Shown: in pieces, positions 1 to 64,000 of the stretch
How the letters are laid out: each line of letters starts with the position of its first letter
Position numbering within the stretch: position 1 is the stretch's first letter
Assembly: GCA_026004795.1 (NCBI GenBank)
Contig: BPJV01000011.1
Location: forward strand, 1-64,000
DNA from: Pirellulaceae bacterium
GTDB lineage: Bacteria > Planctomycetota > Planctomycetia > Pirellulales > Pirellulaceae
Reading direction: 5' to 3'
Length of the DNA stretch: 64,000 bases
Translations under genes and position numbers: made by a program
The notes under the pieces: model-generated
Database searches by the model: none
Told to the model about the DNA's origin: nothing
Seen by the model: only the letters and a program-made list of their open reading frames with translations

Positions 1-31
1 GTTTTATCCCATTTCGGCCAAATGGTAGAAC

Positions 32-53
32 GTCAATTTTCGAAAAAATTGAC
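32..53. repeat. Perfect 9-bp hairpin beyond tnpB
   Basis: GTCAATTTT at 32-40 pairs exactly with AAAATTGAC at 45-53 around a CGAA loop. It lies 26 nt past the stop of the IS66 tnpB gene on the minus strand, where the transposase gene tnpC would be expected to follow outside the window. It could be a weak terminator or an attenuator inside the element, but there is no T-tract. Confidence 0.35.
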
Positions 54-78
54 CGTCGCCGCGGACTGCCCCGGGCCG

Positions 79-444
79 CTAGGCGCCGCGCCGCACCGGC
101 CGCCAGTCCTCCGGAGCTTCGGTTCGCTCGGGATTACCCGCAGCCAACAGGACCAACAATTGATGGGCGGCCAGCGATGCGGCTGCCGCGTCGTTGCTGC
201 CGACGGGCCAGTGCCGGAAGCGTCCGGCCGACAGTCGTTTCTGGCACAGCCAAAACCCCTGGCCGTCGTACATCAGCACCTTGATGGCCGTGCCCCGGCG
301 GTTGCGGAACACGAACACGGCGCCTTCCCAGGGATCTTCATCGAGCACGTCCTTGCACAGACGCGCCAACCCATCGATGCCCTTGCGAAAATCGGCCGGC
401 TCGACCGCCACCAAAATGCGCATGTGCGGGGTAATCTGCAGCAT
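79..444 (-). CDS. tnpB: IS66 family element accessory protein TnpB (Orf2)
   Basis: Small accessory protein carried by IS66-type insertion elements; it is needed for transposition of some members but its biochemical role is unclear. About 121 residues from the ATG at 444, close to the usual family size. The signatures are VEPADFRKGIDGLA near residues 13-26 and RNRRGTAIKVLMYDGQGF near 45-62, followed by WLCQKRL. A longer frame runs back to 558 but lies inside tnpA, so the start 5 nt after the tnpA stop is preferred. The transposase tnpC would lie beyond the left edge, so it is unknown whether the element is complete. Confidence 0.85.
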   Translation of the reverse strand: MLQITPHMRILVAVEPADFRKGIDGLARLCKDVLDEDPWEGAVFVFRNRRGTAIKVLMYDGQGFWLCQKRLSAGRFRHWPVGSNDAAAASLAAHQLLVLLAAGNPERTEAPEDWRPVRRGA

Positions 445-449
445 GGCCG

Positions 450-956
450 CTACTCCTGGCGGACCAGTTGGCTGAGCGTGGCCAGGTCGGGCGGCATGTT
501 TCCCTTCCAACGCAGGGTCAGCTTGGTCCCGCGGCCGTTTTCGAATTCCAATTCGCATTCCGCCTGCGGACTGACATTCGTTATCGGCGCCAGGTCCACG
601 AATGCCCCAGCACCGCCACGACGACGCTTTTTCCGAGCGTCAGCGGCCTTACCCCGTGCCCCACCGCGACCGTCCATCCGTCTTTGCAGGGTATAGTAAT
701 CGAGCTTCAGCGACCCGGCGGTCTTCGCGACGCCATGCCTTTGAGCGACCTGGCACGCCAAATCCCACAGTTCATCTGGAATCCGCCCGCGTCCCGACTT
801 CGCCCCCCTCCACTGCCTGAACGCTTCCACAGCCTGCTCGAAAAGCCGATCGTTCGTTGCAGTAAGACGCTCGTACGTTGCAGTAAGCGAATCGCTACTT
901 GCAGTAGAATCATTAGTTGCAGCAAGACGCTCGTCATGTGCAGTCAATTGTTCCAT
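450..956 (-). CDS. tnpA: IS66 element accessory protein, TnpA-like, with heptad repeats
   Basis: 168-residue protein immediately upstream of tnpB, in the position of the IS66 Orf1 gene. Residues 1-40 consist of leucine-led heptads (LTATYER, LTATNDR and variants) that should form a short coiled coil; the DNA there is a degenerate 21-bp tandem repeat. A helical DNA-binding-like segment follows (RIPDELWDLACQVAQRHGV, about 58-76), then a basic stretch ARKKRRRGG and a C-terminal beta-rich part (CELEFENGRGTKLTLRW). This arrangement matches accessory proteins of planctomycete IS66 elements as I remember them. The role is assigned mostly from position, and the repeat-bearing N-terminus may be specific to this copy. 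Confidence 0.7.
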   Translation of the reverse strand: MEQLTAHDERLAATNDSTASSDSLTATYERLTATNDRLFEQAVEAFRQWRGAKSGRGRIPDELWDLACQVAQRHGVAKTAGSLKLDYYTLQRRMDGRGGARGKAADARKKRRRGGAGAFVDLAPITNVSPQAECELEFENGRGTKLTLRWKGNMPPDLATLSQLVRQE

Positions 957-1043
957 AGAACGGAGCTCCTTTCGGCTAGAGGATCAAACCCACCTCCAGC
1001 CTACCCGTTCCCCCAAAATCCCTCACACACGCTTACCGCAAAC

Positions 1044-1622
1044 TCACGGTTCAACCCACCCGAGAAACGGCACGAGGCTTCGAGAGAAAGCGATATCTGT
1101 TTTTGCCTCGCCCTTTGCCAGCAGTTCCTCGTATTCCGGACAATCATCCCACATCTCCTGGGCCAGTCGTTTCGCCACGTCCAAACGACCTTGCAGGGCC
1201 AGGGCTGGCAATAGCATTCGAGCCGCGGAGCGTCGCTCGGCACCGTCAATCGATTGCCAGGTGAGCAGCGCCTCGCCCAGCAACTCTTCACGCAACTCCT
1301 CATCCGCTGGATCCAACAGCAGGGAATACTGCGCTAACGTATACGCGCGGGCCGCTTGGTTGCCATCGGCCGGGAAGGACCAATCGATCGCTTCCACGCC
1401 AAACTCCTGCAACAGATCTCGTTGGAAAACCTGCAGGAACATATCTCGATAGGGCGAGTTCGATCCCGACTCGACAATCTCCTCGATGAACCGTTCTGGG
1501 TTGGCCGCCAACAGGGCGCCGTAGTACCGCCATTGGTAATAGGGACTATGCTTGCCAGGTTCTGGTACCGCCAACGGAGCCAGAAGCTGCTGTGCTACGT
1601 TTCGCAGTTCTTCCTTCTGCAT
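1044..1622 (-). CDS. Hypothetical 192-aa soluble protein
   Basis: I do not recognise a family. From the ATG at 1622 the protein has 192 residues, is acidic and appears all-helical (segments such as ELREELLGEALLTWQ and RLDVAKRLAQEMWDDCPEY), with no signal peptide or membrane segment. It lies 7 nt after the end of the degenerate gene at 1630-3813 and probably shared its transcript. The frame is open upstream to 1769, but that part overlaps the neighbour's tail, so the inner Met is chosen. The ribosome site is weak (GGAAA). Confidence 0.5.
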   Translation of the reverse strand: MQKEELRNVAQQLLAPLAVPEPGKHSPYYQWRYYGALLAANPERFIEEIVESGSNSPYRDMFLQVFQRDLLQEFGVEAIDWSFPADGNQAARAYTLAQYSLLLDPADEELREELLGEALLTWQSIDGAERRSAARMLLPALALQGRLDVAKRLAQEMWDDCPEYEELLAKGEAKTDIAFSRSLVPFLGWVEP

Positions 1623-1629
1623 TTTCCAG

Positions 1630-3813
1630 CTATTCACTGGTGCCAGCGCTTCGGCCTGCGATTGCCTGCGCAAACCGAATGTCAATCTCGGCGGGTAGGC
1701 TGGCCAAATATTCGACGTACAGCGCGGTTGTCCCGGTGCGGTGCGCGGCGACGACTTGAGGTCCGTCACGACCGTCGAGTCGCGCGCGACCGTCGGCGTC
1801 AGTCCGCGCGATCAACTTGCCCGTCCGAGGGCCGAGCAACACGATTCGCGCACCTTCGACCCGGCGCGCCGTCGTCACGTCGCGCCACGATCTCGCACCT
1901 TTGACGCCGCGGCTCCTCGAACAATCGCCAGGTGCCCAGATCGACCGTACCGTCGTCTTGACGACGACGCTCAGCGTCAAGGAAATGAGTCCGCCAAGGC
2001 CGGTAACCGGGGGGCCGAGATATCCAATAGGAAACGATCGTTGGAAACGACAATCGGCTGCGTTTCGAATCGTCCGGTCGAGTCGGTGACCGCGACGGGG
2101 TAAATCGTCCAACGGTTCTGGGAACGCCATTTTCGGCTCGGAAACCCTCCTCCTGGACGGTTTTGACGCGCGAGATCTTAACCCGCGCCCCCTGGCAATG
2201 GACGCCCCGCCTCATCGGTCACCCGGCCGGTCAATCGGGCTGTAGGAACCTCCTGCAGCACCAGGTCGATCGGTTCGGTTTGACCGGCCATCACTCGAAT
2301 AGGTTGATCGGTCGAAGTCGTCAGATTCTCCTTCCTGGCGGTTAGCTCGACCGTGGCATGTTTCGGCAACCCGCGCAGAAGGAACGCCCCGGTTACGTCC
2401 GACCACGCGGCTCTTTCGACCGTATCTCGCTCGTCCGTAAAGCGGGCAACCACCTTGGCCGCGACGACCGGCCGCCCGTTTGCATCGACAATCTGCCCGG
2501 CCACAGCGGCGGTTCGCACGAGTTCTACAACCAGCGGGCTTACGTCTCCACCGTCCGTTACTTCGACGCTGAACGTCGCCGACTCGAACCGCGCCAGCGG
2601 ATCGTAACTTTGCCCCCCTATCAATGACTGCGCGTGCAGTGGGCACCCAAAAACTCGCCCGTCCATCGGCATCACTGATCGTGAGTTGAGAGAATTGACC
2701 TGACCAACGTCGCGCGCAACCCTCCAACACCTGCGCCCGCGGTCATCACGAAACTGAACCGTCATCGACCGCGCTGGCACTACAGTTACGGCAATGTCGT
2801 CCGCATCACTTCCAGGGACGCAGCGTATAAGATTTGTACCCTGTATCACCTGCCGGAAGATACGGGACCTGTGGGCTCGGCGGGAATCGAGGCAACAGCC
2901 TGCCGGCGATCGCCCCGCCGGCATGAAACGAGCCGTCCTGTTGGACCATGGCGGGCGTCCATGACTTGGGCACTCCAACCGACCCTCGGTCGGCACTCTC
3001 GCTAAGGATCCACAACCGTTTGCCGACCAGCGGATCGATGGGCTTCGCCTGGCCTTGCTCCTCGATGGCGACCCGTCCGGAAACGCGAGCCAGCGGAGGC
3101 AAGGTGGCGACCAATTCGCCGTCGCTCGGCTTCACCTCGACGCGCACTTCGGCACCGTCGGCCAGTTGCACGGCGATTTCTTGCAGATTCCCAGCCGACC
3201 ATCCTGGCAGTTCGACTTCGCCCTGCGATCCTGACTGGAATTCTGGCAATCCGTTGGCCGATTCGAACACGGATAACATTCCGATGCGCGACAAGCGGAC
3301 TTTGGCACGGGGTACCGGCGCCCCATCGGCGTGACGCACCAGCAACCGAGTCGACTTGCCGGCCTTCATGTTCAACTGGAACGGCGCATTGGCCAGCAAC
3401 CTGGCCGCCTTGATATCTCGCACCACGGTTTCATAACCATCGGCCTGCACGATGAGAGCCAGATCGGCGCTGCGCCAGAATTCGGGATCCCGGTCGATAG
3501 GCAAATCGAATTCGAAGCGGCCCTGGCCGTCCGTCTGGGCAGCATGGGTCACCGCCGTCGATTCGGAAGGCGGCGCATGATCTTCGATCATCCTGTGGAG
3601 CTGGGGGACGAGCAGCAATCGAGCGCCTCGAACCGGTTGTTGCCGCTCGTCAACGACTTGCCCCGCACACCACGCCCGCTCCGGCAGGGGCGATAATAAG
3701 TAATCTGTCTCCGGCGCGTCGCCTTGAGCCCACATCGGACCGGCGCCTACTAGCCCCACAGTGGCGGCAATCACGAACGACGTCAGACGGCTGAACCAAC
3801 CAAACCGGATCAT
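1630..3813 (-). pseudogene. Secreted protein with carboxypeptidase-regulatory-like domains, broken by several frameshifts
   Basis: Starts well: AGGAGAGAAG lies just before the ATG at 3813, then a signal peptide (SFVIAATVGLVGAGPMWAQ) and repeated Ig-like/CarboxypepD_reg-like modules (AGQVVDERQQPVRGARLLLV, TGRVTDEAGRPLPG). The frame is lost near 2818, where an extra C in CCC gives a stop at 2806, and resumes one frame over. It shifts again near 2195, with five G where four would restore the frame, then near 2104, and at least once or twice more between about 2000 and 1890. The last part (LIARTDADGRARLDG and onward) ends at 1630. A 10-nt gap separates it from the upstream gene. At least five indels in one gene point to decay, though homopolymer sequencing errors are possible. 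Confidence 0.7.
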
Positions 3814-3823
3814 GTCTTCTCTC

Positions 3824-5314
3824 CTATTCGGGAACGGCAATCGGGCCGCGGATGATTCGCCGCAGTTTTCCCGCTACGGGGCCGCTATCGTATTCCAACA
3901 GTGCTTGAACAAATGCCAGGGAAATGCCTTTCGGTGCTCGAACCGAGACCGGACAGAAGCTGCCTCACGTAAACCCCGACGATCCGGTGCCCAGAAGCTG
4001 GCCGCGGTACCGGCACGTCACGTACATTCGATTGTCGACCATGGCGCCACCGGAACCGCGGCGACACTGGTAGAGAAACAGATTCGGTTCGGCTCGCATC
4101 CTGGGTAGAACCAGCAATCGATCGGTCGAAGTATCCAGTGTCAGGTCGGCCGTTATGTATAGCCCCACCAGCGCCTGAACACTCAACTCTCCATCCGGTT
4201 CCACTCGCAGCGGATACTCGATTCGATCCCGCAAGAATAGGTAACTGAATTGCTCGCCTCCGTCGCGGACGAGAAAACTGAGCTGGGCTATCTGGTACTC
4301 CCCGACCGGTACCTTGACGGGTTGACCCACGCGCGACACGCGGACGCGCACACCGATGGGGGACACCAAAATGGCTTCGAACGACTCGACAACCGCTTGC
4401 GGTGCCCGCAAATTGATTTTCAGTGCCAGCCGGCCCGTATCCTTGCTTTCTTGCAGCGTCACCGCGTCGCCGCGCGCATCGCCGCTGATCATCAGCAGCT
4501 TGCCGTCGACGCGGCGTACCCCGTACGCCGGCAACCGCTCGACCAGCCGGTCCAGCCGACCGTCGCCGTTGAGATCGACGAACAACCGATCTTCTGGATC
4601 GAACCAGCGACCATTGGCGTTGCGGTCTTCGATCCGGGCCAACAGGCTTTGGTCTCCCAACCGAGCGCGCCCCTCCATCGCGCCAGCAGTCTGCACCGTC
4701 AACTGCCCCGCATCGGCATTCCAACGCAACTCGAATCGCAGCGGCCGGTGCTCGTAACGAACACCTCCCGGTTTTCCAAGCACCAGGTACTCGGCGTCCA
4801 AATCGACCAGCCACCGGCCGTCTTCGCTCGCCACTTCTTCGTCCGGAGTCAACCGTCGATCCCGGTCGAGATCGACCCACAGTCGCAGCTTATCACCTCC
4901 ACGAACCGCCACCGCCACGCGACGACTGTCCGGATCGCCGATGACCATCGCGCCGACCCAGAGCCGGTCACCCGAATCAGATGCAATCCCTCGCAACAGA
5001 GCGCCGCGATCGAACGACTCAGGCAATCCCTCGGGCACAGGAATCGGCGTCCAGGTCGCGTCAGGCTCGCCGGGCACGAATCGAAATGCCGCCTGCGACT
5101 CCTCCCGTGACGCCGCTTCAACGCCCGAAGACAAACGCACGTTGCAGATGCATACCATGCCCAACGCGGCCGCCCATACAAATTGCGAGAAAGGCAACGC
5201 GCGTCGTGCAAGGACAGGCCGCGGCAGCATCCTCCCAGGCGTGCTCGCTCGCCACGACGGCTTCACAGAAAGTTCAGCCACCGTGCATGGGACAGCCATC
5301 GATATCCAGCCCAT
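3824..5314 (-). CDS. Exported protein with EF-hand-like loops, interrupted by an in-frame UGA
   Basis: Frame of 497 codons including one internal TGA at 3965-3967. The ATG at 5314 has TTGGGAGA at good spacing; a second candidate start at 5230 gives a tighter signal peptide (FSQFVWAAALGMVCICN). The mature part has calcium-loop-like stretches DLDRDRRLTPDEE and DLNGDGRLDRLVE, typical of planctomycete secreted proteins. After the TGA the frame stays open for about 46 sense codons with coding character (GSFCPVSVRAPKGISLAF) and ends at a TAG 10 nt before the next gene. The codon is therefore either a nonsense mutation, a recoded codon (possibly selenocysteine, context GFT-U-GSFC) or an error. If translation stops at the UGA, the protein ends at 3965. 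Confidence 0.6.
3932..3951 (-). promoter_or_regulatory. SECIS-like hairpin 13 nt downstream of the in-frame UGA
   Basis: On the minus strand CGGT-CTCG-GTT-CGAG-C-ACCG folds into an 8-bp stem with one bulged C. If only CTC/GAG pair, the apical loop is GGTTC. Bacterial SECIS elements sit just after the UGA, have a short stem and a small apical loop beginning with G (GGU in E. coli fdhF), with the loop roughly 16-37 nt from the UGA. Here the loop is 20-21 nt away. It is only a structural resemblance: no selenocysteine machinery is seen in the window and such hairpins occur by chance. Confidence 0.3.
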
Positions 5315-5672
5315 GCCCAGTTCTCCCAAGAAACAATAGCGACACCGATTCGTTCGACGAGACGGCAATTAAGAACAATAAACGCCAGAAAAAGAGACCT
5401 GCTCGGATCCCGCTAATGACGTTTTTATCGCAATACAAAGGCAAATACAACTAAATCGTCAATTCGCTGTACCTCGCCCAGCAGCCGGAGCGGCATGTGG
5501 AGGAGAGTCGGGATCATCGTCAAATGATGGCTACGGCGATTCGTGACGCGTAAGCAAAGGCCTGAATCGTCGTTGAAAACGGCCTCGCGGCGCCGCCGGT
5601 GCAATCACGTCGGAAAAAAAGTTTGGTCTCTTCATGATCGTCGGTAACGGACTTACTTCTACCCTCCGCAGC
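5315..5672. other. Intergenic, no gene seen
   Basis: About 360 nt, AT-richer around 5365-5460, between the start of the minus-strand secreted-protein cluster and the end of the glycosyltransferase gene at 5673. It probably carries the promoter of the downstream cluster. I could not identify convincing -35/-10 boxes or a terminator. Confidence 0.4.
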
Positions 5673-7043
5673 TCAAGGGGTCACTGAACCAGTACTTCCT
5701 CTTGAACGAGACGACGACCGACTGCCGAACAACTGACTGCGGAACACTGCGGCAGCCGCGAGCACTATCAAACACTTGATTCCAACCAATGGCGCGCCAT
5801 ACCGCTCGTAGTAGCTGATCAACACGTACGGTATCAGATAGACGACATAGATGCCGATGGCCGCCGAGACCGGCCGCGGCAGCCGATCAGGTCCCAACAG
5901 GACGATGGCCAACAGGCTGGGCAGCGGCAGTGCGAAGACGACGCGCTTGACGATCAACAACCAAGGCGTCTCGCCGATATCATCGAAAAACGGTTCGTAC
6001 CACAGGCAGGCCGCCGACCAGCGATTCAAGATCCGTTCGATTACCGACCATGGGTCGCGCGTCACCTTCTCCCACACCGGCTGTTTCAGACTGTCCAGAA
6101 AGCCGATTTCCCCTTTCTCGACATACGCACGTCGTTGGGCGCCGGCGGAAAGCCACGGATGTTTGCGAATGGATTGCATGTCCAAAACGCCATCGGTATC
6201 CAGGCACAGCGACTGCCAGATTTCATAGATTGCGTTGGATTTGATCGGCACCCATCGTCCCAGCACCAGCCGGTTTCTGATCGCCCACGGAGCGACCACG
6301 ATCATCGACAGCACCGCCGCGCAGGCGAGTTGGGTTGCCCGGTTTCTGTCGATCGTCCGCCGCGACCATCGATCGTCCGGATCGCCACTCGCCCGCCGAC
6401 GCCTGATCGGCCAAAGCTTCCAGGTCGTCAGGACCGCCCAAGTCGCCCCGACAACCGGGTTGACCAGCGCCACCGAGCCACCGAATACGCCCCAGGCGCC
6501 GACGCGCCAGTCGCACCTCGGCAGCCACTCGCGACACAATCCCAACCACAATCCGTTGACGCAAGCCAAGATCAACAAGGTGTCGTGGGTTATCTGAAAC
6601 AGAGCGTGAAAGTCGGCGCAAAAAAATGCAATCACGGTTGCCACACCGACCCACCAAATCCGTTGGCAACGCGCAAAACGCAGCACCAACCAGGCGGTCC
6701 AGGTGACGACCAGCAATTGCAATCCGTAAACGATCCACACCACCTGTTGGCGATCGTCCCCGGTCAACCAGTACAACAGCGCCGTGATGGCGGGCAACAC
6801 CGGCGGCATCCAGGCCGTCGGACCGGACTCGGTGCGAAACGGGTCGGCGAACCCGCGCCCCTGGCGAATCGCTTGTGCGATCGAATCGTACTCCGCCCCC
6901 AAGTGATCGATCTGGTCCGGTCCCAACCACTCCAGCCGCTCGACCCGATTCCACGCCGCGATGCCGGCCAGCAGGCCCACGATCAACACGGCCGCCAGCA
7001 CATCCCGATCCAACACGTGCCTGATCGGCAGTCGTCGCCCCAT
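5673..7043 (-). CDS. Polytopic GT-C type glycosyltransferase (GT39/GT83-like)
   Basis: 456-residue integral membrane protein with about 10-12 hydrophobic segments, expected in the cytoplasmic membrane using a polyprenyl-phosphate sugar donor. The first TM (VLAAVLIVGLLAGIAAW) is followed by a loop with GAEYDSIAQAIRQGRGF and later TAWMPPVLPAITALLYWLTG, the pattern of the ArnT/PMT-like superfamily, where an acidic residue in the first external loop is catalytic. The last TM segments (IGIYVVYLIPYVLISYYERYGAPLVG) precede a Ser/Arg-rich tail. It starts 2 nt after the stop of the DUF1559 gene, so the two are cotranscribed. The acceptor is unknown; a secreted protein is a reasonable guess. Confidence 0.75.
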   Translation of the reverse strand: MGRRLPIRHVLDRDVLAAVLIVGLLAGIAAWNRVERLEWLGPDQIDHLGAEYDSIAQAIRQGRGFADPFRTESGPTAWMPPVLPAITALLYWLTGDDRQQVVWIVYGLQLLVVTWTAWLVLRFARCQRIWWVGVATVIAFFCADFHALFQITHDTLLILACVNGLWLGLCREWLPRCDWRVGAWGVFGGSVALVNPVVGATWAVLTTWKLWPIRRRRASGDPDDRWSRRTIDRNRATQLACAAVLSMIVVAPWAIRNRLVLGRWVPIKSNAIYEIWQSLCLDTDGVLDMQSIRKHPWLSAGAQRRAYVEKGEIGFLDSLKQPVWEKVTRDPWSVIERILNRWSAACLWYEPFFDDIGETPWLLIVKRVVFALPLPSLLAIVLLGPDRLPRPVSAAIGIYVVYLIPYVLISYYERYGAPLVGIKCLIVLAAAAVFRSQLFGSRSSSRSRGSTGSVTP

Positions 7044-7045
7044 CT

Positions 7046-7990
7046 TCAGTCACGGCCCGCCGGAGTCAATCGCGCGGTCAACACGGCCTGGTCCACCTCG
7101 AACGCGATCAGCTCGACGTGCCCGTCGCCGAAGGCGAAGTGCGAACCGCCGCTGTGGGCCGATCCCCAGTTGAGCCGGAAAGGCGCGCCCGGTCGCGACG
7201 GCACGTTCCTCGTCCCTTCACGGCTGGTTCCCTGCGATCCGCCGATCCAGATCGGTTCATCCCAAAACCAGCTCGTTTCGACTTGAATGTGCGGATCGAA
7301 CGCCTTCTCACCCACCAGGATCGTTTCGCTCAGCCCATCGACGATCTCGGCGAACCGCACATTTCGGCCCACGTTGGGCATGGTGCGCAGGTTGCCTGCG
7401 TAATCGGTCTTTTCGAACACCAGACCGCCCGACTGATACTGGCCGTAGTTGTCATCGACCGTGGTGGCCGGAGCGCCGCGAGCCCGCGACGGGCAGCGGA
7501 ACACCGGCTGCACCGCGTAGCACGCCCCTTGCTGGTAAGCATTCTGTTGCTCGAGAAACGGCAAGATCGAAAAACACCACGGACCGGGCTGCTGTCGCGG
7601 CCGCCGCGACGGATCGCCCACACCCCACTTGCGTTCGATTCCGTCATCGTCAAAGGCGAACGTCGAAGGTTGCATGTCCGGTCCGCCGAGGATCTTCAGC
7701 GTATTTCCATCGACCGGTCCGCCGTTGCCGGGGAGCAACCGGTGGTTGCCGTGAAAATTCTGCAGCGCCAGTCCGATCTGCTTGGCATTGTTCGAGCACT
7801 GCGTTTTTCGCGCCGCCTCGCGGACCGCCTGCACGGCCGGCAGCAACAACCCGACCAGCACCCCGATAATCGCGATCACCACCAACAGCTCCACCAGGGT
7901 GAAAGCCGACCGCTGCTTAGCATGGCCTACCGCCCTTTCATGCCGATTCCGATTCTCCCCATCTAGCCATCGCTCACGCCCAATCATCAT
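7046..7990 (-). CDS. DUF1559 protein with type IV pilin-like N-terminus
   Basis: Member of the large planctomycete DUF1559 family. The prepilin-type cleavage and methylation motif [19 protein letters not shown] lies about 30 residues in, followed by [20 protein letters not shown], then the mature domain ending in the family's typical tail ([16 protein letters not shown], the SxHxGGxxxxxxDGxV element). It is probably processed by a prepilin peptidase and assembled or displayed at the cell envelope; function is unknown. The ATG at 7990 is the first of two adjacent Met codons; the frame is open to 8029 but those residues are not conserved in the family as I know it. Two nt upstream of a glycosyltransferase gene, suggesting functional linkage. 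Confidence 0.9.
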
Positions 7991-8106
7991 TCCACCCCCG
8001 TAACGTTCCGCTAATCTATCAGCTCCCAACCCTGCCTACTGCTACGCGACATCATTTTTTTCCCGGCAACCGTTATGACCCGCTTTGTTGTGTACGTGTG
8101 GATGAT

Positions 8107-9864
8107 TCACTCGGACGATTCCTCGAAAGCAGCCTCGCGGTTGCGCTGGGCCACTTCCGGACTGACATAATACACGCTAGTCGTGACAGACAATCGTTCC
8201 GTCGGTTCATGCTCGCGAAACCATCGATAACCCGGATCGACCAGATTGCGGGCAGACACAACCCACCACCCCGCTCGGTACGGGCCATGGACTGTCATCG
8301 CATGCATTCCGTCATCCGCATCAATGCCTAGCTTCTTGAAGTCGATACTCGGGATGGCGTAAAGGTAATAGACTGGGCGTTTATCGGGGTTGGTTTCCAC
8401 CCACTTTTTCAGGGTCAAAATGTCTTGGCCCCAGTCTAGATTACTATGCTCAAGGTACTTCCACCCTTCCCTCGGTCCGCCGATGGCCTCGGTAAAGTAA
8501 GCGTAGCTGCGTGGCAACACCGACAGGCTGCTCAGCGTGTACCACAGCACTAGCGCAACAATCGGGTACTGCCACTTACCGCGCAGCGACGCTACACCGG
8601 CGGCGATGAGCAGATAAAAGCACGGCAGAAACGGCAGTACGTATCGCAAGTGGTGATTGAAACCGGTTTGGCTGCTGACAAACACGAACAGTGCAATCCC
8701 TGGAGTAAACACGATCGCACGAGCGACCAGGCGGGTTCTATTCCCGCAGCGAAATCGATGCTTGCCCCACGCGACCAGCCCGATCGCCGCCATCAACCAC
8801 AGGGCGACCGGTTCCTTCAGCCACAGACCGACGAGGTAATAGTACCACCAGCCGCCGTTTCGCCGCTGGCCAAGAAAATAGGACGTCATCTTGCCTTCAA
8901 AATCGGACTTTTGGATGTCAATGCCTCGAATATACGCGGCCGGCAGCGGTGCCGGCAGTCGGCCCAACCAGGTACCGCGAAAGCGGTTCCCGCTGCTGCT
9001 CGGGGAGGCACTGGAGTCATCACCGCGCAGCGAATCGCTAACGAATTCGAACTTTTCCAGCGGTACCAGCGTCCCCTGGAATTCGTACGCCGCATGGATC
9101 ACCAACCAGCACACGGCGGCAATGGCCGCGCCTTGCTTCCATCGCCGGCTCCACTGCCACCGTCGCGGACAGACCACCCCGTAACCGATGGTCATCAGCG
9201 CCATCATCGGCGGCAGGATTAGCCAGGTCGCTTTGCTCAGCATGGCCAATCCCGTGGCGATTCCCAACCACCACGCGGTGTTGACCGCCCCGATGCGGAG
9301 CCAAACGTAGAACCGCCAGGCGGCCAACAGACCGAACACGGCCGCCGTCGCGTCCGGCATAATCGAGGCACCGAAGGTCAGCACCGTGGGCGAAAAAGCC
9401 CACAACGCCGCCGCGATTCTACCCGTACGCTCGTCGAACAATCGTGTTCCTACCATCCACATCAGATACGTCCCGAACAGTGTGATCGGGATGACGGCCG
9501 TGCGCGCAACGGACATCCAGGAAAATGCTCGTTCCCCGTGTCGCGCGATGTACAACCACCCCAAGGGGCCTTCAGGGCGAAACCCCGGAGAGCGAGGTAA
9601 CGGTTCGAAGTCAATGCCCCCTCCGGCCAGCCACACCGGCACAGCACCGATCAATCGCGTCAGCGGCGGATTGACACAATACGGCGTAGGATCTCCGTAC
9701 TGCAACTGATACAAGCCGCTAGGCAAGTGCCCCCACTCGTCCCAACCCGGGCCCGTACCCCAAGCCACCGTCAACAAGCAGATGGCCTGAACGCTACATA
9801 ATATGAATAGGTAGCCAAACCGACTGGACTTGGACCGGTTTAGAGTATCGCCGATCCCCGGCAT
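8107..9864 (-). CDS. Polytopic GT-C glycosyltransferase (dolichyl-P-mannose mannosyltransferase-like)
   Basis: 585 residues with about a dozen TM segments. After the first TM comes GWDEWGHLPSGLYQLQYGD, with the Asp-Glu pair in the first periplasmic loop typical of PMT/ArnT-type enzymes, then NPPLTRLIGAVPVW. A soluble C-terminal part (about 480-585) includes HSNLDWGQDILTLKKW, a motif I associate with the C-terminus of planctomycete GT39-like proteins. Starts 9 nt after the stop of the anchored-protein gene at 9874, so it probably belongs to the same transcript as the eight-Cys protein module and may modify its products. Donor and acceptor are unknown. Confidence 0.75.
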   Translation of the reverse strand: MPGIGDTLNRSKSSRFGYLFILCSVQAICLLTVAWGTGPGWDEWGHLPSGLYQLQYGDPTPYCVNPPLTRLIGAVPVWLAGGGIDFEPLPRSPGFRPEGPLGWLYIARHGERAFSWMSVARTAVIPITLFGTYLMWMVGTRLFDERTGRIAAALWAFSPTVLTFGASIMPDATAAVFGLLAAWRFYVWLRIGAVNTAWWLGIATGLAMLSKATWLILPPMMALMTIGYGVVCPRRWQWSRRWKQGAAIAAVCWLVIHAAYEFQGTLVPLEKFEFVSDSLRGDDSSASPSSSGNRFRGTWLGRLPAPLPAAYIRGIDIQKSDFEGKMTSYFLGQRRNGGWWYYYLVGLWLKEPVALWLMAAIGLVAWGKHRFRCGNRTRLVARAIVFTPGIALFVFVSSQTGFNHHLRYVLPFLPCFYLLIAAGVASLRGKWQYPIVALVLWYTLSSLSVLPRSYAYFTEAIGGPREGWKYLEHSNLDWGQDILTLKKWVETNPDKRPVYYLYAIPSIDFKKLGIDADDGMHAMTVHGPYRAGWWVVSARNLVDPGYRWFREHEPTERLSVTTSVYYVSPEVAQRNREAAFEESSE

Positions 9865-9873
9865 CTTGCACCC

Positions 9874-10875
9874 TCAACGGCCGCTTAGCCGACGATAAAT
9901 CCCATAAGCGGCAACCAACGCAATGGCTATTCCTAAAATCGCCAGCCTGCGCGTCCACGTTCCACCCCGACTCAGCTCCATTCCCTCCACTGCAAAGATC
10001 CCGTCCGGCACCGGCGACCAATCGATCTCTTCTAACGTGTACTCGACCTTACTCCAGACGTCTTCTTTCGCGGTCTTAATGTCGCGAACAATCTTCGTAG
10101 GGATATGCCGAGACCGCGGAACGTCATACTCTTTGGTGACGGTATGGAAGGCGTAGCCGTTCGGCATCGTGGACTCCAATTGCTCGTACGATAGCACGAC
10201 TGCGGAGCTCAAATCATACGTGATCCGACCTACCATCGATCCGGTGACGCTCTCGTCTCCCAGAGTCCCCCAGTCCCACTGAGAAGTCAGGGCTAGCTCA
10301 CCACCTTTCCGCTCCATCTTCAGAGGCCGGCACACTTTTGCTGTTAACGAACTTGCTTCAGTACTGTATTCCACGTCATCCTGATAGCCCCAAGGAACTT
10401 CACCGTCCAGAACTCGATCGTATCGAGTTGATGCCGCATAGAACTCGTACACTGATAACGCTTCGATGCCGTCTTCGAAGGAGCCCAAAGCCGTTATTGC
10501 ATCTCCCTGTTCCGTTCGTTTCAAACGAACGTACCGTCCTGGACGGACGATCAGCTTGTAATGTTCGCTCGGTTTTCCGTCGGCAATTGTCTGTTCGTCG
10601 ACCCGAAAATACTGATTATCTCGCGCCCAGTACCGGACCACTTTTTCCTCGTAATAGCCATTTGATCCTTTCTCGATAAATTGATAAACCAAATGAACGT
10701 TCCCGTAGTCGTTCTTACGAATGTCCGAGAATTTCTTGTGTAACTCCATCGCCGTCGAATGGATGACAGCCGCATCGAGGTCTTGGGATCTACAGTATTT
10801 GACCGATACCCCGAGTACGGTTAGCAATACGATTCGAATAGTGAGCACACAAGCAGGTCGCCAACGAACACACAT
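9874..10875 (-). CDS. Signal-peptide protein with C-terminal membrane anchor, module copy A
   Basis: 333 residues from the ATG at 10875, which follows a GGAGAAGGG ribosome site. No named family recognised; the fold could be a LolA-like beta sheet. An N-terminal hydrophobic segment (IRIVLLTVLGVSVKYC) serves as signal, and the C-terminus is a single TM preceded by WTRRL and followed by YRRLSGR, so most of the protein should be outside the cytoplasm. It shares with copies B (13716-14729) and C (15416-16333) the motifs YWARDNQYFRVD, IVRPGRYVRL, FGSFEDG and G-F-x-x-x-x-G before WTRR. Preceded by an eight-Cys peptide gene with a terminator-like hairpin between them; followed 9 nt later by a GT-C gene. 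Confidence 0.65.
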   Translation of the reverse strand: MCVRWRPACVLTIRIVLLTVLGVSVKYCRSQDLDAAVIHSTAMELHKKFSDIRKNDYGNVHLVYQFIEKGSNGYYEEKVVRYWARDNQYFRVDEQTIADGKPSEHYKLIVRPGRYVRLKRTEQGDAITALGSFEDGIEALSVYEFYAASTRYDRVLDGEVPWGYQDDVEYSTEASSLTAKVCRPLKMERKGGELALTSQWDWGTLGDESVTGSMVGRITYDLSSAVVLSYEQLESTMPNGYAFHTVTKEYDVPRSRHIPTKIVRDIKTAKEDVWSKVEYTLEEIDWSPVPDGIFAVEGMELSRGGTWTRRLAILGIAIALVAAYGIYRRLSGR

Positions 10876-10891
10876 AACGTTGCCCTTCTCC

Positions 10892-10934
10892 AAAAAAGGC
10901 GAGCGCCCCACGCGTGAGGCGTGGGGCGATCGCC
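10892..10934 (-). terminator. Intrinsic terminator/attenuator between peptide A and anchored protein A
   Basis: On the minus strand, 15 pairs with a single mismatch: GGCGA (10934-10930), mismatch, CGCCCCACGC (10928-10919), loop 10918-10914, GCGTGGGGCG (10913-10904), mismatch, TCGCC (10902-10898). Six T follow at 10897-10892. This is a textbook Rho-independent terminator placed inside the module, 17 nt before the start codon of the anchored protein. It would make the peptide far more abundant than the downstream products. Confidence 0.85.
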
Positions 10935-10966
10935 GATGCTACTCACGCACCTCGGGCCATCACGCA

Positions 10967-11227
10967 CTACATAGCTTCACACTTGCACCCGCCAGAAGCT
11001 CGTTGAAGGCAGGACGAGCATGCCTTGCCCGTAACGCTGGGAACGCACTTGCCTGTCTGAAGTGAACCGGATTCGCACGTTGTCCCAGAGACAACACAAG
11101 GAGCTGTCGCCGACGGCGAACACGTATGCCCAGGCATGGCCATGACCCGAGACGAAGGCAGTACGACTACCACCACCGCAATTACCAGTCCTGCCGTGGC
11201 CAGCATACTCAACAACCGTTCTTTCAT
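10967..11227 (-). CDS. Small exported eight-cysteine protein, module copy A
   Basis: 86 residues. Residues 1-30 are a classical signal peptide (MKERLLSMLATAGLVIAVVV, cleavage after the VMA near residue 30). The mature part of about 56 residues has exactly eight Cys with spacing C-x7-C-x6-C-x9-C-x8-C-x2-C-x7-C-x-C. Its ATG overlaps the stop of the DUF1573-domain gene (TGATG), so translation is coupled. Copies B and C have the same signal peptide and eight Cys but quite different loops. I recognise no known family; a disulfide-rich secreted peptide (structural, adhesive, signalling or toxic) is the honest limit. Confidence 0.75.
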   Translation of the reverse strand: MKERLLSMLATAGLVIAVVVVVLPSSRVMAMPGHTCSPSATAPCVVSGTTCESGSLQTGKCVPSVTGKACSSCLQRASGGCKCEAM

Positions 11228-11877
11228 CACTGCACTCCTTCATCAAGAGAACCGTCGTCCGAGATGTCGCTGCTCGGACGAACCACAACCGTTACGTTGA
11301 GCACCATGCGCAACGCAGCATCTGCATCGAATATCAACTCCGCCCTCTCCCGCTGGACGGTACTTGCGCGAACTCCATATACTCGAAGTCGAATCGACTT
11401 GTCTCCTCCCGGCGCGACCGTTGTGGGCAAGTCCAAAATGGCAACGCAACTGCAGGATGCCTTGGCCCCTAAGACATCGACCGGGGCCGACGTAGGATTG
11501 TGCAACCGGAAAGGCACATCGACAAACTCGCCCTCTTTAACCTCGCCCGCGAACTTCGTAAATGAATCCACAACGAGTGGATCGCCCGAAAGATAACTTC
11601 GGGCTGCATCGAGAGAACCAAACCAGGCAATGCCACCGAGCAACAAAGCCGGCAGAACGACGTGGAGGTTGCGGATCTGATCAAAGACAAGTCCATGCCC
11701 ACGCCACAACCGCTCCCAAGAACGTCGAAACAGCAGCAGCGAAACAAGAGCCATCCCATCGACGGCCGCCATCACACCCAACGGCAGCGACAGGCTTCCC
11801 AGGCAATCGCACCGCTGCTCACCGTCGATCCACTTGATCCCCAAGACAAACAAGAAGAACAGAAACACCCCGGTCAA
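11227..11877 (-). CDS. C-terminal part of MauE-like membrane domain plus DUF1573 domain
   Basis: 216 residues as an independent frame beginning with TTG. It opens in the middle of a MauE/DoxX-like four-helix membrane domain (GVFLFFLFVLGIKWIDG, then QRCDCLG, the counterpart of the CGCFG motif of MauE), has two more TM segments, and ends in an extracytoplasmic DUF1573 Ig-like domain (about 100-205, with ASCSCVAI matching the family's Cys-containing strand). One T too many at 11876-11878 separates it from the upstream GT2/MauE frame; removing it gives one continuous protein. It overlaps the next gene, the eight-Cys peptide, by TGATG. Possible readings are a real mutation, a programmed frameshift or an error. 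Confidence 0.7.
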   Translation of the reverse strand: MTGVFLFFLFVLGIKWIDGEQRCDCLGSLSLPLGVMAAVDGMALVSLLLFRRSWERLWRGHGLVFDQIRNLHVVLPALLLGGIAWFGSLDAARSYLSGDPLVVDSFTKFAGEVKEGEFVDVPFRLHNPTSAPVDVLGAKASCSCVAILDLPTTVAPGGDKSIRLRVYGVRASTVQRERAELIFDADAALRMVLNVTVVVRPSSDISDDGSLDEGVQ

Positions 11878-12937
11878 ACACTGCTCTCAGCAGCCGATGA
11901 GGCACCAGAGTCAAGCACGCCCATCCCAACGCAATTTCGATGACCGACCCTACGAGAACCATCGGTGCCGGGACGATCCACCATGACGTGATTGCCATCG
12001 GGCTGAGCGGCGCGATCTTCGAGGCGCCGGCCAGCAATAACAGACACCCGATAGCCACGCGCGAAGCGACGTATCCGTAATCGTGCACCGAGAGGGAGGA
12101 ACGGCCATCCTGGGGATCCCTAGTCAACCCTGAGCCTGAAAATCGATATCGAACGTAAGTCCAAGCCGCGGAAAAGAAGTCGCGGATTCCAATCTTTTTC
12201 CCCTCCGCCACTCCGCGAGGCTCATACCGGATCGGCACTTCTGCGATCTCGTATCCCGCCCGCAACAACCTGCTGTTGATTTCCGCACACAATTCGAAGC
12301 CACGACTCCTAAGATTCATTGCCCGCAAGACATCGCGACGAATCATCTTGTAACAGGTATGCGGGTCGCTCAGCCAGCGGCCGTAAAGCAACCATTGAAG
12401 AAGTGCTAGAACTCTGACGCCGACATAATTCAGCCAGCGCCCACCATCTACATGCCCGCGACGTTTGAAACGAGAGCCGTAAACGGCAACTCCGCTACCG
12501 CTGTCCGCCTCCTCAGCCAGACGACGAAGATCCTCCGGCTCGTACTCCAAATCCGCGTCCTGGATAACCACCCACCGACGGGTTGCAAGCTTAAGCCCAC
12601 GCCGAACCGCCGCACCTTTGCCTGCGTTAGCTTCCATCCGCAGCACATGTAGATCGACCTCCCGAGCTAACCCATCGATCAACTCGCCAGTGCCGTCGGT
12701 GGATCCGTCATCGACCACAATGATTTCGGCTTCAGGTACCGCTCGGCGGACGCGACGCAACAGCGCCACCACCGTCGGTGCCTCGTTGTAACACGGAACG
12801 ATGACGGACAAGGACGCTGATATATCGCGAGAAGATTCGTCGGGGTGCGGTCGTTCGATCTCGCCATCGAGCGCCGCCCGATCGCGCAGGTTGAGCTGAA
12901 CTGATTCGCCGCCGGTAATCACGTCCGCTTCCGTCAC
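11819..12937 (-). CDS. GT2 family glycosyltransferase fused to the start of a MauE-like membrane domain
   Basis: 372 residues. The GT2 domain occupies about 40-275: SVIVPCYNEAPTVVALLRRV, the EIIVVDDGSTDGT strand-turn, the DXD-type QDADLEYEP and EVPIRYEPRGVAEGKKI near its end, most like polyprenyl-phosphate-glucose/mannose synthases (cytoplasmic). After a short linker comes a membrane segment pair (VASRVAIGCLLLLAGASKI, then a second helix) that is the N-terminal half of a MauE/DoxX domain. The frame then leaves the family at a TTT run (11876-11878) and stops at 11819; the other half follows in the 11227-11877 frame. The GTG at 12937 is the likely start. Copy 2 of this gene survives only as a remnant near 17.1-17.3 kb. 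Confidence 0.75.
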   Translation of the reverse strand: MTEADVITGGESVQLNLRDRAALDGEIERPHPDESSRDISASLSVIVPCYNEAPTVVALLRRVRRAVPEAEIIVVDDGSTDGTGELIDGLAREVDLHVLRMEANAGKGAAVRRGLKLATRRWVVIQDADLEYEPEDLRRLAEEADSGSGVAVYGSRFKRRGHVDGGRWLNYVGVRVLALLQWLLYGRWLSDPHTCYKMIRRDVLRAMNLRSRGFELCAEINSRLLRAGYEIAEVPIRYEPRGVAEGKKIGIRDFFSAAWTYVRYRFSGSGLTRDPQDGRSSLSVHDYGYVASRVAIGCLLLLAGASKIAPLSPMAITSWWIVPAPMVLVGSVIEIALGWACLTLVPHRLLRAVFDRGVSVLLVCLGDQVDRR

Positions 12938-13715
12938 ATCCCCCGCGGCACCCAGCGCCCCGCAAGCGTCTTTCAGGTCACAGTCTGGCGATCTGGCGAT
13001 CTGATTCTAGCATGCGAATCGCCTCCAGAGATGATTATGGGCTTTATTGGCTCACGCCTCTGCGGCATAGTTATAACAATTGCTCAGCCGATGTCAATGC
13101 TTTTATGGAATTTTATTCATCACTAAGGGCTTTCTACTGGTCGTGCGGTAAGCTGCCACCGTGCCGGTGATGGGGCGCGCTCCCATCGCTTCTCCGGCGC
13201 GGCAAGGGGCCGGTGGTGTGGCATCTGCTGCCGAAACGGTGCTGGGCTTTAGCCACACGGGCGAATTCCCTTTCCTCTACTCAGTGCTTGGGGGGCGGTG
13301 TAAGACGAGCCTCCTTCGCTCTATCCAAGGCACGGACACGCGGTACCACGCTTGTCCGCTTATCTCGATCGCTTCTCGGTCCACGCTGTCAACTTAACCA
13401 GCAACACTTCAATTACCGGTGCCTCGGCTCCACCGCGCCGCTCAGCAAACTGGCCTCCGCAAAAAGCCGAAAGCCGGAGGGAAACGCTGCCGTTTTGCGT
13501 CGCCAAGCATGTCGTTTCCTAAAGCATCACGGCATCAATACTAAATTTCGGAAAGTCGCTCCCATTGCCATCGATCTACGCATCGCAACACGACGAACGC
13601 ATCCAGGATCTAGAGGGTTCTTTCCCCGCCGAAACTGCCCCCATTCGTTCAACACGCGTGCCGTACGCTGTCTAAGGAGTTCATGCCAAGGACCACAGTC
13701 GGGAACCTCAGCGGT
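12938..13715. other. Long leader/intergenic region with one copy of a 158-bp repeat
   Basis: Gene-free. AT-rich at about 13000-13130, which probably holds the minus-strand promoter of the GT2-peptide transcript. 13134-13291 is nearly identical to 17456-17614. The remaining 13292-13715 is featureless to me. Confidence 0.5.
13134..13291. repeat. 158-bp direct repeat, copy 1 (with 17456-17614)
   Basis: Begins CTACTGGTCGTGCGG and ends TCAGTGCTTGG; most bases agree with 17456-17614, best over the first 120. Both copies lie roughly 200 nt upstream of a GT2 start codon or its remnant, so this is part of a duplicated leader rather than a mobile element. Confidence 0.9.
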
Positions 13716-14729
13716 TCACCTCTGCTTTTTCATGCGCCGATACGCGACAAAGCCGCCCAGCAGTGCCAGCCCGATGACTAACAGAATCAGCCGGCGCGTC
13801 CAGACGAATTGTTTGGGTATTCCTTGGGCATCTAAAGAAAATATTCCCAATGGTGCAGGTTCCATGTTAAGTTCTTCGAGCTCCAAAAGATCAGTCGATG
13901 CAATGCCACCTCCGGCGGAACTCCTCACGATCTTCTTCACGACAGGGATTGGACCATACTGATCGAATCGGTACTCATAGGTCACATGGCTTTCTCGACG
14001 AGGAGCGTCTCCACCGGCGTCTCGTCGCTCGTAAGCAAGAACAACACCATGATCTAGATCGTATTTCACGGAGAAAACGCCCCGCAACGCGCCTTGCAAA
14101 AAGACGGATTCCACGTCGAAGAGTCCGTCCTGCAATTCGCGAACGCGGCGAATGCGGTACGATGGCAATACTTTTTGAAAGATTGGATAAATTTCCAATT
14201 CGCTTGCTAGTGCACCGAAAACTATCTCAGCCTGAGCAATTTCCTCGGTAGTCGTAGAGGCAGCAAAGAACAGCTCGCTTGTGACACGCTCAACACCCGT
14301 TTCCCAGCTCCCAAATTCAGTAATGGCGAACTGGTCAGTTCCCGGCTCACAGACCAAGTACACATAGCCTTCCGGGCGGACGATCAGACGTGTCCTACTA
14401 CCTTTTAATTCCCTGGCCGAAGACTCGACGACTCTACGATCGATGCGGTAGTATTGTGCATCCCGTGACCAGAATCGGACGTCCGTGACTTGCCGGCGGA
14501 CTGGTTTTCCATCTTCTGCATGTGTTTTTGTCTCGGTGACGTGCAGGAAAATGTTGCCATAGATATCGCGGCGGATCTCATGAAATCTGCGATGCAGATC
14601 AGCGAGGAGTTCTTTGGCACGAGGCTCATCGATCGCTTGTTGTTCAACCTCTGGCGTGTTTTTTTGAGATAAGGCCGTAGTATTAGAAAACAAAAGAAGA
14701 ATTCCCAGCGCGCACATGTTCCAGCCCAT
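13716..14729 (-). CDS. Signal-peptide protein with C-terminal membrane anchor, module copy B
   Basis: 337 residues from the ATG at 14729 (AGAGGGTG upstream). Paralogue of the proteins at 9874 and 15416: signal segment MCALGILLLFSNTTALSQ, motifs FWSRDAQYYRID, IVRPEGYVYL, FGSWETG, and at the end FVWTRRLILLVIGLALLGG followed by YRRMKKQR, a type I topology with a short basic cytoplasmic tail. Paired with the eight-Cys peptide B upstream, with a hairpin between. Last gene of the B/C unit; downstream is the leader region of unit A. Function unknown. Confidence 0.65.
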   Translation of the reverse strand: MGWNMCALGILLLFSNTTALSQKNTPEVEQQAIDEPRAKELLADLHRRFHEIRRDIYGNIFLHVTETKTHAEDGKPVRRQVTDVRFWSRDAQYYRIDRRVVESSARELKGSRTRLIVRPEGYVYLVCEPGTDQFAITEFGSWETGVERVTSELFFAASTTTEEIAQAEIVFGALASELEIYPIFQKVLPSYRIRRVRELQDGLFDVESVFLQGALRGVFSVKYDLDHGVVLAYERRDAGGDAPRRESHVTYEYRFDQYGPIPVVKKIVRSSAGGGIASTDLLELEELNMEPAPLGIFSLDAQGIPKQFVWTRRLILLVIGLALLGGFVAYRRMKKQR

Positions 14730-14802
14730 TCGCAGCACCCTCTTATTCGTAACACCCCCTAGTTCCAATCGCACTGGTAAATCCGCCGCCTTGCGAGCGG
14801 CC

Positions 14803-14837
14803 AAACATCGCCATGGAGAGCTTGCACCATGGCGATG
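14803..14837 (-). terminator. Hairpin between peptide B and anchored protein B
   Basis: CATCGCCATGG (14806-14816) and CCATGGCGATG (14827-14837) form a perfect 11-bp stem with a 10-nt loop. On the minus strand it is followed by TTTGG, a short T-tract. Same location as the terminator in copy A, so probably an attenuator. Confidence 0.6.
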
Positions 14838-14859
14838 AAAGCACTACACCATTTTTCGG

Positions 14860-15120
14860 CTAGCCGGCGCGACACCGGCAGCCTAGACGCTTCGTGCTCT
14901 TGCAGCCACAACTGGTAGCACCAGTGCACACTCCGGCCGGTAGGCTAGTTTCACACAAAAATGTCATAGGATCCGTCCGGCAGCCTGGCGGCGCTTCAGT
15001 GCAGTTCGGCGGCGGTCCGCCGCTCGACCAGGCAAGGGCCCGACTTGTCGGCAAGAGCACCATCACCAACCCCACGACCAGTCCTGCCGTAGCCAGCAGA
15101 CTCAACAACCGTTCTTTCAT
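14860..15120 (-). CDS. Small exported eight-cysteine protein, module copy B
   Basis: 86 residues from the ATG at 15120 with GGAGTG 6 nt upstream, the same ribosome site as in copies A and C. Signal peptide MKERLLSLLATAGLVVGLVM with cleavage after ALA near residue 30. The mature part has eight Cys spaced C-x6-C-x8-C-x8-C-x5-C-x-C-x7-C-x-C and ends CRCRAG. Unlike A and C there is no DUF1573 reading frame directly upstream; it follows anchored protein C on the same strand after about 295 nt. Family unknown. Confidence 0.75.
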   Translation of the reverse strand: MKERLLSLLATAGLVVGLVMVLLPTSRALAWSSGGPPPNCTEAPPGCRTDPMTFLCETSLPAGVCTGATSCGCKSTKRLGCRCRAG

Positions 15121-15415
15121 TACTGCACTCCGATACTGAGCAGACTGCTGGCTAAGACGATTATATGGATTTAGTAATCCCACACCACAGTTCGTACCCG
15201 CAAGTTAATGCATCGCAGCCCTGTTTCGGAGCGACGATCCAACTCTGGTGTTCATTCACTTAACAGCCACTTGCCCCAACGGAAACAGCGCAACGCTACA
15301 GTCAATCATCCACATCATACGGTCAATCCTCCATGTCACCTGTCCACGGCAGCCGCCCCCAGACCCCAGCGCCCCACCACACCTGCAACTAGCATTCGCT
15401 GAGCACGCGAGGCAA

Positions 15416-16333
15416 TCACTCATTCCTGTACCTTCGACGAAAGGCCAGAAAACCTCCGAGAACCGCTAAACCAACGACGAACAGAATCAGCCGCCGCGTC
15501 CAGACGGCTCTTTGAGCTACGCCCTGCACTTCCAGCGAGAAGAGCCCCAAATCGGCTGGTTCTTCCTTAATTACCTTAGTGCGGAAGACTGTACTGAATT
15601 CTTCACCGCTCTCGTTAATCAAGACCGTCATCTCATTCGGTACGCACGATTCTTCGTAATTCTTATTAACCTGCGTCGTCACCACTACGCGCCCCTCCTT
15701 TTCCCCCACTTCTTTCCAGCCAATGACAATTCCGCGCGCCACATCAATCTGCCTCGTGTACTTGTAGCTGACACCGCGGCTATCTGACAAAGGGTTTTCA
15801 TTAATTACAAGAATCGAACCATTCTTTTCTATTCCTTCAATATTGCTTAAGTTATCATCGTTGAGGAATCTGGAAACCACATCGTCAATATATGCATAGT
15901 AGCCTCTTATGTTTGCACGGAAGAACGGGTGCGAATACAACCGGTTCATTCCGTCTTCCACACTTCCGAAATCAGCGATCGCATAGCTGCTGCCATCCTT
16001 GGCGATCAAGCGAACATACCCTTCTGGACGAACTATGATGCGCTCACCAGTGTACGGAATATTTGAAGGCTTTCCTTCGACGAAGGATGAATCTAAGCGG
16101 AAATACTTTCCGTCGCGTGACCAGAACCGATGGAGCAGTCGCGTTCTTCCCTCGGAAGAATCTCGTGTTTCCTCCCACTCAGCTTGCAGATTATCGAAGC
16201 ACTTAGAGGACGATGCAATTGAATTCCGCACTTCAATAAGAAGCGACCGGAATTCCTGAGAATCACTGAGAAAGGAGGAGCTAAGAACGAGTTGAAGACT
16301 CAGCCATGTGAGAATCTCAGGCATTCGATTCAT
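15416..16333 (-). CDS. Signal-peptide protein with C-terminal membrane anchor, module copy C
   Basis: 305 residues. Most divergent of the three paralogues and visibly AT-richer than its neighbours, yet keeps FWSRDGKYFRLD, IVRPEGYVRL, FGSVEDG, LGLFSLEVQG and AVWTRRLILFVVGLAVLGG with a basic tail. The N-terminus (ILTWLSLQLVLSSSFLSDS) is a plausible signal. Follows eight-Cys peptide C by about 245 nt containing a hairpin and an A/T run. The different base composition suggests either recent acquisition or relaxed selection, but the frame is intact. Confidence 0.6.
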   Translation of the reverse strand: MNRMPEILTWLSLQLVLSSSFLSDSQEFRSLLIEVRNSIASSSKCFDNLQAEWEETRDSSEGRTRLLHRFWSRDGKYFRLDSSFVEGKPSNIPYTGERIIVRPEGYVRLIAKDGSSYAIADFGSVEDGMNRLYSHPFFRANIRGYYAYIDDVVSRFLNDDNLSNIEGIEKNGSILVINENPLSDSRGVSYKYTRQIDVARGIVIGWKEVGEKEGRVVVTTQVNKNYEESCVPNEMTVLINESGEEFSTVFRTKVIKEEPADLGLFSLEVQGVAQRAVWTRRLILFVVGLAVLGGFLAFRRRYRNE

Positions 16334-16368
16334 CTTTACCTCGGTTTAAATGCTCGTGCTGACTTGGC

Positions 16369-16420
16369 AAAAAATCCGTCACTAGTCACCAGGCTTGGAG
16401 ACATCTCGCCGAGCCTGTGA
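16369..16420 (-). terminator. Hairpin plus T-run between peptide C and anchored protein C
   Basis: TCAC-C-AGGCT (16386-16395) pairs with AGCCTGTGA (16412-16420) with one bulged C; an inner GAGA/TCTC pair adds stability. A T6 run follows on the minus strand at 16374-16369, about 11 nt after the stem. Weaker than in copies A and B but in the same place. Confidence 0.45.
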
Positions 16421-16578
16421 AGAAGCTTGACCCGAAAACCGCGCCTTTGTGTAACGTGAAAACGCTGAGAGACTTCGGGCGAAAGCGAGCTACCTTCTTG
16501 AGGTAACTCACTAGCGCCGCACAGCCCACTGCCTTCATGCGTTACCGAAACAAGTCTGATTCGTTCTATCAGCTCTCG

Positions 16579-16860
16579 TTACTGGCAATTGCACGTTCCA
16601 TTCCCAGTAAATGGATTTCTGCCGGAAAGGCAGGGGCAACCGTCACCGGTCGCCGAAGTCTCGAAGCAGGCGCCGGGTGGTTGAGTTGAAGCACAGCCCA
16701 ACTCCGGGCCGACTCCTACCGAGACGCAACCTGTACCACCGCATGTTTTTTGGGGTCCGTCGCTCGACCAGGCAAGGGCGCGACTTGTCGGCAAGAGCAC
16801 CATCACCAACCCCACGACCAGTCGTGCCGTAGCCAGCAGACTCAACAACCGTTCTTTCAT
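16579..16860 (-). CDS. Small exported eight-cysteine protein, module copy C
   Basis: 93 residues. Same signal peptide as copy B except one residue (LLATARLVVG); mature part with eight Cys spaced C-x4-C-x10-C-x8-C-x9-C-x-C-x12-C-x-C and ending in CNCQ. As in copy A its ATG overlaps the TGA of the upstream DUF1573 frame (TGATG), although here that frame is only a remnant, showing that the coupling is ancestral. First gene of a C-B four-gene transcription unit. Confidence 0.75.
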   Translation of the reverse strand: MKERLLSLLATARLVVGLVMVLLPTSRALAWSSDGPQKTCGGTGCVSVGVGPELGCASTQPPGACFETSATGDGCPCLSGRNPFTGNGTCNCQ

Positions 16861-17270
16861 CAGTGCACTCCTTCATCAGGAGAACCGTCGTCCGCAATGT
16901 CACCACTCGGACGGGCTACAATCGTACCGTGGAGCACCATGCACAACGCAGCATCTGGTTCGAGTATCAACGCTGCCCTCTCCCGCTGGACGGCAGTTGC
17001 GCGAACTTTGTAGGCTCGCCTGCGAATTGACTTGTCGCGACACGGCGGGGTCGTCCCACGCAAATCCACAATGGCGACGCAACAGCGTCACCACCGTCGG
17101 CGCCTCGTTGTAACGCGGAATGATGACGGACAAGGACGCCGATAGATCGTGAGAAGATTCGTGGGGGTGCGGTCGTTCAATCTTGCCATTGATCGCCGCC
17201 CCGTTTGAAAAGTCGGGCCGCACCGCTTCGCTCCTGGATATCACGACCGGTTCTGCCGCATGCCCCGCGG
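16860..17270 (-). pseudogene. Remnant of the GT2-MauE-DUF1573 gene (deleted second copy)
   Basis: Two pieces of the 11227-12937 gene joined by a large internal deletion. The upstream part matches the GT2 N-terminus (KIERPHPHESSHDLSASLSV, then IIPRYNEAPTVVTLLRR). The downstream part, in another frame, matches the DUF1573 C-terminus (ATAVQRERAALILEPDAAL ending in SPDEGVH). Nearly all of the GT2 catalytic region and the whole MauE domain are missing. It proves that the whole locus was duplicated before copy 2 decayed. Confidence 0.85.
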
Positions 17271-17455
17271 TACCCACTGTCCCGTCAGCGTCTTTCGGGT
17301 CACAGTCTGGCGATCTGATTCGTCCATGCGAATCGCATCCAGAGAAGAATATGGGGCTTTGGGGATCACGCATTTAGTATCTTTTTATAGCGATTGCTTT
17401 TCCATTGCAACCATTTTGCGGAAGGGTGTACACCACTAGTGTCGTCAGTAGGCGG

Positions 17456-17614
17456 CTACTGGTCGTGCGGTAAGCTGCCACCGTGCCGGTGATGGGGCGC
17501 GCTCCTATCGCTCCTCCGGCGCGGCAAGGGGCCGGTGGTGTGGCATCTGCTGCCGAAACGGTGCTGGGCTTTATCCCACACGGGTGGATTCCCTTTCTTC
17601 CACTCAGTGCTTGG
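17456..17614. repeat. 158-bp direct repeat, copy 2 (with 13134-13291)
   Basis: Near-identical to 13134-13291. It marks the upstream boundary of the duplicated locus as far as I can see; similarity fades after TCAGTGCTTGG. Confidence 0.9.
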
Positions 17615-17834
17615 CACCTGGCGGCGGTGAACAGATCATTTCATGGGGACTGCTTTGTCCATTGCGGATTGGCGCGGTGGGGCATGGCGGGGGGAGCTGA
17701 ATCGCCGAAAACAGGAAAAGCACGATGAACTCTGCCCGGCCCTTGTGCCCGACCGCCAATGGCGTAGAGTCCAGTGTTACAGCGGCCATGTCACGACACG
17801 CTTAACCCCAACGCAACGAGGATCGGAAACGACG

Positions 17835-19745
17835 ATGTGTGGAATCGCAGGAGCAATGTGGCTGGCCCCAGAGCGGGCGGTCGCCAGGGACACGCTGGAG
17901 AAGATGGTGGACATCCTGCAACACCGGGGGCCCGACGACCGGGGTACTCATTGCGAGCCCTTGCAAAAAGATGCATCCGGCACTATTCCCGGCGTTGCCT
18001 TGGGCTTTCGACGGCTATCGATCATCGATTTAGCCGGTGGCCATCAACCGATGGCCAACGAAGATGGTTCGGTATGGATCGTGTTCAATGGCGAGATCTA
18101 CAACTACGTTGAGCTTCGCAAACGATTGGAGGGGAGTGGCCATCAATTCCGCACTCACAGCGATACCGAGACGATTCTCCACTTGTACGAAGACTTGGGT
18201 GTAGATGCCTTCGCGCACCTCAACGGCATGTTCGCCTTGGCCATTTGGGACCGCAATCGCCGTCGTTGCGTCCTCGCTCGGGACCGGCTCGGCAAGAAGC
18301 CACTTTTTTTTCAGTTCCAGAACCGCCGCTTGCTCTTTGCCAGCGAACTGAAGGCTCTCTGCCAAGTCGCCGATTTCCCGCGTCAGGTTTCACCGGCAGC
18401 CATCGATCAGTTTCTCACCTACCAGTACGTTCCGCATCCTCACTGCATTTACGAATCGGCGCACAAGCTTCCGCCTGGCCATTACGCCACGATCGACGCG
18501 GAGGGGTTGCAAGTCCGCAAATATTGGGGCATCGATCTGGCCCACGAGGTCGACACGGGCGAGGCTGAAGCGGTGGCGAGGGTGCGGGAGTTGATGGACG
18601 ACGCGGTCCGACTGCGTCTGCGCAGCGACGTGCCGCTGGGCGCCTTTCTGTCGGGCGGAGTCGATTCTTCGTTGATCGTCAGCCTGGCCTCGCGGCACTT
18701 GGATCACCCCCTGCATACTTTCAGCATTGGATTCCGCGAAGCCGACTTCGACGAAACTCGTTATGCCGCCTTGGTTGCCGGGTGGGTACGGAGTGAACAC
18801 CACGAATTCCAAGTGACTCCCGACGCGGTCGACGTTCTCGACCGGCTCGTGTGGCACTACGACGAACCGTTCGGAGACAGTTCTGCCATCCCGACGTGGT
18901 ACCTCTGTCGATGGACGCGGCAACATGTCACCGTAGCGCTCAGCGGAGATGGAGGAGACGAGCTGTTCGCCGGCTATGACCGTTATCGGGCGTTGTGGCT
19001 GAGCCGTTGGATGGATCGAGTGCTGCCGCTGAAACCGCTACTAGGGAGTCGGTTGGTGCAGGGACTACCCGGCAGCACCCGCCAACGCTCCTTCGTTCGT
19101 CGTGTGCAACGATTCGGCGAGGCGCTCAACCAACCGATGGTACGACGTTACCTGAATTGGCTGCAGATTTTCCCTGAACGCCTGCGCGGCGAACTGTATC
19201 AGGATGCGTTTGTCGAACAATTGCCCGAGGAGGATCCGTGCCAGTTTCTGGAAGCCGCCTGGCAGGCCGTGGGTACGCGTGACCTGATCAGCCGCGCCTC
19301 CTTGACCGACCTGATGACCTACCTGCCCTGTGACCTGATGACGAAAGTCGATATCGCCTCGATGGCCCATGGCCTCGAATGCCGCCAGCCCTTTCTCGAT
19401 TACCGGTTGGTAGAATGGGCTGCCTCCCTTCCCAGCAGCTTGAAATTCCGGCGGGGCAGGGGTAAGTACCTCCTGCGGCGTGCTTTCGGCGAACTGCTCC
19501 CGCGACAAATCTGGAACCGGCGCAAGATGGGCTTTGGCGTCCCCTTGGGAACGTGGTTTCAGAACGAACTCCGGCCGCTTGCCGAGCAGCGGTTGATGGG
19601 CACCGACGCTCGCTGCCATCATTTTTTCCGCCCCGATACCCTACGCCGGTTGCTCGACGAACACCTCAGCGGCAAAGTGAATCATTGCTACCGCCTATGG
19701 AACCTTCTCATTCTCGAGTCATGGCTGCGCCGCTGGAATGACTGA
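17835..19745 (+). CDS. asnB: Asparagine synthase (glutamine-hydrolysing)
   Basis: 636 residues. Converts aspartate, glutamine and ATP to asparagine (or amidates another carboxylate in envelope-glycan pathways). ATG at 17835 is fixed by MCGIAG, because Cys2 is the glutaminase nucleophile. The N-terminal glutaminase domain (2-~210) shows RLSIIDLAGGHQPM and NGEIYNYVELR. The synthetase domain has the PP-loop SGGVDSSLIVSLAS, then SGDGGDELFAGYDRYRA. Length and motifs fit the long AsnB class often found in polysaccharide clusters. An in-frame extension to 17643 lacks coding character. A single gene, preceded by the duplicated leader region. Confidence 0.93.
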   Translation: MCGIAGAMWLAPERAVARDTLEKMVDILQHRGPDDRGTHCEPLQKDASGTIPGVALGFRRLSIIDLAGGHQPMANEDGSVWIVFNGEIYNYVELRKRLEGSGHQFRTHSDTETILHLYEDLGVDAFAHLNGMFALAIWDRNRRRCVLARDRLGKKPLFFQFQNRRLLFASELKALCQVADFPRQVSPAAIDQFLTYQYVPHPHCIYESAHKLPPGHYATIDAEGLQVRKYWGIDLAHEVDTGEAEAVARVRELMDDAVRLRLRSDVPLGAFLSGGVDSSLIVSLASRHLDHPLHTFSIGFREADFDETRYAALVAGWVRSEHHEFQVTPDAVDVLDRLVWHYDEPFGDSSAIPTWYLCRWTRQHVTVALSGDGGDELFAGYDRYRALWLSRWMDRVLPLKPLLGSRLVQGLPGSTRQRSFVRRVQRFGEALNQPMVRRYLNWLQIFPERLRGELYQDAFVEQLPEEDPCQFLEAAWQAVGTRDLISRASLTDLMTYLPCDLMTKVDIASMAHGLECRQPFLDYRLVEWAASLPSSLKFRRGRGKYLLRRAFGELLPRQIWNRRKMGFGVPLGTWFQNELRPLAEQRLMGTDARCHHFFRPDTLRRLLDEHLSGKVNHCYRLWNLLILESWLRRWND

Positions 19746-20032
19746 CTATATGTAGCCCGTGAAGCTCGCTTCCGCTGCGGCGGTCAGCGCGCGGTGGAAG
19801 CCGCTGTTCCAGCTCGATTCTGGCTGTCGGCGCCCGACGGCCGGGGAGCGCAGGCCGCGAGAACCTGGAAGTCTTGCTGGTATCGCGGAGCGCTTGCTCG
19901 CCGGTGCGGCGGACGTAGTGCGGTTGGTAAACTTGGCAACTGTTGGTAGACTGCCCAAGCAGGCAACAGCCCGCCACGTGAGATCGATCAGTACCTGTCC
20001 TCAATGTTAGCGCCTTCGGCGGAATAGATGCC

Positions 20033-22183
20033 ATGAGTCTGGATCTTTATCAATCCTGTGTTTGCGGAAGTGGGAAGAAAGTCAAGTTTTGTTCGTGTGG
20101 ATTGAAATCCTCCTCAACGGAATTTGAGCGTATCATCCGGTTGGTGAACGCGGATCAGAACATTGCCGCACTCGATCGAATCAACTCCCTGTTGAAGAAG
20201 ACTCCCAATTCCGCCTGGCTCTTGGCATTGAAGGCGCGCATCCAATTTTTGTTGTCGGAAAGCGACGGGTTCGTTCAAACGGCAGAGCGGTTCGTCCAAT
20301 TAAAACCGACCAACCCGTTGGCTCTGGCATTGCTGAGCCTGGCCAATTGCATGGTCAGAGGCAAGCTTCAGGAGGCGGCGAGAGCCCTGCTGGACAGCTT
20401 GGCAGAGGCGAACGGTTTGATTCCACAAGAAGCGATCTACGCGATCGCTACCTTGAGTGGTTCCTTGTCCGCGGGGAAGCTCGCACCGCACTTTCTTCCC
20501 TGGGAGAGTCTGGCGTTGCAATCCATGGGCAGAGAGCGTGTGGAGGATTCTCCCATTGGCGATCCGTTCATCAATTTGTTGCTGAAGTCGGATTCGCCCG
20601 TACCGCAGTCGGTGCCCACCGCGCCGTGGTCGGTGCGCTACGAAGAGGCGGAGAATTTGGTCAAGGCCCTTCGCCACAGCCAAGCGGAAGCAAAACTGCG
20701 TTCCATCCTTCGCGACCATCCCCATGAGCTGGTTCCTCTAATGCGTCTATTCGAGGTCCAGCGGATGTTGGTCGAATCGGAAGGCTTGAGGCAGACGGCA
20801 CACCAGCTTTCGGTGCATCCGGAATTGCCCGACGAACTAAAAGCGTACTACCGAGCTTTCGAACTCCTATTGACCCCCAATGCACTGAAAGTCAACTCCA
20901 TCGTTCGTGCCTTCCAGTGTCCCGACATGGAGTCGGTGAAGGAACGCCTGGCGGCTTCTCCCTACGTGGCATCGTTTGTCCCCGAGGTCGCAGAACGAAT
21001 CCGTCAACGGTTCGGCGATATTTTCCAAGAAGAAGTGGCTGCCACGTTTGTCCACATGTTGCTCGACCGGCCGCTACCAAGCGATCAGGAGGAGGCGGTG
21101 GCGGGCGAGGAGCCCGGGCCGCGCCCCCTAGGATACATCGTCGGATTTGGCAAGCAGGTTGACCAGCCCGCGCGGCTGATCTTCTCCATCGCCGACTTTC
21201 GCCATGCACGGGAATTACTGGACCAGCTTCTGGAGCAATTGCCGCTCGGTGAAGAGATCGCCTCAACGCTAGCCACCGACGTGGCCTTAAGCCTAACTGC
21301 CTTTCTCTTTCGGCAACCATTACCCCCCGTCGAGGAACTGCCGCCGGAAACCTTGAGGCGCCTCGCTGTGGACGAACTGCCTGATGTGCGCCTGCTAGGC
21401 ACCGGGGAACGCACCATGGCACAACTGGCCAGCGATGCCGACGGCCGTGTTTCCCTGCAGGCAATCCTCATGTTGTTGGAAGGGGAACAGCAAGTCGATG
21501 TGGATTCCGCAACGCTCGACCAGCTCTACCAGCGATTCGAGTTGCAACGCCCGACCGGCGCGCAGGCGAACAAAATCGATGCTCATGAAGGTCCGCTCGT
21601 CTTGGGGATCGAGCGGTGCCTGCCCGCCGATCTCGACGACCAAACGCTGATGAACGCACTGACATACGCCCTGTCCCTGGGAGCCATTCGGGCCATCAAA
21701 CGTCTGGTGGCGGAAGCATTGGATCGGGAATCGATTGGCCAGGAACCGCAACAGCGACTGTTGGTGCTGCAATCGGCAGTGGACTTCGTGCACGATAGCG
21801 AGAAGACGTTGGATTACCTGCGAGAGATGAGGGAGATCCTCAAGTCCATGGGCAAGTCTCCCGGGCCTGCCTACGTGTATTCCCTGCGGCGGTTGGTTCA
21901 GCTGGGGCGTGTAGAAGATTTTCAACAACTTCTCGGGGAGGCCCTTAATGAATGCCCAGATGATCCGGCGTTGATGTCCCTGGTCCGTGATTTGATGGAA
22001 ATGAATGCCGGTACCGGCGCGATGGCCGCACCGGCATCCACCGATGTCGACGCTTCCCGCCCTCAACAATCCAATGCGTCCGTGTCGCCGGAGCGGGAGG
22101 CGAGCAGGCTGGTAATCCCCGGCGCTGAGCCAAAGGGCGAGGAGGGTGGATCCAATAGCGGCTTGTGGTTGCCCGGACAATGA
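20033..22183 (+). CDS. SEC-C motif protein with helical repeats
   Basis: 716 residues, cytoplasmic. The N-terminus carries a zinc-binding SEC-C motif (CVCGSGKKVKFCSCG, residues 9-23), as in the SecA C-terminus and several nucleic-acid- or ribosome-associated proteins. The rest is helical repeats of TPR type (AALDRINSLLKKTPNSAWLL, later RHSQAEAKLRSILRDHPHEL) and a Pro/Ser-rich C-terminal tail. The stop overlaps the ribD start as ATGA, so the two are translationally coupled. Function is unknown; the coupling with riboflavin synthesis may be only transcriptional convenience. Confidence 0.75.
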   Translation: MSLDLYQSCVCGSGKKVKFCSCGLKSSSTEFERIIRLVNADQNIAALDRINSLLKKTPNSAWLLALKARIQFLLSESDGFVQTAERFVQLKPTNPLALALLSLANCMVRGKLQEAARALLDSLAEANGLIPQEAIYAIATLSGSLSAGKLAPHFLPWESLALQSMGRERVEDSPIGDPFINLLLKSDSPVPQSVPTAPWSVRYEEAENLVKALRHSQAEAKLRSILRDHPHELVPLMRLFEVQRMLVESEGLRQTAHQLSVHPELPDELKAYYRAFELLLTPNALKVNSIVRAFQCPDMESVKERLAASPYVASFVPEVAERIRQRFGDIFQEEVAATFVHMLLDRPLPSDQEEAVAGEEPGPRPLGYIVGFGKQVDQPARLIFSIADFRHARELLDQLLEQLPLGEEIASTLATDVALSLTAFLFRQPLPPVEELPPETLRRLAVDELPDVRLLGTGERTMAQLASDADGRVSLQAILMLLEGEQQVDVDSATLDQLYQRFELQRPTGAQANKIDAHEGPLVLGIERCLPADLDDQTLMNALTYALSLGAIRAIKRLVAEALDRESIGQEPQQRLLVLQSAVDFVHDSEKTLDYLREMREILKSMGKSPGPAYVYSLRRLVQLGRVEDFQQLLGEALNECPDDPALMSLVRDLMEMNAGTGAMAAPASTDVDASRPQQSNASVSPEREASRLVIPGAEPKGEEGGSNSGLWLPGQ

Positions 22184-23322
22184 ACCACAGCCCTGTCGTA
22201 TCCACGGATTCCCAATGGATGGCTCGGGCACTGACTCTCGCTCGCCAGGGCCAAGGGTGGGTAGAGCCCAATCCGATGGTTGGATGTGTGTTGGTCGCCG
22301 ACAACCAGGTAATCGGGGAAGGGTACCACCAGCGGTTTGGAGGCCCTCATGCCGAGATCAACGCCTTGGCGGATGCTGCCCAAGCGGGCCATGCGGATCG
22401 CCTGGCCCGTGCCACGGCCTATGTTACGCTCGAACCGTGCTGCCACCACGGGAAAACACCACCTTGCACCCACGCGCTGATCGAAGCCCGTATTCCCCGC
22501 GTCGTCGTGGCTACGCTGGACCCTTTTCCTCGAGTAGCGGGCCAAGGCGTGGCGGAACTGCGTGCCGCTGGCGTCGACGTCACCGTCGGCGTGCTGGAAG
22601 AAGAGGCTCGCCAACTCAATGCCCCCTATTGGATGCGGGTGACCACGGGACGACCATGGATAATCGGGAAATGGGCGATGAGCCTGGATGGCAAGATCGC
22701 CACACGTACCGGTGATAGTCGCTGGATTTCGTCTGCGGAAAGCCGCCGACAGGTGCATCAGCTACGCAGTCGCGTCGATGCCATCGTCGTCGGCAGTCGC
22801 ACGGCGATCATCGATGATCCGCTACTGACCGCTCGCGACCTTCCCCAACCGCCGGCGCGAATTGCGCGCCGCGTGGTGATCGACAGTAAAGCCGCGCTTC
22901 CGCTCACCAGTCGGTTGGTGCAGACAGCCAACGCCGTTCCTGTCCTGCTGTGGAGCAGCCCGGAAGCGGATCCACAACACGTGGCCGCTCTGCGGGAAAT
23001 GGGAGTCGAAGTCGTTCAGCAAGATGCCTCGGACCGACCTGCATGGCTGAGGGCAGCCATGCGCTACTTGGTCGATCATCACCAGGCCACCAACGTACTG
23101 GTCGAAGGTGGTGGTGGACTGCTCGCCGCTCTTTTGCAGATCGATGCGCTCGACGAACTGTTGGTCTTCATCGCACCTCTGCTGATCGGTGGGCAAGAGG
23201 CGCCAAGTCCCATGGGCGGTCTGGGGATCGAGCGGCTGTCGCAAGCCTCCCAGTGGTGCTGGGAGTCCATCGAACGTGTCGGGCCAGATGTGCTGATACG
23301 CGCTAGGCGAACCAGGGGCTGA
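22180..23322 (+). CDS. ribD: Bifunctional riboflavin deaminase/reductase RibD
   Basis: 380 residues. Catalyses the second and third steps of riboflavin synthesis from GTP: deamination of the diaminopyrimidine phosphate, then NADPH-dependent ribosyl reduction. Deaminase domain (1-~150): zinc site GGPHAEINALADA with HAE, and PCCHHGKTPPCTHAL. Reductase domain (~155-375): GKWAMSLDGKIATRTGDS, VDAIVVGSRTAIIDDP, LVEGGGGLLAALL. The start is taken at the ATG overlapping the upstream stop (ATGA). No other rib genes are in the window. Confidence 0.95.
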   Translation: MNHSPVVSTDSQWMARALTLARQGQGWVEPNPMVGCVLVADNQVIGEGYHQRFGGPHAEINALADAAQAGHADRLARATAYVTLEPCCHHGKTPPCTHALIEARIPRVVVATLDPFPRVAGQGVAELRAAGVDVTVGVLEEEARQLNAPYWMRVTTGRPWIIGKWAMSLDGKIATRTGDSRWISSAESRRQVHQLRSRVDAIVVGSRTAIIDDPLLTARDLPQPPARIARRVVIDSKAALPLTSRLVQTANAVPVLLWSSPEADPQHVAALREMGVEVVQQDASDRPAWLRAAMRYLVDHHQATNVLVEGGGGLLAALLQIDALDELLVFIAPLLIGGQEAPSPMGGLGIERLSQASQWCWESIERVGPDVLIRARRTRG

Positions 23323-23347
23323 CCTTTCCCACCACCCTACGCCGTGA

Positions 23348-25891
23348 TCAGCGAACCGAGCCCAACTCGATACGGTAGGCGTCCAGTCCGTCAGCGTATG
23401 CCAGCTCCAGACGCAAGGACTTGTTAGCGGACACCAAGCGCACCGCCCGCACTGCCCCCTTCTCGGCCGGCTTGAAATGATCAACCAGGCCATCACGACG
23501 CACGATGTAGATCACGCCCCAACGGTCGACAATGGCCCAACAGGGAAGCCCACTTGCAGGATCCTCGACCGATCCGGAGGTGAAAATGGGGCCGCGCTCG
23601 AATGCTGCCGCCGGCACGCGATAATGCCACTGGGGCTGGTATTGATGATCGAGAAGATAGAGGGCCATCTCTTCAGGAGCAAGCATCCCCGGGAGGACCA
23701 GCCAATCGTGACTACCGGCACGCCACGGCATGGCGAGCCAAGCAGCCAGTTCGACCCCCACCTTCCCCACAGGCAGCAGTCGACGGCCGTGCGACGAGGA
23801 TGGATGTTCGGACGGTTGTCCGGTGGAGACGAGTTGATGGCGATCGGCCGCCGCTAAAGTCGCCACAGCCGCTGGCGTATCCCCGCCCCCTACCTCCGGC
23901 ATTACGACGTCGCCGCTGTGCAACAATAGGCGGGGAAGCGCTGTGGCCGAGGACGGTTCGATCAGGGCACGCACCGTCGACATGCTCTGGTATCGGCGGT
24001 GATGGCCCGTCGTCGGCGTCCACACGCCGATGTCGCCCTCGGCGGTCACCACGAGCAACCTGTCGCTTTCTGCGGATGCCGACGCCGCCGACAACCAGCA
24101 CGCTCCGACCACGGGGCCGGGTAGGGGAGCCACCGCGTTTTCTCCCTCGCCTCCCTGCAAGTCGACGACCGCCGCGCGCTTCTCCAAGTCGCGAATCAGC
24201 AATGCAAACCGTTGCGACGGAGCAATCGTTAAGCGGGTCGGTGCGGAGGATATCCACGGCGCCGTCGGCCGCATCTCCACCTCCCCCGAACGATGGCGGC
24301 GGCGATAGAGCTGGCCATCGCCAGCCAGCCAATAGAAATCACCGTGAGCATCCCAACTCGCCACCGTCGCGGGCGGAGTGATGGGGTGGTTCTCGATCGG
24401 CTCGGCCTGGATCCAGGCAGGCCGATGGGGAGGCACGTCGTCGCTGCCCATCGTGGCATCCGCGGAGGCCATCAGACGCACTTCGGCCGCGAACCGCTGC
24501 TCCAACACCGCACGCTTGCGCTCAGCCTCCGCGGCCATGTCCTGTCCACCGGCCAATTGCCGCAAGAAATCCACCAGCGGAAACGTCTCGATCTGTCCCC
24601 ATTGCACCACTCGTGCTTGGACCTTTCCCCGTCGATCGAGAACGACCAGGGACGGTGCGGCGAGGATGCCGAACAGGTCGCGCCCCACCGCCTCGCGATC
24701 AATGGCCACCGTACCCGGCATCTTCCACGCCTCCACCAGGTGAGGAAAGGTCATCGAAGGGGGTGGTCCAGGTTCTGCCCACACACTGACCAGCTCGAAA
24801 CGGTCGGCCAGGCCCTCTGCCCGCAGCTCGGCGGCGAGTTGACTGAGCCACATCGCGGCGGCGCGACTAGCGGGATGATCGGCGAGCCACAGAAGCACCA
24901 GACCGTCTTTCCCGGTCACCTGGTCGGATCGGAACGCGGGCCGGCCCAACGGCGAATCGAGTCGGAAGGCCGGCGGACTGCGCCCGGTCCACGGGTCTTG
25001 GGCGGCGGCGGGACGCGGGACGAAGCGGACGACGCGCATTTCTCCACTGCGCGGTTGTAGTGCCAACGGTTTCCAGTCGACGGCTCTCTCGGTGACGATT
25101 TGCGGAATCTCCAGGGCCAATTCGATCTCGGAGACGCGTTGGTCCTGCCGCATCTGGGCGTCCAAGTGCGCCATGGGAAAGCGGACGCGATGCACCAGGA
25201 ACGTCCGCGGGTCGATCCACATCCGATACTCTCCCTCGGGCCGCTGGACGACAATCACCGTCATCCGAGTGCCGTCGAGGGTTTGGGAACCAACCAGTCT
25301 GATGACGGCACCGTCGATCAACCGCTGCAGTGGCTGATCGTCGAGCAGTAGATTCAGTTGCAAAGGGAAACCGGCCAAGCCGGCGCCCAGTTTCTCTGCC
25401 ACGATCGGATCGGATAACAACCAGTCGAGCGTCAGCCGGTCGGGCAACTTGCGACTGATCAACTGCCCGTGAATCCGCGGGTCTTGGTCTTCGCATCGCA
25501 GGTAGAAACGATCGCCATGAGGACCGGCGCGGAGGGAGTAGACCGAGAACGCCAGGCGACGTTGGGGACGATCGACAGCAACCTGCATCGGCGCTCGATC
25601 TTGCTCCCAACGCCCCTCGAACCGATAGCGCAGCACGACCTGTCCGTTGTCTTGATAGTGAGTCAGTTGGCGGTAGCAGCGGACTACTTCTTCGAGCAAC
25701 GCGGCTGCTGCCGGGTCGGACTGGGTAGTCGCGGTCGGTCCATCGGTGGAGGGCCGATTGCGCTGTGCTTGCGTTTGGTCACACCCCGTGTTGGAAATTC
25801 CCACCAGTACCATACAACATAGGGCGGCCGCAGTAGATTTCCGCCCGCGGAAACCACCGACGTGATCCCGACCGAATGTGTCGCCGTTCAA
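23348..25891 (-). CDS. Large lipoprotein: LolA-like region, thioredoxin-like domain, propeller-like C-terminus
   Basis: 847 residues from a TTG at 25891 supported by AAGGAG 7 nt upstream; a longer open frame reaches 26125 but overlaps the divergent gene. The signal ends in ISNTGC, a lipobox-like cleavage site. Residues ~50-310 (EVVRCYRQLTHYQDNGQVVL, RMWIDPRTFLVHRVRFPM) resemble LolA/LolB-like sheet proteins. About 340-470 is thioredoxin/AhpC-like (GKDGLVLLWLADHPASRAAA, FGILAAPSLVVLDRRGKVQ) but lacks a CxxC. The last 350 residues look like WD/PQQ-type blades. Probably faces the periplasm. Convergent with ribD (25 nt gap) and divergent from the LarA-like gene. Confidence 0.7.
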   Translation of the reverse strand: MNGDTFGRDHVGGFRGRKSTAAALCCMVLVGISNTGCDQTQAQRNRPSTDGPTATTQSDPAAAALLEEVVRCYRQLTHYQDNGQVVLRYRFEGRWEQDRAPMQVAVDRPQRRLAFSVYSLRAGPHGDRFYLRCEDQDPRIHGQLISRKLPDRLTLDWLLSDPIVAEKLGAGLAGFPLQLNLLLDDQPLQRLIDGAVIRLVGSQTLDGTRMTVIVVQRPEGEYRMWIDPRTFLVHRVRFPMAHLDAQMRQDQRVSEIELALEIPQIVTERAVDWKPLALQPRSGEMRVVRFVPRPAAAQDPWTGRSPPAFRLDSPLGRPAFRSDQVTGKDGLVLLWLADHPASRAAAMWLSQLAAELRAEGLADRFELVSVWAEPGPPPSMTFPHLVEAWKMPGTVAIDREAVGRDLFGILAAPSLVVLDRRGKVQARVVQWGQIETFPLVDFLRQLAGGQDMAAEAERKRAVLEQRFAAEVRLMASADATMGSDDVPPHRPAWIQAEPIENHPITPPATVASWDAHGDFYWLAGDGQLYRRRHRSGEVEMRPTAPWISSAPTRLTIAPSQRFALLIRDLEKRAAVVDLQGGEGENAVAPLPGPVVGACWLSAASASAESDRLLVVTAEGDIGVWTPTTGHHRRYQSMSTVRALIEPSSATALPRLLLHSGDVVMPEVGGGDTPAAVATLAAADRHQLVSTGQPSEHPSSSHGRRLLPVGKVGVELAAWLAMPWRAGSHDWLVLPGMLAPEEMALYLLDHQYQPQWHYRVPAAAFERGPIFTSGSVEDPASGLPCWAIVDRWGVIYIVRRDGLVDHFKPAEKGAVRAVRLVSANKSLRLELAYADGLDAYRIELGSVR

Positions 25892-25986
25892 ACTGGGTCT
25901 CCTTGCACCGTGGCATTGTTTTTCTACGACCCCCTGACAGGCTTCAGTACCATAACGTGGCGAGAAAGAGCAAGCCGAGCTGTGAG

Positions 25987-27234
25987 ATGACCATGCAGGC
26001 AATTCGCATCTATCTGGATGATACGACCTTCTGGGAGTTACCGCCCCAGCCGCAGAAGCGGATCGAAGTGCACGAGCCCAGCATTGAGGCATGCTCCGAC
26101 GTCGATCGGTGTGTTGCCGCGGCATTGCAGCAACCGATCGATTTCGTCCCCTTCGATCAAGCGGTAGTGGCCGGAGACCGCCTGGTTCTGGCCGTCGACG
26201 TTTCCATCCCCCAAATCGACCGGCTGTTGGTGGCCATCATTAACTGGTTCGCGGCACATGGAACAGCCAGCCATCATATTCGCGTGGTGTTGGCCGGCGC
26301 CGACCGCCAGCGAGGAATGGTACTTCGCGAACGTTTGGCCGAGCAGCTTCAACAGCAGGTGGGGACGGCGGTGGAACTAGAACTCCATCGAGTCGACGAT
26401 CCGGCTCAGGTTGCTTACGTGGGAGCCGACAAGCAGGCCGCTCCCATCTACCTCAATCGATCGATGGTCGATGCCGACGTGGTCATCCCCATCACCGTGC
26501 CACGCCCAGCAGACGGTATCGATAGCTACGGGAATTTCACGCTCTTTCCGCTCGTGTCCGACCAACGAACACGACAACAGTTTAGCAAGCTGTCCCTCCA
26601 AGCGGCCGATCCAGCGCAGCGAGCCAAACGCGAGCGATCGGATGAAGCAGCCCAATGGGGTGGCATTCATTTGGCCATTCAGGTCATCCCCGCTCGGCAT
26701 GGAAGAATTGCCACTGTTTTCGCCGGATCCCTGGCGCGTACCGCTCCCCAGGCGCTGGAGACGTTGTCCGCAGCCTGGACCGCCCGACTTCGCCCCGGCG
26801 ATCTGACCATCTCCACCTTGGAAACTCCCGCCGATCAACAAGACTGGACGGCCCTGGCGCGTGCATTGCACGTAGCAAGTCGGTGCACGATCGAGGGGGG
26901 AGCAATCGTGGTCTGCAGTCGCGCTGCTCCGCGCCTCGGTGCAGCCGGGCGTCGCTGGCGTGCCGCGCGACTACAACTGGCTGCGGAAGCGCCTGCGGCG
27001 GCGTTGGTCGACGACCACGACGATGCCGTGGCCATGCAGTTGCTGGAAACCTTGGTCAACGACAAGCAGGTCTACTTGGTATCGGAGCTGGATGACGAGC
27101 TGGTTGCTAGCCTGGGCATGACGCCCCTCCACTCGGTCGAAGAAATCGCATCGCTGGTCGACCAAGCGGCGCGAACGATTCTTCTTCCCTGCGCCCCCTA
27201 TTGGCAAACGGTCATAAGAGATGACGAGCCTTGA
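25987..27234 (+). CDS. LarA-like (DUF2088) protein lacking the usual catalytic residues
   Basis: 415 residues. The N-terminal half follows the lactate racemase LarA fold pattern: LVLAVDVSIPQIDRLLVAI aligns with the family strand that holds the Ni-pincer cofactor site, and RSMVDADVVIPITVPRP followed by GIDSYGNFTLFPLVSD aligns with the HxxGYSGGxKxxxPG segment. In LarA a His follows in a GTHR-type motif; here the segment reads AGADRQRG, and the later His and Lys also appear replaced. It is therefore probably not a racemase. Two Met codons (25987, 25993) compete. The 3' end overlaps the convergent DUF58 gene by 23 bp. Confidence 0.65.
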   Translation: MTMQAIRIYLDDTTFWELPPQPQKRIEVHEPSIEACSDVDRCVAAALQQPIDFVPFDQAVVAGDRLVLAVDVSIPQIDRLLVAIINWFAAHGTASHHIRVVLAGADRQRGMVLRERLAEQLQQQVGTAVELELHRVDDPAQVAYVGADKQAAPIYLNRSMVDADVVIPITVPRPADGIDSYGNFTLFPLVSDQRTRQQFSKLSLQAADPAQRAKRERSDEAAQWGGIHLAIQVIPARHGRIATVFAGSLARTAPQALETLSAAWTARLRPGDLTISTLETPADQQDWTALARALHVASRCTIEGGAIVVCSRAAPRLGAAGRRWRAARLQLAAEAPAAALVDDHDDAVAMQLLETLVNDKQVYLVSELDDELVASLGMTPLHSVEEIASLVDQAARTILLPCAPYWQTVIRDDEP

Positions 27235-28636
27235 TCTCCAGGTACCGGTTGACCAGTGAGCTGGTCATCTGCTCTGGAAACACATCGAGGGTCAATGCCC
27301 CCGTTGCTGCCATGCGACGAATTACCGAGTGACGCCACAGCAGCAGTCGTGCAGCAGCCGCGCTGCGGTACAACACATCGTCATCGGGTAACGGATGATC
27401 GGCAGCCTCGAACAATCGGTGGTCACGAAGCAGGACCGTCAATGGCAAATGGCAGCCGATGAGATGCCCCATGTAATCGTGGATCTGATCGGCATTGACT
27501 TGATCGATCACATTGGTGAGCAACACCACCAACGACCTGCGCCGGCAATGGCGAGACAAGTACAAAAAGGCTTCATCGTACCGCGACTGCACCAACTGCG
27601 GAAATTGATTGAACCCCGCATGCAACAGACGATTCATGTGACGACGCCCGCCCGACGGAGGAACATAGGTATGCACGCGATCGGAGAAGCACAACATCCC
27701 CACCGAGTCTCCTTGCTCCAGGGCAACGTAGCTGAGCATCAACGTGGCATTGAGCGCGTAGTCCAGTAGGCTAAGCCCTTCGTATTCATTGGTCATCATC
27801 CGCCCGCAATCCAACAGAAAGACGACTCGTTGGCTCTGGTCGGTCTGGAATTGCCGGACGGTAAGCTTTTGCCGCCGTGCGGTGGAACGCCAGTCGATGT
27901 GTTTGTAGGTGTCGTCGCGTTGGTAGTCTCTCAAGCGTTCGAAGTTGTTATCCTGGCCGATCCGTCGCGTTCTCTTGACGCCGATCTGGCTGAGGCGATT
28001 GGTGCGTGCCAGCAAGGCATACTCACCCAATTGTTTGATATCCGGGTAAACGTGCAACGCGCTGGGGCAAGGGAGACGGTGCAACTGCTGCCATAACCCC
28101 AGGCGTGAACGATTGGCAAGATAGATATATTCGAGTTGAAAGGCACCACGTCGCCGGGGATAAAGTGTGAATCGCAGCTCCGTCCGGCTGTGCGGCGGAA
28201 GCACCAGCTGGTGGCGGGCCGGAGCCACCTGGATTCCCAGCGGAGCATCCTCAGCCACATGACCACGGAACGTCCAGCGACCGTGGTTGGCGACGATCAA
28301 ATGGACTGGATGTGCCGCGCCCAGAGAGGCGATACGCGACATCACCCGCTGAACCTCCAGCCCTCCCAACCGGGCCAAGGAGACCAGATCGATGGCCGCC
28401 ACCAGCCCAAACAGGGCGCCGGTCAAGGCCAGTATTACCCACCACCAGGCGGGCATCCACGGGGTCGGCAGGCTGAGCACGAACACCACCACCGCAAGGG
28501 CCACCGCGCGAAGCGTGGGATAGGCCCGATAGCAGCGTATCAACAGGAGCAGCGGGAACAGGGCGAGGCCCAGTACGGTCCAGGGTGTGATTCCCCACTC
28601 CAGTAAACTGATGCCCATGTCATAGGTCGGATTCAT
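27212..28636 (-). CDS. DUF58 domain protein (membrane, VWA-like)
   Basis: 474 residues. Three N-terminal TM helices (about 15-100), a periplasmic/Ig-like segment, then the DUF58 core RDYQRDDTYKHIDWRSTARR and a VWA-like domain (QRVVFLLDCGRMMTNEYEG, then SVGMLCFSDRVHTYV). DUF58 proteins act as partners of MoxR ATPases, probably in envelope protein maturation. Last gene of the seven-gene operon, 29 nt after moxR. Start ATG at 28636 after AAGGCC. Confidence 0.88.
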   Translation of the reverse strand: MNPTYDMGISLLEWGITPWTVLGLALFPLLLLIRCYRAYPTLRAVALAVVVFVLSLPTPWMPAWWWVILALTGALFGLVAAIDLVSLARLGGLEVQRVMSRIASLGAAHPVHLIVANHGRWTFRGHVAEDAPLGIQVAPARHQLVLPPHSRTELRFTLYPRRRGAFQLEYIYLANRSRLGLWQQLHRLPCPSALHVYPDIKQLGEYALLARTNRLSQIGVKRTRRIGQDNNFERLRDYQRDDTYKHIDWRSTARRQKLTVRQFQTDQSQRVVFLLDCGRMMTNEYEGLSLLDYALNATLMLSYVALEQGDSVGMLCFSDRVHTYVPPSGGRRHMNRLLHAGFNQFPQLVQSRYDEAFLYLSRHCRRRSLVVLLTNVIDQVNADQIHDYMGHLIGCHLPLTVLLRDHRLFEAADHPLPDDDVLYRSAAAARLLLWRHSVIRRMAATGALTLDVFPEQMTSSLVNRYLEIKARHLL

Positions 28637-28665
28637 CGTGGCCTTTCACATCGTCGAGCATCGCC

Positions 28666-29643
28666 TCACGCCGTCGGCGCCCCCCGTGCCGCCCCACGGG
28701 GTACCTCGATGCTCCGCAACAGCTGCCGCAGTTCGTCGTCCACGTTCAATCCCTCTACCTCCGCTTCGGCCGTCATGATCACGCGATGCCGTAAGGCCGG
28801 TACGGCAATATCAACCACGTCATCCGGTGTCGCATAATCGCGTCCGCGGAACGCCGCCAGGGTGCGCGCCCCCTGCATGAGCGCCAGCCCGGCACGTGGG
28901 CTGGCTCCTAAATGGAAAGACGGCCATGCTCTTGTCTGGCGCACGATGTGGTTAATGTACTTGACCAGCTCCGGGGCCACATGCACCTCCACATTGGCAG
29001 CCATGATGTGCAGAATCTCCGCGGGCGAAGTGATCGTCTGCAATTGACTCTCCAGATGCCGATTGACGTCGATTTGGCGACTATGCAACTCGAGGATCTG
29101 CTCTTCCTCTTGCTCACTCGGATAATCGACGACGACTTTGAACATGAATCGATCGAGTTGGGCCTCGGGCAGCGCATAGGTCCCCTCACTCTCGATCGGG
29201 TTCTGCGTAGCCAGAACCAAGAATGGTCGTTCGATCGGATGGGTTTCACCATCGACCGTCACGCGGTACTCCTGCATGATCTCCAGCAAGGCGGCGTGCG
29301 TCTTGGCCGGCGCCCGATTGATCTCGTCGGCCAACAACAGTTGGGTAAACACAGGGCCCGGTCGAAAGCGAAACTCCTGCGTCCGCATATCCAGCAGCGG
29401 CGCTCCCGTAATGTCCGAGGGCATCAGGTCGGCCGTAAACTGGATTCGTCCGAAGCGACATCCCAAGACACGTCCCAGTGAACGGACAAACAACGTCTTG
29501 CCCATACCCGGAAGACTTTCGATCAACACATGACCGCCGGAGAATAAGGCGACCAACGTCATCGAGACCAGCTCTTCTTGGCCGATGAAGATCTTGTGCA
29601 ATTCGCCGGAGACGGCATCGAACAATTCTTTCGTAGATCTCAT
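28666..29643 (-). CDS. moxR: MoxR family AAA+ ATPase
   Basis: 325 residues. Chaperone-like AAA+ ATPase of the MoxR/RavA clade. Walker A ESLPGMGKTLFVRSL (about 39-53), Walker B LLLADEINRAPAK (about 104-116), sensor 1 FLVLATQNPIESEGTY, and the arginine-bearing ALPEAQLDRFMFKV. The lid domain runs to the end (HLGASPRAGLALMQGARTLA). It works on or with the DUF58 VWA-like protein encoded directly downstream. 29 nt separate it from the DUF4350 gene. Confidence 0.95.
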   Translation of the reverse strand: MRSTKELFDAVSGELHKIFIGQEELVSMTLVALFSGGHVLIESLPGMGKTLFVRSLGRVLGCRFGRIQFTADLMPSDITGAPLLDMRTQEFRFRPGPVFTQLLLADEINRAPAKTHAALLEIMQEYRVTVDGETHPIERPFLVLATQNPIESEGTYALPEAQLDRFMFKVVVDYPSEQEEEQILELHSRQIDVNRHLESQLQTITSPAEILHIMAANVEVHVAPELVKYINHIVRQTRAWPSFHLGASPRAGLALMQGARTLAAFRGRDYATPDDVVDIAVPALRHRVIMTAEAEVEGLNVDDELRQLLRSIEVPRGAARGAPTA

Positions 29644-29672
29644 GCTCTCACGGGGTCGGTAAGGGAGAAAGG

Positions 29673-31109
29673 CTAAAGCGTCGCGGACGGGTCGGACGGT
29701 GCACTCGCCTGCGCCAGGGCCGATGGTGATTGTGCCATGCCCTGCGGATCGTCGGTAGCCCGGTTATGGTGACCGTGCCCGGGTTGCTCCGTCGGTTGCG
29801 GGTCGTGCAACATGCGGTCGCCCCAGTCGGGAGGTGGTTCTCCACGCACGTGCCAATAGTAGTCGCGAAGGGTCTCCAAGGCGAATCGCTGATCACCGGT
29901 GCGCTGCCATAGCTTGCCCAACGATTCCACATGAAGTCCGAAATCGGTGATTCGACGCTGCGGCAAACTCTGCGGCCGTCCCAGAATCGGGAACAGGGCA
30001 GCGCAACACAGGATGCCCACCAAGGCCGCCGTCATGGTGATGACCGAGAGCGGCCATACGGTCAGCATTTCCAACCCGATTCCTCGTCCATCCGCATCGG
30101 GGGCATCCGTAATCAGCAGCCCCGATTGGTCGAAGCGAATCATGGCCACCCGGCGCGCCGGGAGGCAGGCGGCAATCAATTGCTGGCCGATCCGCTGGTG
30201 CATCGGCTCGACGATCGACGCGTTGAGCAGAGGGGCGCCGTTGGCCAGGACGAGAACCTGACTGCTTCCCCCCGGGCCGACGACCAGCCGATAAATCAGC
30301 GGTGTCCCATCCTCCCCACTGAGCAGGATACGGCTGGCGGGCAGGCGCCGAAACGCCGCATGCCAATCATCCAATGTAGCGAACTCGTCGGGCGACCAGA
30401 CACTCCGCCTGATGGTCGGAGTCTCCTCCTCTTCAGCGAGCGTCGCCGCCGGGGAGGCTCCCTCTTCGACTGCCGCGTTGTTCAACCGACTCGGTACCCG
30501 CGTTTTCCATTTCAGGCTGGGCGGATGGAACACGGAACGGACCGGCCAGGCACCCGGCAGGCCGTTCAGGGCGTCAGCCCACACCCCTTGGAATTGCTGA
30601 TAGTGTTTCAGCGGACGATGGATATCCAAATAAAACCACTCCGCGAACACGTTCCCGTCGATTTCCGCATGCCGTTTTCGTAGCTCGCTGACCTCTCGCC
30701 AAGCGATCTCTTGGCGAACTCGTGGATGCAACGATGGATCGGTGGTGCCGAGTAGCTGACGATAGTAATGGATAGCGGCATTGTAGTCCCGCCCGAAGTA
30801 GATGATGCTGCGCCCCTCTTCCGCCGACACCCACTCCATCAACCACTGCCGCGCCGCTTGCCCGGGCGGAGCATAGGTATCTCCGATCAACACGATGGCA
30901 TCGAATTCCTGCAGACGAGGTGACAACTTCTTGACGGCATAACAGCGCACTCCCCTTTCTTCCCACATCTCACGAAAGAAGCCGACGCCATTGACGCTGT
31001 CGATCGAATCGCGGCCGGTGACGACTCCGAATTCCTCCGCGGGAGGACGGTGCCAACACCCGGCCAGCAGGAGGCACGATAAAACGACCAGCCACGTCGG
31101 ACGCATCAT
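29673..31109 (-). CDS. DUF4350 domain lipoprotein
   Basis: 478 residues from the ATG at 31109, which overlaps the upstream stop as ATGA. Signal with lipobox LLLAGCWHRPP. The N-terminal domain (SVNGVGFFREMWEERGVRC, FDAIVLIGDTYAPPGQA, IIYFGRDYNAAIHYYR) is DUF4350, a GATase-like fold. One TM near 360-385 (VITMTAALVGILCCAALFP) and a short cytoplasmic region ending in a Pro/Ala/Ser-rich tail. DUF4350 proteins regularly occur in MoxR/DUF58/DUF4129 operons; mechanism unknown. Confidence 0.85.
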   Translation of the reverse strand: MMRPTWLVVLSCLLLAGCWHRPPAEEFGVVTGRDSIDSVNGVGFFREMWEERGVRCYAVKKLSPRLQEFDAIVLIGDTYAPPGQAARQWLMEWVSAEEGRSIIYFGRDYNAAIHYYRQLLGTTDPSLHPRVRQEIAWREVSELRKRHAEIDGNVFAEWFYLDIHRPLKHYQQFQGVWADALNGLPGAWPVRSVFHPPSLKWKTRVPSRLNNAAVEEGASPAATLAEEEETPTIRRSVWSPDEFATLDDWHAAFRRLPASRILLSGEDGTPLIYRLVVGPGGSSQVLVLANGAPLLNASIVEPMHQRIGQQLIAACLPARRVAMIRFDQSGLLITDAPDADGRGIGLEMLTVWPLSVITMTAALVGILCCAALFPILGRPQSLPQRRITDFGLHVESLGKLWQRTGDQRFALETLRDYYWHVRGEPPPDWGDRMLHDPQPTEQPGHGHHNRATDDPQGMAQSPSALAQASAPSDPSATL

Positions 31110-32146
31110 ACGGCACTCACCTCCTGCGGAGCCGTACCCTTCCCGTCGGCACCAGAAGCATGCTGCGGCACGAGTTGATGAAATTCGTCGAGCAGGAGCC
31201 ATACGGATTGAAACCTCGCCGCAGAGATCGCATGTTCGCCAAAGAAGGCATCCTCGAATACCAACATCGCCGTTTCCACCACTTCTCGCAAACGATTCCA
31301 GGACTGCAACTCCCTCACATACATGCGGTTGGTCTTGCCCCGCTCTAATTCGATGCAGCCAGCACGATCGAGTGCCAACAGTAGGTATCCGTAGACACGG
31401 ACCACCGCCTCGTTGAAGGCGCCTTGCTTCGCCAGCCTCTCGGCTTCGGTCAACGGGTCGAAAAACTCTTCCTCCGCCGCTTCGAACGGCAACGCCTCTA
31501 CTCGTGACGGGTCGATAGCCAGGCTGCGCACAACGATCGACTTCGCCGGATCAGCCGACTGGTAGCGCAACGAATAGTAAACAAGGAGCATGAGGATAAT
31601 CAACAACAACACCCCGAGGATGATCAACACAAGCGCCGAGACCGTATCGCTGGACAGTCCACGGGTAATGGGCCCTCCGCCGCGCGCGGGCGTCTTGGAG
31701 ATCGGCGCCGATTGATCTTTCGCGGGAACCTTGACCCAGTCGCTTGACCGCAGCGGATCATCGTAAACAGGCTCGAGTTCCGGGGGGAGGAACGTTCCCG
31801 AGCGAGGGTCGAACCAAGGGGTACGAGGTAGGTGCTGCCGCTCCACCGATGGGGCATCCAGTGGCGACTCCTGAACAACGGCCATCCGGGCTGTCGTAGC
31901 CCCCTCCGACGCGTCGACCGCCTCCTCGGCAACCGTGGACGCCATGCCCTCCACCAGGCCCCCAGCGGCGATGGCAGGCAAGCCGTACAGGCAGACGACC
32001 AACCCCACCCACCCCCATGGCCGGCGTCGGCCACGCCTGACCGGCCGATGATAGGATGGCCGGGCTGGCCGTTGCGAATGTTCGCCGTTGCCCGTGCGAT
32101 ACCCATGCCCGCGGTCTGCATCTGGGGTAGCGAAGCGGCGGTTCAT
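31106..32146 (-). CDS. DUF4129 domain membrane protein
   Basis: 346 residues from the ATG at 32146 (GAAGGAG upstream; overlaps the preceding stop as ATGA). N-terminal TM (WGWVGLVVCLYGLPAIAAGG), a long low-complexity extracytoplasmic region, a strong TM (ALVLIILGVLLLIILMLLVY) and a C-terminal cytoplasmic DUF4129 domain (EAERLAKQGAFNEAVVRVY, then ALDRAGCIELERGKTNRMY). A component of the MoxR-type envelope machinery; the C-terminal helices resemble those after transglutaminase domains in related proteins. Confidence 0.85.
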   Translation of the reverse strand: MNRRFATPDADRGHGYRTGNGEHSQRPARPSYHRPVRRGRRRPWGWVGLVVCLYGLPAIAAGGLVEGMASTVAEEAVDASEGATTARMAVVQESPLDAPSVERQHLPRTPWFDPRSGTFLPPELEPVYDDPLRSSDWVKVPAKDQSAPISKTPARGGGPITRGLSSDTVSALVLIILGVLLLIILMLLVYYSLRYQSADPAKSIVVRSLAIDPSRVEALPFEAAEEEFFDPLTEAERLAKQGAFNEAVVRVYGYLLLALDRAGCIELERGKTNRMYVRELQSWNRLREVVETAMLVFEDAFFGEHAISAARFQSVWLLLDEFHQLVPQHASGADGKGTAPQEVSAV

Positions 32147-33102
32147 GATGCGACTCCTTCGGCGGCCCGGTGCGGAGTCAGCGAGGGACCCTGCGAAGCC
32201 GCCAATCGCTGGGCTTCGGCACGCATCCGCAATTCCACTTCCCAACCCTCGGTGCGAATTCGCGTATCGAGGTAGGCGACAAAGCGAAACACGGCCGCAT
32301 AAATCCCCAACAACCAAAACAGTCCTGGGACAATGACGTGATCCCACCACGCATTCCAGGACCAATTGCCCGTCGCGGAACCTTGGACAAACATGGCGTT
32401 GCCGGCCAGCGAAAGCCCCAGCAGAGTGAGCACCACGCCCAATAGAGCGCCTCGGCCGATGTTGTCGCCAGTGGCGAATCGATGCAAGCTACGCACCCGC
32501 CTGCGATACGGGATCTCCCACGCCTGCCGCGCCCGCAGCGGACATTCTTCGAGTACCAGAATCTCCGGTGCAAAGGGACGTACGGAACGGATGAGCATGA
32601 CCGTTGGCAGCAACAGGAAAAACAACATCAACTCTTGCGGATTAGCGAAAGGGTCGAAACGGGGCAAAAACAACAGGATCAGCCAACCGATCAGGCCCAA
32701 TCGCATCCCTCCCAACACCAAGAGCCAACGACGTGCCGACCGCGCCAATGCGCGTAGTAGCTGTCCTGTGGTAATCTGCTCGAGGAAAATCAACTTGCCC
32801 AACAAGAGCGTGATAGGCAGGGACGCCATAGGGAACACCAGGTACCATACCAGCAACACATGCATAGCGTGACGCCAGCGAGTTACCCGAACCGGAGCAC
32901 CGGCCGATTCGGCGGCCAACAAGCTTTCCGAATCCAACATCCAACTAGTACTGGCGACGATCGCTAGCATGATCGGACCACCGAACAGAATCGCGCTGAC
33001 GAGAATGCGGCGGGCATGCCGCCGGAACACGACGAGCGTCAAATCGAACAGCTCGCTGGTCGATCGTTGGCGGATAGTGATTTCGGTGCGATCAAGCTGC
33101 AC
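32143..33102 (-). CDS. Polytopic membrane protein of the MoxR operon
   Basis: 319 residues, about six TM segments (AILFGGPIMLAIVASTSWML, LLVWYLVFPMASLPITLLL, MRLGLIGWLILLFL and others), beginning with a cytoplasmic segment RQRSTSELFDLTLVVFRRHA. It resembles the glycerophosphoryl-phosphodiesterase-associated membrane domain or DUF-type proteins found beside RDD and SpoIIM genes, but I cannot name a family firmly. Starts 11 nt inside the end of the spoIIM-like gene and overlaps the DUF4129 gene by 4 nt, so strongly coupled. Confidence 0.75.
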   Translation of the reverse strand: MQLDRTEITIRQRSTSELFDLTLVVFRRHARRILVSAILFGGPIMLAIVASTSWMLDSESLLAAESAGAPVRVTRWRHAMHVLLVWYLVFPMASLPITLLLGKLIFLEQITTGQLLRALARSARRWLLVLGGMRLGLIGWLILLFLPRFDPFANPQELMLFFLLLPTVMLIRSVRPFAPEILVLEECPLRARQAWEIPYRRRVRSLHRFATGDNIGRGALLGVVLTLLGLSLAGNAMFVQGSATGNWSWNAWWDHVIVPGLFWLLGIYAAVFRFVAYLDTRIRTEGWEVELRMRAEAQRLAASQGPSLTPHRAAEGVAS

Positions 33103-34078
33103 GACCGTTCTCCGCAGGGTAGCCGAGGACGACGAAGTAGAACATCAACAAACTGCTGGAAAAAATCGCCCACATCGATTTAAACACATACGGCAACCCG
33201 CTTGGGGAGAGCAGTCCTTCGGTGAAGGCAGCCAAGACGAACAGGACGCCGGAGACCGCCATCACCGGCACTGCCTCTCGGGCGCGCAGCTGCATGGAGG
33301 CCATCCGCGTCAAGCCGCCGGTGAAAAGCCAACCGATACCGATACGCAAACCCGCGGCAGCCGCCAAGGCGATGGCCGTCAATTCAAACGTTCCATGCGC
33401 AGTAACGAATTCCAAAAAATTGTCTCCTCCGATCGCGTCGTCGCGTGCCATGTAGCCGAAAGACGCTCCCAACACGGTGGCATTGTAGGCGGTGGTGTAC
33501 AGCCCCGGGATCACCAAGGGACCCGTGGCAAAGCATTGCAAGCCGATGCCCGTGTTGTGTTGGATGTAGAACGCGACCATCACGATATTGGTATCCAACT
33601 CTCTACCGAACTCGACATGCTCAAAGTTCTGCTCCATGGCATCGATTTGATCTGCCCCCAAAATCCATTCCCCCACCCCCGGAAAGCGTGCTTCATCGAA
33701 GGCCAGGTAGGCAGAGAGACAAAACAGCCCGAAAAACAGCGCACCACACAGATGCACACAGCGATCACGAAAGATCTGCTGCGGAGCCTGGCGAAACGCC
33801 ACCTCCCACCACTGCCGCCATTGGAATCGTCGGGATCGATAGAGGGCATTGTGAGCCCGGCCGACCAGCCCGTGGAGGTACGTCACCGTTTCCTGGCTAA
33901 AGCGATACTGGTCGGCCAACGCCAGATCGGCACAGGCAGCGCGATAGAGCTCGCTCAACTCACACACCAGTTTCCCGGCTTGGGGCGTTCGACGAACCCT
34001 TTGCAGTTGCTTGAGCAAGAACTCCAATCGCTCCCATTGCTTCTGCCGCTCCTCCAGCAAACCTGCCAAATTACCCAT
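33092..34078 (-). CDS. SpoIIM-like integral membrane protein
   Basis: 328 residues. Soluble helical N-terminus (EERQKQWERLEFLLKQLQRV) followed by TM helices in the pattern of stage II sporulation protein M: NTGIGLQCFATGPLVIPG, FLEFVTAHGTFELTAIALAA (the conserved PHGxxE-like element) and GLRIGIGWL. In non-sporulating bacteria the family accompanies RDD proteins and MoxR operons. Start at the ATG at 34078, 8 nt inside the RDD gene. Confidence 0.88.
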   Translation of the reverse strand: MGNLAGLLEERQKQWERLEFLLKQLQRVRRTPQAGKLVCELSELYRAACADLALADQYRFSQETVTYLHGLVGRAHNALYRSRRFQWRQWWEVAFRQAPQQIFRDRCVHLCGALFFGLFCLSAYLAFDEARFPGVGEWILGADQIDAMEQNFEHVEFGRELDTNIVMVAFYIQHNTGIGLQCFATGPLVIPGLYTTAYNATVLGASFGYMARDDAIGGDNFLEFVTAHGTFELTAIALAAAAGLRIGIGWLFTGGLTRMASMQLRAREAVPVMAVSGVLFVLAAFTEGLLSPSGLPYVFKSMWAIFSSSLLMFYFVVLGYPAENGRAA

Positions 34079-35054
34079 CGCCCAATCCTCCCTCCTGCAG
34101 CGCGCGGTGCCGCGATGCAACTGCCGAGTCGCCAACATCCCCGCTCAGGTTCGACGAAGCCGTTGCCGGGACGACGGGCGGCATCCCGGTGCGGCGCGAC
34201 TGCAGCACCTGACGCAATCGAGCTCGCCCGGCCCGCTGCTGCTCCTCCGAGAGATAGATTTTGACGTACAAGGCACACAACAGCAGATCCGCGCTGGTAT
34301 CGGGTTTCAATTGGAAGCGGTCAAGGAGCGGTGTTGCCAGATGACGCGCCACCTCCGCACGACGCGCCGCCGGCCACCGAGGACGATTCTCCATATACAT
34401 GCCGATCGATTGGGCCAACGTCTGACTGGGGCGAAAGGTTGGCGGAATCAGTTCCGCCAAACCGAAGGCACGCACGTCCTCCGGGATAATCTTGCTCAAC
34501 CGCCGCCGTCGTCCCTCCACGATAACCATCGTTCCAGCGGCCAGATCCCCCACTCGTTGCAGGCGTGACGAGAGCACCATGGCCATCAGTCCCACCGAAC
34601 AGGTGGGGATAACGTAGGCCGGCGGTGCCTCCGCATCCAACATCATCAGCGGCAGAAAAACCGCCATGTCCGCCGCCCGAAGAAGATTGCGCAGCAAGGC
34701 CTGGACCGCGTTGATAGGCCTCCCGTCGGTAGCGATGACGCGTAACCCGAACAGCATCTTCCCTGGTGTCCGCCCATCGAAAAGCGATTCAAAGAACACG
34801 CCGTAAAACCAGCTGAACGCAAAATACAACATCAGGGCCAGTACCATGACAAGCGTCGACGAGATGTTCAGCCACGCAAAGGCGAGGGAAAAGAAGACCA
34901 CCAACACGAGGTACACCCCCACTCGCAAGCCCAGGTCAAACAGGAAAGCAGGCAAGCGCTGGAAAGGACCGGCCAACATGTAATCGAAGGCGACGTTCTC
35001 CGGCGTGATCACCTTCACTCGACAATCGGTTCTTGTTTCGTCATGGGGCATCAT
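34071..35054 (-). CDS. RDD family membrane protein
   Basis: 327 residues. The RDD domain occupies about 20-170: ENVAFDYMLAGPFQRLPAFL, LFDGRTPGKMLFGLRVIATD, then RLQRVGDLAAGTMVI with the second conserved Asp. A cytoplasmic C-terminal region of about 140 residues is rich in Arg. First gene of the seven-gene minus-strand operon; its promoter should lie in the gene-free stretch at 35055-35793. Confidence 0.9.
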   Translation of the reverse strand: MMPHDETRTDCRVKVITPENVAFDYMLAGPFQRLPAFLFDLGLRVGVYLVLVVFFSLAFAWLNISSTLVMVLALMLYFAFSWFYGVFFESLFDGRTPGKMLFGLRVIATDGRPINAVQALLRNLLRAADMAVFLPLMMLDAEAPPAYVIPTCSVGLMAMVLSSRLQRVGDLAAGTMVIVEGRRRRLSKIIPEDVRAFGLAELIPPTFRPSQTLAQSIGMYMENRPRWPAARRAEVARHLATPLLDRFQLKPDTSADLLLCALYVKIYLSEEQQRAGRARLRQVLQSRRTGMPPVVPATASSNLSGDVGDSAVASRHRALQEGGLGDG

Positions 35055-35793
35055 CGAATCAGGCGCCTTTCACCGTCAGGCGGTTGGTCCCTGGGGCCAG
35101 CCGCCAAATGGCCCCAGAAACACACGTTTCATCACCTCATCAACGTTCAACCTACCAAAACCCGGGGGCGCTCACCACGGGCCCCGTTCCACCGGCCTGT
35201 TGGCCGCCCCCTGGCACCGATCGCCATCCGTACTCATGTGGCCGTGCCACAACAATAATTACCTACCTTCGACCGTTGGGAACAGGTCCAGGCAGGTGGA
35301 AACACTTCGGGATAGGCGATCCTCTCCCGCCTTTCCCGCCGGGCAGGTGGCCTTCAGTGTGAAAGCGGGCCACTGGTGAACCGCGTACCGGCTCCTCCAA
35401 CAGGGTTGACCGTCGACCAGATCCCACCGATCACAAGTCCGCTTCACCGCCCCCGGATTGGCGCGGAATCACGGGCCGAAACAAACTCGCTCGCGGCACG
35501 CACCAAACCTCCTGTGGGGACTCGCGTGACCGGTCCCCCCATCTACAATCACCTACTTGGTGGTCGTCGCCCCACGGATACCAATCGTGCCCAGTGGGTG
35601 ATTTGGTCATTGCCGTAAAGTAGGGCGCGAGCCCGTCACGCATCTGATCGCCCAAGCTTCGTTCCATCGGTCGCGCAGCGGTGCGCAGTTGCGGTCGATT
35701 TTTACCCTAACATGATCCTCAGTAGCCTGGGGGCTGGCTCACCTTTGCAGCATCTATGAGCACCTTCGCTGACACCTCGCCAGGAGCTTCCCG
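35055..35793. other. Intergenic between divergent RDD operon and upp
   Basis: About 740 nt with no credible gene. Short open frames on both strands lack coding character. Promoters for both the MoxR operon and upp must lie here. The C-rich upp leader (35680-35793) has no attenuator I can recognise. Confidence 0.45.
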
Positions 35794-36423
35794 ATGACTC
35801 AAGTTCACGTGATTCAACACCCCTTACTACAGCATCATCTGTCGATTCTCCGCGAGAAGACCACGCCCCCATGGCTTTTCCGACAACAGGTTCGCCGCGC
35901 GGCGACCATTCTTGCCGGGATGGCGACTAGCGACCTGCCGACACAACCGGTTCCCGTCCATACCCCGCTGGCGACGATGACAGGAGCCAGGCTAGCCTGC
36001 CGCATCGCCTTGATTCCCATTCTCCGCGCCGGTCTCGGCCTGGTCGACCCCCTGCAAGACATGATCCCCGAGGCCCAGGTATGGCACTTGGGCATGTACC
36101 GCGACGAACAAACGGCTCGGCCAGTGGAATACTATTGCAAACTCCCGCACGACCAGCCCGCCGACGTCGCGTTCGTGCTGGACCCCATGTTGGCCACCGG
36201 CGGCAGCATCGCCATGGCGGTAGAGGCCCTGCAACAGTGGGGTTGCCCAGACATTCGCATTCTCAGCCTCATTGCATCCCAACCGGGCATCGATTTCTTA
36301 TGCCGCCAGTTCGCCAACCTCAACCTCTTTGTTGCCGCCATCGATCCGGAACTCAACGAACAAAAGTTCATTGTGCCTGGATTAGGAGATGCGGGAGATC
36401 GTATCTTCAATACCCAGCGGTAG
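35794..36423 (+). CDS. upp: Uracil phosphoribosyltransferase
   Basis: 209 residues, the standard length. Pyrimidine salvage: uracil + PRPP gives UMP + PPi. The start is clear (MTQVHVIQHPLLQHHLSILR). PRPP-binding motif VAFVLDPMLATGGSIAMAV (about 125-143), uracil-site tail FIVPGLGDAGDRIFNTQ at the C-terminus, and the family's RAGLGLVDPLQDMIPEA. Preceded by CCAGGAGCTTCCCG, a good ribosome site. Single gene; no permease beside it. Confidence 0.97.
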   Translation: MTQVHVIQHPLLQHHLSILREKTTPPWLFRQQVRRAATILAGMATSDLPTQPVPVHTPLATMTGARLACRIALIPILRAGLGLVDPLQDMIPEAQVWHLGMYRDEQTARPVEYYCKLPHDQPADVAFVLDPMLATGGSIAMAVEALQQWGCPDIRILSLIASQPGIDFLCRQFANLNLFVAAIDPELNEQKFIVPGLGDAGDRIFNTQR

Positions 36424-36820
36424 CGTCCTGGTGGCCAAGTTACCCCATGCATAGTGTGGCCACGTCGAACCGATCGCCTGCCACGTGGCCAGTTGATCCT
36501 TCCACACTCGCCTCACCTCGTCGCCAAGGTGGGCCGGCCGACCGACTGCCTACGGCGACGTGTTGGCTCAAGGGACGAGGTGGCCGCGCGCCGTTGGTGG
36601 AGAAGGGCTAGGTGGGTGCGGGTGCATGTCAGGGTTTGTTGTATTTCAAGCGGCGGTTGCGGGTAGGGATTTTTCCCTTCGTAAGGTGGGAGAGCCCGGG
36701 CGGCGGAGTAGGAAACGGATTAAACGGTCGTCGTCGCATCACGACGCGGCACGTAGGTGAAGGATCGCTTCGGCGCCCCGCGGGTTATTCCAGAACATGT
36801 CGCTCCCCTTGGTCCGATAG
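36424..36820. other. Intergenic; hairpin after upp, then start of RHS remnant DNA
   Basis: A 9-bp inverted repeat TGGCCACGT (36457-36465) / ACGTGGCCA (36483-36491) follows upp and might stop transcription, though there is no T-run. From 36600 the DNA is G-rich and gene-free up to the truncated RHS frame. Confidence 0.35.
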
Positions 36821-39248
36821 TTGATCTCCTTGACCGCGGATTCCATCCACGCGCTGGTTACCGGACAGGCCGGCTACGGCATCGTGTCGTTCACCCTGGA
36901 TGCGGCCGGACGGGTATCGGTCAAGCAGGATCAGAACGGCGACACGGTGACCTACAATTACGACCTGGCCGGTCGCTTGACCAGCCGCGATTACCGCACG
37001 GCGGCCAACAGTCCTACCGGTCCGATCGCCGACAGCGATGCGTTCACTTACGACCCGGCCGGTCGGATGCTCTCGGCGGCCAGCGGTCGGTACGGCAACT
37101 CGGTCGGCTACACCTACGATGCGGCCGGGCGGAAAGCGACCGAGAGTCTGACCGTCGGCGGCCAGACCTACACGGCCACCGCGGCCTACGACGCCAAAGG
37201 CCAATTGACCGGGCTGACCTACCCCAGCGGCGTGCTGGTCCAGCGCCAGTACTCGGCCCGTGGCGAGCTGACCGCCGTCCTCCGCGCGGGCACGACGCTC
37301 GCTACCCGCTCCTACGACAACGGCGGCCGCATGGTCTCCAGCGCGTATAATAATGGTGTCAGCGAGTCGCGGACGTATAATGCGGATAACACGCTGGCCA
37401 GCATCCAGTTTACCGGAGCGGCGATTGGCGATATGACGTACCAGTGGGACGCCAACAAGAACAAGACGGCCGAGTCGATCTCCGGCGTGATGTCGGGCTA
37501 TGGCTTTTTTCACTTTACTGGCCGCCGCGCTCGCCGCGTTTGTCTTCTCTCGCATGCAAGACGAAACGTATTTAACGCCCCCCAGATTCCGGCCGGTGGC
37601 TACGATTCGGAAGATCGCCTGGTGCAGTACGCGGACCGACGGGAATTTCGACCAGTCGTGGAACTTGTCGCCGGTCGGGGACTGGAACAGCGTGACGACC
37701 GAGTCGGTGGTGCAGAACCGCACGCACGGCCCGGCGCACGAGATTCTGACGATCGACGCCCAGGGTGTAGCTCATGATGTCAAAGGCAACATCACGTTGA
37801 TTCCCGCAGTCGCGCGTCCCGATAACCAAGCGCTGAGCCTCTCCTGGGATTTCGACAACCGCATGGCCGCCGCCGACGTCGGCGCGGATGGTCAGGTCGA
37901 GGTTACCTACCAGTTCGACGCCCTTGGCCGCCGCATCGCGCGGACCGACGGCGATAAGAATCACAAGCAATCATCCCCACCTCCCCAACCGCTGGCAACC
38001 AACAGCCCTAAACGAACTTCCCACGGTTGGGGAGGTCGCCCGCGGTGGTCAACCTATTGGACTATCTGTTATTCGCTAGCGCAGTCGTTCCACCGAATCC
38101 GCGGGCGGGAGGGGCTTGGACATCAGACCTTGGCCGACTATCCGCTCGGCGCTGTCCCAGCCTCTCCGACGTATGAATATGTCTACGCCAGTTACATCGA
38201 CGAGCCGATCGCGCGCGTCGAGCCCGCCGCTGGCCAGACGCTCTACTTCCACCGCAACCAGCAGTATTCCATTATCGCCCTGACCGACGCTGCCGGTACG
38301 ATCGTCGAGCGCACCACCTACACCCCCTACGGCTCCCCCACCTTCCTCGACGCCACCGGCGCACCAATCTCAAATCATCAATCATCAATCTTAAATCGAA
38401 TCACCTACACCGGCCGCGAGTGGGACAGCACCCTCCACCTTCACCACTTCCGCGCCCGCATGTACGATCCGGAATTGGGGCGGTTTTGTGGGAGGGATCC
38501 GATCGGGTATCGGGATGGGCACAATCTATACTGTGCCTACTTTGCTCCAAAAGGAACTGATGCTCTTGGATTTTTTGAAGGGCCAGAGATTCGGCAACGC
38601 TGCAAAGATCGTGAGATTCTCAGAAACTGCGATAAACATCGGCCAAAGCATCCGTGCGACGATTTCGATGTCGACGACTTGTTTGGTAGATTTCCGAGGT
38701 TCAAAGCACTCTTTGAATGCGCAGGCACGCAAAACTGCTTACTCAAGTGTAAAGATAGGATCCGTTGTGAAAACAACTGTCCACCCGGTCAATCTGCAGC
38801 GTATGTATATCCCTACTCGGCCAATTATTCATTCGCGTACATTCGAATATGTGGTACCGCTCTGGGATCAGCTGCTCTCGAGGAGACTCTGCTCGAAGAA
38901 GCCTACCATGCGCTGACCTTATGCCATTGGGGAAACAAGCTCGGGGGCTCCTTAGACAAACTCGAGGATATGCTCGACGGAATGTCAGGAAAAGATAAGA
39001 AGTGCGGAGCTTGCGTCGGCGCGGAGCTACTGGCTCTAGCATGTGCATACGATAGTACAAGCCCGACAATTCCAAACGACTTGTTAAATAAGGCTTTTGG
39101 TAGTTGCGATAACTGTGACCCGAATTGGATTGGTGGCACTCCGAGTAGTTACCCATCAACTCCGCTGGGTGAAGTGCTGAGCCGTTGGTGGTCGTCAGGG
39201 TTCCCACAAGATGACTGTGACGAGATTAATGGAACCTGCGGGCTCTAA
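36821..39248 (+). pseudogene. 5'-truncated, frameshifted RHS repeat protein with variable Cys-rich C-terminus
   Basis: YD repeats start abruptly at about 36850 (YNYDLAGRLTSRDYRTA, TYDAAGRKATESL) without signal or N-terminus. The frame at 36821-37777 leaves the RHS pattern at about 37500, where roughly 90 nt of non-RHS sequence intrudes, and the RHS reading continues in the 37500-39248 frame (RTDGNFDQSW, FDNRMAAADV). A second intrusion at 37960-38125 carries a large hairpin. The RHS core end is present (RARMYDPELGRFCGRDPIGY), followed by a 220-residue, AT-richer, Cys-rich C-terminal domain with LLEEAYHALTLCHWG. Whether the 37500-39248 frame alone is made is unknown. Such tips are normally toxins, but I recognise no toxin family. 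Confidence 0.75.
37979..38036. repeat. 13-bp inverted repeat hairpin inside the RHS gene
   Basis: ACCTCCCCAACCG (37979-37991) is exactly complementary to CGGTTGGGGAGGT (38024-38036), loop 32 nt. It lies in a segment that interrupts the RHS repeat pattern but keeps the frame open, so it looks like an inserted palindromic element. Confidence 0.7.
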
Positions 39249-39511
39249 ATGCTGATACAATCGATAGCTTTGAAAATAAGTGGGAGCAAAGCGAGAGTGA
39301 CTAATGCCGAGATGAGCGCGCCAATCACTGCCCCACGTACTCTCCCGTGCGTATATCCTGTGAGAAGACCAATACTCACTCCAACAATCAACCAGCCGAC
39401 GACGCCAGCAAGGTCGAATCGACCGTTTGAAACAATAAGGGAAATTCCCAATGCAAAGCTTGAAAGCAATGCGAAAAAGCACGCTAAGGTGTACCGAAGT
39501 GCAGGTATCAA
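39245..39511 (-). CDS. Small membrane protein convergent with the RHS tip
   Basis: 88 residues, TTG start at 39511 with AGGAG 5 nt upstream. Three hydrophobic segments (ACFFALLSSFALGISLIVS, LAGVVGWLIVGVSIGLLTG, AVIGALISALVTLALLPLIF) separated by short basic loops, a sensible membrane topology. Its TAG overlaps the RHS TAA on the other strand by 3 bp. AT content matches the RHS tip rather than the surroundings, so the two probably arrived together. An immunity role is possible, but immunity genes normally follow on the same strand. Confidence 0.5.
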   Translation of the reverse strand: MIPALRYTLACFFALLSSFALGISLIVSNGRFDLAGVVGWLIVGVSIGLLTGYTHGRVRGAVIGALISALVTLALLPLIFKAIDCISI

Positions 39512-40227
39512 TTTATCTCCTGGTTTTCATGAATGATTATTAATCATTCTATGTTAATCCTTTGTCGGGAGAAGAAAAGGGGGAAGGTCTCAATAAGGGG
39601 TAATTGCGGCTGTGTTTTACTTCAAAAAGGACGTCGGGGGTGATTTCGAATCATCTGGTCATGGTTCGCGGTCGTATTTGGTTTTAACGTGAATTTGCGG
39701 CAGGCCTGTGGAGTGGAAATGAATCGGTCGGCGTGCGATTGGGTTGGCTGAGCGGACTTGACGGAGGATTAGGGAACTGAATCAACGGGTGGCGCACGGA
39801 TGGGGTGCGGGTGGTACTGGAGAGACGGGCGGCGACCATAAGAAGCTTAGAAGGGGTTTTGAGTCGCTGGGTGGCGACTGGGGTCGCGGTGAGAAGGTTT
39901 CCATGCGGCGGTTTGGGGCATCGAATCGCCGAAATACGTGTTGATTTGTTCCTTTCGGGCTGTTTTTTACGAGGTTGCCGCACGAAGGCAGCGTAGGCGG
40001 TCGACGTGCCGCTGTTTGTGAACGGTGTTGTTATGGCACCGTGCGCCGCAGAATCCGCTGGCATTCGGGTGGTCCCAACGCAGTCAGTGGCACTGACGGA
40101 GCCAGTGGCACACGGCGGCAGCCAGGGGCAGGGCCAGCCAGGGCCAGCTAGGGGCAGCCTGCGTCAGCCAGGGGAATTCTGGCGAATTCCACTACGGGCA
40201 ACGCGGAGCAAGGTGTTGTTCTGCGAC

Positions 40228-40455
40228 CTACGGTGGTTGGGCTTCGCGGTACCAGGCGACCAGGGCGAATAGAGCGTCGGTCTCGGCTGGGTCGAAGGCG
40301 ACTTCAGTTGCCAGCAACGCTCGCCGCGTCGATCGGGGCAGCGATTCCAACAGCCCCGCCGGCAACGACCCGCCCGCCGGCAGCGGAAGCTGCTTCTGTA
40401 GAGAGGCCCTACGCAGTGCAAATCGGTCGATTTGTTTTTGGGAATAAGCGGCCAC
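40228..40455 (-). pseudogene. Gene fragment, C-terminal part of an unrecognised protein
   Basis: 75 codons with coding character (RFALRRASLQKQLPLPAGG, LESLPRSTRRALLATEVAF, ending WYREAQPP). The upstream sequence up to 40718 on the same strand has another plausible protein piece (HVDAMAALVSLAFGQNG), with repeat words lying between the two. This suggests a gene split by repeat insertion. Family not recognised. Confidence 0.3.
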
Positions 40456-41070
40456 CAGTGTATGGGCGATACCCTCTTGTCACCGCAGGCAGCGTGGAGC
40501 GACCGGGAGCGTTTGGGCGAAGCCCTTCTGTCACCGCAGCCTGGCGGCAACGCCCCAGGAACTCCGTCGCCGACAATCCCGTTTTGGCCGAAGGCCAAAC
40601 TCACCAACGCTGCCATCGCGTCGACGTGATCGATGGTGAAGACCTCACGAGGCCCCCACGCACCCCGTACGGATCGGGTTCGGTGAATTTGGCTTTCAGC
40701 CAATAAACGTGCATTCACAGCTCGATCCTTGGGTAGGCCGTGGCCTGAGAGCCACGTGCAACCCCAGGCTGCGGTGCCTTCAGGCCTTCAGCCAATGGCG
40801 CTGGGTGCCCGTTCCCTCTCTGGATGTATCCGCAGGTAATGTCCAACCGCCCTCAGTCCTTTGCGCCATTGCGTCTTGGCGTCTTTGCGTTACCCGCCGC
40901 GACCGTGGACGCGCTGTCGGGATTGTCCGCCACGCTGGAGATAAAAACACAGAGGCACAGAGGCCACGGAGGTGAAGGTTGCCGTCGCTGGAAATCGAAG
41001 GCCCCTCCCGGCGCGGAGCGGTGGGTGATTCGATTCGAAATACCGATGCATTTGCAAATGGCCGCGCCGA

Positions 41071-41130
41071 CCTCCCCCGTGATCCGATTGGTTGGATGGA
41101 ACGTAGAGATGCGATGGATCACGGGGGAGG
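41071..41130. repeat. 15-bp inverted repeat hairpin
   Basis: CCTCCCCCGTGATCC (41071-41085) pairs perfectly with GGATCACGGGGGAGG (41116-41130), loop 30 nt. Same size class and the same CCTCCCC outer stem as the hairpin inside the RHS gene. Confidence 0.75.
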
Positions 41131-41294
41131 GGGGCGCCCTTTCAGGGCTGGGAGGCAATGGTTGCCGCGTTACCCAGGGCGGCGCTTCGCTCTGCCCTGG
41201 GCTTTCATGGCGCTGCCCCTTCGGGGCGGATTGTCGTCTGAGTAATGGGACAGTTCACGTCGGAGTAATGGGACCGTCCACGTCTTAGGGATTA

Positions 41295-42237
41295 GGTCTT
41301 GTCTCGAAACTGCTATAGGCGGTTGAATTGCCTAGAGATTATCCTACCAGTGGGTCTAAGTTTTTTGATAGCACTGGGAGGCTGCTGGGATGCGCCGCTA
41401 CGAAGTTCCGGATGAACAATGGGAACTGATCGAAGATTTACTGGTTTGTCGCAGAAAAACCGGACGACCATGTCGTGATCCTCGTGTCATGGTCAATGCG
41501 ATACTCTGGATTCTCAATACGGGATCGCCGTGGAGGGATCTTCCGGATCGGTATGGACCGTGGCAGACGGCCTACAATCGCTTTAATCGATGGCGCAAAG
41601 AAGGCGTTTTCCGACGAGATCCTGGAACGACTGCAGATGCGTTTGGACGTGGAGGGGCGAATCGACTGGGACCTGTGGTGCGTCGACGGCAGCAGCGTTC
41701 GTGCTCACGTGGCGGCTGCAGGAGCCGAAAAAAAGGGGGCCCGAAGAAGCCGCAAATCACGCATTGGGCCGCTCGAGAGGCGGGTTTGGGACGAAAATCC
41801 ACGTGGTTGTTGACGGTGACGGACTCCCCTTGGCGGTCCACGTAACCCCGGGGCAGGCGCACGAATCAACCGCTTTTGAAGATACTGTGGATGCATTTCG
41901 TGTTCGTCAGCCGATAGGTCGTCCGCGAACCCGCCCCTTTCGGTTGGCCGGTGACAAGGGCTACGACATTCCGCGCATTCGACGATGGCTGCAAAAGCAC
42001 AATATTGCAACCGTGATCCCCGAAAAGCGGAAGCCGCACGGCCGAAAGCGGGGTCGGCCGCCCAAGTTCGATTCACAAGCATATCGCCGCCGCAACGTCG
42101 TGGAACACTGTATCGATTGGCTCAAACACGCACGGCGAATTGCGACACGATTTGAAAAAACAGCCGTCAACTTTCTCGCCATGCTGAAACTTGCGATGAT
42201 CCAGCGTTACTTCAAAATCTACTTTCGAGACACGACC
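41295..42237 (+). mobile_element. IS5-family-like insertion sequence flanked by TA
   Basis: 943 bp. Left end GGTCTTGTCTCGAAA and right end TTTCGAGACACGACC are inverted repeats with one mismatch over 15 bp. Each end is flanked by TA (41293-41294 and 42238-42239), a 2-bp target duplication as in the IS427-type branch of IS5. It contains one transposase gene split over three frames. The flanking DNA is repeat-rich and gene-poor. Confidence 0.85.
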
Positions 42238-42240
42238 TAG
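41390..42240 (+). pseudogene. IS5-like DDE transposase in three frames
   Basis: Part 1 (41390 to about 41612) is the N-terminal DUF4096-type region (YEVPDEQWELIEDLL, AILWILNTGSPWRDLPDRYG). Part 2 (about 41613-41735) includes IDWDLWCVDGSSVRAHVAAA with the first catalytic Asp. Part 3 (about 41735-42240) has GTKIHVVVDGDGLPLAVHVT, RLAGDKGYDIPRIR with the second Asp, and RRRNVVEHCIDWLKHARRI with the Glu. Changes of frame occur at GTTTTCC and at A7G5. IS427-type elements use one programmed frameshift; two shifts suggest an inactive copy. The TAG stop uses the flanking target TA. Confidence 0.8.
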
Positions 42241-42438
42241 TCACCACCAGCCCTGACGGCGGCAAAGTCGCGGCATCTTGCCCAGTTTTCGGTGGATTCG
42301 GCTTGTAGTGAATAATCCTTCAACTCTGGGTTTGTCGATTGCCGATTCGGTTAAACGCAGAGGCGCACCGCACCGCCTCCGCGTCAAGGCTCGCCAGTGT
42401 CAGGATGCTGGAAATTCAGTCCCAGGGGGTTATCGCAC

Positions 42439-42903
42439 ATGTTTCACCGATTCACGATTCTCGTTGCGCTGGCGGCTGCTGGCGCGTTGACCACTACGGT
42501 AACGGCGCAGGCACAAAGTGATGTTCAACCGGCATCCACGGCAACCAGTGGGCAGTTGGCCGGCTATACCGTCGAGTACTCCACCAGCGCAGCCCACTGC
42601 CCCACCTGCACCGGTGGTGGGGTCGCATCGGCAGCTCCTTACGGAGGCCCACCCTCCGGGGCGTTCGGTGCCGTGTGGGGAGGTGCTACAGCCGATCGCG
42701 ATTGCAATCGTTTCATGCACTACCCATACGTCTACTATCCGCAGAACTTTCGTGGAAACGAATACTATCGCAGCGGTGACAGCATGTATTACCGCTATCC
42801 ACCGGAGATGCAAATCCCGGTCTACAACCGCCACTGGCACAATTACTACCCCAGCCCACGTCGTTATCACTGGGGGCATCACTTCCTGACCGACGTTTTC
42901 TAA
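42439..42903 (+). CDS. Small secreted Tyr/His-rich protein
   Basis: 154 residues from the ATG at 42439 (AGGGGG upstream). Signal peptide FTILVALAAAGALTTTVTAQ. The mature protein has a Gly/Ala-rich stretch with CPTC, then MHYPYVYYPQNFRGNEYY and a C-terminal YNRHWHNYYPSPRRYHWGHH before FLTDVF. Proteins with this Tyr-rich tail recur in Pirellulales genomes as I remember them; function is unknown, probably cell-envelope. Not part of an evident operon. Confidence 0.7.
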   Translation: MFHRFTILVALAAAGALTTTVTAQAQSDVQPASTATSGQLAGYTVEYSTSAAHCPTCTGGGVASAAPYGGPPSGAFGAVWGGATADRDCNRFMHYPYVYYPQNFRGNEYYRSGDSMYYRYPPEMQIPVYNRHWHNYYPSPRRYHWGHHFLTDVF

Positions 42904-43249
42904 GAGATGCTCAACCATTTCGCGTGACGTCAGCCACGTGCGCGGCAAAGTGGAAACGAACGATCACGGCGGCAGATTCTTCACGATTCTGTCGCCGTAT
43001 GGTTTTGTGCACCGGCGGTTGTGAGCAGGGACGCGACTTGCCGACCACTTCGTTTCGTGGAGATTTGCTGCCTGCCGCACCGACCGGCAGGCGGGAGAAA
43101 CTGGGTATCCTCTTCTCTTCGTATGCCAGCCGCTGGCTGGCATCGCGGGCTTCTGAACGGGGGCCGTCGCCAGGGTTGACTGCGGTCCGACGCTGCCGGA
43201 TTCCATCGGCAGCGCTGGTCGATCCTATGGGCAGTCGACCACCATTGCT
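42904..43249. other. Intergenic between convergent genes with two hairpins
   Basis: No gene. Two perfect hairpins: CCTGCCG (43071-43077) / CGGCAGG (43085-43091), and ATGCCAGCC (43123-43131) / GGCTGGCAT (43135-43143) with a 3-nt loop. They probably terminate one or both of the convergent transcripts although T-runs are absent. Confidence 0.5.
43123..43143. terminator. 9-bp perfect hairpin between convergent genes
   Basis: ATGCCAGCC-GCT-GGCTGGCAT, 107 nt past the stop of the pyroglutamyl peptidase gene on the minus strand. No U-tract on either strand, so a factor-dependent or bidirectional role is only likely by position. Confidence 0.35.
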
Positions 43250-43882
43250 TCACGCCATATCGCGGGATGCAACCTGGCCCGTCACGACCTCCACCAGATG
43301 GGCACAGGCGACATCAATCGCTTGCGCCAGCAATGGTAGAGGCAACGACGCGAGGCGGTGCCCGGATCGCCCGACCACTTGTTCGACGGCCAACGGCAGA
43401 TGGAGAAAGACGACCGGCGCGGAGGAGCCCCTTTGCCGCAGCAGGTGATGACTGAGATAGAACACCGCATTGCACAAGAAGGTGCCCGCATGGTAGGAAA
43501 CGGATGCGGGGATGCCGGATTCGGCCAGCCGCTTCGCCAATACCCCGGCAGCGGCAGTTGTGCGGTAGGCCACCGGACCGTTGGCCACCAACGGTGGCAA
43601 CGAAGTGCCAGCTTCCTCTACCATGCCTGCGGCGTTGAGCGCGATTTCCTCCACAGCCACCACCGGCGATCCGGGCGATTGCCCCACATGCAACACGGCG
43701 TCAGGTTGCAATTGGAGATCCTGTTGCAACCGCGATTCCAACTCCAGCAAGTCCACAGGGTACAGCCGAGTGATCAAGTCGACACCACCCACAAAGTCAT
43801 GCAACCAACGTTGGAGCGCTAGCCAGCTCGAATTCTGTTCCCATTGATCGTAGGGCTTGAATGCGGTTACCAGGAATTGCAC
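43250..43882 (-). CDS. pcp: Pyroglutamyl-peptidase I (peptidase C15)
   Basis: 210 residues. Cysteine peptidase removing N-terminal pyroglutamate. Family landmarks: LVTAFKPYDQWEQNSSW at the start (usually GFePF), AVLHVGQSPGSPVVAVEEIALN, the nucleophile motif SYHAGTFLCNAVFYLSHH with Cys near 139, and the catalytic His in VVFLHLPLAVEQV. The N-terminal GFEPF signature reads AFKPY here, a slight divergence. Cytoplasmic. Single gene with no close partner. Confidence 0.88.
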   Translation of the reverse strand: MQFLVTAFKPYDQWEQNSSWLALQRWLHDFVGGVDLITRLYPVDLLELESRLQQDLQLQPDAVLHVGQSPGSPVVAVEEIALNAAGMVEEAGTSLPPLVANGPVAYRTTAAAGVLAKRLAESGIPASVSYHAGTFLCNAVFYLSHHLLRQRGSSAPVVFLHLPLAVEQVVGRSGHRLASLPLPLLAQAIDVACAHLVEVVTGQVASRDMA

Positions 43883-44286
43883 GGCATGCCTGTTGTTGGA
43901 ATTACCTCAGCCAGAAACTACCTCCTGCACCCCACCGGACTCTCCGCTGTGCATCCGGGCAACAACCACCAAAGACCACCATGGTTCGACGAAAGAAAAC
44001 GCTCGCCACCTGCATTTTGGGCAACGATGGCATCCTATTCTACCAGGTGTGCTACGATAAGGGCACAAAACATTCGTGGACCCTACCAACTTGATCGGGG
44101 CTGATTACGATAATGAGCAGTTGGGCAGTGTTATTGCTGCCCTTCGTGTATCCATCGAGCATGTCTGCCATGGCGATCGCCTGGTCGCCGAGTGGGCAGA
44201 ATGTTGATCCCGCCGTCAGCCCCTGCGGGCAACCGACGCTTAAGACCCGCCCCTACATTTCCTGGTGAACCGAACGAGGAGTGACC
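43883..44286. other. Intergenic; possible 37-codon ORF
   Basis: Contains ATG at 43981 to a stop near 44094, encoding a 37-residue peptide (MVRRKKTLATCILGNDGILF...). There is no clear ribosome site or homologue known to me; noted only as a possibility. The rest is the promoter and leader of the leucine-rich-repeat gene. Confidence 0.25.
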
Positions 44287-45120
44287 ATGACTTACCTGGC
44301 CGTTCGCCCTGTCTTGTTTGTTACGATCTGTGGAATGTTGTCGTTGACTGCTGTGGCCGACGATTCCATTTTCCCTGATAAGGCGTTGGAGTCCGCGGTC
44401 CGTAAAGAGGTGTTTGCTAAGCGCTACAACGACGAGCCGTTGACGAAAGAGGATGTCAAAAACATTTCCCAAGTGCACGGCAAAGGGTTGGGCATCAAGG
44501 ATCTGACGGGCTTAGAGTTCTGCGTGGCAGTCCAAGAGATCGACCTCGAAGACAACGAGATTGCCGACATTGGCCCCTTGGCGGGCTTGAAATTGCTGCT
44601 GTCGATCAATCTGGCCGGCAACAAAATCGAATCGGTCGAACCGTTGAAGGATTTGGACCGCGTCCAGTACCTTGAACTATCGCGCAATCGGATCAAGAAC
44701 CTATCGGCGCTGGCCAACATGTCCAATATGCGATCGCTATATCTTTCCCATAATCAGATCGAGGATATCGCCGTCGTGCGAAAAATGCCCAAAATTTGGA
44801 CGCTCTACCTGGCCAGCAATCCGGTCCAGGATTTCCAACCGATCAGTGAACTGAAGTGGCTCAGCTCGCTGGACCTCAGCGATTGCCAAGTGGAAGATCT
44901 GAGCTTCCTGCGCCCATTGACCGAGTTGAAGTACGTCAACTTGCGCAACAATAAGATCTCCGACCTGGGGGTACTGGTCGAGATGGCCGAACAAGACGAG
45001 GCACGACGATTCGCACCGTTTTGGCGCATTCACCTCGGCGGTAATCCGCTGGACAACGACAAGGCCAAAGCCCAGATAGCTCGCCTCAAGGAGTTGGGGG
45101 CGCGGATCACGTTGGATTGA
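44287..45120 (+). CDS. Secreted leucine-rich-repeat protein (internalin-like)
   Basis: 277 residues from the ATG at 44287 with GAGGAG 6 nt upstream. Signal peptide AVRPVLFVTICGMLSLTAVA. After a short cap (FPDKALESAVRKEVF) come about seven LRRs of 22 residues in the SDS22/internalin pattern: LQEIDLEDNEIADI-like, LLSINLAGNKIESVEPLKD, YLELSRNRIKNLSALANM, SLYLSHNQIEDIAVVRKM, YVNLRNNKISDLGVLVEM. Predicted extracytoplasmic protein-binding solenoid; partner unknown. Monocistronic. Confidence 0.88.
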   Translation: MTYLAVRPVLFVTICGMLSLTAVADDSIFPDKALESAVRKEVFAKRYNDEPLTKEDVKNISQVHGKGLGIKDLTGLEFCVAVQEIDLEDNEIADIGPLAGLKLLLSINLAGNKIESVEPLKDLDRVQYLELSRNRIKNLSALANMSNMRSLYLSHNQIEDIAVVRKMPKIWTLYLASNPVQDFQPISELKWLSSLDLSDCQVEDLSFLRPLTELKYVNLRNNKISDLGVLVEMAEQDEARRFAPFWRIHLGGNPLDNDKAKAQIARLKELGARITLD

Positions 45121-45269
45121 GTCGACGCGGAGCACTGCCACTCGCGGTACCTCGTTCCGCTTGTCGAGCCCTAAGAATGACGCCGCTCCTCGGTGACTGA
45201 GCAGGTTGGCGACCAGGCCTGAGGCCAACGGCACGACCGCGGGGGGGCGGCGCGCCGAGCCAATGACGC

Positions 45270-46385
45270 TTAGTCGCTGGAAAGCTGGGCCAGTTCGCAT
45301 AGATTGGCATTGGCTACCGGCTGTGGACAACTCCACACCAGGAAGAACAATGCCTCGCGCGCCCAGCGTCCGGTGGGATGCGTGGCCACGAATCCCGCCC
45401 CTTTGGCAGCCGTAAGCGCGGCCTGCGTGGCACGTAGCACGAGGGAATTGGCCCGCTGACGCAAGTCGGCTGCAGTCCAGGAACAAGAGTCGGGGGCAGT
45501 GGTCAACTGCAAAAGCATCTCGGTCAGGGCGGAGGACTCGTCAGCAAAGCGATCGGCAATCGGTTGCAGCTCGGTGCGGGTACGCGCTTGTTCGGCCAGA
45601 TAGCCTGTTGCGGCCCGAGCCAGGCCGATAGCCAAGGTCGAAGTTTGCAGACCTCCCGCGCCGCCTCCGGCATTCGTGGCCAAGACATTTTCTACCGGAC
45701 CGGCCAATAAACGCGATGAATCGATCACCGCTTGATGGAACTCCACCCGGTCGGTGCAACTGCTTGTCAGAGCGACCAGGGGGACGCCGGCATGCGGTTC
45801 GACTCCTGACGTGGCCGTGGGAACAGCCAGCATTACCTGACGGCGGTCAGGCAGGGTGGCACCGGTTACGATCACGTCGGCATGCGCGGCCCCGGTCACC
45901 CAGGGGCTGAAGCCGTCAAGAAGGAAGTCGCCAGCAGCGGTACACTCGGCCTCTAGGACAGGACGTTGGAGATGTTGTCGGCTTGTCGAAAGATGACTAA
46001 TTCCAACCGTAGCAAAAAGCTCCCCGGAGGCCATCGCCGGTAACAACTCTCGTTTCAGCGGCTCGTTGTCACTTCCGATGATGCGCTTGCATGCCGCATT
46101 CCACTGAGTCAGGACGAAGGTGGTTGTGAGGCAAGCCTGGCTGAGGTTGAGGTAAACCTCGGTAAGTTGTTGCTCGCTCCACCCTGCCCCCCCGTACTCT
46201 TGAGGGATGAACCAAGCGAACAGACCGGCATCGCGGCACCAATTGAATTGACGGGAGGGCCATTGCTGCTGACGATCCAACTCGGTAGCCGCACTGGCCA
46301 GTTGGCGACACAGTTGCTGGAGTCGACCAACATCGGCCTCTTCGAGGCTGGGAGCCTGTATCGTGCGCTCAGAAAACGTCTCCAT
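45270..46385 (-). CDS. Acyl-CoA dehydrogenase family protein
   Basis: 371 residues from METFSE at 46385 (GGGGAGG just upstream). Recognisable ACAD pattern: an N-terminal helical domain with GLFAWFIPQEYGGAGWSEQQ, a middle beta domain (FLLDGFSPWVTGAAHADVIV, VPLVALTSSCTDRVEFHQAV) and a C-terminal helical bundle (STLAIGLARAATGYLAEQA). The usual catalytic Glu region near the C-terminus is not obvious, so it may belong to the hydroxylase or nitroalkane-oxidase-like side of the family. It follows the zinc-ribbon membrane protein gene by 14 nt. Confidence 0.8.
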   Translation of the reverse strand: METFSERTIQAPSLEEADVGRLQQLCRQLASAATELDRQQQWPSRQFNWCRDAGLFAWFIPQEYGGAGWSEQQLTEVYLNLSQACLTTTFVLTQWNAACKRIIGSDNEPLKRELLPAMASGELFATVGISHLSTSRQHLQRPVLEAECTAAGDFLLDGFSPWVTGAAHADVIVTGATLPDRRQVMLAVPTATSGVEPHAGVPLVALTSSCTDRVEFHQAVIDSSRLLAGPVENVLATNAGGGAGGLQTSTLAIGLARAATGYLAEQARTRTELQPIADRFADESSALTEMLLQLTTAPDSCSWTAADLRQRANSLVLRATQAALTAAKGAGFVATHPTGRWAREALFFLVWSCPQPVANANLCELAQLSSD

Positions 46386-46399
46386 GTTCCTCCCCATGT

Positions 46400-47191
46400 T
46401 CATTGCAGCAGTTTGGGGACTTTAGGTGGCGGCGTCCCCTCGCCCTCGCTGCCCCCGACGTCCGGAGTAGCCCGAATCTCCTCGGGCAAGGTTGTAGGAT
46501 CGGCAAACGGTCGCGCCATGGGAACCCCAGAGACCCAGGCCAACAGGAAAGTGATAGCAAAATAGAATAGGTACAACAGCATGCCCTGAGTTGCCTCCAA
46601 CTCCATGACGATGGTGGCCGTTGCGGCACCGATGGCGATCATCAACGGTACGTAAACGGCCAACTCCAATCCCGTGATCTCCGCCATGCTGTGGCGATCG
46701 GCCAGATAACGCGGGAGATAGGCATACAAAGCCCATAAGCCAGCGAAGACGACCGAGCAGATCAGCGCGCGTACGACTAGCTCCCTCCAGCCAAAACCTT
46801 CGATTTCATCACTGAGCAGCGCCCAGTAACTGACCATGATGATCGGCGGTGCCAGGGCAAGGGAACTGACGGCCAGCAGCGCCGTCGGGGGTGTTTGTCC
46901 TGTTAAGCGAATGGCCACCGCAACGAACAGTACCAAGATCGCACCGCTGATGGATGACAGCAGCACCGGCCTGCTGATACGCGTTTCCCGCCGCTTCAGT
47001 GGCTTGAGAACCGGGCGGCCTTTGGAATCCTTCGGGCCGGAATCGTCGGGCGCATGGATAACGATCTCCTCACCCTTGTCCGGAATCTTAATCGGCTTTT
47101 CGCAGTTCGGACACGGGCCTGTCTTGCCAGCAAATTTGTCGCTGACCTTGAAGCGTTTCAGGCAGTTGGGACAGGTTACTTGGATTGGCAT
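46400..47191 (-). CDS. Zinc-ribbon membrane protein
   Basis: 263 residues from MPIQVTCPNCLKRFKV at 47191; the frame is open to 47338 but the zinc ribbon (CPNCLKRF...PCPNCEKPI) normally sits at the very N-terminus in planctomycete proteins. After a charged linker there are about six TM segments (ISGAILVLFVAVAIRLTG, LICSVVFAGLWALYAYL, GMLLYLFYFAITFLLAWVSG). Family function unknown. Cotranscribed with the acyl-CoA dehydrogenase gene and divergent from trmL. Confidence 0.78.
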   Translation of the reverse strand: MPIQVTCPNCLKRFKVSDKFAGKTGPCPNCEKPIKIPDKGEEIVIHAPDDSGPKDSKGRPVLKPLKRRETRISRPVLLSSISGAILVLFVAVAIRLTGQTPPTALLAVSSLALAPPIIMVSYWALLSDEIEGFGWRELVVRALICSVVFAGLWALYAYLPRYLADRHSMAEITGLELAVYVPLMIAIGAATATIVMELEATQGMLLYLFYFAITFLLAWVSGVPMARPFADPTTLPEEIRATPDVGGSEGEGTPPPKVPKLLQ

Positions 47192-47284
47192 AGGATTGAG
47201 ATATAGTGCTTCCACGACGGGAGGGTGTCGACCAGGGCGGTTCATTGTAACCAAGTCGATGGCATTGCAGTAGGAGATTCCCTT

Positions 47285-47785
47285 GTGACGGATGTTACCG
47301 ATCAGCCGCTGGGATGGTTGCACATCGTTCTCTATCAACCCGAAATCCCTCAGAACACTGGGAATATCGGTCGTACCTGTGTGGCCCTCGGGGCAAAACT
47401 GTGGATCGTCCGCCCGGCCGGGTTTCGGTTGGATTCCTCCCAGTTGCGGCGGGCAGGAATGGACTATTGGGATCGGCTCTCATGGGAGGATGTGGCCAAC
47501 TGGGAACAGTTAACGCACCGCCTGCCGGAAGAGCGGATGTGGTTGATCACCAAGTTTGCAACGCAACGTTACACCGAGGTGTCCTATCGGCCTGGTGATG
47601 TGCTGGTTTTCGGAAGTGAGTCGAGTGGCTTGCCTGCCGAGTTGCGAGCGCGGCTGGCAGATCGATGCTTGCGCATCCCGATGCGCGAAGGGGTACGAAG
47701 TTTGAACCTGGCTACCTCGGTGGGTATCGTAGGGTATGAGGCAGCGCGACAAGCAGAGGTACTGTCGGCAGGTATTATCGAATGA
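47285..47785 (+). CDS. trmL: tRNA (cytidine/uridine-2'-O-)-methyltransferase TrmL
   Basis: 166 residues. SPOUT methyltransferase modifying the wobble nucleotide (position 34) of leucine tRNAs with SAM. Motifs: HIVLYQPEIPQNTGNIGRTC, VLVFGSESSGLP, RIPMREGVRSLNLATSVGIV with the knot residues. The GTG at 47285 follows AGGAG at 8 nt and gives a protein of usual size; the ATGs upstream do not. The 3' end overlaps the next gene as ATGA. Confidence 0.93.
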   Translation: MTDVTDQPLGWLHIVLYQPEIPQNTGNIGRTCVALGAKLWIVRPAGFRLDSSQLRRAGMDYWDRLSWEDVANWEQLTHRLPEERMWLITKFATQRYTEVSYRPGDVLVFGSESSGLPAELRARLADRCLRIPMREGVRSLNLATSVGIVGYEAARQAEVLSAGIIE

Positions 47786-50427
47786 ACAAAGCACCTCCCC
47801 TCGAGCAACATTGGCGGTCGAGCGAAGAATGGCCGTGTTTACCTTGCTGCCTTCTCGTGATTCGCCTGCTGGCCTGTCTCATCTTTTTTGTGACCCGTTT
47901 AGCGACCAACGAACTGGCCTACGGGCAGCCCATCGAATCCGAAGACGAGATGCTACGCCAATGGTGCGATCATGGGTTGTCCGATACGGCACTGGCCTAC
48001 GTTCGGGCGCAGCTCGAGCAACTGCGCGAAGCCCGATTGCCGGACGTAGCCGTTGATGACTTGCGAGCACGGTGGACGATGCGTCAAATGGAATGCTGGG
48101 CGCGACGGCAGCTCTACCTGCGCCATGACACCGCTGATGGCTGGTCCCAGTTGCAGGCTGTCGCTCAGGAATTTGAACGCGCTTACCCTCAGCATCGCCG
48201 CTTGCCCTGGATTCGATGGCAGCTGGCCCGATGCGTTCTGTTGCAAATTCAAGGAACGTACGCCCGCTATGCGGCCAATCCTCAGCAAAGCTCGCTTCGC
48301 GATCGCGCCTTGGAAATGATTCGGCAGGTGGCGGAATTGGCCGATGAGGTGCGCTATCAGGTGCAGCAACGCCAGCCGGTGGCGGCCAGATTGCCCGCCG
48401 ACTCTCCCCAGCAGGCTCCGGTGGATCAACTGGCGCAACTACGTGCCGATGCGGACCTTTTGCAATGCGAGGCGATGATGATCCGCATGCAGTTGTACCC
48501 CCGCGGCTCTGCCGACCGTGTGGCAGCCGCCACGGCCATCGACCAACTGGCAAGCGAAGCGTTGCAGCGCACCGATCCAGGCTGGAGTTCCCGTCCCGCG
48601 CTGCTGACCGCCCGAGCGATCGCTCGGCTCGAACTGGCAGATCCCGACCGAGCGGTCCTGGAGCTGACCGACATTCTCCGCCACTTTCCCCACACGGCAT
48701 TCGGCCGGCGGGCTGGCCAAGCCGCCGTCGAGTGGTTGATCGCTCAAGGCCAGCTGAGTCGGGCTCGGTCGTTGGTTGAATGGTTGCGGCAGGGAGAGGA
48801 GTCACCCGAAGCGGCCCTCAGCGATCTTGAGCTGCGTGCCGCCCAGTTGGCTCGAGAACAGGGTACGTCCCCGGACGACACGTCCTTGGGGGAGCTCATC
48901 GAGCAAGTGCAACAAATCACCACGCGTTTCGGCACCTACTGGCGGAATCGTGCCGAGGCTATTCTGCTCACCTATTTCCCCAGCCAAACGTCCTCGGCGT
49001 CATCTGCCTCCACCCAGTTGATCAAGGCGGAGGTGCGCCAATTGCTAGCGGCCGATGATGTCGAGGCGGCGGTGCAGCGGCTGCAGCAAGCGACCGATCA
49101 ACTGCTCACGGAGGGAAATATCGACGCTGCCACCAATCTGGCGCTCCTCGTGGCGGCCTTGTTCGAACGCGAGCAGCAATGGTTGGAAGCGGCGGATTAC
49201 CTGGTCGAGGTGGTCAGCCGCACGCAGCGACACTCGGCTGCTGCTCCTCTACACCTCCGCGCCATCGTGGCGATGGCCCAGTCGCTGCGTGCCGAGCCGA
49301 ATCAATCTGCGGTGCGCCAACGTTATGAACACATGTTGCGTGAGCATTTGCAAACCTGGCCCCAGGAATCCTCCAGCAACCAAGTGCAACAGTGGCTGAA
49401 GGCGTGGTCGGCACAGCAGGGAACGTGGGCTCCGTATGCCCGCGAGGTATTTCAGCGAGCGCTGGCCGTCGACGACGAGCAACAGCGGTGGGACTTGCTC
49501 ATCGAGTGGTTGGCGACGGTCTTAGCCCTCGGTGACGATGTTGCCGCGCAGGTTGTCGCTGAGGCACAGCAACTGATTGCCGCGCGTACCACCTCGCCCT
49601 CGGATGCGGCACGGCAGGATGTCGACGGCCGACAGGCCCTCTCCTCTGCCTCTGGTCGGAGCAGCTTCGCGCCGATTACGGCCGACGTGCTCTTCGTCGC
49701 CCAATGCATGCAACAATGGGATGCACCGGCAGAATCCCAACGGCGGCGCGGCGAGCTTCTGACCCGTCTGCAGACCTCGGACCTTCCCCCGCTCAGCAGC
49801 CTACTTGAACAGACCATCCTGCTGGAAATCGCCCGGTATGAGCCACTATCCTCCCTGCAGCAGCAAGTCGCGCATCAGCAGACACAACCGGAGGAATTCC
49901 CCAGCCTCCTTGCGGCAGGGTTCGTGCATCGGTGGGTGGAGGCCATCGACCAACGCTCACCCCATCAACGTCCCGCATGGGCAAAGGCGGCTCCTCTGGA
50001 GCGTCTGCTCGCGGTAAGCAGTGCCTCCGCGGAGGGGGCCTCCTGGGAGACGATCGTCACCGGCGTCGATCGCCTACGAGCCCAAGTATGGTTGACCCAC
50101 ACGCCCGCTGAAGAGGCGATCGTCCACCTACGGCAGCAAGCCGCAGACCACCCACGCCATGGAGCCTTGCAACTGTCGTTGATCAATGCCCTGATCGAAT
50201 TGTCGCCACCGCAGTGGGATGAGGCCATGGAGCGGACGAAAAGGCTGATCAGCGGGACTCCTGCCGGCTCCCAACTCAACTTTGCGGCACGGTGGCAATG
50301 GGTGCAGCTATTACGGTGGCAACAACGAGGGCACGATGCCGTCGCCTACGCCCGTTTGGTGCACGCAACCGCGCCGGACATGCCCGAACCTTGGCGATCA
50401 CGTTTTCAGGCGATGGCTTCCCAGTAG
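47782..50427 (+). CDS. Membrane-anchored or exported helical repeat protein
   Basis: 881 residues, almost wholly alpha-helical, with TPR-like units rich in Gln, Ala and Leu (ALAYVRAQLEQLREARLP, RAVLELTDILRHFPHTAFG, EDIVHLRQQAADHP-like near the end). The N-terminal hydrophobic stretch LLVIRLLACLIFFVTRLAT is a signal or anchor. The start overlaps the trmL stop by 4 nt, implying coupled translation. No enzymatic domain recognised; a scaffold role is likely. Confidence 0.75.
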   Translation: MNKAPPLEQHWRSSEEWPCLPCCLLVIRLLACLIFFVTRLATNELAYGQPIESEDEMLRQWCDHGLSDTALAYVRAQLEQLREARLPDVAVDDLRARWTMRQMECWARRQLYLRHDTADGWSQLQAVAQEFERAYPQHRRLPWIRWQLARCVLLQIQGTYARYAANPQQSSLRDRALEMIRQVAELADEVRYQVQQRQPVAARLPADSPQQAPVDQLAQLRADADLLQCEAMMIRMQLYPRGSADRVAAATAIDQLASEALQRTDPGWSSRPALLTARAIARLELADPDRAVLELTDILRHFPHTAFGRRAGQAAVEWLIAQGQLSRARSLVEWLRQGEESPEAALSDLELRAAQLAREQGTSPDDTSLGELIEQVQQITTRFGTYWRNRAEAILLTYFPSQTSSASSASTQLIKAEVRQLLAADDVEAAVQRLQQATDQLLTEGNIDAATNLALLVAALFEREQQWLEAADYLVEVVSRTQRHSAAAPLHLRAIVAMAQSLRAEPNQSAVRQRYEHMLREHLQTWPQESSSNQVQQWLKAWSAQQGTWAPYAREVFQRALAVDDEQQRWDLLIEWLATVLALGDDVAAQVVAEAQQLIAARTTSPSDAARQDVDGRQALSSASGRSSFAPITADVLFVAQCMQQWDAPAESQRRRGELLTRLQTSDLPPLSSLLEQTILLEIARYEPLSSLQQQVAHQQTQPEEFPSLLAAGFVHRWVEAIDQRSPHQRPAWAKAAPLERLLAVSSASAEGASWETIVTGVDRLRAQVWLTHTPAEEAIVHLRQQAADHPRHGALQLSLINALIELSPPQWDEAMERTKRLISGTPAGSQLNFAARWQWVQLLRWQQRGHDAVAYARLVHATAPDMPEPWRSRFQAMASQ

Positions 50428-50569
50428 GTGGTATCACCGCGTCTATCCAACGATCGATGGGTACCCAAACGACGCGATGGAGCGTATCCTGCTGGAGGCC
50501 GTGGAGGCTGCGGCGCCTTGAGACTCCGAGGTAGGACAATTCCGTTCTGTTTTTAACTGCCACGAATCG

Positions 50570-51199
50570 TCATCGGCCGGGGGGGGGATGAATTGAAGAG
50601 GAATCACTGCTCAAACGGCTGCGCAGCGTATACAAACCGCGTTTGAGCAGGCCCGCTACGGCCAGCTCCGTGCGACCCATCCGCTCGGCAATTTCCTTCA
50701 GCGAGCAACCATGGATGTAGCGCAGTCGCAGCGCTTCGGCTTGGCTGTCGGGTAGGCGGGCAAGGTGCAGATGGAGCATCTGAGCAACCTCTTGCCGCAT
50801 CACCCGTCCGCTTGGCGACGTCGTCTCGGCAGGTACCATGTCGGTAAGTGCAGGAGAACCTTCGACCGCATGGTTGGTCACTTCTCGCCCGGCGTTGCGT
50901 TTCTCTGCTCCCAAGTGCCGCTGATGGGTGCTGAGCACGTTGTGGCGGAGAATGTTCCGCAACCATGCCAGCAATTGAGCCACATTGTCGCCGCGAAACG
51001 CAGGAAAGTCGCGTTGTGCTTCCAAGAAGGTAGTCTGCACGACATCGGCGGGATCGAGGCGCTGGCGCAAGCGAGGATCCAAGTAGCGGCGAGCGAGCAC
51101 CAGGAGGTAGGGCCGGTACTGATCAAGCAATGATCCTAGCGCGTCACGATCACCGTTTCGGGCGGCTTCCAGCAAGCGCTGATGTGAGGAGGTCGACAC
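50570..51199 (-). CDS. ECF-type RNA polymerase sigma factor
   Basis: 209 residues from the GTG at 51199; the frame is open to 51541 but that stretch has no coding character. Region 2: LLDQYRPYLLVLARRYLDPR, DPADVVQTTFLEAQRDF, then VAQLLAWLRNILRHNVLSTH. A linker of about 40 residues with Pro/Ser, then region 4 LPDSQAEALRLRYIHGCSLK and EIAERMGRTELAVAGLLKRG. It belongs to the planctomycete-expanded ECF sigma factors that are usually controlled by Ser/Thr kinases rather than anti-sigma factors; none is adjacent. Divergent from the radical SAM gene. Confidence 0.88.
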   Translation of the reverse strand: MSTSSHQRLLEAARNGDRDALGSLLDQYRPYLLVLARRYLDPRLRQRLDPADVVQTTFLEAQRDFPAFRGDNVAQLLAWLRNILRHNVLSTHQRHLGAEKRNAGREVTNHAVEGSPALTDMVPAETTSPSGRVMRQEVAQMLHLHLARLPDSQAEALRLRYIHGCSLKEIAERMGRTELAVAGLLKRGLYTLRSRLSSDSSSIHPPPGR

Positions 51200-51579
51200 G
51201 TTAATTCCCAACTCGATGTAAGAAAACGACGCTACCTGCGCGCCGAACCGCGCTGGCCTACCGATGCGGTGGTCCACCGTCGCGTTACTGGCTGCCAGCC
51301 AGCAAGCTGGCAGTCGAGGTGGAAGGCAGGCCACAAGCGCTACCGTCGTCAATCGTCCATTGTAGTCGAGCTGTCGTCGAGACAAGCACCGGGAAAGAGA
51401 CGGGCAATGCACCTGCGCTGCCAATGGCGTGCGGGAGAACAAATTCCGCTCTATGCCCGGGGGGGTATAATGGCCCCGGGCTATAATGGACGAGTCAGGT
51501 TGATTAACGTTGAGGGGCAGCAGCTTGGCGAGCACACACAACGTGGCACGGGTGACATTTCAATAATGCAGAGTGATTC
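51200..51579. promoter_or_regulatory. Divergent promoter region with paired TATAATGG boxes
   Basis: Region between the sigma factor and radical SAM genes. TATAATGG occurs twice, at 51466-51473 and 51482-51489 on the plus strand, separated by GGGC-rich DNA, each a perfect -10 consensus. No good TTGACA partner lies 17 nt upstream of either box (ATTCCG is the best for the first). Both are about 100 nt upstream of the radical SAM start. Confidence 0.45.
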
Positions 51580-52893
51580 ATGTATCTCCGGATGGCAAAG
51601 CGGTTGATCGTCGAGACGGACAAACGGTTGTTATGGAAACTGGTCTATCTGGCCGGCTGGAAGGGATTTCGCAGCGTCCAGGCCCACAAGAGACGTCTGA
51701 AAAAGGGGGAGTTTTTTCCTCCTTTCCTCTACCTCTCCATAATCAACAGTTGCAATCTCCGTTGTCAGGGATGCTGGGTCGACGTGACCGCCAAGCAGAC
51801 GAAGATCGACCTGGATAGCCTCAATCGTACGGTCAACGAGGCCAAGGCGATGGGCAATGCGTTCTTCGGCATCTTGGGGGGCGAACCGTTTCTGCATAAA
51901 GAGCTTTTGGATTTTCTCGCTACCCACCCGGATGCCTATTTTCAGGTTTTTACCAACGGCCACTTTATCACCCCTGAGGTCGCCCGACGTTTGAAACAGC
52001 TGGGCAACGTCACACCGCTGATCAGTGTCGAAGGAACGGAGATTGTCAGCGATCAACGACGGGGCAAGCCAGGTGTGCTCAGCAAGACGATGGAAGGCCT
52101 TCACAACTGCCTGGAAAACAACATCCTCACCGGCGTGTGCACCAGCGTTTGTAAGACGAATATCGACGACTTGGTGCAAGAACGGTGGGTCGATCGCCTA
52201 ATCGACATGGGCGTTTTCTATTGCTGGTTTCACGTCTACCGCCCCATGGGCCCCGACCCGCAACCCGAGCTGGCCTTGAGCACTGAACAGTTGCGCCGGG
52301 TGCGCCAGTTCGTGGTGGATATTCGGGCAACCAAACCCATTATCGTCATCGACGCCTATCATGATGCCGATGGTCAGGCGCTATGCCCCGCCGTGACCGG
52401 CTTCACCCACCATATCGGCCCAGGAGGGGATATCGAACCGTGCCCCATCATCCAATTGGCGACCGAAAGCATCCACGATCAGCGCCCTTTGCGAGATGTC
52501 TTCAATGGTAGCCAATTCCTGCGGGAGTTTCGCGAGCTGACGGCTCAGCACACCCGTGGCTGCGTCGTGTTGGAACGCCCCGATTTGTTGTTGCAGTTGG
52601 CTGAAAAACACGGGGCACGTGATACGACGCAGCGTCAGCAGGTGTTCAACGAATTGAGGGCAACTCAGCCGCGACGCTCCCAGTACGTCCCCGGAACGGA
52701 GATCCCCGAGCGAAGCTGGGCAGTCCGCCTGGCCAAACGTTTGGTGTTCAACGATTTTGGCACCTATAGCAAACATTTTGCGCCCCAACGTTGGGTGGAT
52801 CCCGATGCGACGCTTCGGCCGCAGGATAAGGTACCGGGCGAACGTCGACTCCCGGTTGTCCAACCGGCTCACGGTGAGGAACAGGTACGATGA
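51580..52893 (+). CDS. Radical SAM protein with SPASM-like C-terminal region
   Basis: 437 residues. Radical SAM cluster motif CNLRCQGC at about 59-66 (CxxxCxxC), followed by GILGGEPFLHKELLDFL (the GGE motif) and FQVFTNGHFIT. The C-terminal half carries further Cys (ALCPAVTGF, IEPCPIIQLA, RGCVVLERPD) that may ligate an auxiliary cluster as in SPASM/HpnH-type enzymes. The N-terminal extension (VYLAGWKGFRSVQAHKRRL) resembles radical SAM proteins of lipid and hopanoid metabolism. Substrate unknown; cytoplasmic. Confidence 0.85.
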   Translation: MYLRMAKRLIVETDKRLLWKLVYLAGWKGFRSVQAHKRRLKKGEFFPPFLYLSIINSCNLRCQGCWVDVTAKQTKIDLDSLNRTVNEAKAMGNAFFGILGGEPFLHKELLDFLATHPDAYFQVFTNGHFITPEVARRLKQLGNVTPLISVEGTEIVSDQRRGKPGVLSKTMEGLHNCLENNILTGVCTSVCKTNIDDLVQERWVDRLIDMGVFYCWFHVYRPMGPDPQPELALSTEQLRRVRQFVVDIRATKPIIVIDAYHDADGQALCPAVTGFTHHIGPGGDIEPCPIIQLATESIHDQRPLRDVFNGSQFLREFRELTAQHTRGCVVLERPDLLLQLAEKHGARDTTQRQQVFNELRATQPRRSQYVPGTEIPERSWAVRLAKRLVFNDFGTYSKHFAPQRWVDPDATLRPQDKVPGERRLPVVQPAHGEEQVR

Positions 52894-52985
52894 TGCTCGG
52901 CGCCATGCGGTGGATGATCCACGCCATCGTTTGTCCATCGGGCGTCGGGGAACGGACGCACCCAGTGAGAACGTAGTCACCGAAG

Positions 52986-55900
52986 ATGAATCGAGCTGAT
53001 GATCCCGACATTCTTCAGTCGGTGATGCTTCACGACCGCCACCGACTGTTACGCCAATGGCGTAGATTGTCCTCCCATGGGGCGCCAGAAGCCATCGCCC
53101 AATGGCATCGTCGTGCCGAGCAATCGCGGCGGCTGTGTGAACAACGCGCTGCATCGGTGCCGGCCGTGCATTATGACTCCCAGCTCCCCATCGTCGCTCA
53201 TCGCGAGCAAATCCTGGCGACTCTCCAACAGCGACAGGTGATCGTCGTGTGTGGCGAAACGGGGTCCGGCAAGAGCACTCAGTTGCCCAAGTTTTGCCTG
53301 GAGGCGGGACTGGCCGCACGAGGCATCATTGGCCACACCCAACCGCGAAGATTGGCCGCCCGCGCCGTGGCATCGCGGTTGGCGGAAGAATTGGGCACCG
53401 ACGTTGGGTCATTGGTCGGATACAAAATTCGCTTTTCCGATATGACCGCCCCGACCACCTTGGTCAAGGTAATGACCGATGGCATCGTGTTGGCGGAAAC
53501 GCAGAGCGATCGTTTTCTCGAGCAGTACTCCTGCCTGATTGTCGACGAAGCGCATGAACGCTCGTTGAATATCGATTTTCTTCTCGGCTACGTGAAACGT
53601 TTACGCAGCCAACGTCGGGACCTGAAAATCATCATCACCTCGGCCACGATCGATCCGCAGCGGTTCGCTGAGCACTTCGCGGACGAAGCAGGTCCCGCAC
53701 CGATCATCGAAGTATCGGGAAGGAACTATCCGGTCGAGGTTCGCTACCGCCCTCTTACCGATGTTGACGACGAGCCCGAGGGACTGCAGCGAGCGATCGC
53801 CTCGGCGGTGGAGGAACTGCAGGCGGAGGGAGCAGGCGATACGCTGGTCTTCCTTCCTACCGAACGCCACATTCGGCAGACGTCCAAATACCTCCGCGGC
53901 ATGTTGACCCAGCGCGGATGGAGCCAGCGCTACGAAATCTTGCCCTTGTACGCACGGTTGAACGAGGCCGACCAGAACAAAATCTTTCATCCTGGTTCCC
54001 AAACACGCCTGATCTTGGCGACCAATGTGGCCGAGTCTTCGATCACGGTACCGAGAATCCGCTATGTCATCGACAGCGGCCAGGTGCGCATCAACCGGTA
54101 TGCTCCCCGCAGCAAAGTGCAGCGCTTGCCGATCGAGGCCGTTTCGCAGGCGTCCGCCAATCAGCGCACCGGACGATGCGGACGCCTGGGACCAGGGATA
54201 TGCATCCGCTTGTACAGCGAAGAGGATTTCAACCAGCGTCCCAAGTACACCACACCCGAGATCCGCCGCAGTGATCTGGCGGCCGTGCTGCTCCACAGCC
54301 TCATGCTGGCTCTAGGTCCACTGGAAGAATTTCCCTTGATGGACCAGCCCAGCGGTGAAGCCTTGCGCGACGCCCAGCGTACCTTGCGCGAACTTGGCGC
54401 GGTGGACGATGGCGGACGATTAACCCCCTTGGGACGAAAACTCGGCGGGTTGCCATGCGATCCACGGATCGGGCGGATACTGCTGGAGGCCGCAGAGCGG
54501 AGATGCCTCAACGACATGTTGATCATCGCCGCCGCGTTGGAATGTCCCGACATTCGCCGGCGTCCCGAAGCGCGGCAAGCGGAAGCCGACCAGGCCCATC
54601 GCCGCTTCGCAGATCCACAGAGCGATTTCCTCGGGCTATTGCGCCTGTGGCGCTTTTGCAACCATCTGCAAAAGAGCCTCAGCCGGAGTCGGTTTCGACG
54701 CGCCATGGAGGAGAATTTCTTGTCTCTCCCCGGGTACTGGCAGTGGCGGGAGACGATCCAGCAATTGCGCGACCTGATGCGCCGGGCCGGAATGCCGGGG
54801 GACGACGCGACGATGGAGCTGCCTCCTCTTGGAGCCTCCGACCACGGCATCGGAACGATCGAAGGCAGCGAAAAAGCAGGGGCAGGAAAGCATCGACATC
54901 GACGCGGCACACACCGTCCGCCGTGGCCCGGCGGCTACGAAGCCATTCATCGCTCACTCTTGGCCGGGCTGCTGCGCGGCGTGGCCATGCGGCGTGAGGG
55001 GGGCGAGTATCTGGCCGCTGGCGGATTGACCGCCAGGCTGTGGCCCGGTTCCGGCCTCTGCTCCACCCCTCCCTCTTGGGCGGTGGCCGCAGAATTGGTC
55101 GAAACGGGTCAACGCTATTTACGGACGGTGGCGGCCGTCGACCGACTGTGGATCGAAGAGGCGGGAAGCCCGCTGCTCAAGCATCGTTACACCGATCCGC
55201 ACTGGAGCAAGAAAACTGGCTCGGCCATGGTCTACCGCAGTAGCACGTTGTTCGGGTTGCCGGTGGTCACTCGTCGCCGCGTCCCCTTAGCACCGGTGGA
55301 TCCCACTGCCGCGCGGGCCCTGTTCATCGAAGAAGGACTAGTCGCCGGACAATTGCAGTGCGAGGAAGCCTTCTATCGCCACAATCAAGAAATGCTGGCG
55401 GATGTCGTCGAATTGGTACATCGCACCCGACAGACCACTGGCATCGCCGATCGCTACGATTTGATAGCTTTCTATCAGCAGCGGTTGCCGCCGGAGGTCG
55501 TCGACATGAAATCCCTCCGTCGCTGGCTGCACCATTGTGGAGCGTCCCCGGAGCCGAACAGGCTGTACTTTCGGGCTGAGGATCTGGTACGTTCCGACGC
55601 AGGCCTCGATCGTGTGGATCGTGAGTTCCCCAACGTGATCGACCTGGCCGGCGCCTCCTATCCCTTGCGCTACCGATTCGAACCGGGGGAAGAGCGAGAT
55701 GGTGTTACGATGCAAGTACCGTCGACCGCGCTGCGTCAACTGGATGAGCAGCTGCTCGAGTGGTTCGTCCCCGGTCATCTGGTGGAAAAGATCCACTTCC
55801 TGATCCGCGCGCTGCCCAAGAGCGTCCGTACGGCGCTGGTCCCCGCCAACGAGAAAGCGCAACAACTGGCCGACGCCGTGCGCCCCCACGCCTACACCGC

Positions 55901-56984
55901 GCCGTTTCTTCCCACGTTGGCCAAAGCCATGTCCGTATTGACCGGCGAGACGATTCATCCCTCGATGTTCGACCGGTCCAAAGTGCCGGACTATCTGCGA
56001 TTTCGCATGGAAGTGATCGATACCGAGGGTCGACCGCTAGCCAGCGGTCGGAATTTGGAAATCCTGCAGCATCAGTGTGCCCCGGCCAATGCGGAAATTG
56101 ACTTGCCTGACACCAGAATCGTCGCCCAGGCGGCTGGCGGTACGATCACTCTCAGCGACTTTGCTGGCGTGCCGCAGCCGGCGATCGTGCAGCAAGCTGG
56201 GGTCCGCAGTCAGGTGTTTCCGGCCCTGGTGGACTGTGAAGATCATGTCGAATGGCGATGGCTGGATAACCCGCGCGATGCCGAGCACCGTACGTTCCAA
56301 GGATGGGTGCGTCTCTTTTCTCAACACTATCGCCGACAATTGCGTCGCCATATCGACCATTTACCAACCATCGACCAGGCGGCGTTGAAGTTGGCCTACT
56401 GGCTGCCGGGACGAGACGTGCGGGAAGAAGTCCAATTGCTCACCGCGCGAATCGCCTTCCTCGAAGGCCAAGCCATGCCACAGTCACGCGAGGACGTCGA
56501 ACGGTTGGCGGCCGAGTCGGTGCGCCGCATCTCGGTCGCGGTGCAAGACGTGTCCCGATGGCTGCCTAAATTGAGCGAACATGCGCACGGCGTTCGCGCG
56601 CTGCTGGAATCCGTTCCGGCCAGTTGGCGGGAGGTCGAGGAAGATGTGCACCAGCAATTAGCTGCTCTGTTCGGCAACGACTGGATGCGCACCACGGCGT
56701 GGACTTACCTCCAAGAGTTCCCCCGTTACCTGCAAGCGATTCGCTTGCGCTTCGAGCGGCTGCAGTCGGCCGGGTTGGAGAAAGATCGTCGCGCCGTCGC
56801 TTCGGTCTCCATGTTGCTCGACCGCTACCGGGAGGCGGTGGCACAGTGCGGCGCGGCGCGAGTGCCTACTGAGCTGGAGACCGCGCGATGGATGATTGAG
56901 GAATACCGCGTTGCTCAATTCGCCCAACGCTTAGGAACTCGCATGAAGGTATCGGAAAAGCGGATTCTGCAGTTGCTCACTTGA
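52986..56984 (+). CDS. hrpA: ATP-dependent RNA helicase HrpA
   Basis: 1,332 residues, typical for HrpA. DEAH-box helicase implicated in resolving stalled ribosomes and in mRNA processing. Walker A GETGSGKSTQLPKF (about 95-108), motif Ia TQPRRLAARAVA, DEAH in LIVDEAHERSLNIDFL, SAT in IIITSATIDPQRFAEHF, motif V LATNVAESSITVP, motif VI QRTGRCGRLGPG. Then the helicase-associated/OB region and the long DUF3418 C-terminal domain (~750-1332) with YRFEPGEERDGVTMQVP. The 3' end overlaps the convergent methyltransferase gene by 8 bp. Confidence 0.95.
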   Translation: MNRADDPDILQSVMLHDRHRLLRQWRRLSSHGAPEAIAQWHRRAEQSRRLCEQRAASVPAVHYDSQLPIVAHREQILATLQQRQVIVVCGETGSGKSTQLPKFCLEAGLAARGIIGHTQPRRLAARAVASRLAEELGTDVGSLVGYKIRFSDMTAPTTLVKVMTDGIVLAETQSDRFLEQYSCLIVDEAHERSLNIDFLLGYVKRLRSQRRDLKIIITSATIDPQRFAEHFADEAGPAPIIEVSGRNYPVEVRYRPLTDVDDEPEGLQRAIASAVEELQAEGAGDTLVFLPTERHIRQTSKYLRGMLTQRGWSQRYEILPLYARLNEADQNKIFHPGSQTRLILATNVAESSITVPRIRYVIDSGQVRINRYAPRSKVQRLPIEAVSQASANQRTGRCGRLGPGICIRLYSEEDFNQRPKYTTPEIRRSDLAAVLLHSLMLALGPLEEFPLMDQPSGEALRDAQRTLRELGAVDDGGRLTPLGRKLGGLPCDPRIGRILLEAAERRCLNDMLIIAAALECPDIRRRPEARQAEADQAHRRFADPQSDFLGLLRLWRFCNHLQKSLSRSRFRRAMEENFLSLPGYWQWRETIQQLRDLMRRAGMPGDDATMELPPLGASDHGIGTIEGSEKAGAGKHRHRRGTHRPPWPGGYEAIHRSLLAGLLRGVAMRREGGEYLAAGGLTARLWPGSGLCSTPPSWAVAAELVETGQRYLRTVAAVDRLWIEEAGSPLLKHRYTDPHWSKKTGSAMVYRSSTLFGLPVVTRRRVPLAPVDPTAARALFIEEGLVAGQLQCEEAFYRHNQEMLADVVELVHRTRQTTGIADRYDLIAFYQQRLPPEVVDMKSLRRWLHHCGASPEPNRLYFRAEDLVRSDAGLDRVDREFPNVIDLAGASYPLRYRFEPGEERDGVTMQVPSTALRQLDEQLLEWFVPGHLVEKIHFLIRALPKSVRTALVPANEKAQQLADAVRPHAYTAPFLPTLAKAMSVLTGETIHPSMFDRSKVPDYLRFRMEVIDTEGRPLASGRNLEILQHQCAPANAEIDLPDTRIVAQAAGGTITLSDFAGVPQPAIVQQAGVRSQVFPALVDCEDHVEWRWLDNPRDAEHRTFQGWVRLFSQHYRRQLRRHIDHLPTIDQAALKLAYWLPGRDVREEVQLLTARIAFLEGQAMPQSREDVERLAAESVRRISVAVQDVSRWLPKLSEHAHGVRALLESVPASWREVEEDVHQQLAALFGNDWMRTTAWTYLQEFPRYLQAIRLRFERLQSAGLEKDRRAVASVSMLLDRYREAVAQCGAARVPTELETARWMIEEYRVAQFAQRLGTRMKVSEKRILQLLT

Positions 56985-57789
56985 GCCTCGCCTGCGGCGC
57001 GCGGGCGACGACGAAGAAGCCACCGGCGAACCAGCAGCGCCACCTGGAGCGTGACGACGCTACCTGACAGGCCGTAGGGTCGATCGGGAAAAACTCAGCC
57101 GACGCGAACCCCGCCACACGAAGATCGGCGGCTAATTCTCCCCTCAGGAAACGATGCATGAACATGCGCGGAATGCCGCGGTAGCAATAGACGATATCGC
57201 CGATTTCTGTTGCGGCTCCCCGCAATCGCTCTTGCAGCGCCCCGGCGAGCCGCCGCCACCCACCAGGTTCCCACAGATCCCGCAGCAGATGATGGACGTG
57301 CACAATCAACGGACAGCCGGGACGAAGAATGCGTCGGCAATGAGCAAGCACCGCTCGGCGATTGGAACGCCCACGGATCATCCCCAAGCTACTGAACATA
57401 CAGGCCACCCCATCCACCGAGTCCGCGCGCAGACAGCCTAGCTGGACCATATTGGCGCGCAACGAACATACCTCTTCGCGGTGGTCCACCAGTTTCGCCG
57501 TGGCGACACGGAGCATGGCAGTGCTCAGATCAACATTGACAAAACGATAGCCACGGGGGACGAAATGTGCCGCCAATCGTGCCGAACCACACCCCAGGTC
57601 CACGATGATCGGTGGATCGGCACCTCCGGCCGGCGGCAGATGCTCCTGCAAAAATGCCACATCCAATTGCAACAGGGGGTGATCGCGGAAGTACTGATCG
57701 TAATCGTTAGCGATCTGCGGTGAGTTCACATAGTCCCACGTGCCACCATGGACTCCCGGTGGAAGCTGCCAAACAGGGCGACGAACCAT
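56977..57789 (-). CDS. SAM-dependent class I methyltransferase
   Basis: 270 residues from the ATG at 57789 (AAAGGA 8 nt upstream); the open frame to 58116 overlaps the gap promoter region and is not needed. Rossmann motif I PPIIVDLGCGSARLAAHF (about 62-79), the acidic strand-2 residue in YRFVNVDLSTAMLRVA, motif DSVDGVACMFSSLGMIRG, and the post-core RRILRPGCPLIVHVHHLL. Small-molecule methyltransferase of unknown substrate. Confidence 0.85.
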   Translation of the reverse strand: MVRRPVWQLPPGVHGGTWDYVNSPQIANDYDQYFRDHPLLQLDVAFLQEHLPPAGGADPPIIVDLGCGSARLAAHFVPRGYRFVNVDLSTAMLRVATAKLVDHREEVCSLRANMVQLGCLRADSVDGVACMFSSLGMIRGRSNRRAVLAHCRRILRPGCPLIVHVHHLLRDLWEPGGWRRLAGALQERLRGAATEIGDIVYCYRGIPRMFMHRFLRGELAADLRVAGFASAEFFPIDPTACQVASSRSRWRCWFAGGFFVVARAPQARLK

Positions 57790-58079
57790 AGCGATTCCTT
57801 TACGGAGGCTGATCCTTCCGTTATCAGCACACAACGGCACGATATGCCCCGCCGGGCGGCAGAAGCATCGACACCGGAGTAAGATGGGCCTTCCGCCGAC
57901 CTGCTTCCCGGCTCTGTCGGCTCTTTCTGCCCGCTTTACAGGCCCCAGCCGAGCAGTAAAACGATAGCCAAGAGCGTCGGGGGGTACAAGCACGAGGTGG
58001 CGGTCCACTGTGGATCGATTGATCACGACAAGGCACGTACAGGAGCCCCACGAGAGCTCCACAACATCAAACTCGATAG

Positions 58080-59126
<1,047 letters not shown>

Positions 59127-59171
59127 CGGCAACTCTGGCCACCACGGGTCGAGCCGTTGATGGTTTGACGG

Positions 59172-59672
59172 TCAACCGGCGGGAAATTGGCGGCAGTACT
59201 CGTACACAGCCATCGCGGTGGCGGTGACGACGTTGTAGCTAGCCGGTTGGCCGTATACCGGAATCTCCACGGTATCGTCGACCAGTCGCAGTAGCTTGTC
59301 GGTCAGCCCTTCCCGCTCGGAACCGATCAACAGTACCGTCCGACGCTCGTAGCGGTACTCGTAGAGACACGTCGAGTTGGTCGTTTGCTCCAGGCCGACG
59401 CAGCGATAGCCCTGGTCACGAAGCTCCTGGATCGGCGGCGCCAAACTGCGTCGTCGATCGACACGCACTACGTCGATGGCATCGCGAGCGATCTTGGCAT
59501 CGATCCGCTGGGGGCCGTTATAGAGCATACGGGTAATCCCGGCACAACCGGCCAAGCGGACCAATCGACTTAGATTGACACCGCTGCGCATGGGACTGAC
59601 GGCCAGGATGAGCGGTCGCGGTTGTGGCAACGGCAGTGGTGCACGATGCCGTACATGTTCAAAGCGTTTCAT
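59172..59672 (-). CDS. SpoU/TrmH family RNA 2'-O-methyltransferase
   Basis: 166 residues from MKRFEHVRH at 59672, whose ATG overlaps the upstream kinase stop (ATGA). SPOUT knot motifs: SPMRSGVNLSRLVRLAGCAG, VLLIGSEREGLTDKLL, IPVYGQPASYNVVTATAMAV (the conserved GxxxSxNV segment, here SYNV). It methylates a ribose in tRNA or rRNA; target not predictable. Convergent with gap. Confidence 0.9.
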   Translation of the reverse strand: MKRFEHVRHRAPLPLPQPRPLILAVSPMRSGVNLSRLVRLAGCAGITRMLYNGPQRIDAKIARDAIDVVRVDRRRSLAPPIQELRDQGYRCVGLEQTTNSTCLYEYRYERRTVLLIGSEREGLTDKLLRLVDDTVEIPVYGQPASYNVVTATAMAVYEYCRQFPAG

Positions 59673-62600
59673 GATGCCTGCAGTTGTTGATAATCTTGTT
59701 GGACGCGTTCGAGTACCCGGCGAGGTAGAGGGAGGAGGAACCGCATCGTCGCCACGATATCGGCACAACCCTGCTCATGAAACCAGCACAAGGACTGGCG
59801 GTACAGGTCCTTGACTGCTGGAGTCCAGTCGGTGGCCACCACGGCGTTCAACCGAACCGCATGCACCATGAGCATATGCTGATGCCGCATCAAGCGTCCA
59901 GCCACAAACTCGATGCGGTCGCTGTTGATGCTCATCCCCTTCCAACCGTCCACCGCTAATTCAAACGCGTCGGCATAGGTCGTATAGGTTGTTGCTGAAG
60001 ATCGGCGCAATCGCCGGATCGTTCTTTGCGGAGCGGAAGCGCGGCGACGTCCGCCAGCTTTCCACTCCCACAGGTTCAACTCGGTGCTCAACCGAGCCCA
60101 CAAACTCAGCCACTGGTAGTGGGGTGACAGGTAGAGGTATTCCCGATGCACCGCCGGCCACTGCGACTCGAGCGTTTCCCAGGCGGCCGCGACATCTTGC
60201 CGGTACAGGGATCGGAAAATGTGGGACAGCCACCAGAAGAAGCGGGGCGACTGGAAGCTTGGATCGGCGATGGCCACCACGGCTTCATCCAGCGCTGCAT
60301 CGATTCGTTCTGCATCGCCGACAAACAGATCCCCCCAATAGATGGGCCCCACGTTCCCGAACAATTGCGAAATTCGATCGGCATGGGCGGAAGTCTCGTG
60401 CCGCAGATGCTCCGTCACTTGTCGCATCCGTTTGATGTCGCCCCCATACCATAACGCAGCGATGCGCAACCACTGGGCGAATCGTCGTTCCCACTGCACG
60501 TTGCCGCCGGGACGCGACAGCCCTTGGATCGCTCGCGCCGCTCCACGTTCAGCCGAACTCCACCGACCGGCGAGGATGGACCAGACGGCTCGAGTCAAAT
60601 CGTACTGGCATCGCGTATCACCAGGCTCCGTCGAGCGAACCAACTTCGCTCCTTGACGCAACCATTGCACGGCCAACGGGCGCCAGCGGCGCCCGGCAAG
60701 CGATAACAGCAGCCCCGCGTTGATCAACAGCAGGCCGCGATCGGCGTCGGTCCCCGTAGATTGAATGAGTCGCAGTTGCTGCAGTAGGATCTCCGGTCCC
60801 AAGCGACTGTCGAGAAACGTGGTGGGAAGCGGGATTCTGGCCAAACAACGCTGGGACGTCGTAAACTCTCGCGAGGGATGAGGGGCCAGTTTCCAACCTC
60901 GCCAGTGCCTCAACGCTTGCCATAAGACGCGGATGCGCAGAGAAGTTGCATGCCACTGATTGCCCCGCCGAGTCCGGTCGGCGAACTTTGGCACTTGCGA
61001 ACAGCTCTGTAAGCGGCTCAAACCACGCTCTAACTCTCCACTACGAATCCATTGCTCACCAGCCAGCGCCCAGAACTCGGCCTGTTCTCCCGGGTCGTCC
61101 GCTTGTTGCGCCAAGCGATCGTACAACTTGGCCGCCAACCCTGCTTGTCCCGCACCCGCCGCACAGGCGGCGCGCAGCACCTGTAGCTGCTTGCGTTGCT
61201 CAGCATCACGCACGGCAGCCGGGTGGTCGGCGCGAGTAAAGAACTCCAGAGCACTCGCGTAATCGCCCGCCGCGTAATGCTGACGCCCGGCCTCCAAAAA
61301 GCAAGCCGCTGCCTCGCGAAAGCTTTGCGCAGCAAAATAATGCTTCGCCATGGACACCCAAGGGGGCGGAAACTGGCACGATAACATCCGTGCCAGGCGA
61401 TAATGGCGTCGCTGCTGACGACTCTCGGGCATCCGTTGCAGGATCGGAATCCGAAAGGCGTCGTGCGACAAATAGACACCTTGATCCCATGCCTCATCCG
61501 TTGCCCGCAACCATCCCTGGCGAGCCAGCGATTCTAGCGCATCTTGCAGTTCACTAGGCGGAATCCGTGAAACCATCTGCAATTGTTGAAAGGTCAGTGG
61601 CTGCTCGGCTATCGACAGGTACTGCAAGATGGTCTCGGCCGGCAGCGGAAGAAACTCGACCTCCTCTGTGGAACGCGACCTGCTACCACCTAACGTTGGC
61701 CGCTCAAGCTGCCTTCGCTCCATCTCGGCGACGCGCGCGCGCACCAGCTCCTTGATCAGGAAGGGGTTGCCCAACGATTGGGCAGCGACGAACTCGATCA
61801 TACTTTCGCTGAGCGATTTCCCGGTGCGTTGCCCCACTTGCCGTGCCAGTTGCAACGCCACAGAGGGTGGGAGGGGCGGAACCTCCACAAGGTGAAACGG
61901 ATCGGACGCGGCTTCCGGCGCTGACACGGACCGTTCCGCCCGGGCAAGCGTTTGCTGGAACGCATCGGCACGGGCACTATCCACCGTGAGGACTACCAGG
62001 CCACGAAAGGCCTGCTGCCTGGTCAACTTCTGCAAAAACCGCAGGCTGCGCTCGTCTCCCTGATGGGCATCGTCGATGATGAACAGCAACGGTCGGATCT
62101 GCGCGAGCTGGATCAAGCACTCTATCAATTCCTGCTCAACCGAACTCCATGAAGTGGCGGGATAGCTGCCGCTTCCTGATGCCAGACTGGAGGAGGACTC
62201 CTCGGTGATCATCCGCCCCATCGCCGGAAAAACCAGTGGCACGGCCTCGCACTTCCCCAGGCAACCCTGCAAGCTCTGCCGCAACCGTTCGTCCAACCTC
62301 ACTGCCTCGCTCAATTCCAACAAGAGGCCATTGAGCAGCCGGTGGGGCGAATGATCGTGCCGTGAGCAGCCCACCATGACCGGTAACCACTCGGTCGTAT
62401 CGATCGTGGGGAACCAGTGTTGCAACAAGCTGGTCTTGCCGGATCCAGCATCTCCTTGCAATAGCACCCATGCGGTCGGGGCGGACGGGGAACGGAGGAG
62501 AAAATCGCGCAACGTGTGCAGCAGATCGTCTCGGCCGACCAGCGGCTCCATAGGGGTGATGGCCGTGGGAGGATTGCCGAGGCGTTGGAGAATCGTGTGG

Positions 62601-63937
62601 CCGGTGGGGCGTGCTTGAGGGGCGTTTTCCAGCAAGGCCAGGCATAGCTCGGCCAGGTCCGTCGGGCAGGCGGAAGAACTCAACCGGTCCTGCAACTCCG
62701 ACGCCGTGGAAAAAAGTGGCTTCTCGTTCGCCGATGCCGATGGTGCCACCAGGTGATCGCCGGTGATCAGTTCGTACATCATCATCCCGAACGAATACCA
62801 GTCGCTGGCCCGCGTCGGCGGCTCTCCATTGACGATTTCGGGAGCCAGATACTGCAAGGTTCCCATCAAGGGCTGGCTGGTTCCCTCCCGACTGGCCAAC
62901 CCCAAATCGAGCAGTTTAGCGCGTCCGCGTTGATCGATCATCACATTGGAGCATTTTACATCGCAATGCAATACCCGATGATGGTGCAAATAATGGATGG
63001 CCGAAGCGATTTGTGCCAGAGCGCCGCGGAGATATTTCCAGGCATGTTGCGGATGCTTCTGCTGTACACGGTCGAACCACCTCCGTATCAGCCGCCCCTC
63101 AACCAGCTCCATGGAAAAATAGTAGTGGCGACCGTCCTGGAACGCATCGTAGAGGCGCACCAGATTGGGGTGGTTCAGGCGGGAAAGCCAGAAAAACTCT
63201 TCGGTGAAGCGGAACACGCTCCACGCATCATTGCGCCGCATCACCTTGACTGCTACTTGCGCGGCACTGCGCAAATCTACGGCCGCGTAGACATACCCCA
63301 TGCCGCCGCGCCCCAACTGCCGTAACAACAAAAAGCAGTTCAACGTCGCTGGCAATGGCAAGGAAGCGATGGAGGCCTGCACTTCTGCATCCTTCACCGT
63401 CGAATCCCCGGCGGCCACTTCGATGACGCTATCCTCGGTTGCTTGGCTGGTTAGACGCCGATCGGTGAGCGCGAGCAGGTGGTGCAGCCGCTGCTGAGCC
63501 ACTTCGTCCCCCGCGAGCAGCGGCAGGTAGGTTTCCGGGGTGGGAGAATCGGTATCGTGACGCAGTCGGCAGGCGAACTCCAATACACAGAGCGTGATCA
63601 ACGAATCGGGATTTTTTCGCAGCTCCGGAAATCGCAGCAGCAGCAATTCGACGGTCGGACGAATGCGCTCGTCATCCTCCTCGACACGAAAGCCGAGAGG
63701 AGCGGAAGCAGGCGACAGGGCATGGGGAGTTACTTCAGCCAGATCACTACCGGCCGCCACCGGCGGCTGGTAGACAAACTCCACCTCAGCACACAGGAGC
63801 CTTCCCAATAATCGTCCCCGCAGACGAGGATCGACGCGTTCCAGGTAAGCCTGGATGCGTCCCGGATCAAAACCCCGCCATTGGTGGCGGAATTCTACTT
63901 CCAGTTTGGCAACTAACGCATGGTCCGAGCTACTCAC
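59669..63937 (-). CDS. Ser/Thr protein kinase fused to AAA ATPase and helical-repeat domains
   Basis: 1,422 residues from the GTG at 63937 (AGGAG 8 nt upstream); a GTG at 63982 is less likely. The N-terminal ~200 residues are of the planctomycete-type accessory domain. Kinase domain (~200-460): GRGGMGYVYAAVDLRSAAQV, AVKVM with the ATP-site Lys, catalytic loop LHCDVKCSNVMID (HRD is HCD; Asp, Lys and Asn kept) and DLG in place of DFG. The AAA_16-like ATPase follows: LLQGDAGSGKTSLLQHW, Walker B LLFIIDDAHQGDERSL. The last ~550 residues are TPR-like, as in MalT/PknK-type signalling ATPases. No TM seen, so probably cytoplasmic. Overlaps the methyltransferase start by ATGA. Confidence 0.9.
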   Translation of the reverse strand: MSSSDHALVAKLEVEFRHQWRGFDPGRIQAYLERVDPRLRGRLLGRLLCAEVEFVYQPPVAAGSDLAEVTPHALSPASAPLGFRVEEDDERIRPTVELLLLRFPELRKNPDSLITLCVLEFACRLRHDTDSPTPETYLPLLAGDEVAQQRLHHLLALTDRRLTSQATEDSVIEVAAGDSTVKDAEVQASIASLPLPATLNCFLLLRQLGRGGMGYVYAAVDLRSAAQVAVKVMRRNDAWSVFRFTEEFFWLSRLNHPNLVRLYDAFQDGRHYYFSMELVEGRLIRRWFDRVQQKHPQHAWKYLRGALAQIASAIHYLHHHRVLHCDVKCSNVMIDQRGRAKLLDLGLASREGTSQPLMGTLQYLAPEIVNGEPPTRASDWYSFGMMMYELITGDHLVAPSASANEKPLFSTASELQDRLSSSACPTDLAELCLALLENAPQARPTGHTILQRLGNPPTAITPMEPLVGRDDLLHTLRDFLLRSPSAPTAWVLLQGDAGSGKTSLLQHWFPTIDTTEWLPVMVGCSRHDHSPHRLLNGLLLELSEAVRLDERLRQSLQGCLGKCEAVPLVFPAMGRMITEESSSSLASGSGSYPATSWSSVEQELIECLIQLAQIRPLLFIIDDAHQGDERSLRFLQKLTRQQAFRGLVVLTVDSARADAFQQTLARAERSVSAPEAASDPFHLVEVPPLPPSVALQLARQVGQRTGKSLSESMIEFVAAQSLGNPFLIKELVRARVAEMERRQLERPTLGGSRSRSTEEVEFLPLPAETILQYLSIAEQPLTFQQLQMVSRIPPSELQDALESLARQGWLRATDEAWDQGVYLSHDAFRIPILQRMPESRQQRRHYRLARMLSCQFPPPWVSMAKHYFAAQSFREAAACFLEAGRQHYAAGDYASALEFFTRADHPAAVRDAEQRKQLQVLRAACAAGAGQAGLAAKLYDRLAQQADDPGEQAEFWALAGEQWIRSGELERGLSRLQSCSQVPKFADRTRRGNQWHATSLRIRVLWQALRHWRGWKLAPHPSREFTTSQRCLARIPLPTTFLDSRLGPEILLQQLRLIQSTGTDADRGLLLINAGLLLSLAGRRWRPLAVQWLRQGAKLVRSTEPGDTRCQYDLTRAVWSILAGRWSSAERGAARAIQGLSRPGGNVQWERRFAQWLRIAALWYGGDIKRMRQVTEHLRHETSAHADRISQLFGNVGPIYWGDLFVGDAERIDAALDEAVVAIADPSFQSPRFFWWLSHIFRSLYRQDVAAAWETLESQWPAVHREYLYLSPHYQWLSLWARLSTELNLWEWKAGGRRRASAPQRTIRRLRRSSATTYTTYADAFELAVDGWKGMSINSDRIEFVAGRLMRHQHMLMVHAVRLNAVVATDWTPAVKDLYRQSLCWFHEQGCADIVATMRFLLPLPRRVLERVQQDYQQLQAS

Positions 63938-64000
63938 TACCTGGGCTCCTGATCGAGGTTCTTCACCTCGATTGTAACCCACCGCAGCGCCGTTCCATGG

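Follow-up and report, generated by a model that had tools for sequence, protein, structure and literature searches.

A recurring gene arrangement in related planctomycete bacteria suggests an undescribed system that deploys variable miniproteins. The window analysed, a stretch of 64,000 nucleotides from a Pirellulaceae bacterium (contig BPJV01000011.1), holds three copies of a small exported Cys-rich protein, each followed by a membrane-anchored partner (the anchor). The genomic context supports miniprotein, anchor and a MauE/DUF1573 gene as a unit. We tentatively favour a reading in which the exported miniprotein would be oxidised by the redox proteins and recognised by a cognate LolA-fold anchor, most likely an immunity or retention protein.

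The preliminary description of this DNA had placed three miniprotein genes, each with a partner, at positions that were confirmed, all on the minus strand (Table 1). It had presented them as a two-gene module. The pairs stand; the GT2-MauE-DUF1573 gene upstream of copy 1 (11227-12937) had been overlooked, as had the remnant of such a gene upstream of copy 3 and the PMT and DUF1559 genes downstream. The remnant repeats DNA of copy 1, with 77% identity between 16771-17070 and 11138-11437 and 82% between 17074-17317 and 12752-12995.

Table 1. Features of the cassettes in the window.
Feature	Positions	Strand	Remarks
GT2 domain and first half of MauE	11819..12937	-	PF00535 118.5 bits (cut-off 23.3, passed); frameshift before next ORF
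Second half of MauE (CxCxG) and DUF1573 (CxC)	11227..11877	-	DUF1573 25.0 bits, cut-off 26.1; profile A5
Miniprotein 1, exported: signal peptide, eight Cys, C-terminal CxC	10967..11227	-	start overlaps DUF1573 stop
Anchored partner 1, C-terminal TM	9874..10911	-	same family as the modelled half-barrel
PMT-family glycosyltransferase	8107..9864	-	PF13231 34.5 bits, cut-off 26.1
DUF1559 pseudopilin-like protein, looser association	7046..8029	-	PF07596 148.4 bits and N_methyl motif
Multi-pass membrane protein, loose association	5673..7043	-	without Pfam match; homologue in locus L025
Miniprotein 2, exported: eight Cys, C-terminal CxC	14860..15120	-	
Anchored partner 2	13716..14804	-	
Miniprotein 3, exported: eight Cys, C-terminal CxC	16579..16860	-	
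Anchored partner 3, protein of the AlphaFold2 model	15416..16333	-	
Remnant of GT2...DUF1573 gene, upstream of copy 3	16900..17373	-	DNA repeats

The miniprotein ORFs span 10967-11230, 14860-15183 and 16579-16860, with likely ATG starts at 11227, 15120 and 16860 (MKERLL). The ATG of copy 1 overlaps the stop codon (TGA) of the DUF1573 ORF by one base, and the sequence AAGGAG lies seven bases upstream of this ATG. With fixed miniprotein criteria, these three ORFs and no others were picked in the 64 kb window, and four ORFs were picked on both strands of 201,007 background bases from other loci; two of these four (L089 and L111) resemble module members by eye. The features first described for the miniproteins were all recovered: the three share a signal peptide, each mature part has eight Cys, with CxC at or near the end (3/3), DNA identity between copies 2 and 3 is 96% over 118 nt spanning the signal peptide, and the mature parts of the same two copies show no similarity by BLASTN (E up to 1e-4). 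The mature part of miniprotein 3 is 66% identical to the miniprotein of locus L023. None of the window miniproteins matched a Pfam or NCBIfam family above cut-off, no similar solved structure was found (best E 0.15), and the structure model is uninformative, with pLDDT under 50 in the mature part.

The count of exactly eight Cys holds for 9 of 10 window-type miniproteins, the exception being that of L049, with ten Cys, or eleven should its signal be shorter; it does not hold across the order. Among 37 miniproteins distinct by locus (L090 and L091 carry the same sequence), the mature part has 6 (5 cases), 7 (1), 8 (12), 9 (4), 10 (9), 11 (5) or 13 (1) Cys, and a strict eight-Cys rule was rejected. 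One mini-like ORF of L099, with the start MEKCVW, looked spurious on inspection by eye and does not enter the counts of distinct miniproteins, cassettes and anchors. The repeated CxC, found within the last 16 residues of 36 of the 37, would suit proteins that carry a soft metal, such as copper, to the anchor or away from it. We regard such metal handling as the least probable of the alternatives, as the spacing and number of Cys in the miniproteins vary and the Cys content of the anchors is inconstant (0 to 8).

The partners are paralogues, as first proposed, the second and third being 31% and 27% identical to the first, and all three end in the W-T-R-R-L motif and one hydrophobic segment. No Pfam or NCBIfam family was found above cut-off for the window anchors. 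The AlphaFold2 model of partner 3 predicts a half-barrel similar to LolA/LolB; the structures listed for the model also include DUF1329, VioE, ependymin-related and ApoB chains. The LolA, LolB and RseB Pfam profiles gave no match for the three window anchors (E up to 1) or for three further anchors (E up to 0.1), and neither a LolA/LolB/RseB sequence match nor any solved structure similar to the anchor by sequence was found in the PDB. The anchor is like the LolA/LolB/RseB superfamily in predicted fold, but differs from it in the lack of a Pfam or PDB sequence match, in its C-terminal TM segment and in the nearby Cys-rich miniprotein or DUF1573. Without a match to a sequence profile in these searches, we do not file it as LolA.

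Only a short basic tail follows the TM segment of the anchor, which speaks against a signalling receptor. A peptide with a signalling receptor, as in a quorum or kin signal, would have an anchored partner and would account for cognate co-variation (below), and two clusters have a regulator nearby: L094 an ECF sigma factor, L129 a GGDEF protein. Both were spotted by eye among 30 loci and are on the opposite strand. We consider this explanation very unlikely.

The window redox gene is a frameshifted fusion of GT2, a redox membrane domain (MauE) and a CxC domain (DUF1573). A near-identical copy on contig C1 has one 521-aa frame through most of GT2, MauE and DUF1573. The CA13 homologue P0001 passed the cut-offs for DUF1573 (PF07610; 39.1 bits, cut-off 26.1) and MauE (PF07291; 27.9 bits, cut-off 27), while P0003 scored below both (22.7 and 21.6 bits), the window copy remained below the first, and the MauE profile had no match in the frameshifted window ORFs. 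Of 59 DUF1573-part ORFs, 53 contain a CxC, and in 49 one falls within the last 130 residues. MauE-DUF1573 is likely a private disulfide-forming enzyme of the cluster. Passages of PMC7794033 speculate that MauE forms disulfides in methylamine dehydrogenase, and tables in PMC9312934 and PMC13188914 include DUF1573 as a selenoprotein family with the motif UGC. Three ORFs in L172 and L173 match anchor and DUF1573 profiles alike.

The proposed profile search supported the pairing: among 241 genomes of the family, window-type miniprotein matches adjoin an anchor in 9 of 9 cases, read in the window and in L013 and L023-L026. Across the order, and in a second order of the class, the two genes again lie side by side. 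The window anchor was matched in 4 of 197 genomes, its own included, and by profile in 10 of 396 genomes of the order. These rare matches first gave the impression of a small local family, which was rejected when the MauE/DUF1573 search revealed a wider system (matches at E up to 1e-8 in 46 of 396 genomes, among them that of the window, with at most 6 candidates scored per genome).

An exported Cys-rich miniprotein lies directly downstream, on the same strand, of 41 of 63 MauE/DUF1573 match ORFs, not all independent since some miniproteins were counted from two match ORFs and seven came from loci found by the anchor; 5 of 68 match ORFs, with less than 350 nt downstream, had been left out. The opposite strand gave 0/63, and the upstream side 2/63 on the same strand and 0/63 on the opposite one. 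In loci picked by the MauE/DUF1573 search alone, a miniprotein was downstream in 34 of 55. The remaining 22 of 63 matches have no miniprotein by the criteria used; L024 was scored as a miss despite its miniprotein because the miniprotein ORF overlaps the upstream gene. Within 700 nt after a miniprotein, 31 ORFs reach 200 aa or more; 30 of them match the anchor profiles, a figure that is partly circular because many of those ORFs built the profile, and 29 of 31 have a C-terminal TM segment. The control for this segment is weak: a C-terminal hydrophobic stretch also appears in 67 of 178 ORFs of 250-450 aa, among them spurious ORFs and the anchors themselves.

In the DUF1573-picked loci, a miniprotein is upstream of the anchor on the same strand in 31 of 44 cases and on the opposite strand in 1 of 44. 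The order in those 31 is DUF1573, miniprotein, anchor in 25, miniprotein, anchor, DUF1573 in 3, and miniprotein and anchor alone in 3. A mini-like ORF is also found downstream of 8 of 44 anchors. Anchors without an upstream miniprotein amount to 13/44, 17/22 and 7/13 in three sets. Few anchors in the two anchor-picked sets have one upstream (5/22 and 6/13), and the anchors may therefore also act independently of a miniprotein. Arrays of four (L178) and five (L181) anchors occur without any miniprotein, and resemble orphan immunity genes. The preliminary description had held that its reading would be refuted if the two genes were mostly apart or the Cys number unconserved; both were found in part, in the many anchors without miniprotein and the range of 6 to 13 Cys.

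In the 10 window-type pairs, distances between mature miniproteins follow those between anchors (Mantel r 0.81, P 5e-5; 0.68 with Cys removed, 0.75 without L023), shared ancestry not being fully removed in these tests. The correlation of the miniprotein with its own signal peptide is 0.13, and that of signal peptides with anchors is weak (r 0.40, P 0.03), falling to 0.13 without L049. In 28 cassettes (29 with an anchor of 280-450 aa and a C-terminal TM, minus one duplicate), r between miniprotein and anchor is 0.39 given DUF1573, and 0 of 5000 permutations were as high. The 9/9 adjacency, the recurrence beyond the family and this co-variation argue that the pair is a real unit.

A structural or adhesive role, with the miniprotein as a disulfide cross-linked part of a proteinaceous wall or surface held by the anchor, appears unlikely to us. 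Passages of PMC8567305 report Cys-rich proteins in planctomycete cell walls, but those are YTV-domain proteins. Hypervariable mature parts that co-vary with a cognate partner are unexpected for a wall brick. The distribution of the window anchor is patchy.

From gene content and order, recurrence, the predicted anchor fold and the co-variation, we infer disulfide chemistry, binding and antagonism as follows. The small protein would be exported through a cleavable signal peptide. A dedicated redox pair, the membrane protein MauE and the outer DUF1573, both with CxC, would then oxidise it to a disulfide-locked form. The LolA-fold protein, held in the membrane by a single TM segment at its C-terminus, would bind its own miniprotein, and mature miniprotein and anchor would diversify together while signal peptide and redox machinery stay common. 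Most likely, the miniprotein would be secreted as an antagonist or act as an effector at the surface, with the anchor serving as a cognate immunity or retention protein in the producer's membrane. A fuller version is more speculative: a widespread planctomycete system with a private MauE-DUF1573 oxidase, a swappable miniprotein behind a homogenised signal, a co-varying LolA-fold immunity or identity anchor, and lone-anchor arrays protecting against neighbours.

LolA folds normally carry lipids, which counts against the immunity reading. The anchor might instead be a tethered chaperone or carrier that hands the oxidised miniprotein, possibly glycosylated or acylated, to secretion, perhaps with DUF1559 pseudopilins. 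The LolA/LolB-like fold predicted for the anchor is a carrier fold, and co-variation would be expected since a carrier must fit its cargo. PMT homologues are downstream of the anchor in L023, L024, L025, L026, L047 and L049 (phmmer E 6.7e-229 to 1.7e-32) and DUF1559 homologues are in L023, L024, L025 and L047, with none found in L026; in 30 loci examined, they are present in 9 and 8, respectively. Lnt-like genes occur in L023, L026, L049 and L125. DUF1559 genes abound in planctomycetes, and finding them nearby therefore counts for little. By eye, the window-type miniproteins have no lipobox, L049 perhaps excepted, and anchor arrays without a miniprotein are odd for a dedicated carrier. A carrier role seems to us doubtful on balance. 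The nearby glycosyltransferases and Lnt-like genes are unexplained by the immunity model.

The initial statement that no named system is like this agrees with the literature searches, in which the titles and abstract openings among the matches listed name none. The cassette works like bacteriocin/immunity pairs in its exported variable miniprotein, its adjacent membrane-anchored protein, cognate as far as adjacency and co-variation go, and its lone-partner arrays. It differs in that Pfam and NCBIfam name no family above cut-off for miniprotein or anchor, and in its extra redox and glycosylation genes. PADLOC anti-phage defence profiles gave 0 families for 7 proteins (E up to 0.01). NVEALA peptides of Bacteroides resemble the miniproteins in that they are exported, short and rich in Cys and have a conserved leader; Pfam NVEALA (PF14055) had 0 matches in 11 genomes, own included. 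Passages of PMC7794033 describe two systems with MauE. In the MauE/MauD maturation of methylamine dehydrogenase, as in the cassette, a MauE-family membrane protein goes with a Cys-rich exported protein, but in the cassette DUF1573 accompanies MauE, as a fusion or as a separate partner, and the miniprotein is hypervariable. In the decRiPPter candidate RiPP families of Streptomyces, MauE likewise lies beside a short precursor; the cassette is from another phylum and has DUF1573, a LolA-fold anchor and a leader that reads as an ordinary export signal. In such a comparison the part of the modifying enzymes would fall to MauE/DUF1573.

For DUF1573, whose function is otherwise undescribed, the cassettes suggest a candidate role: oxidation of the Cys-rich exported protein encoded beside it. 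Should the anchors prove to be immunity proteins, the system would be a new form of antagonism; should they be carriers, it would be a new export route that uses the LolA fold. Planctomycetes also emerge as a source of varied natural miniproteins rich in Cys, each encoded in the genome together with a candidate binder.

The three-copy arrangement proposed in the preliminary description was borne out. The window carries three short minus-strand ORFs whose products all have a hydrophobic N-terminus, eight Cys in their mature portion and a CxC at the end (3/3). Each is followed by the gene of a 305-362 aa protein (the anchor), whose C-terminal region consists of a W-T-R-R-L motif, a single TM segment and a short basic tail. 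When the criteria for such a miniprotein (mini) were fixed at no more than 175 aa, a hydrophobic start, at least 6 mature Cys and at least 7% Cys, no other ORF of the 64 kb window was retained. The DNA of copies 2 and 3 is 96% identical across the signal peptide, and BLASTN detected no similarity between their mature parts. The mature mini of copy 3 is 66% identical to that of L023, a locus from another genome, and the nearest relative of its anchor is likewise the L023 anchor (38%). Modules 1 and 3 are both preceded by a 121-nt repeat (98% identity), which has no further match elsewhere in the genome (E up to 0.001) and may mark a duplication boundary.

The proposed pairing of a secreted peptide and a partner protein was supported in part, the system being larger than described. 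Copy 1 is preceded by a gene encoding GT2, MauE and DUF1573 domains, which is absent from the preliminary description and is split by a frameshift in the window; a remnant of such a gene lies upstream of copy 3. On the 3' side, copy 1 is followed by genes for a PMT-family glycosyltransferase, a DUF1559 pseudopilin-like protein and a multi-pass protein that has no Pfam match. Contig C1 of the same genome carries a second copy of the cluster (locus L013), 96.1% identical over 7.5 kb, in which most of GT2, MauE and DUF1573 is in a single frame and the interruption is nearer the gene start. The frameshifts differ in place and reflect either decay or sequencing/assembly error. Identity is highest over the mini, the anchor and part of the PMT gene and lower in the flanks, a pattern that would fit homogenisation of the core. 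Other, less closely related cassettes or anchors are present in the same genome (L174, L175, L176 and L177, on contigs C1, C3, C4 and C13).

Coordinates of the features in the window and at other loci
Feature	Window	Other locus	Remark
Mini, copy 1	10967-11227		minus strand
Mini, copy 2	14860-15120		minus strand
Mini, copy 3	16579-16860		minus strand
Duplicated cluster	5517-13003	L013:2728-10207	
Core of cluster	9017-11266		99.6-100% identity to C1 copy
Flank	5517-6766		88-92% identity
Flank	12517-13003		87-88% identity
Frameshift, GT2-MauE-DUF1573	11819-11877	L013:9872-9998	
121-nt repeat	13134-13254, 17456-17576		
Lnt-like gene		L023:8571-10118	by Pfam
Lnt-like gene		L026:4246-5805	by similarity to L023
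Lnt-like gene		L049:3300-5048	by Pfam
Lnt-like gene		L125:7-1356	by similarity to L023
ECF sigma factor		L094:5819-6454	
GGDEF protein		L129:6309-6977	

The anchor of copy 2 matched 4 of 197 genomes, its own included; across the order, the anchor profile had matches in 10 of 396. The order MauE-DUF1573, mini, anchor, PMT is common to L023 (Pirellulaceae MAG), L024 and L025 (CA13; twice in L025), L026 (Rhodopirellula, now Allorhodopirellula, solitaria CA85) and L047 (MAG OFTM151). L023, L026 and L047 have GT2 fused to MauE-DUF1573; of the two L025 copies, one does as well and the second retains a DUF1573 remnant only. In L023 and L026 an Lnt-like gene (apolipoprotein N-acyltransferase family) lies between anchor and PMT. 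These minis have 8 mature Cys, and the more distant mini of L049 has 10 or 11. Searched alone in 241 genomes of the family, the window-type minis gave 9 matches, all adjoining an anchor (9/9). Anchors without a mini were seen in L014, L045, L046, L050 and L051, and L048 lies at a contig end.

Within the order, a MauE-DUF1573 profile had matches (E up to 1e-8) in 46 of 396 genomes, and 59 loci were read, 52 from this search (L087-L138) and 7 picked earlier through the anchor. Of the match ORFs, 63 had 350 nt or more of downstream sequence, and 41 of these were followed on the same strand by an exported Cys-rich mini (range -60 to 800 nt), compared with 0/63 on the opposite strand, 2/63 upstream on the same strand and 0/63 upstream on the opposite strand; the background was 4 such ORFs per 201,007 bases, two strands. 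Restricted to the 52 DUF1573-picked loci, the count was 34/55. A CxC lies within the final 16 residues of 36/37 minis. In 31 cases the mini is followed within 700 nt by an ORF of 200 aa or more, and 30 of these ORFs match an anchor profile, which was partly built from them. Profile comparison joined window-type and order-wide anchors (probability 99.1, E 8e-19, 286 columns that extend over the C-terminal TM segment), and by this similarity they are one family. In the DUF1573-picked loci, a mini lies upstream of 31/44 anchors on the same strand and 1/44 on the opposite strand, and downstream of 8/44 and 0/44, respectively; the arrangements were DUF1573-mini-anchor (25), mini-anchor-DUF1573 (3), mini-anchor (3) and no mini (13). 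Another order of the class also has the trio (L170, L179, L180 and L182), and L172 and L173 hold three ORFs that match anchor profiles as well as DUF1573 profiles. Among anchor-picked loci from the whole phylum, only 5 of 22 anchors have a mini upstream. Near two of the order-wide clusters, genes on the opposite strand encode an ECF sigma factor (L094) and a GGDEF protein (L129).

In Mantel tests, which do not fully remove shared ancestry, mature-mini similarity followed anchor similarity over 10 window-type pairs (r 0.81, P 5e-5; 0.75 without L023, 0.80 without L049, 0.68 with all Cys removed). The mature mini did not detectably track its own signal peptide (r 0.13, P 0.19); signal peptide and anchor gave r 0.40 (P 0.03), dropping to 0.13 without L049. 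In the order-wide set of 28 cassettes, mini and anchor correlated at 0.46, and at 0.39 with DUF1573 similarity removed (0/5000 permutations as high), while the mini-DUF1573 correlation given anchor was 0.13 (P 0.06). This co-variation in both sets suggests that mature mini and anchor move as a unit; signal and redox machinery seem to be common.

Our literature search found no published description of this mini/anchor/MauE-DUF1573 system, and the functions assigned here are putative. Published tables list DUF1573 among selenoprotein families, with UGC as its motif (PMC9312934, PMC13188914), and this points to a redox-active CxC. DUF1573-part ORFs carry CxC in the last 130 residues in 49/59 and anywhere in 53/59, and 26/29 MauE-part matches carry CxC[FLM]G; MauE has been speculated to make disulfides in methylamine dehydrogenase (PMC7794033). 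In the proposed pathway, DUF1573 would take electrons from the reduced mini and hand them to MauE, from which they would enter the membrane, after which the anchor would hold its cognate mini. The anchor could instead be a carrier, the main rival given its predicted LolA fold and the neighbouring Lnt-like and PMT genes. Immunity or retention is our first choice, because of the cognate co-variation and because tandem arrays of anchor paralogues occur without any mini (four in L178, five in L181). A DUF1573 match lies near the L178 array. The Lnt-like gene products are candidates for acylating the mini or some other target.
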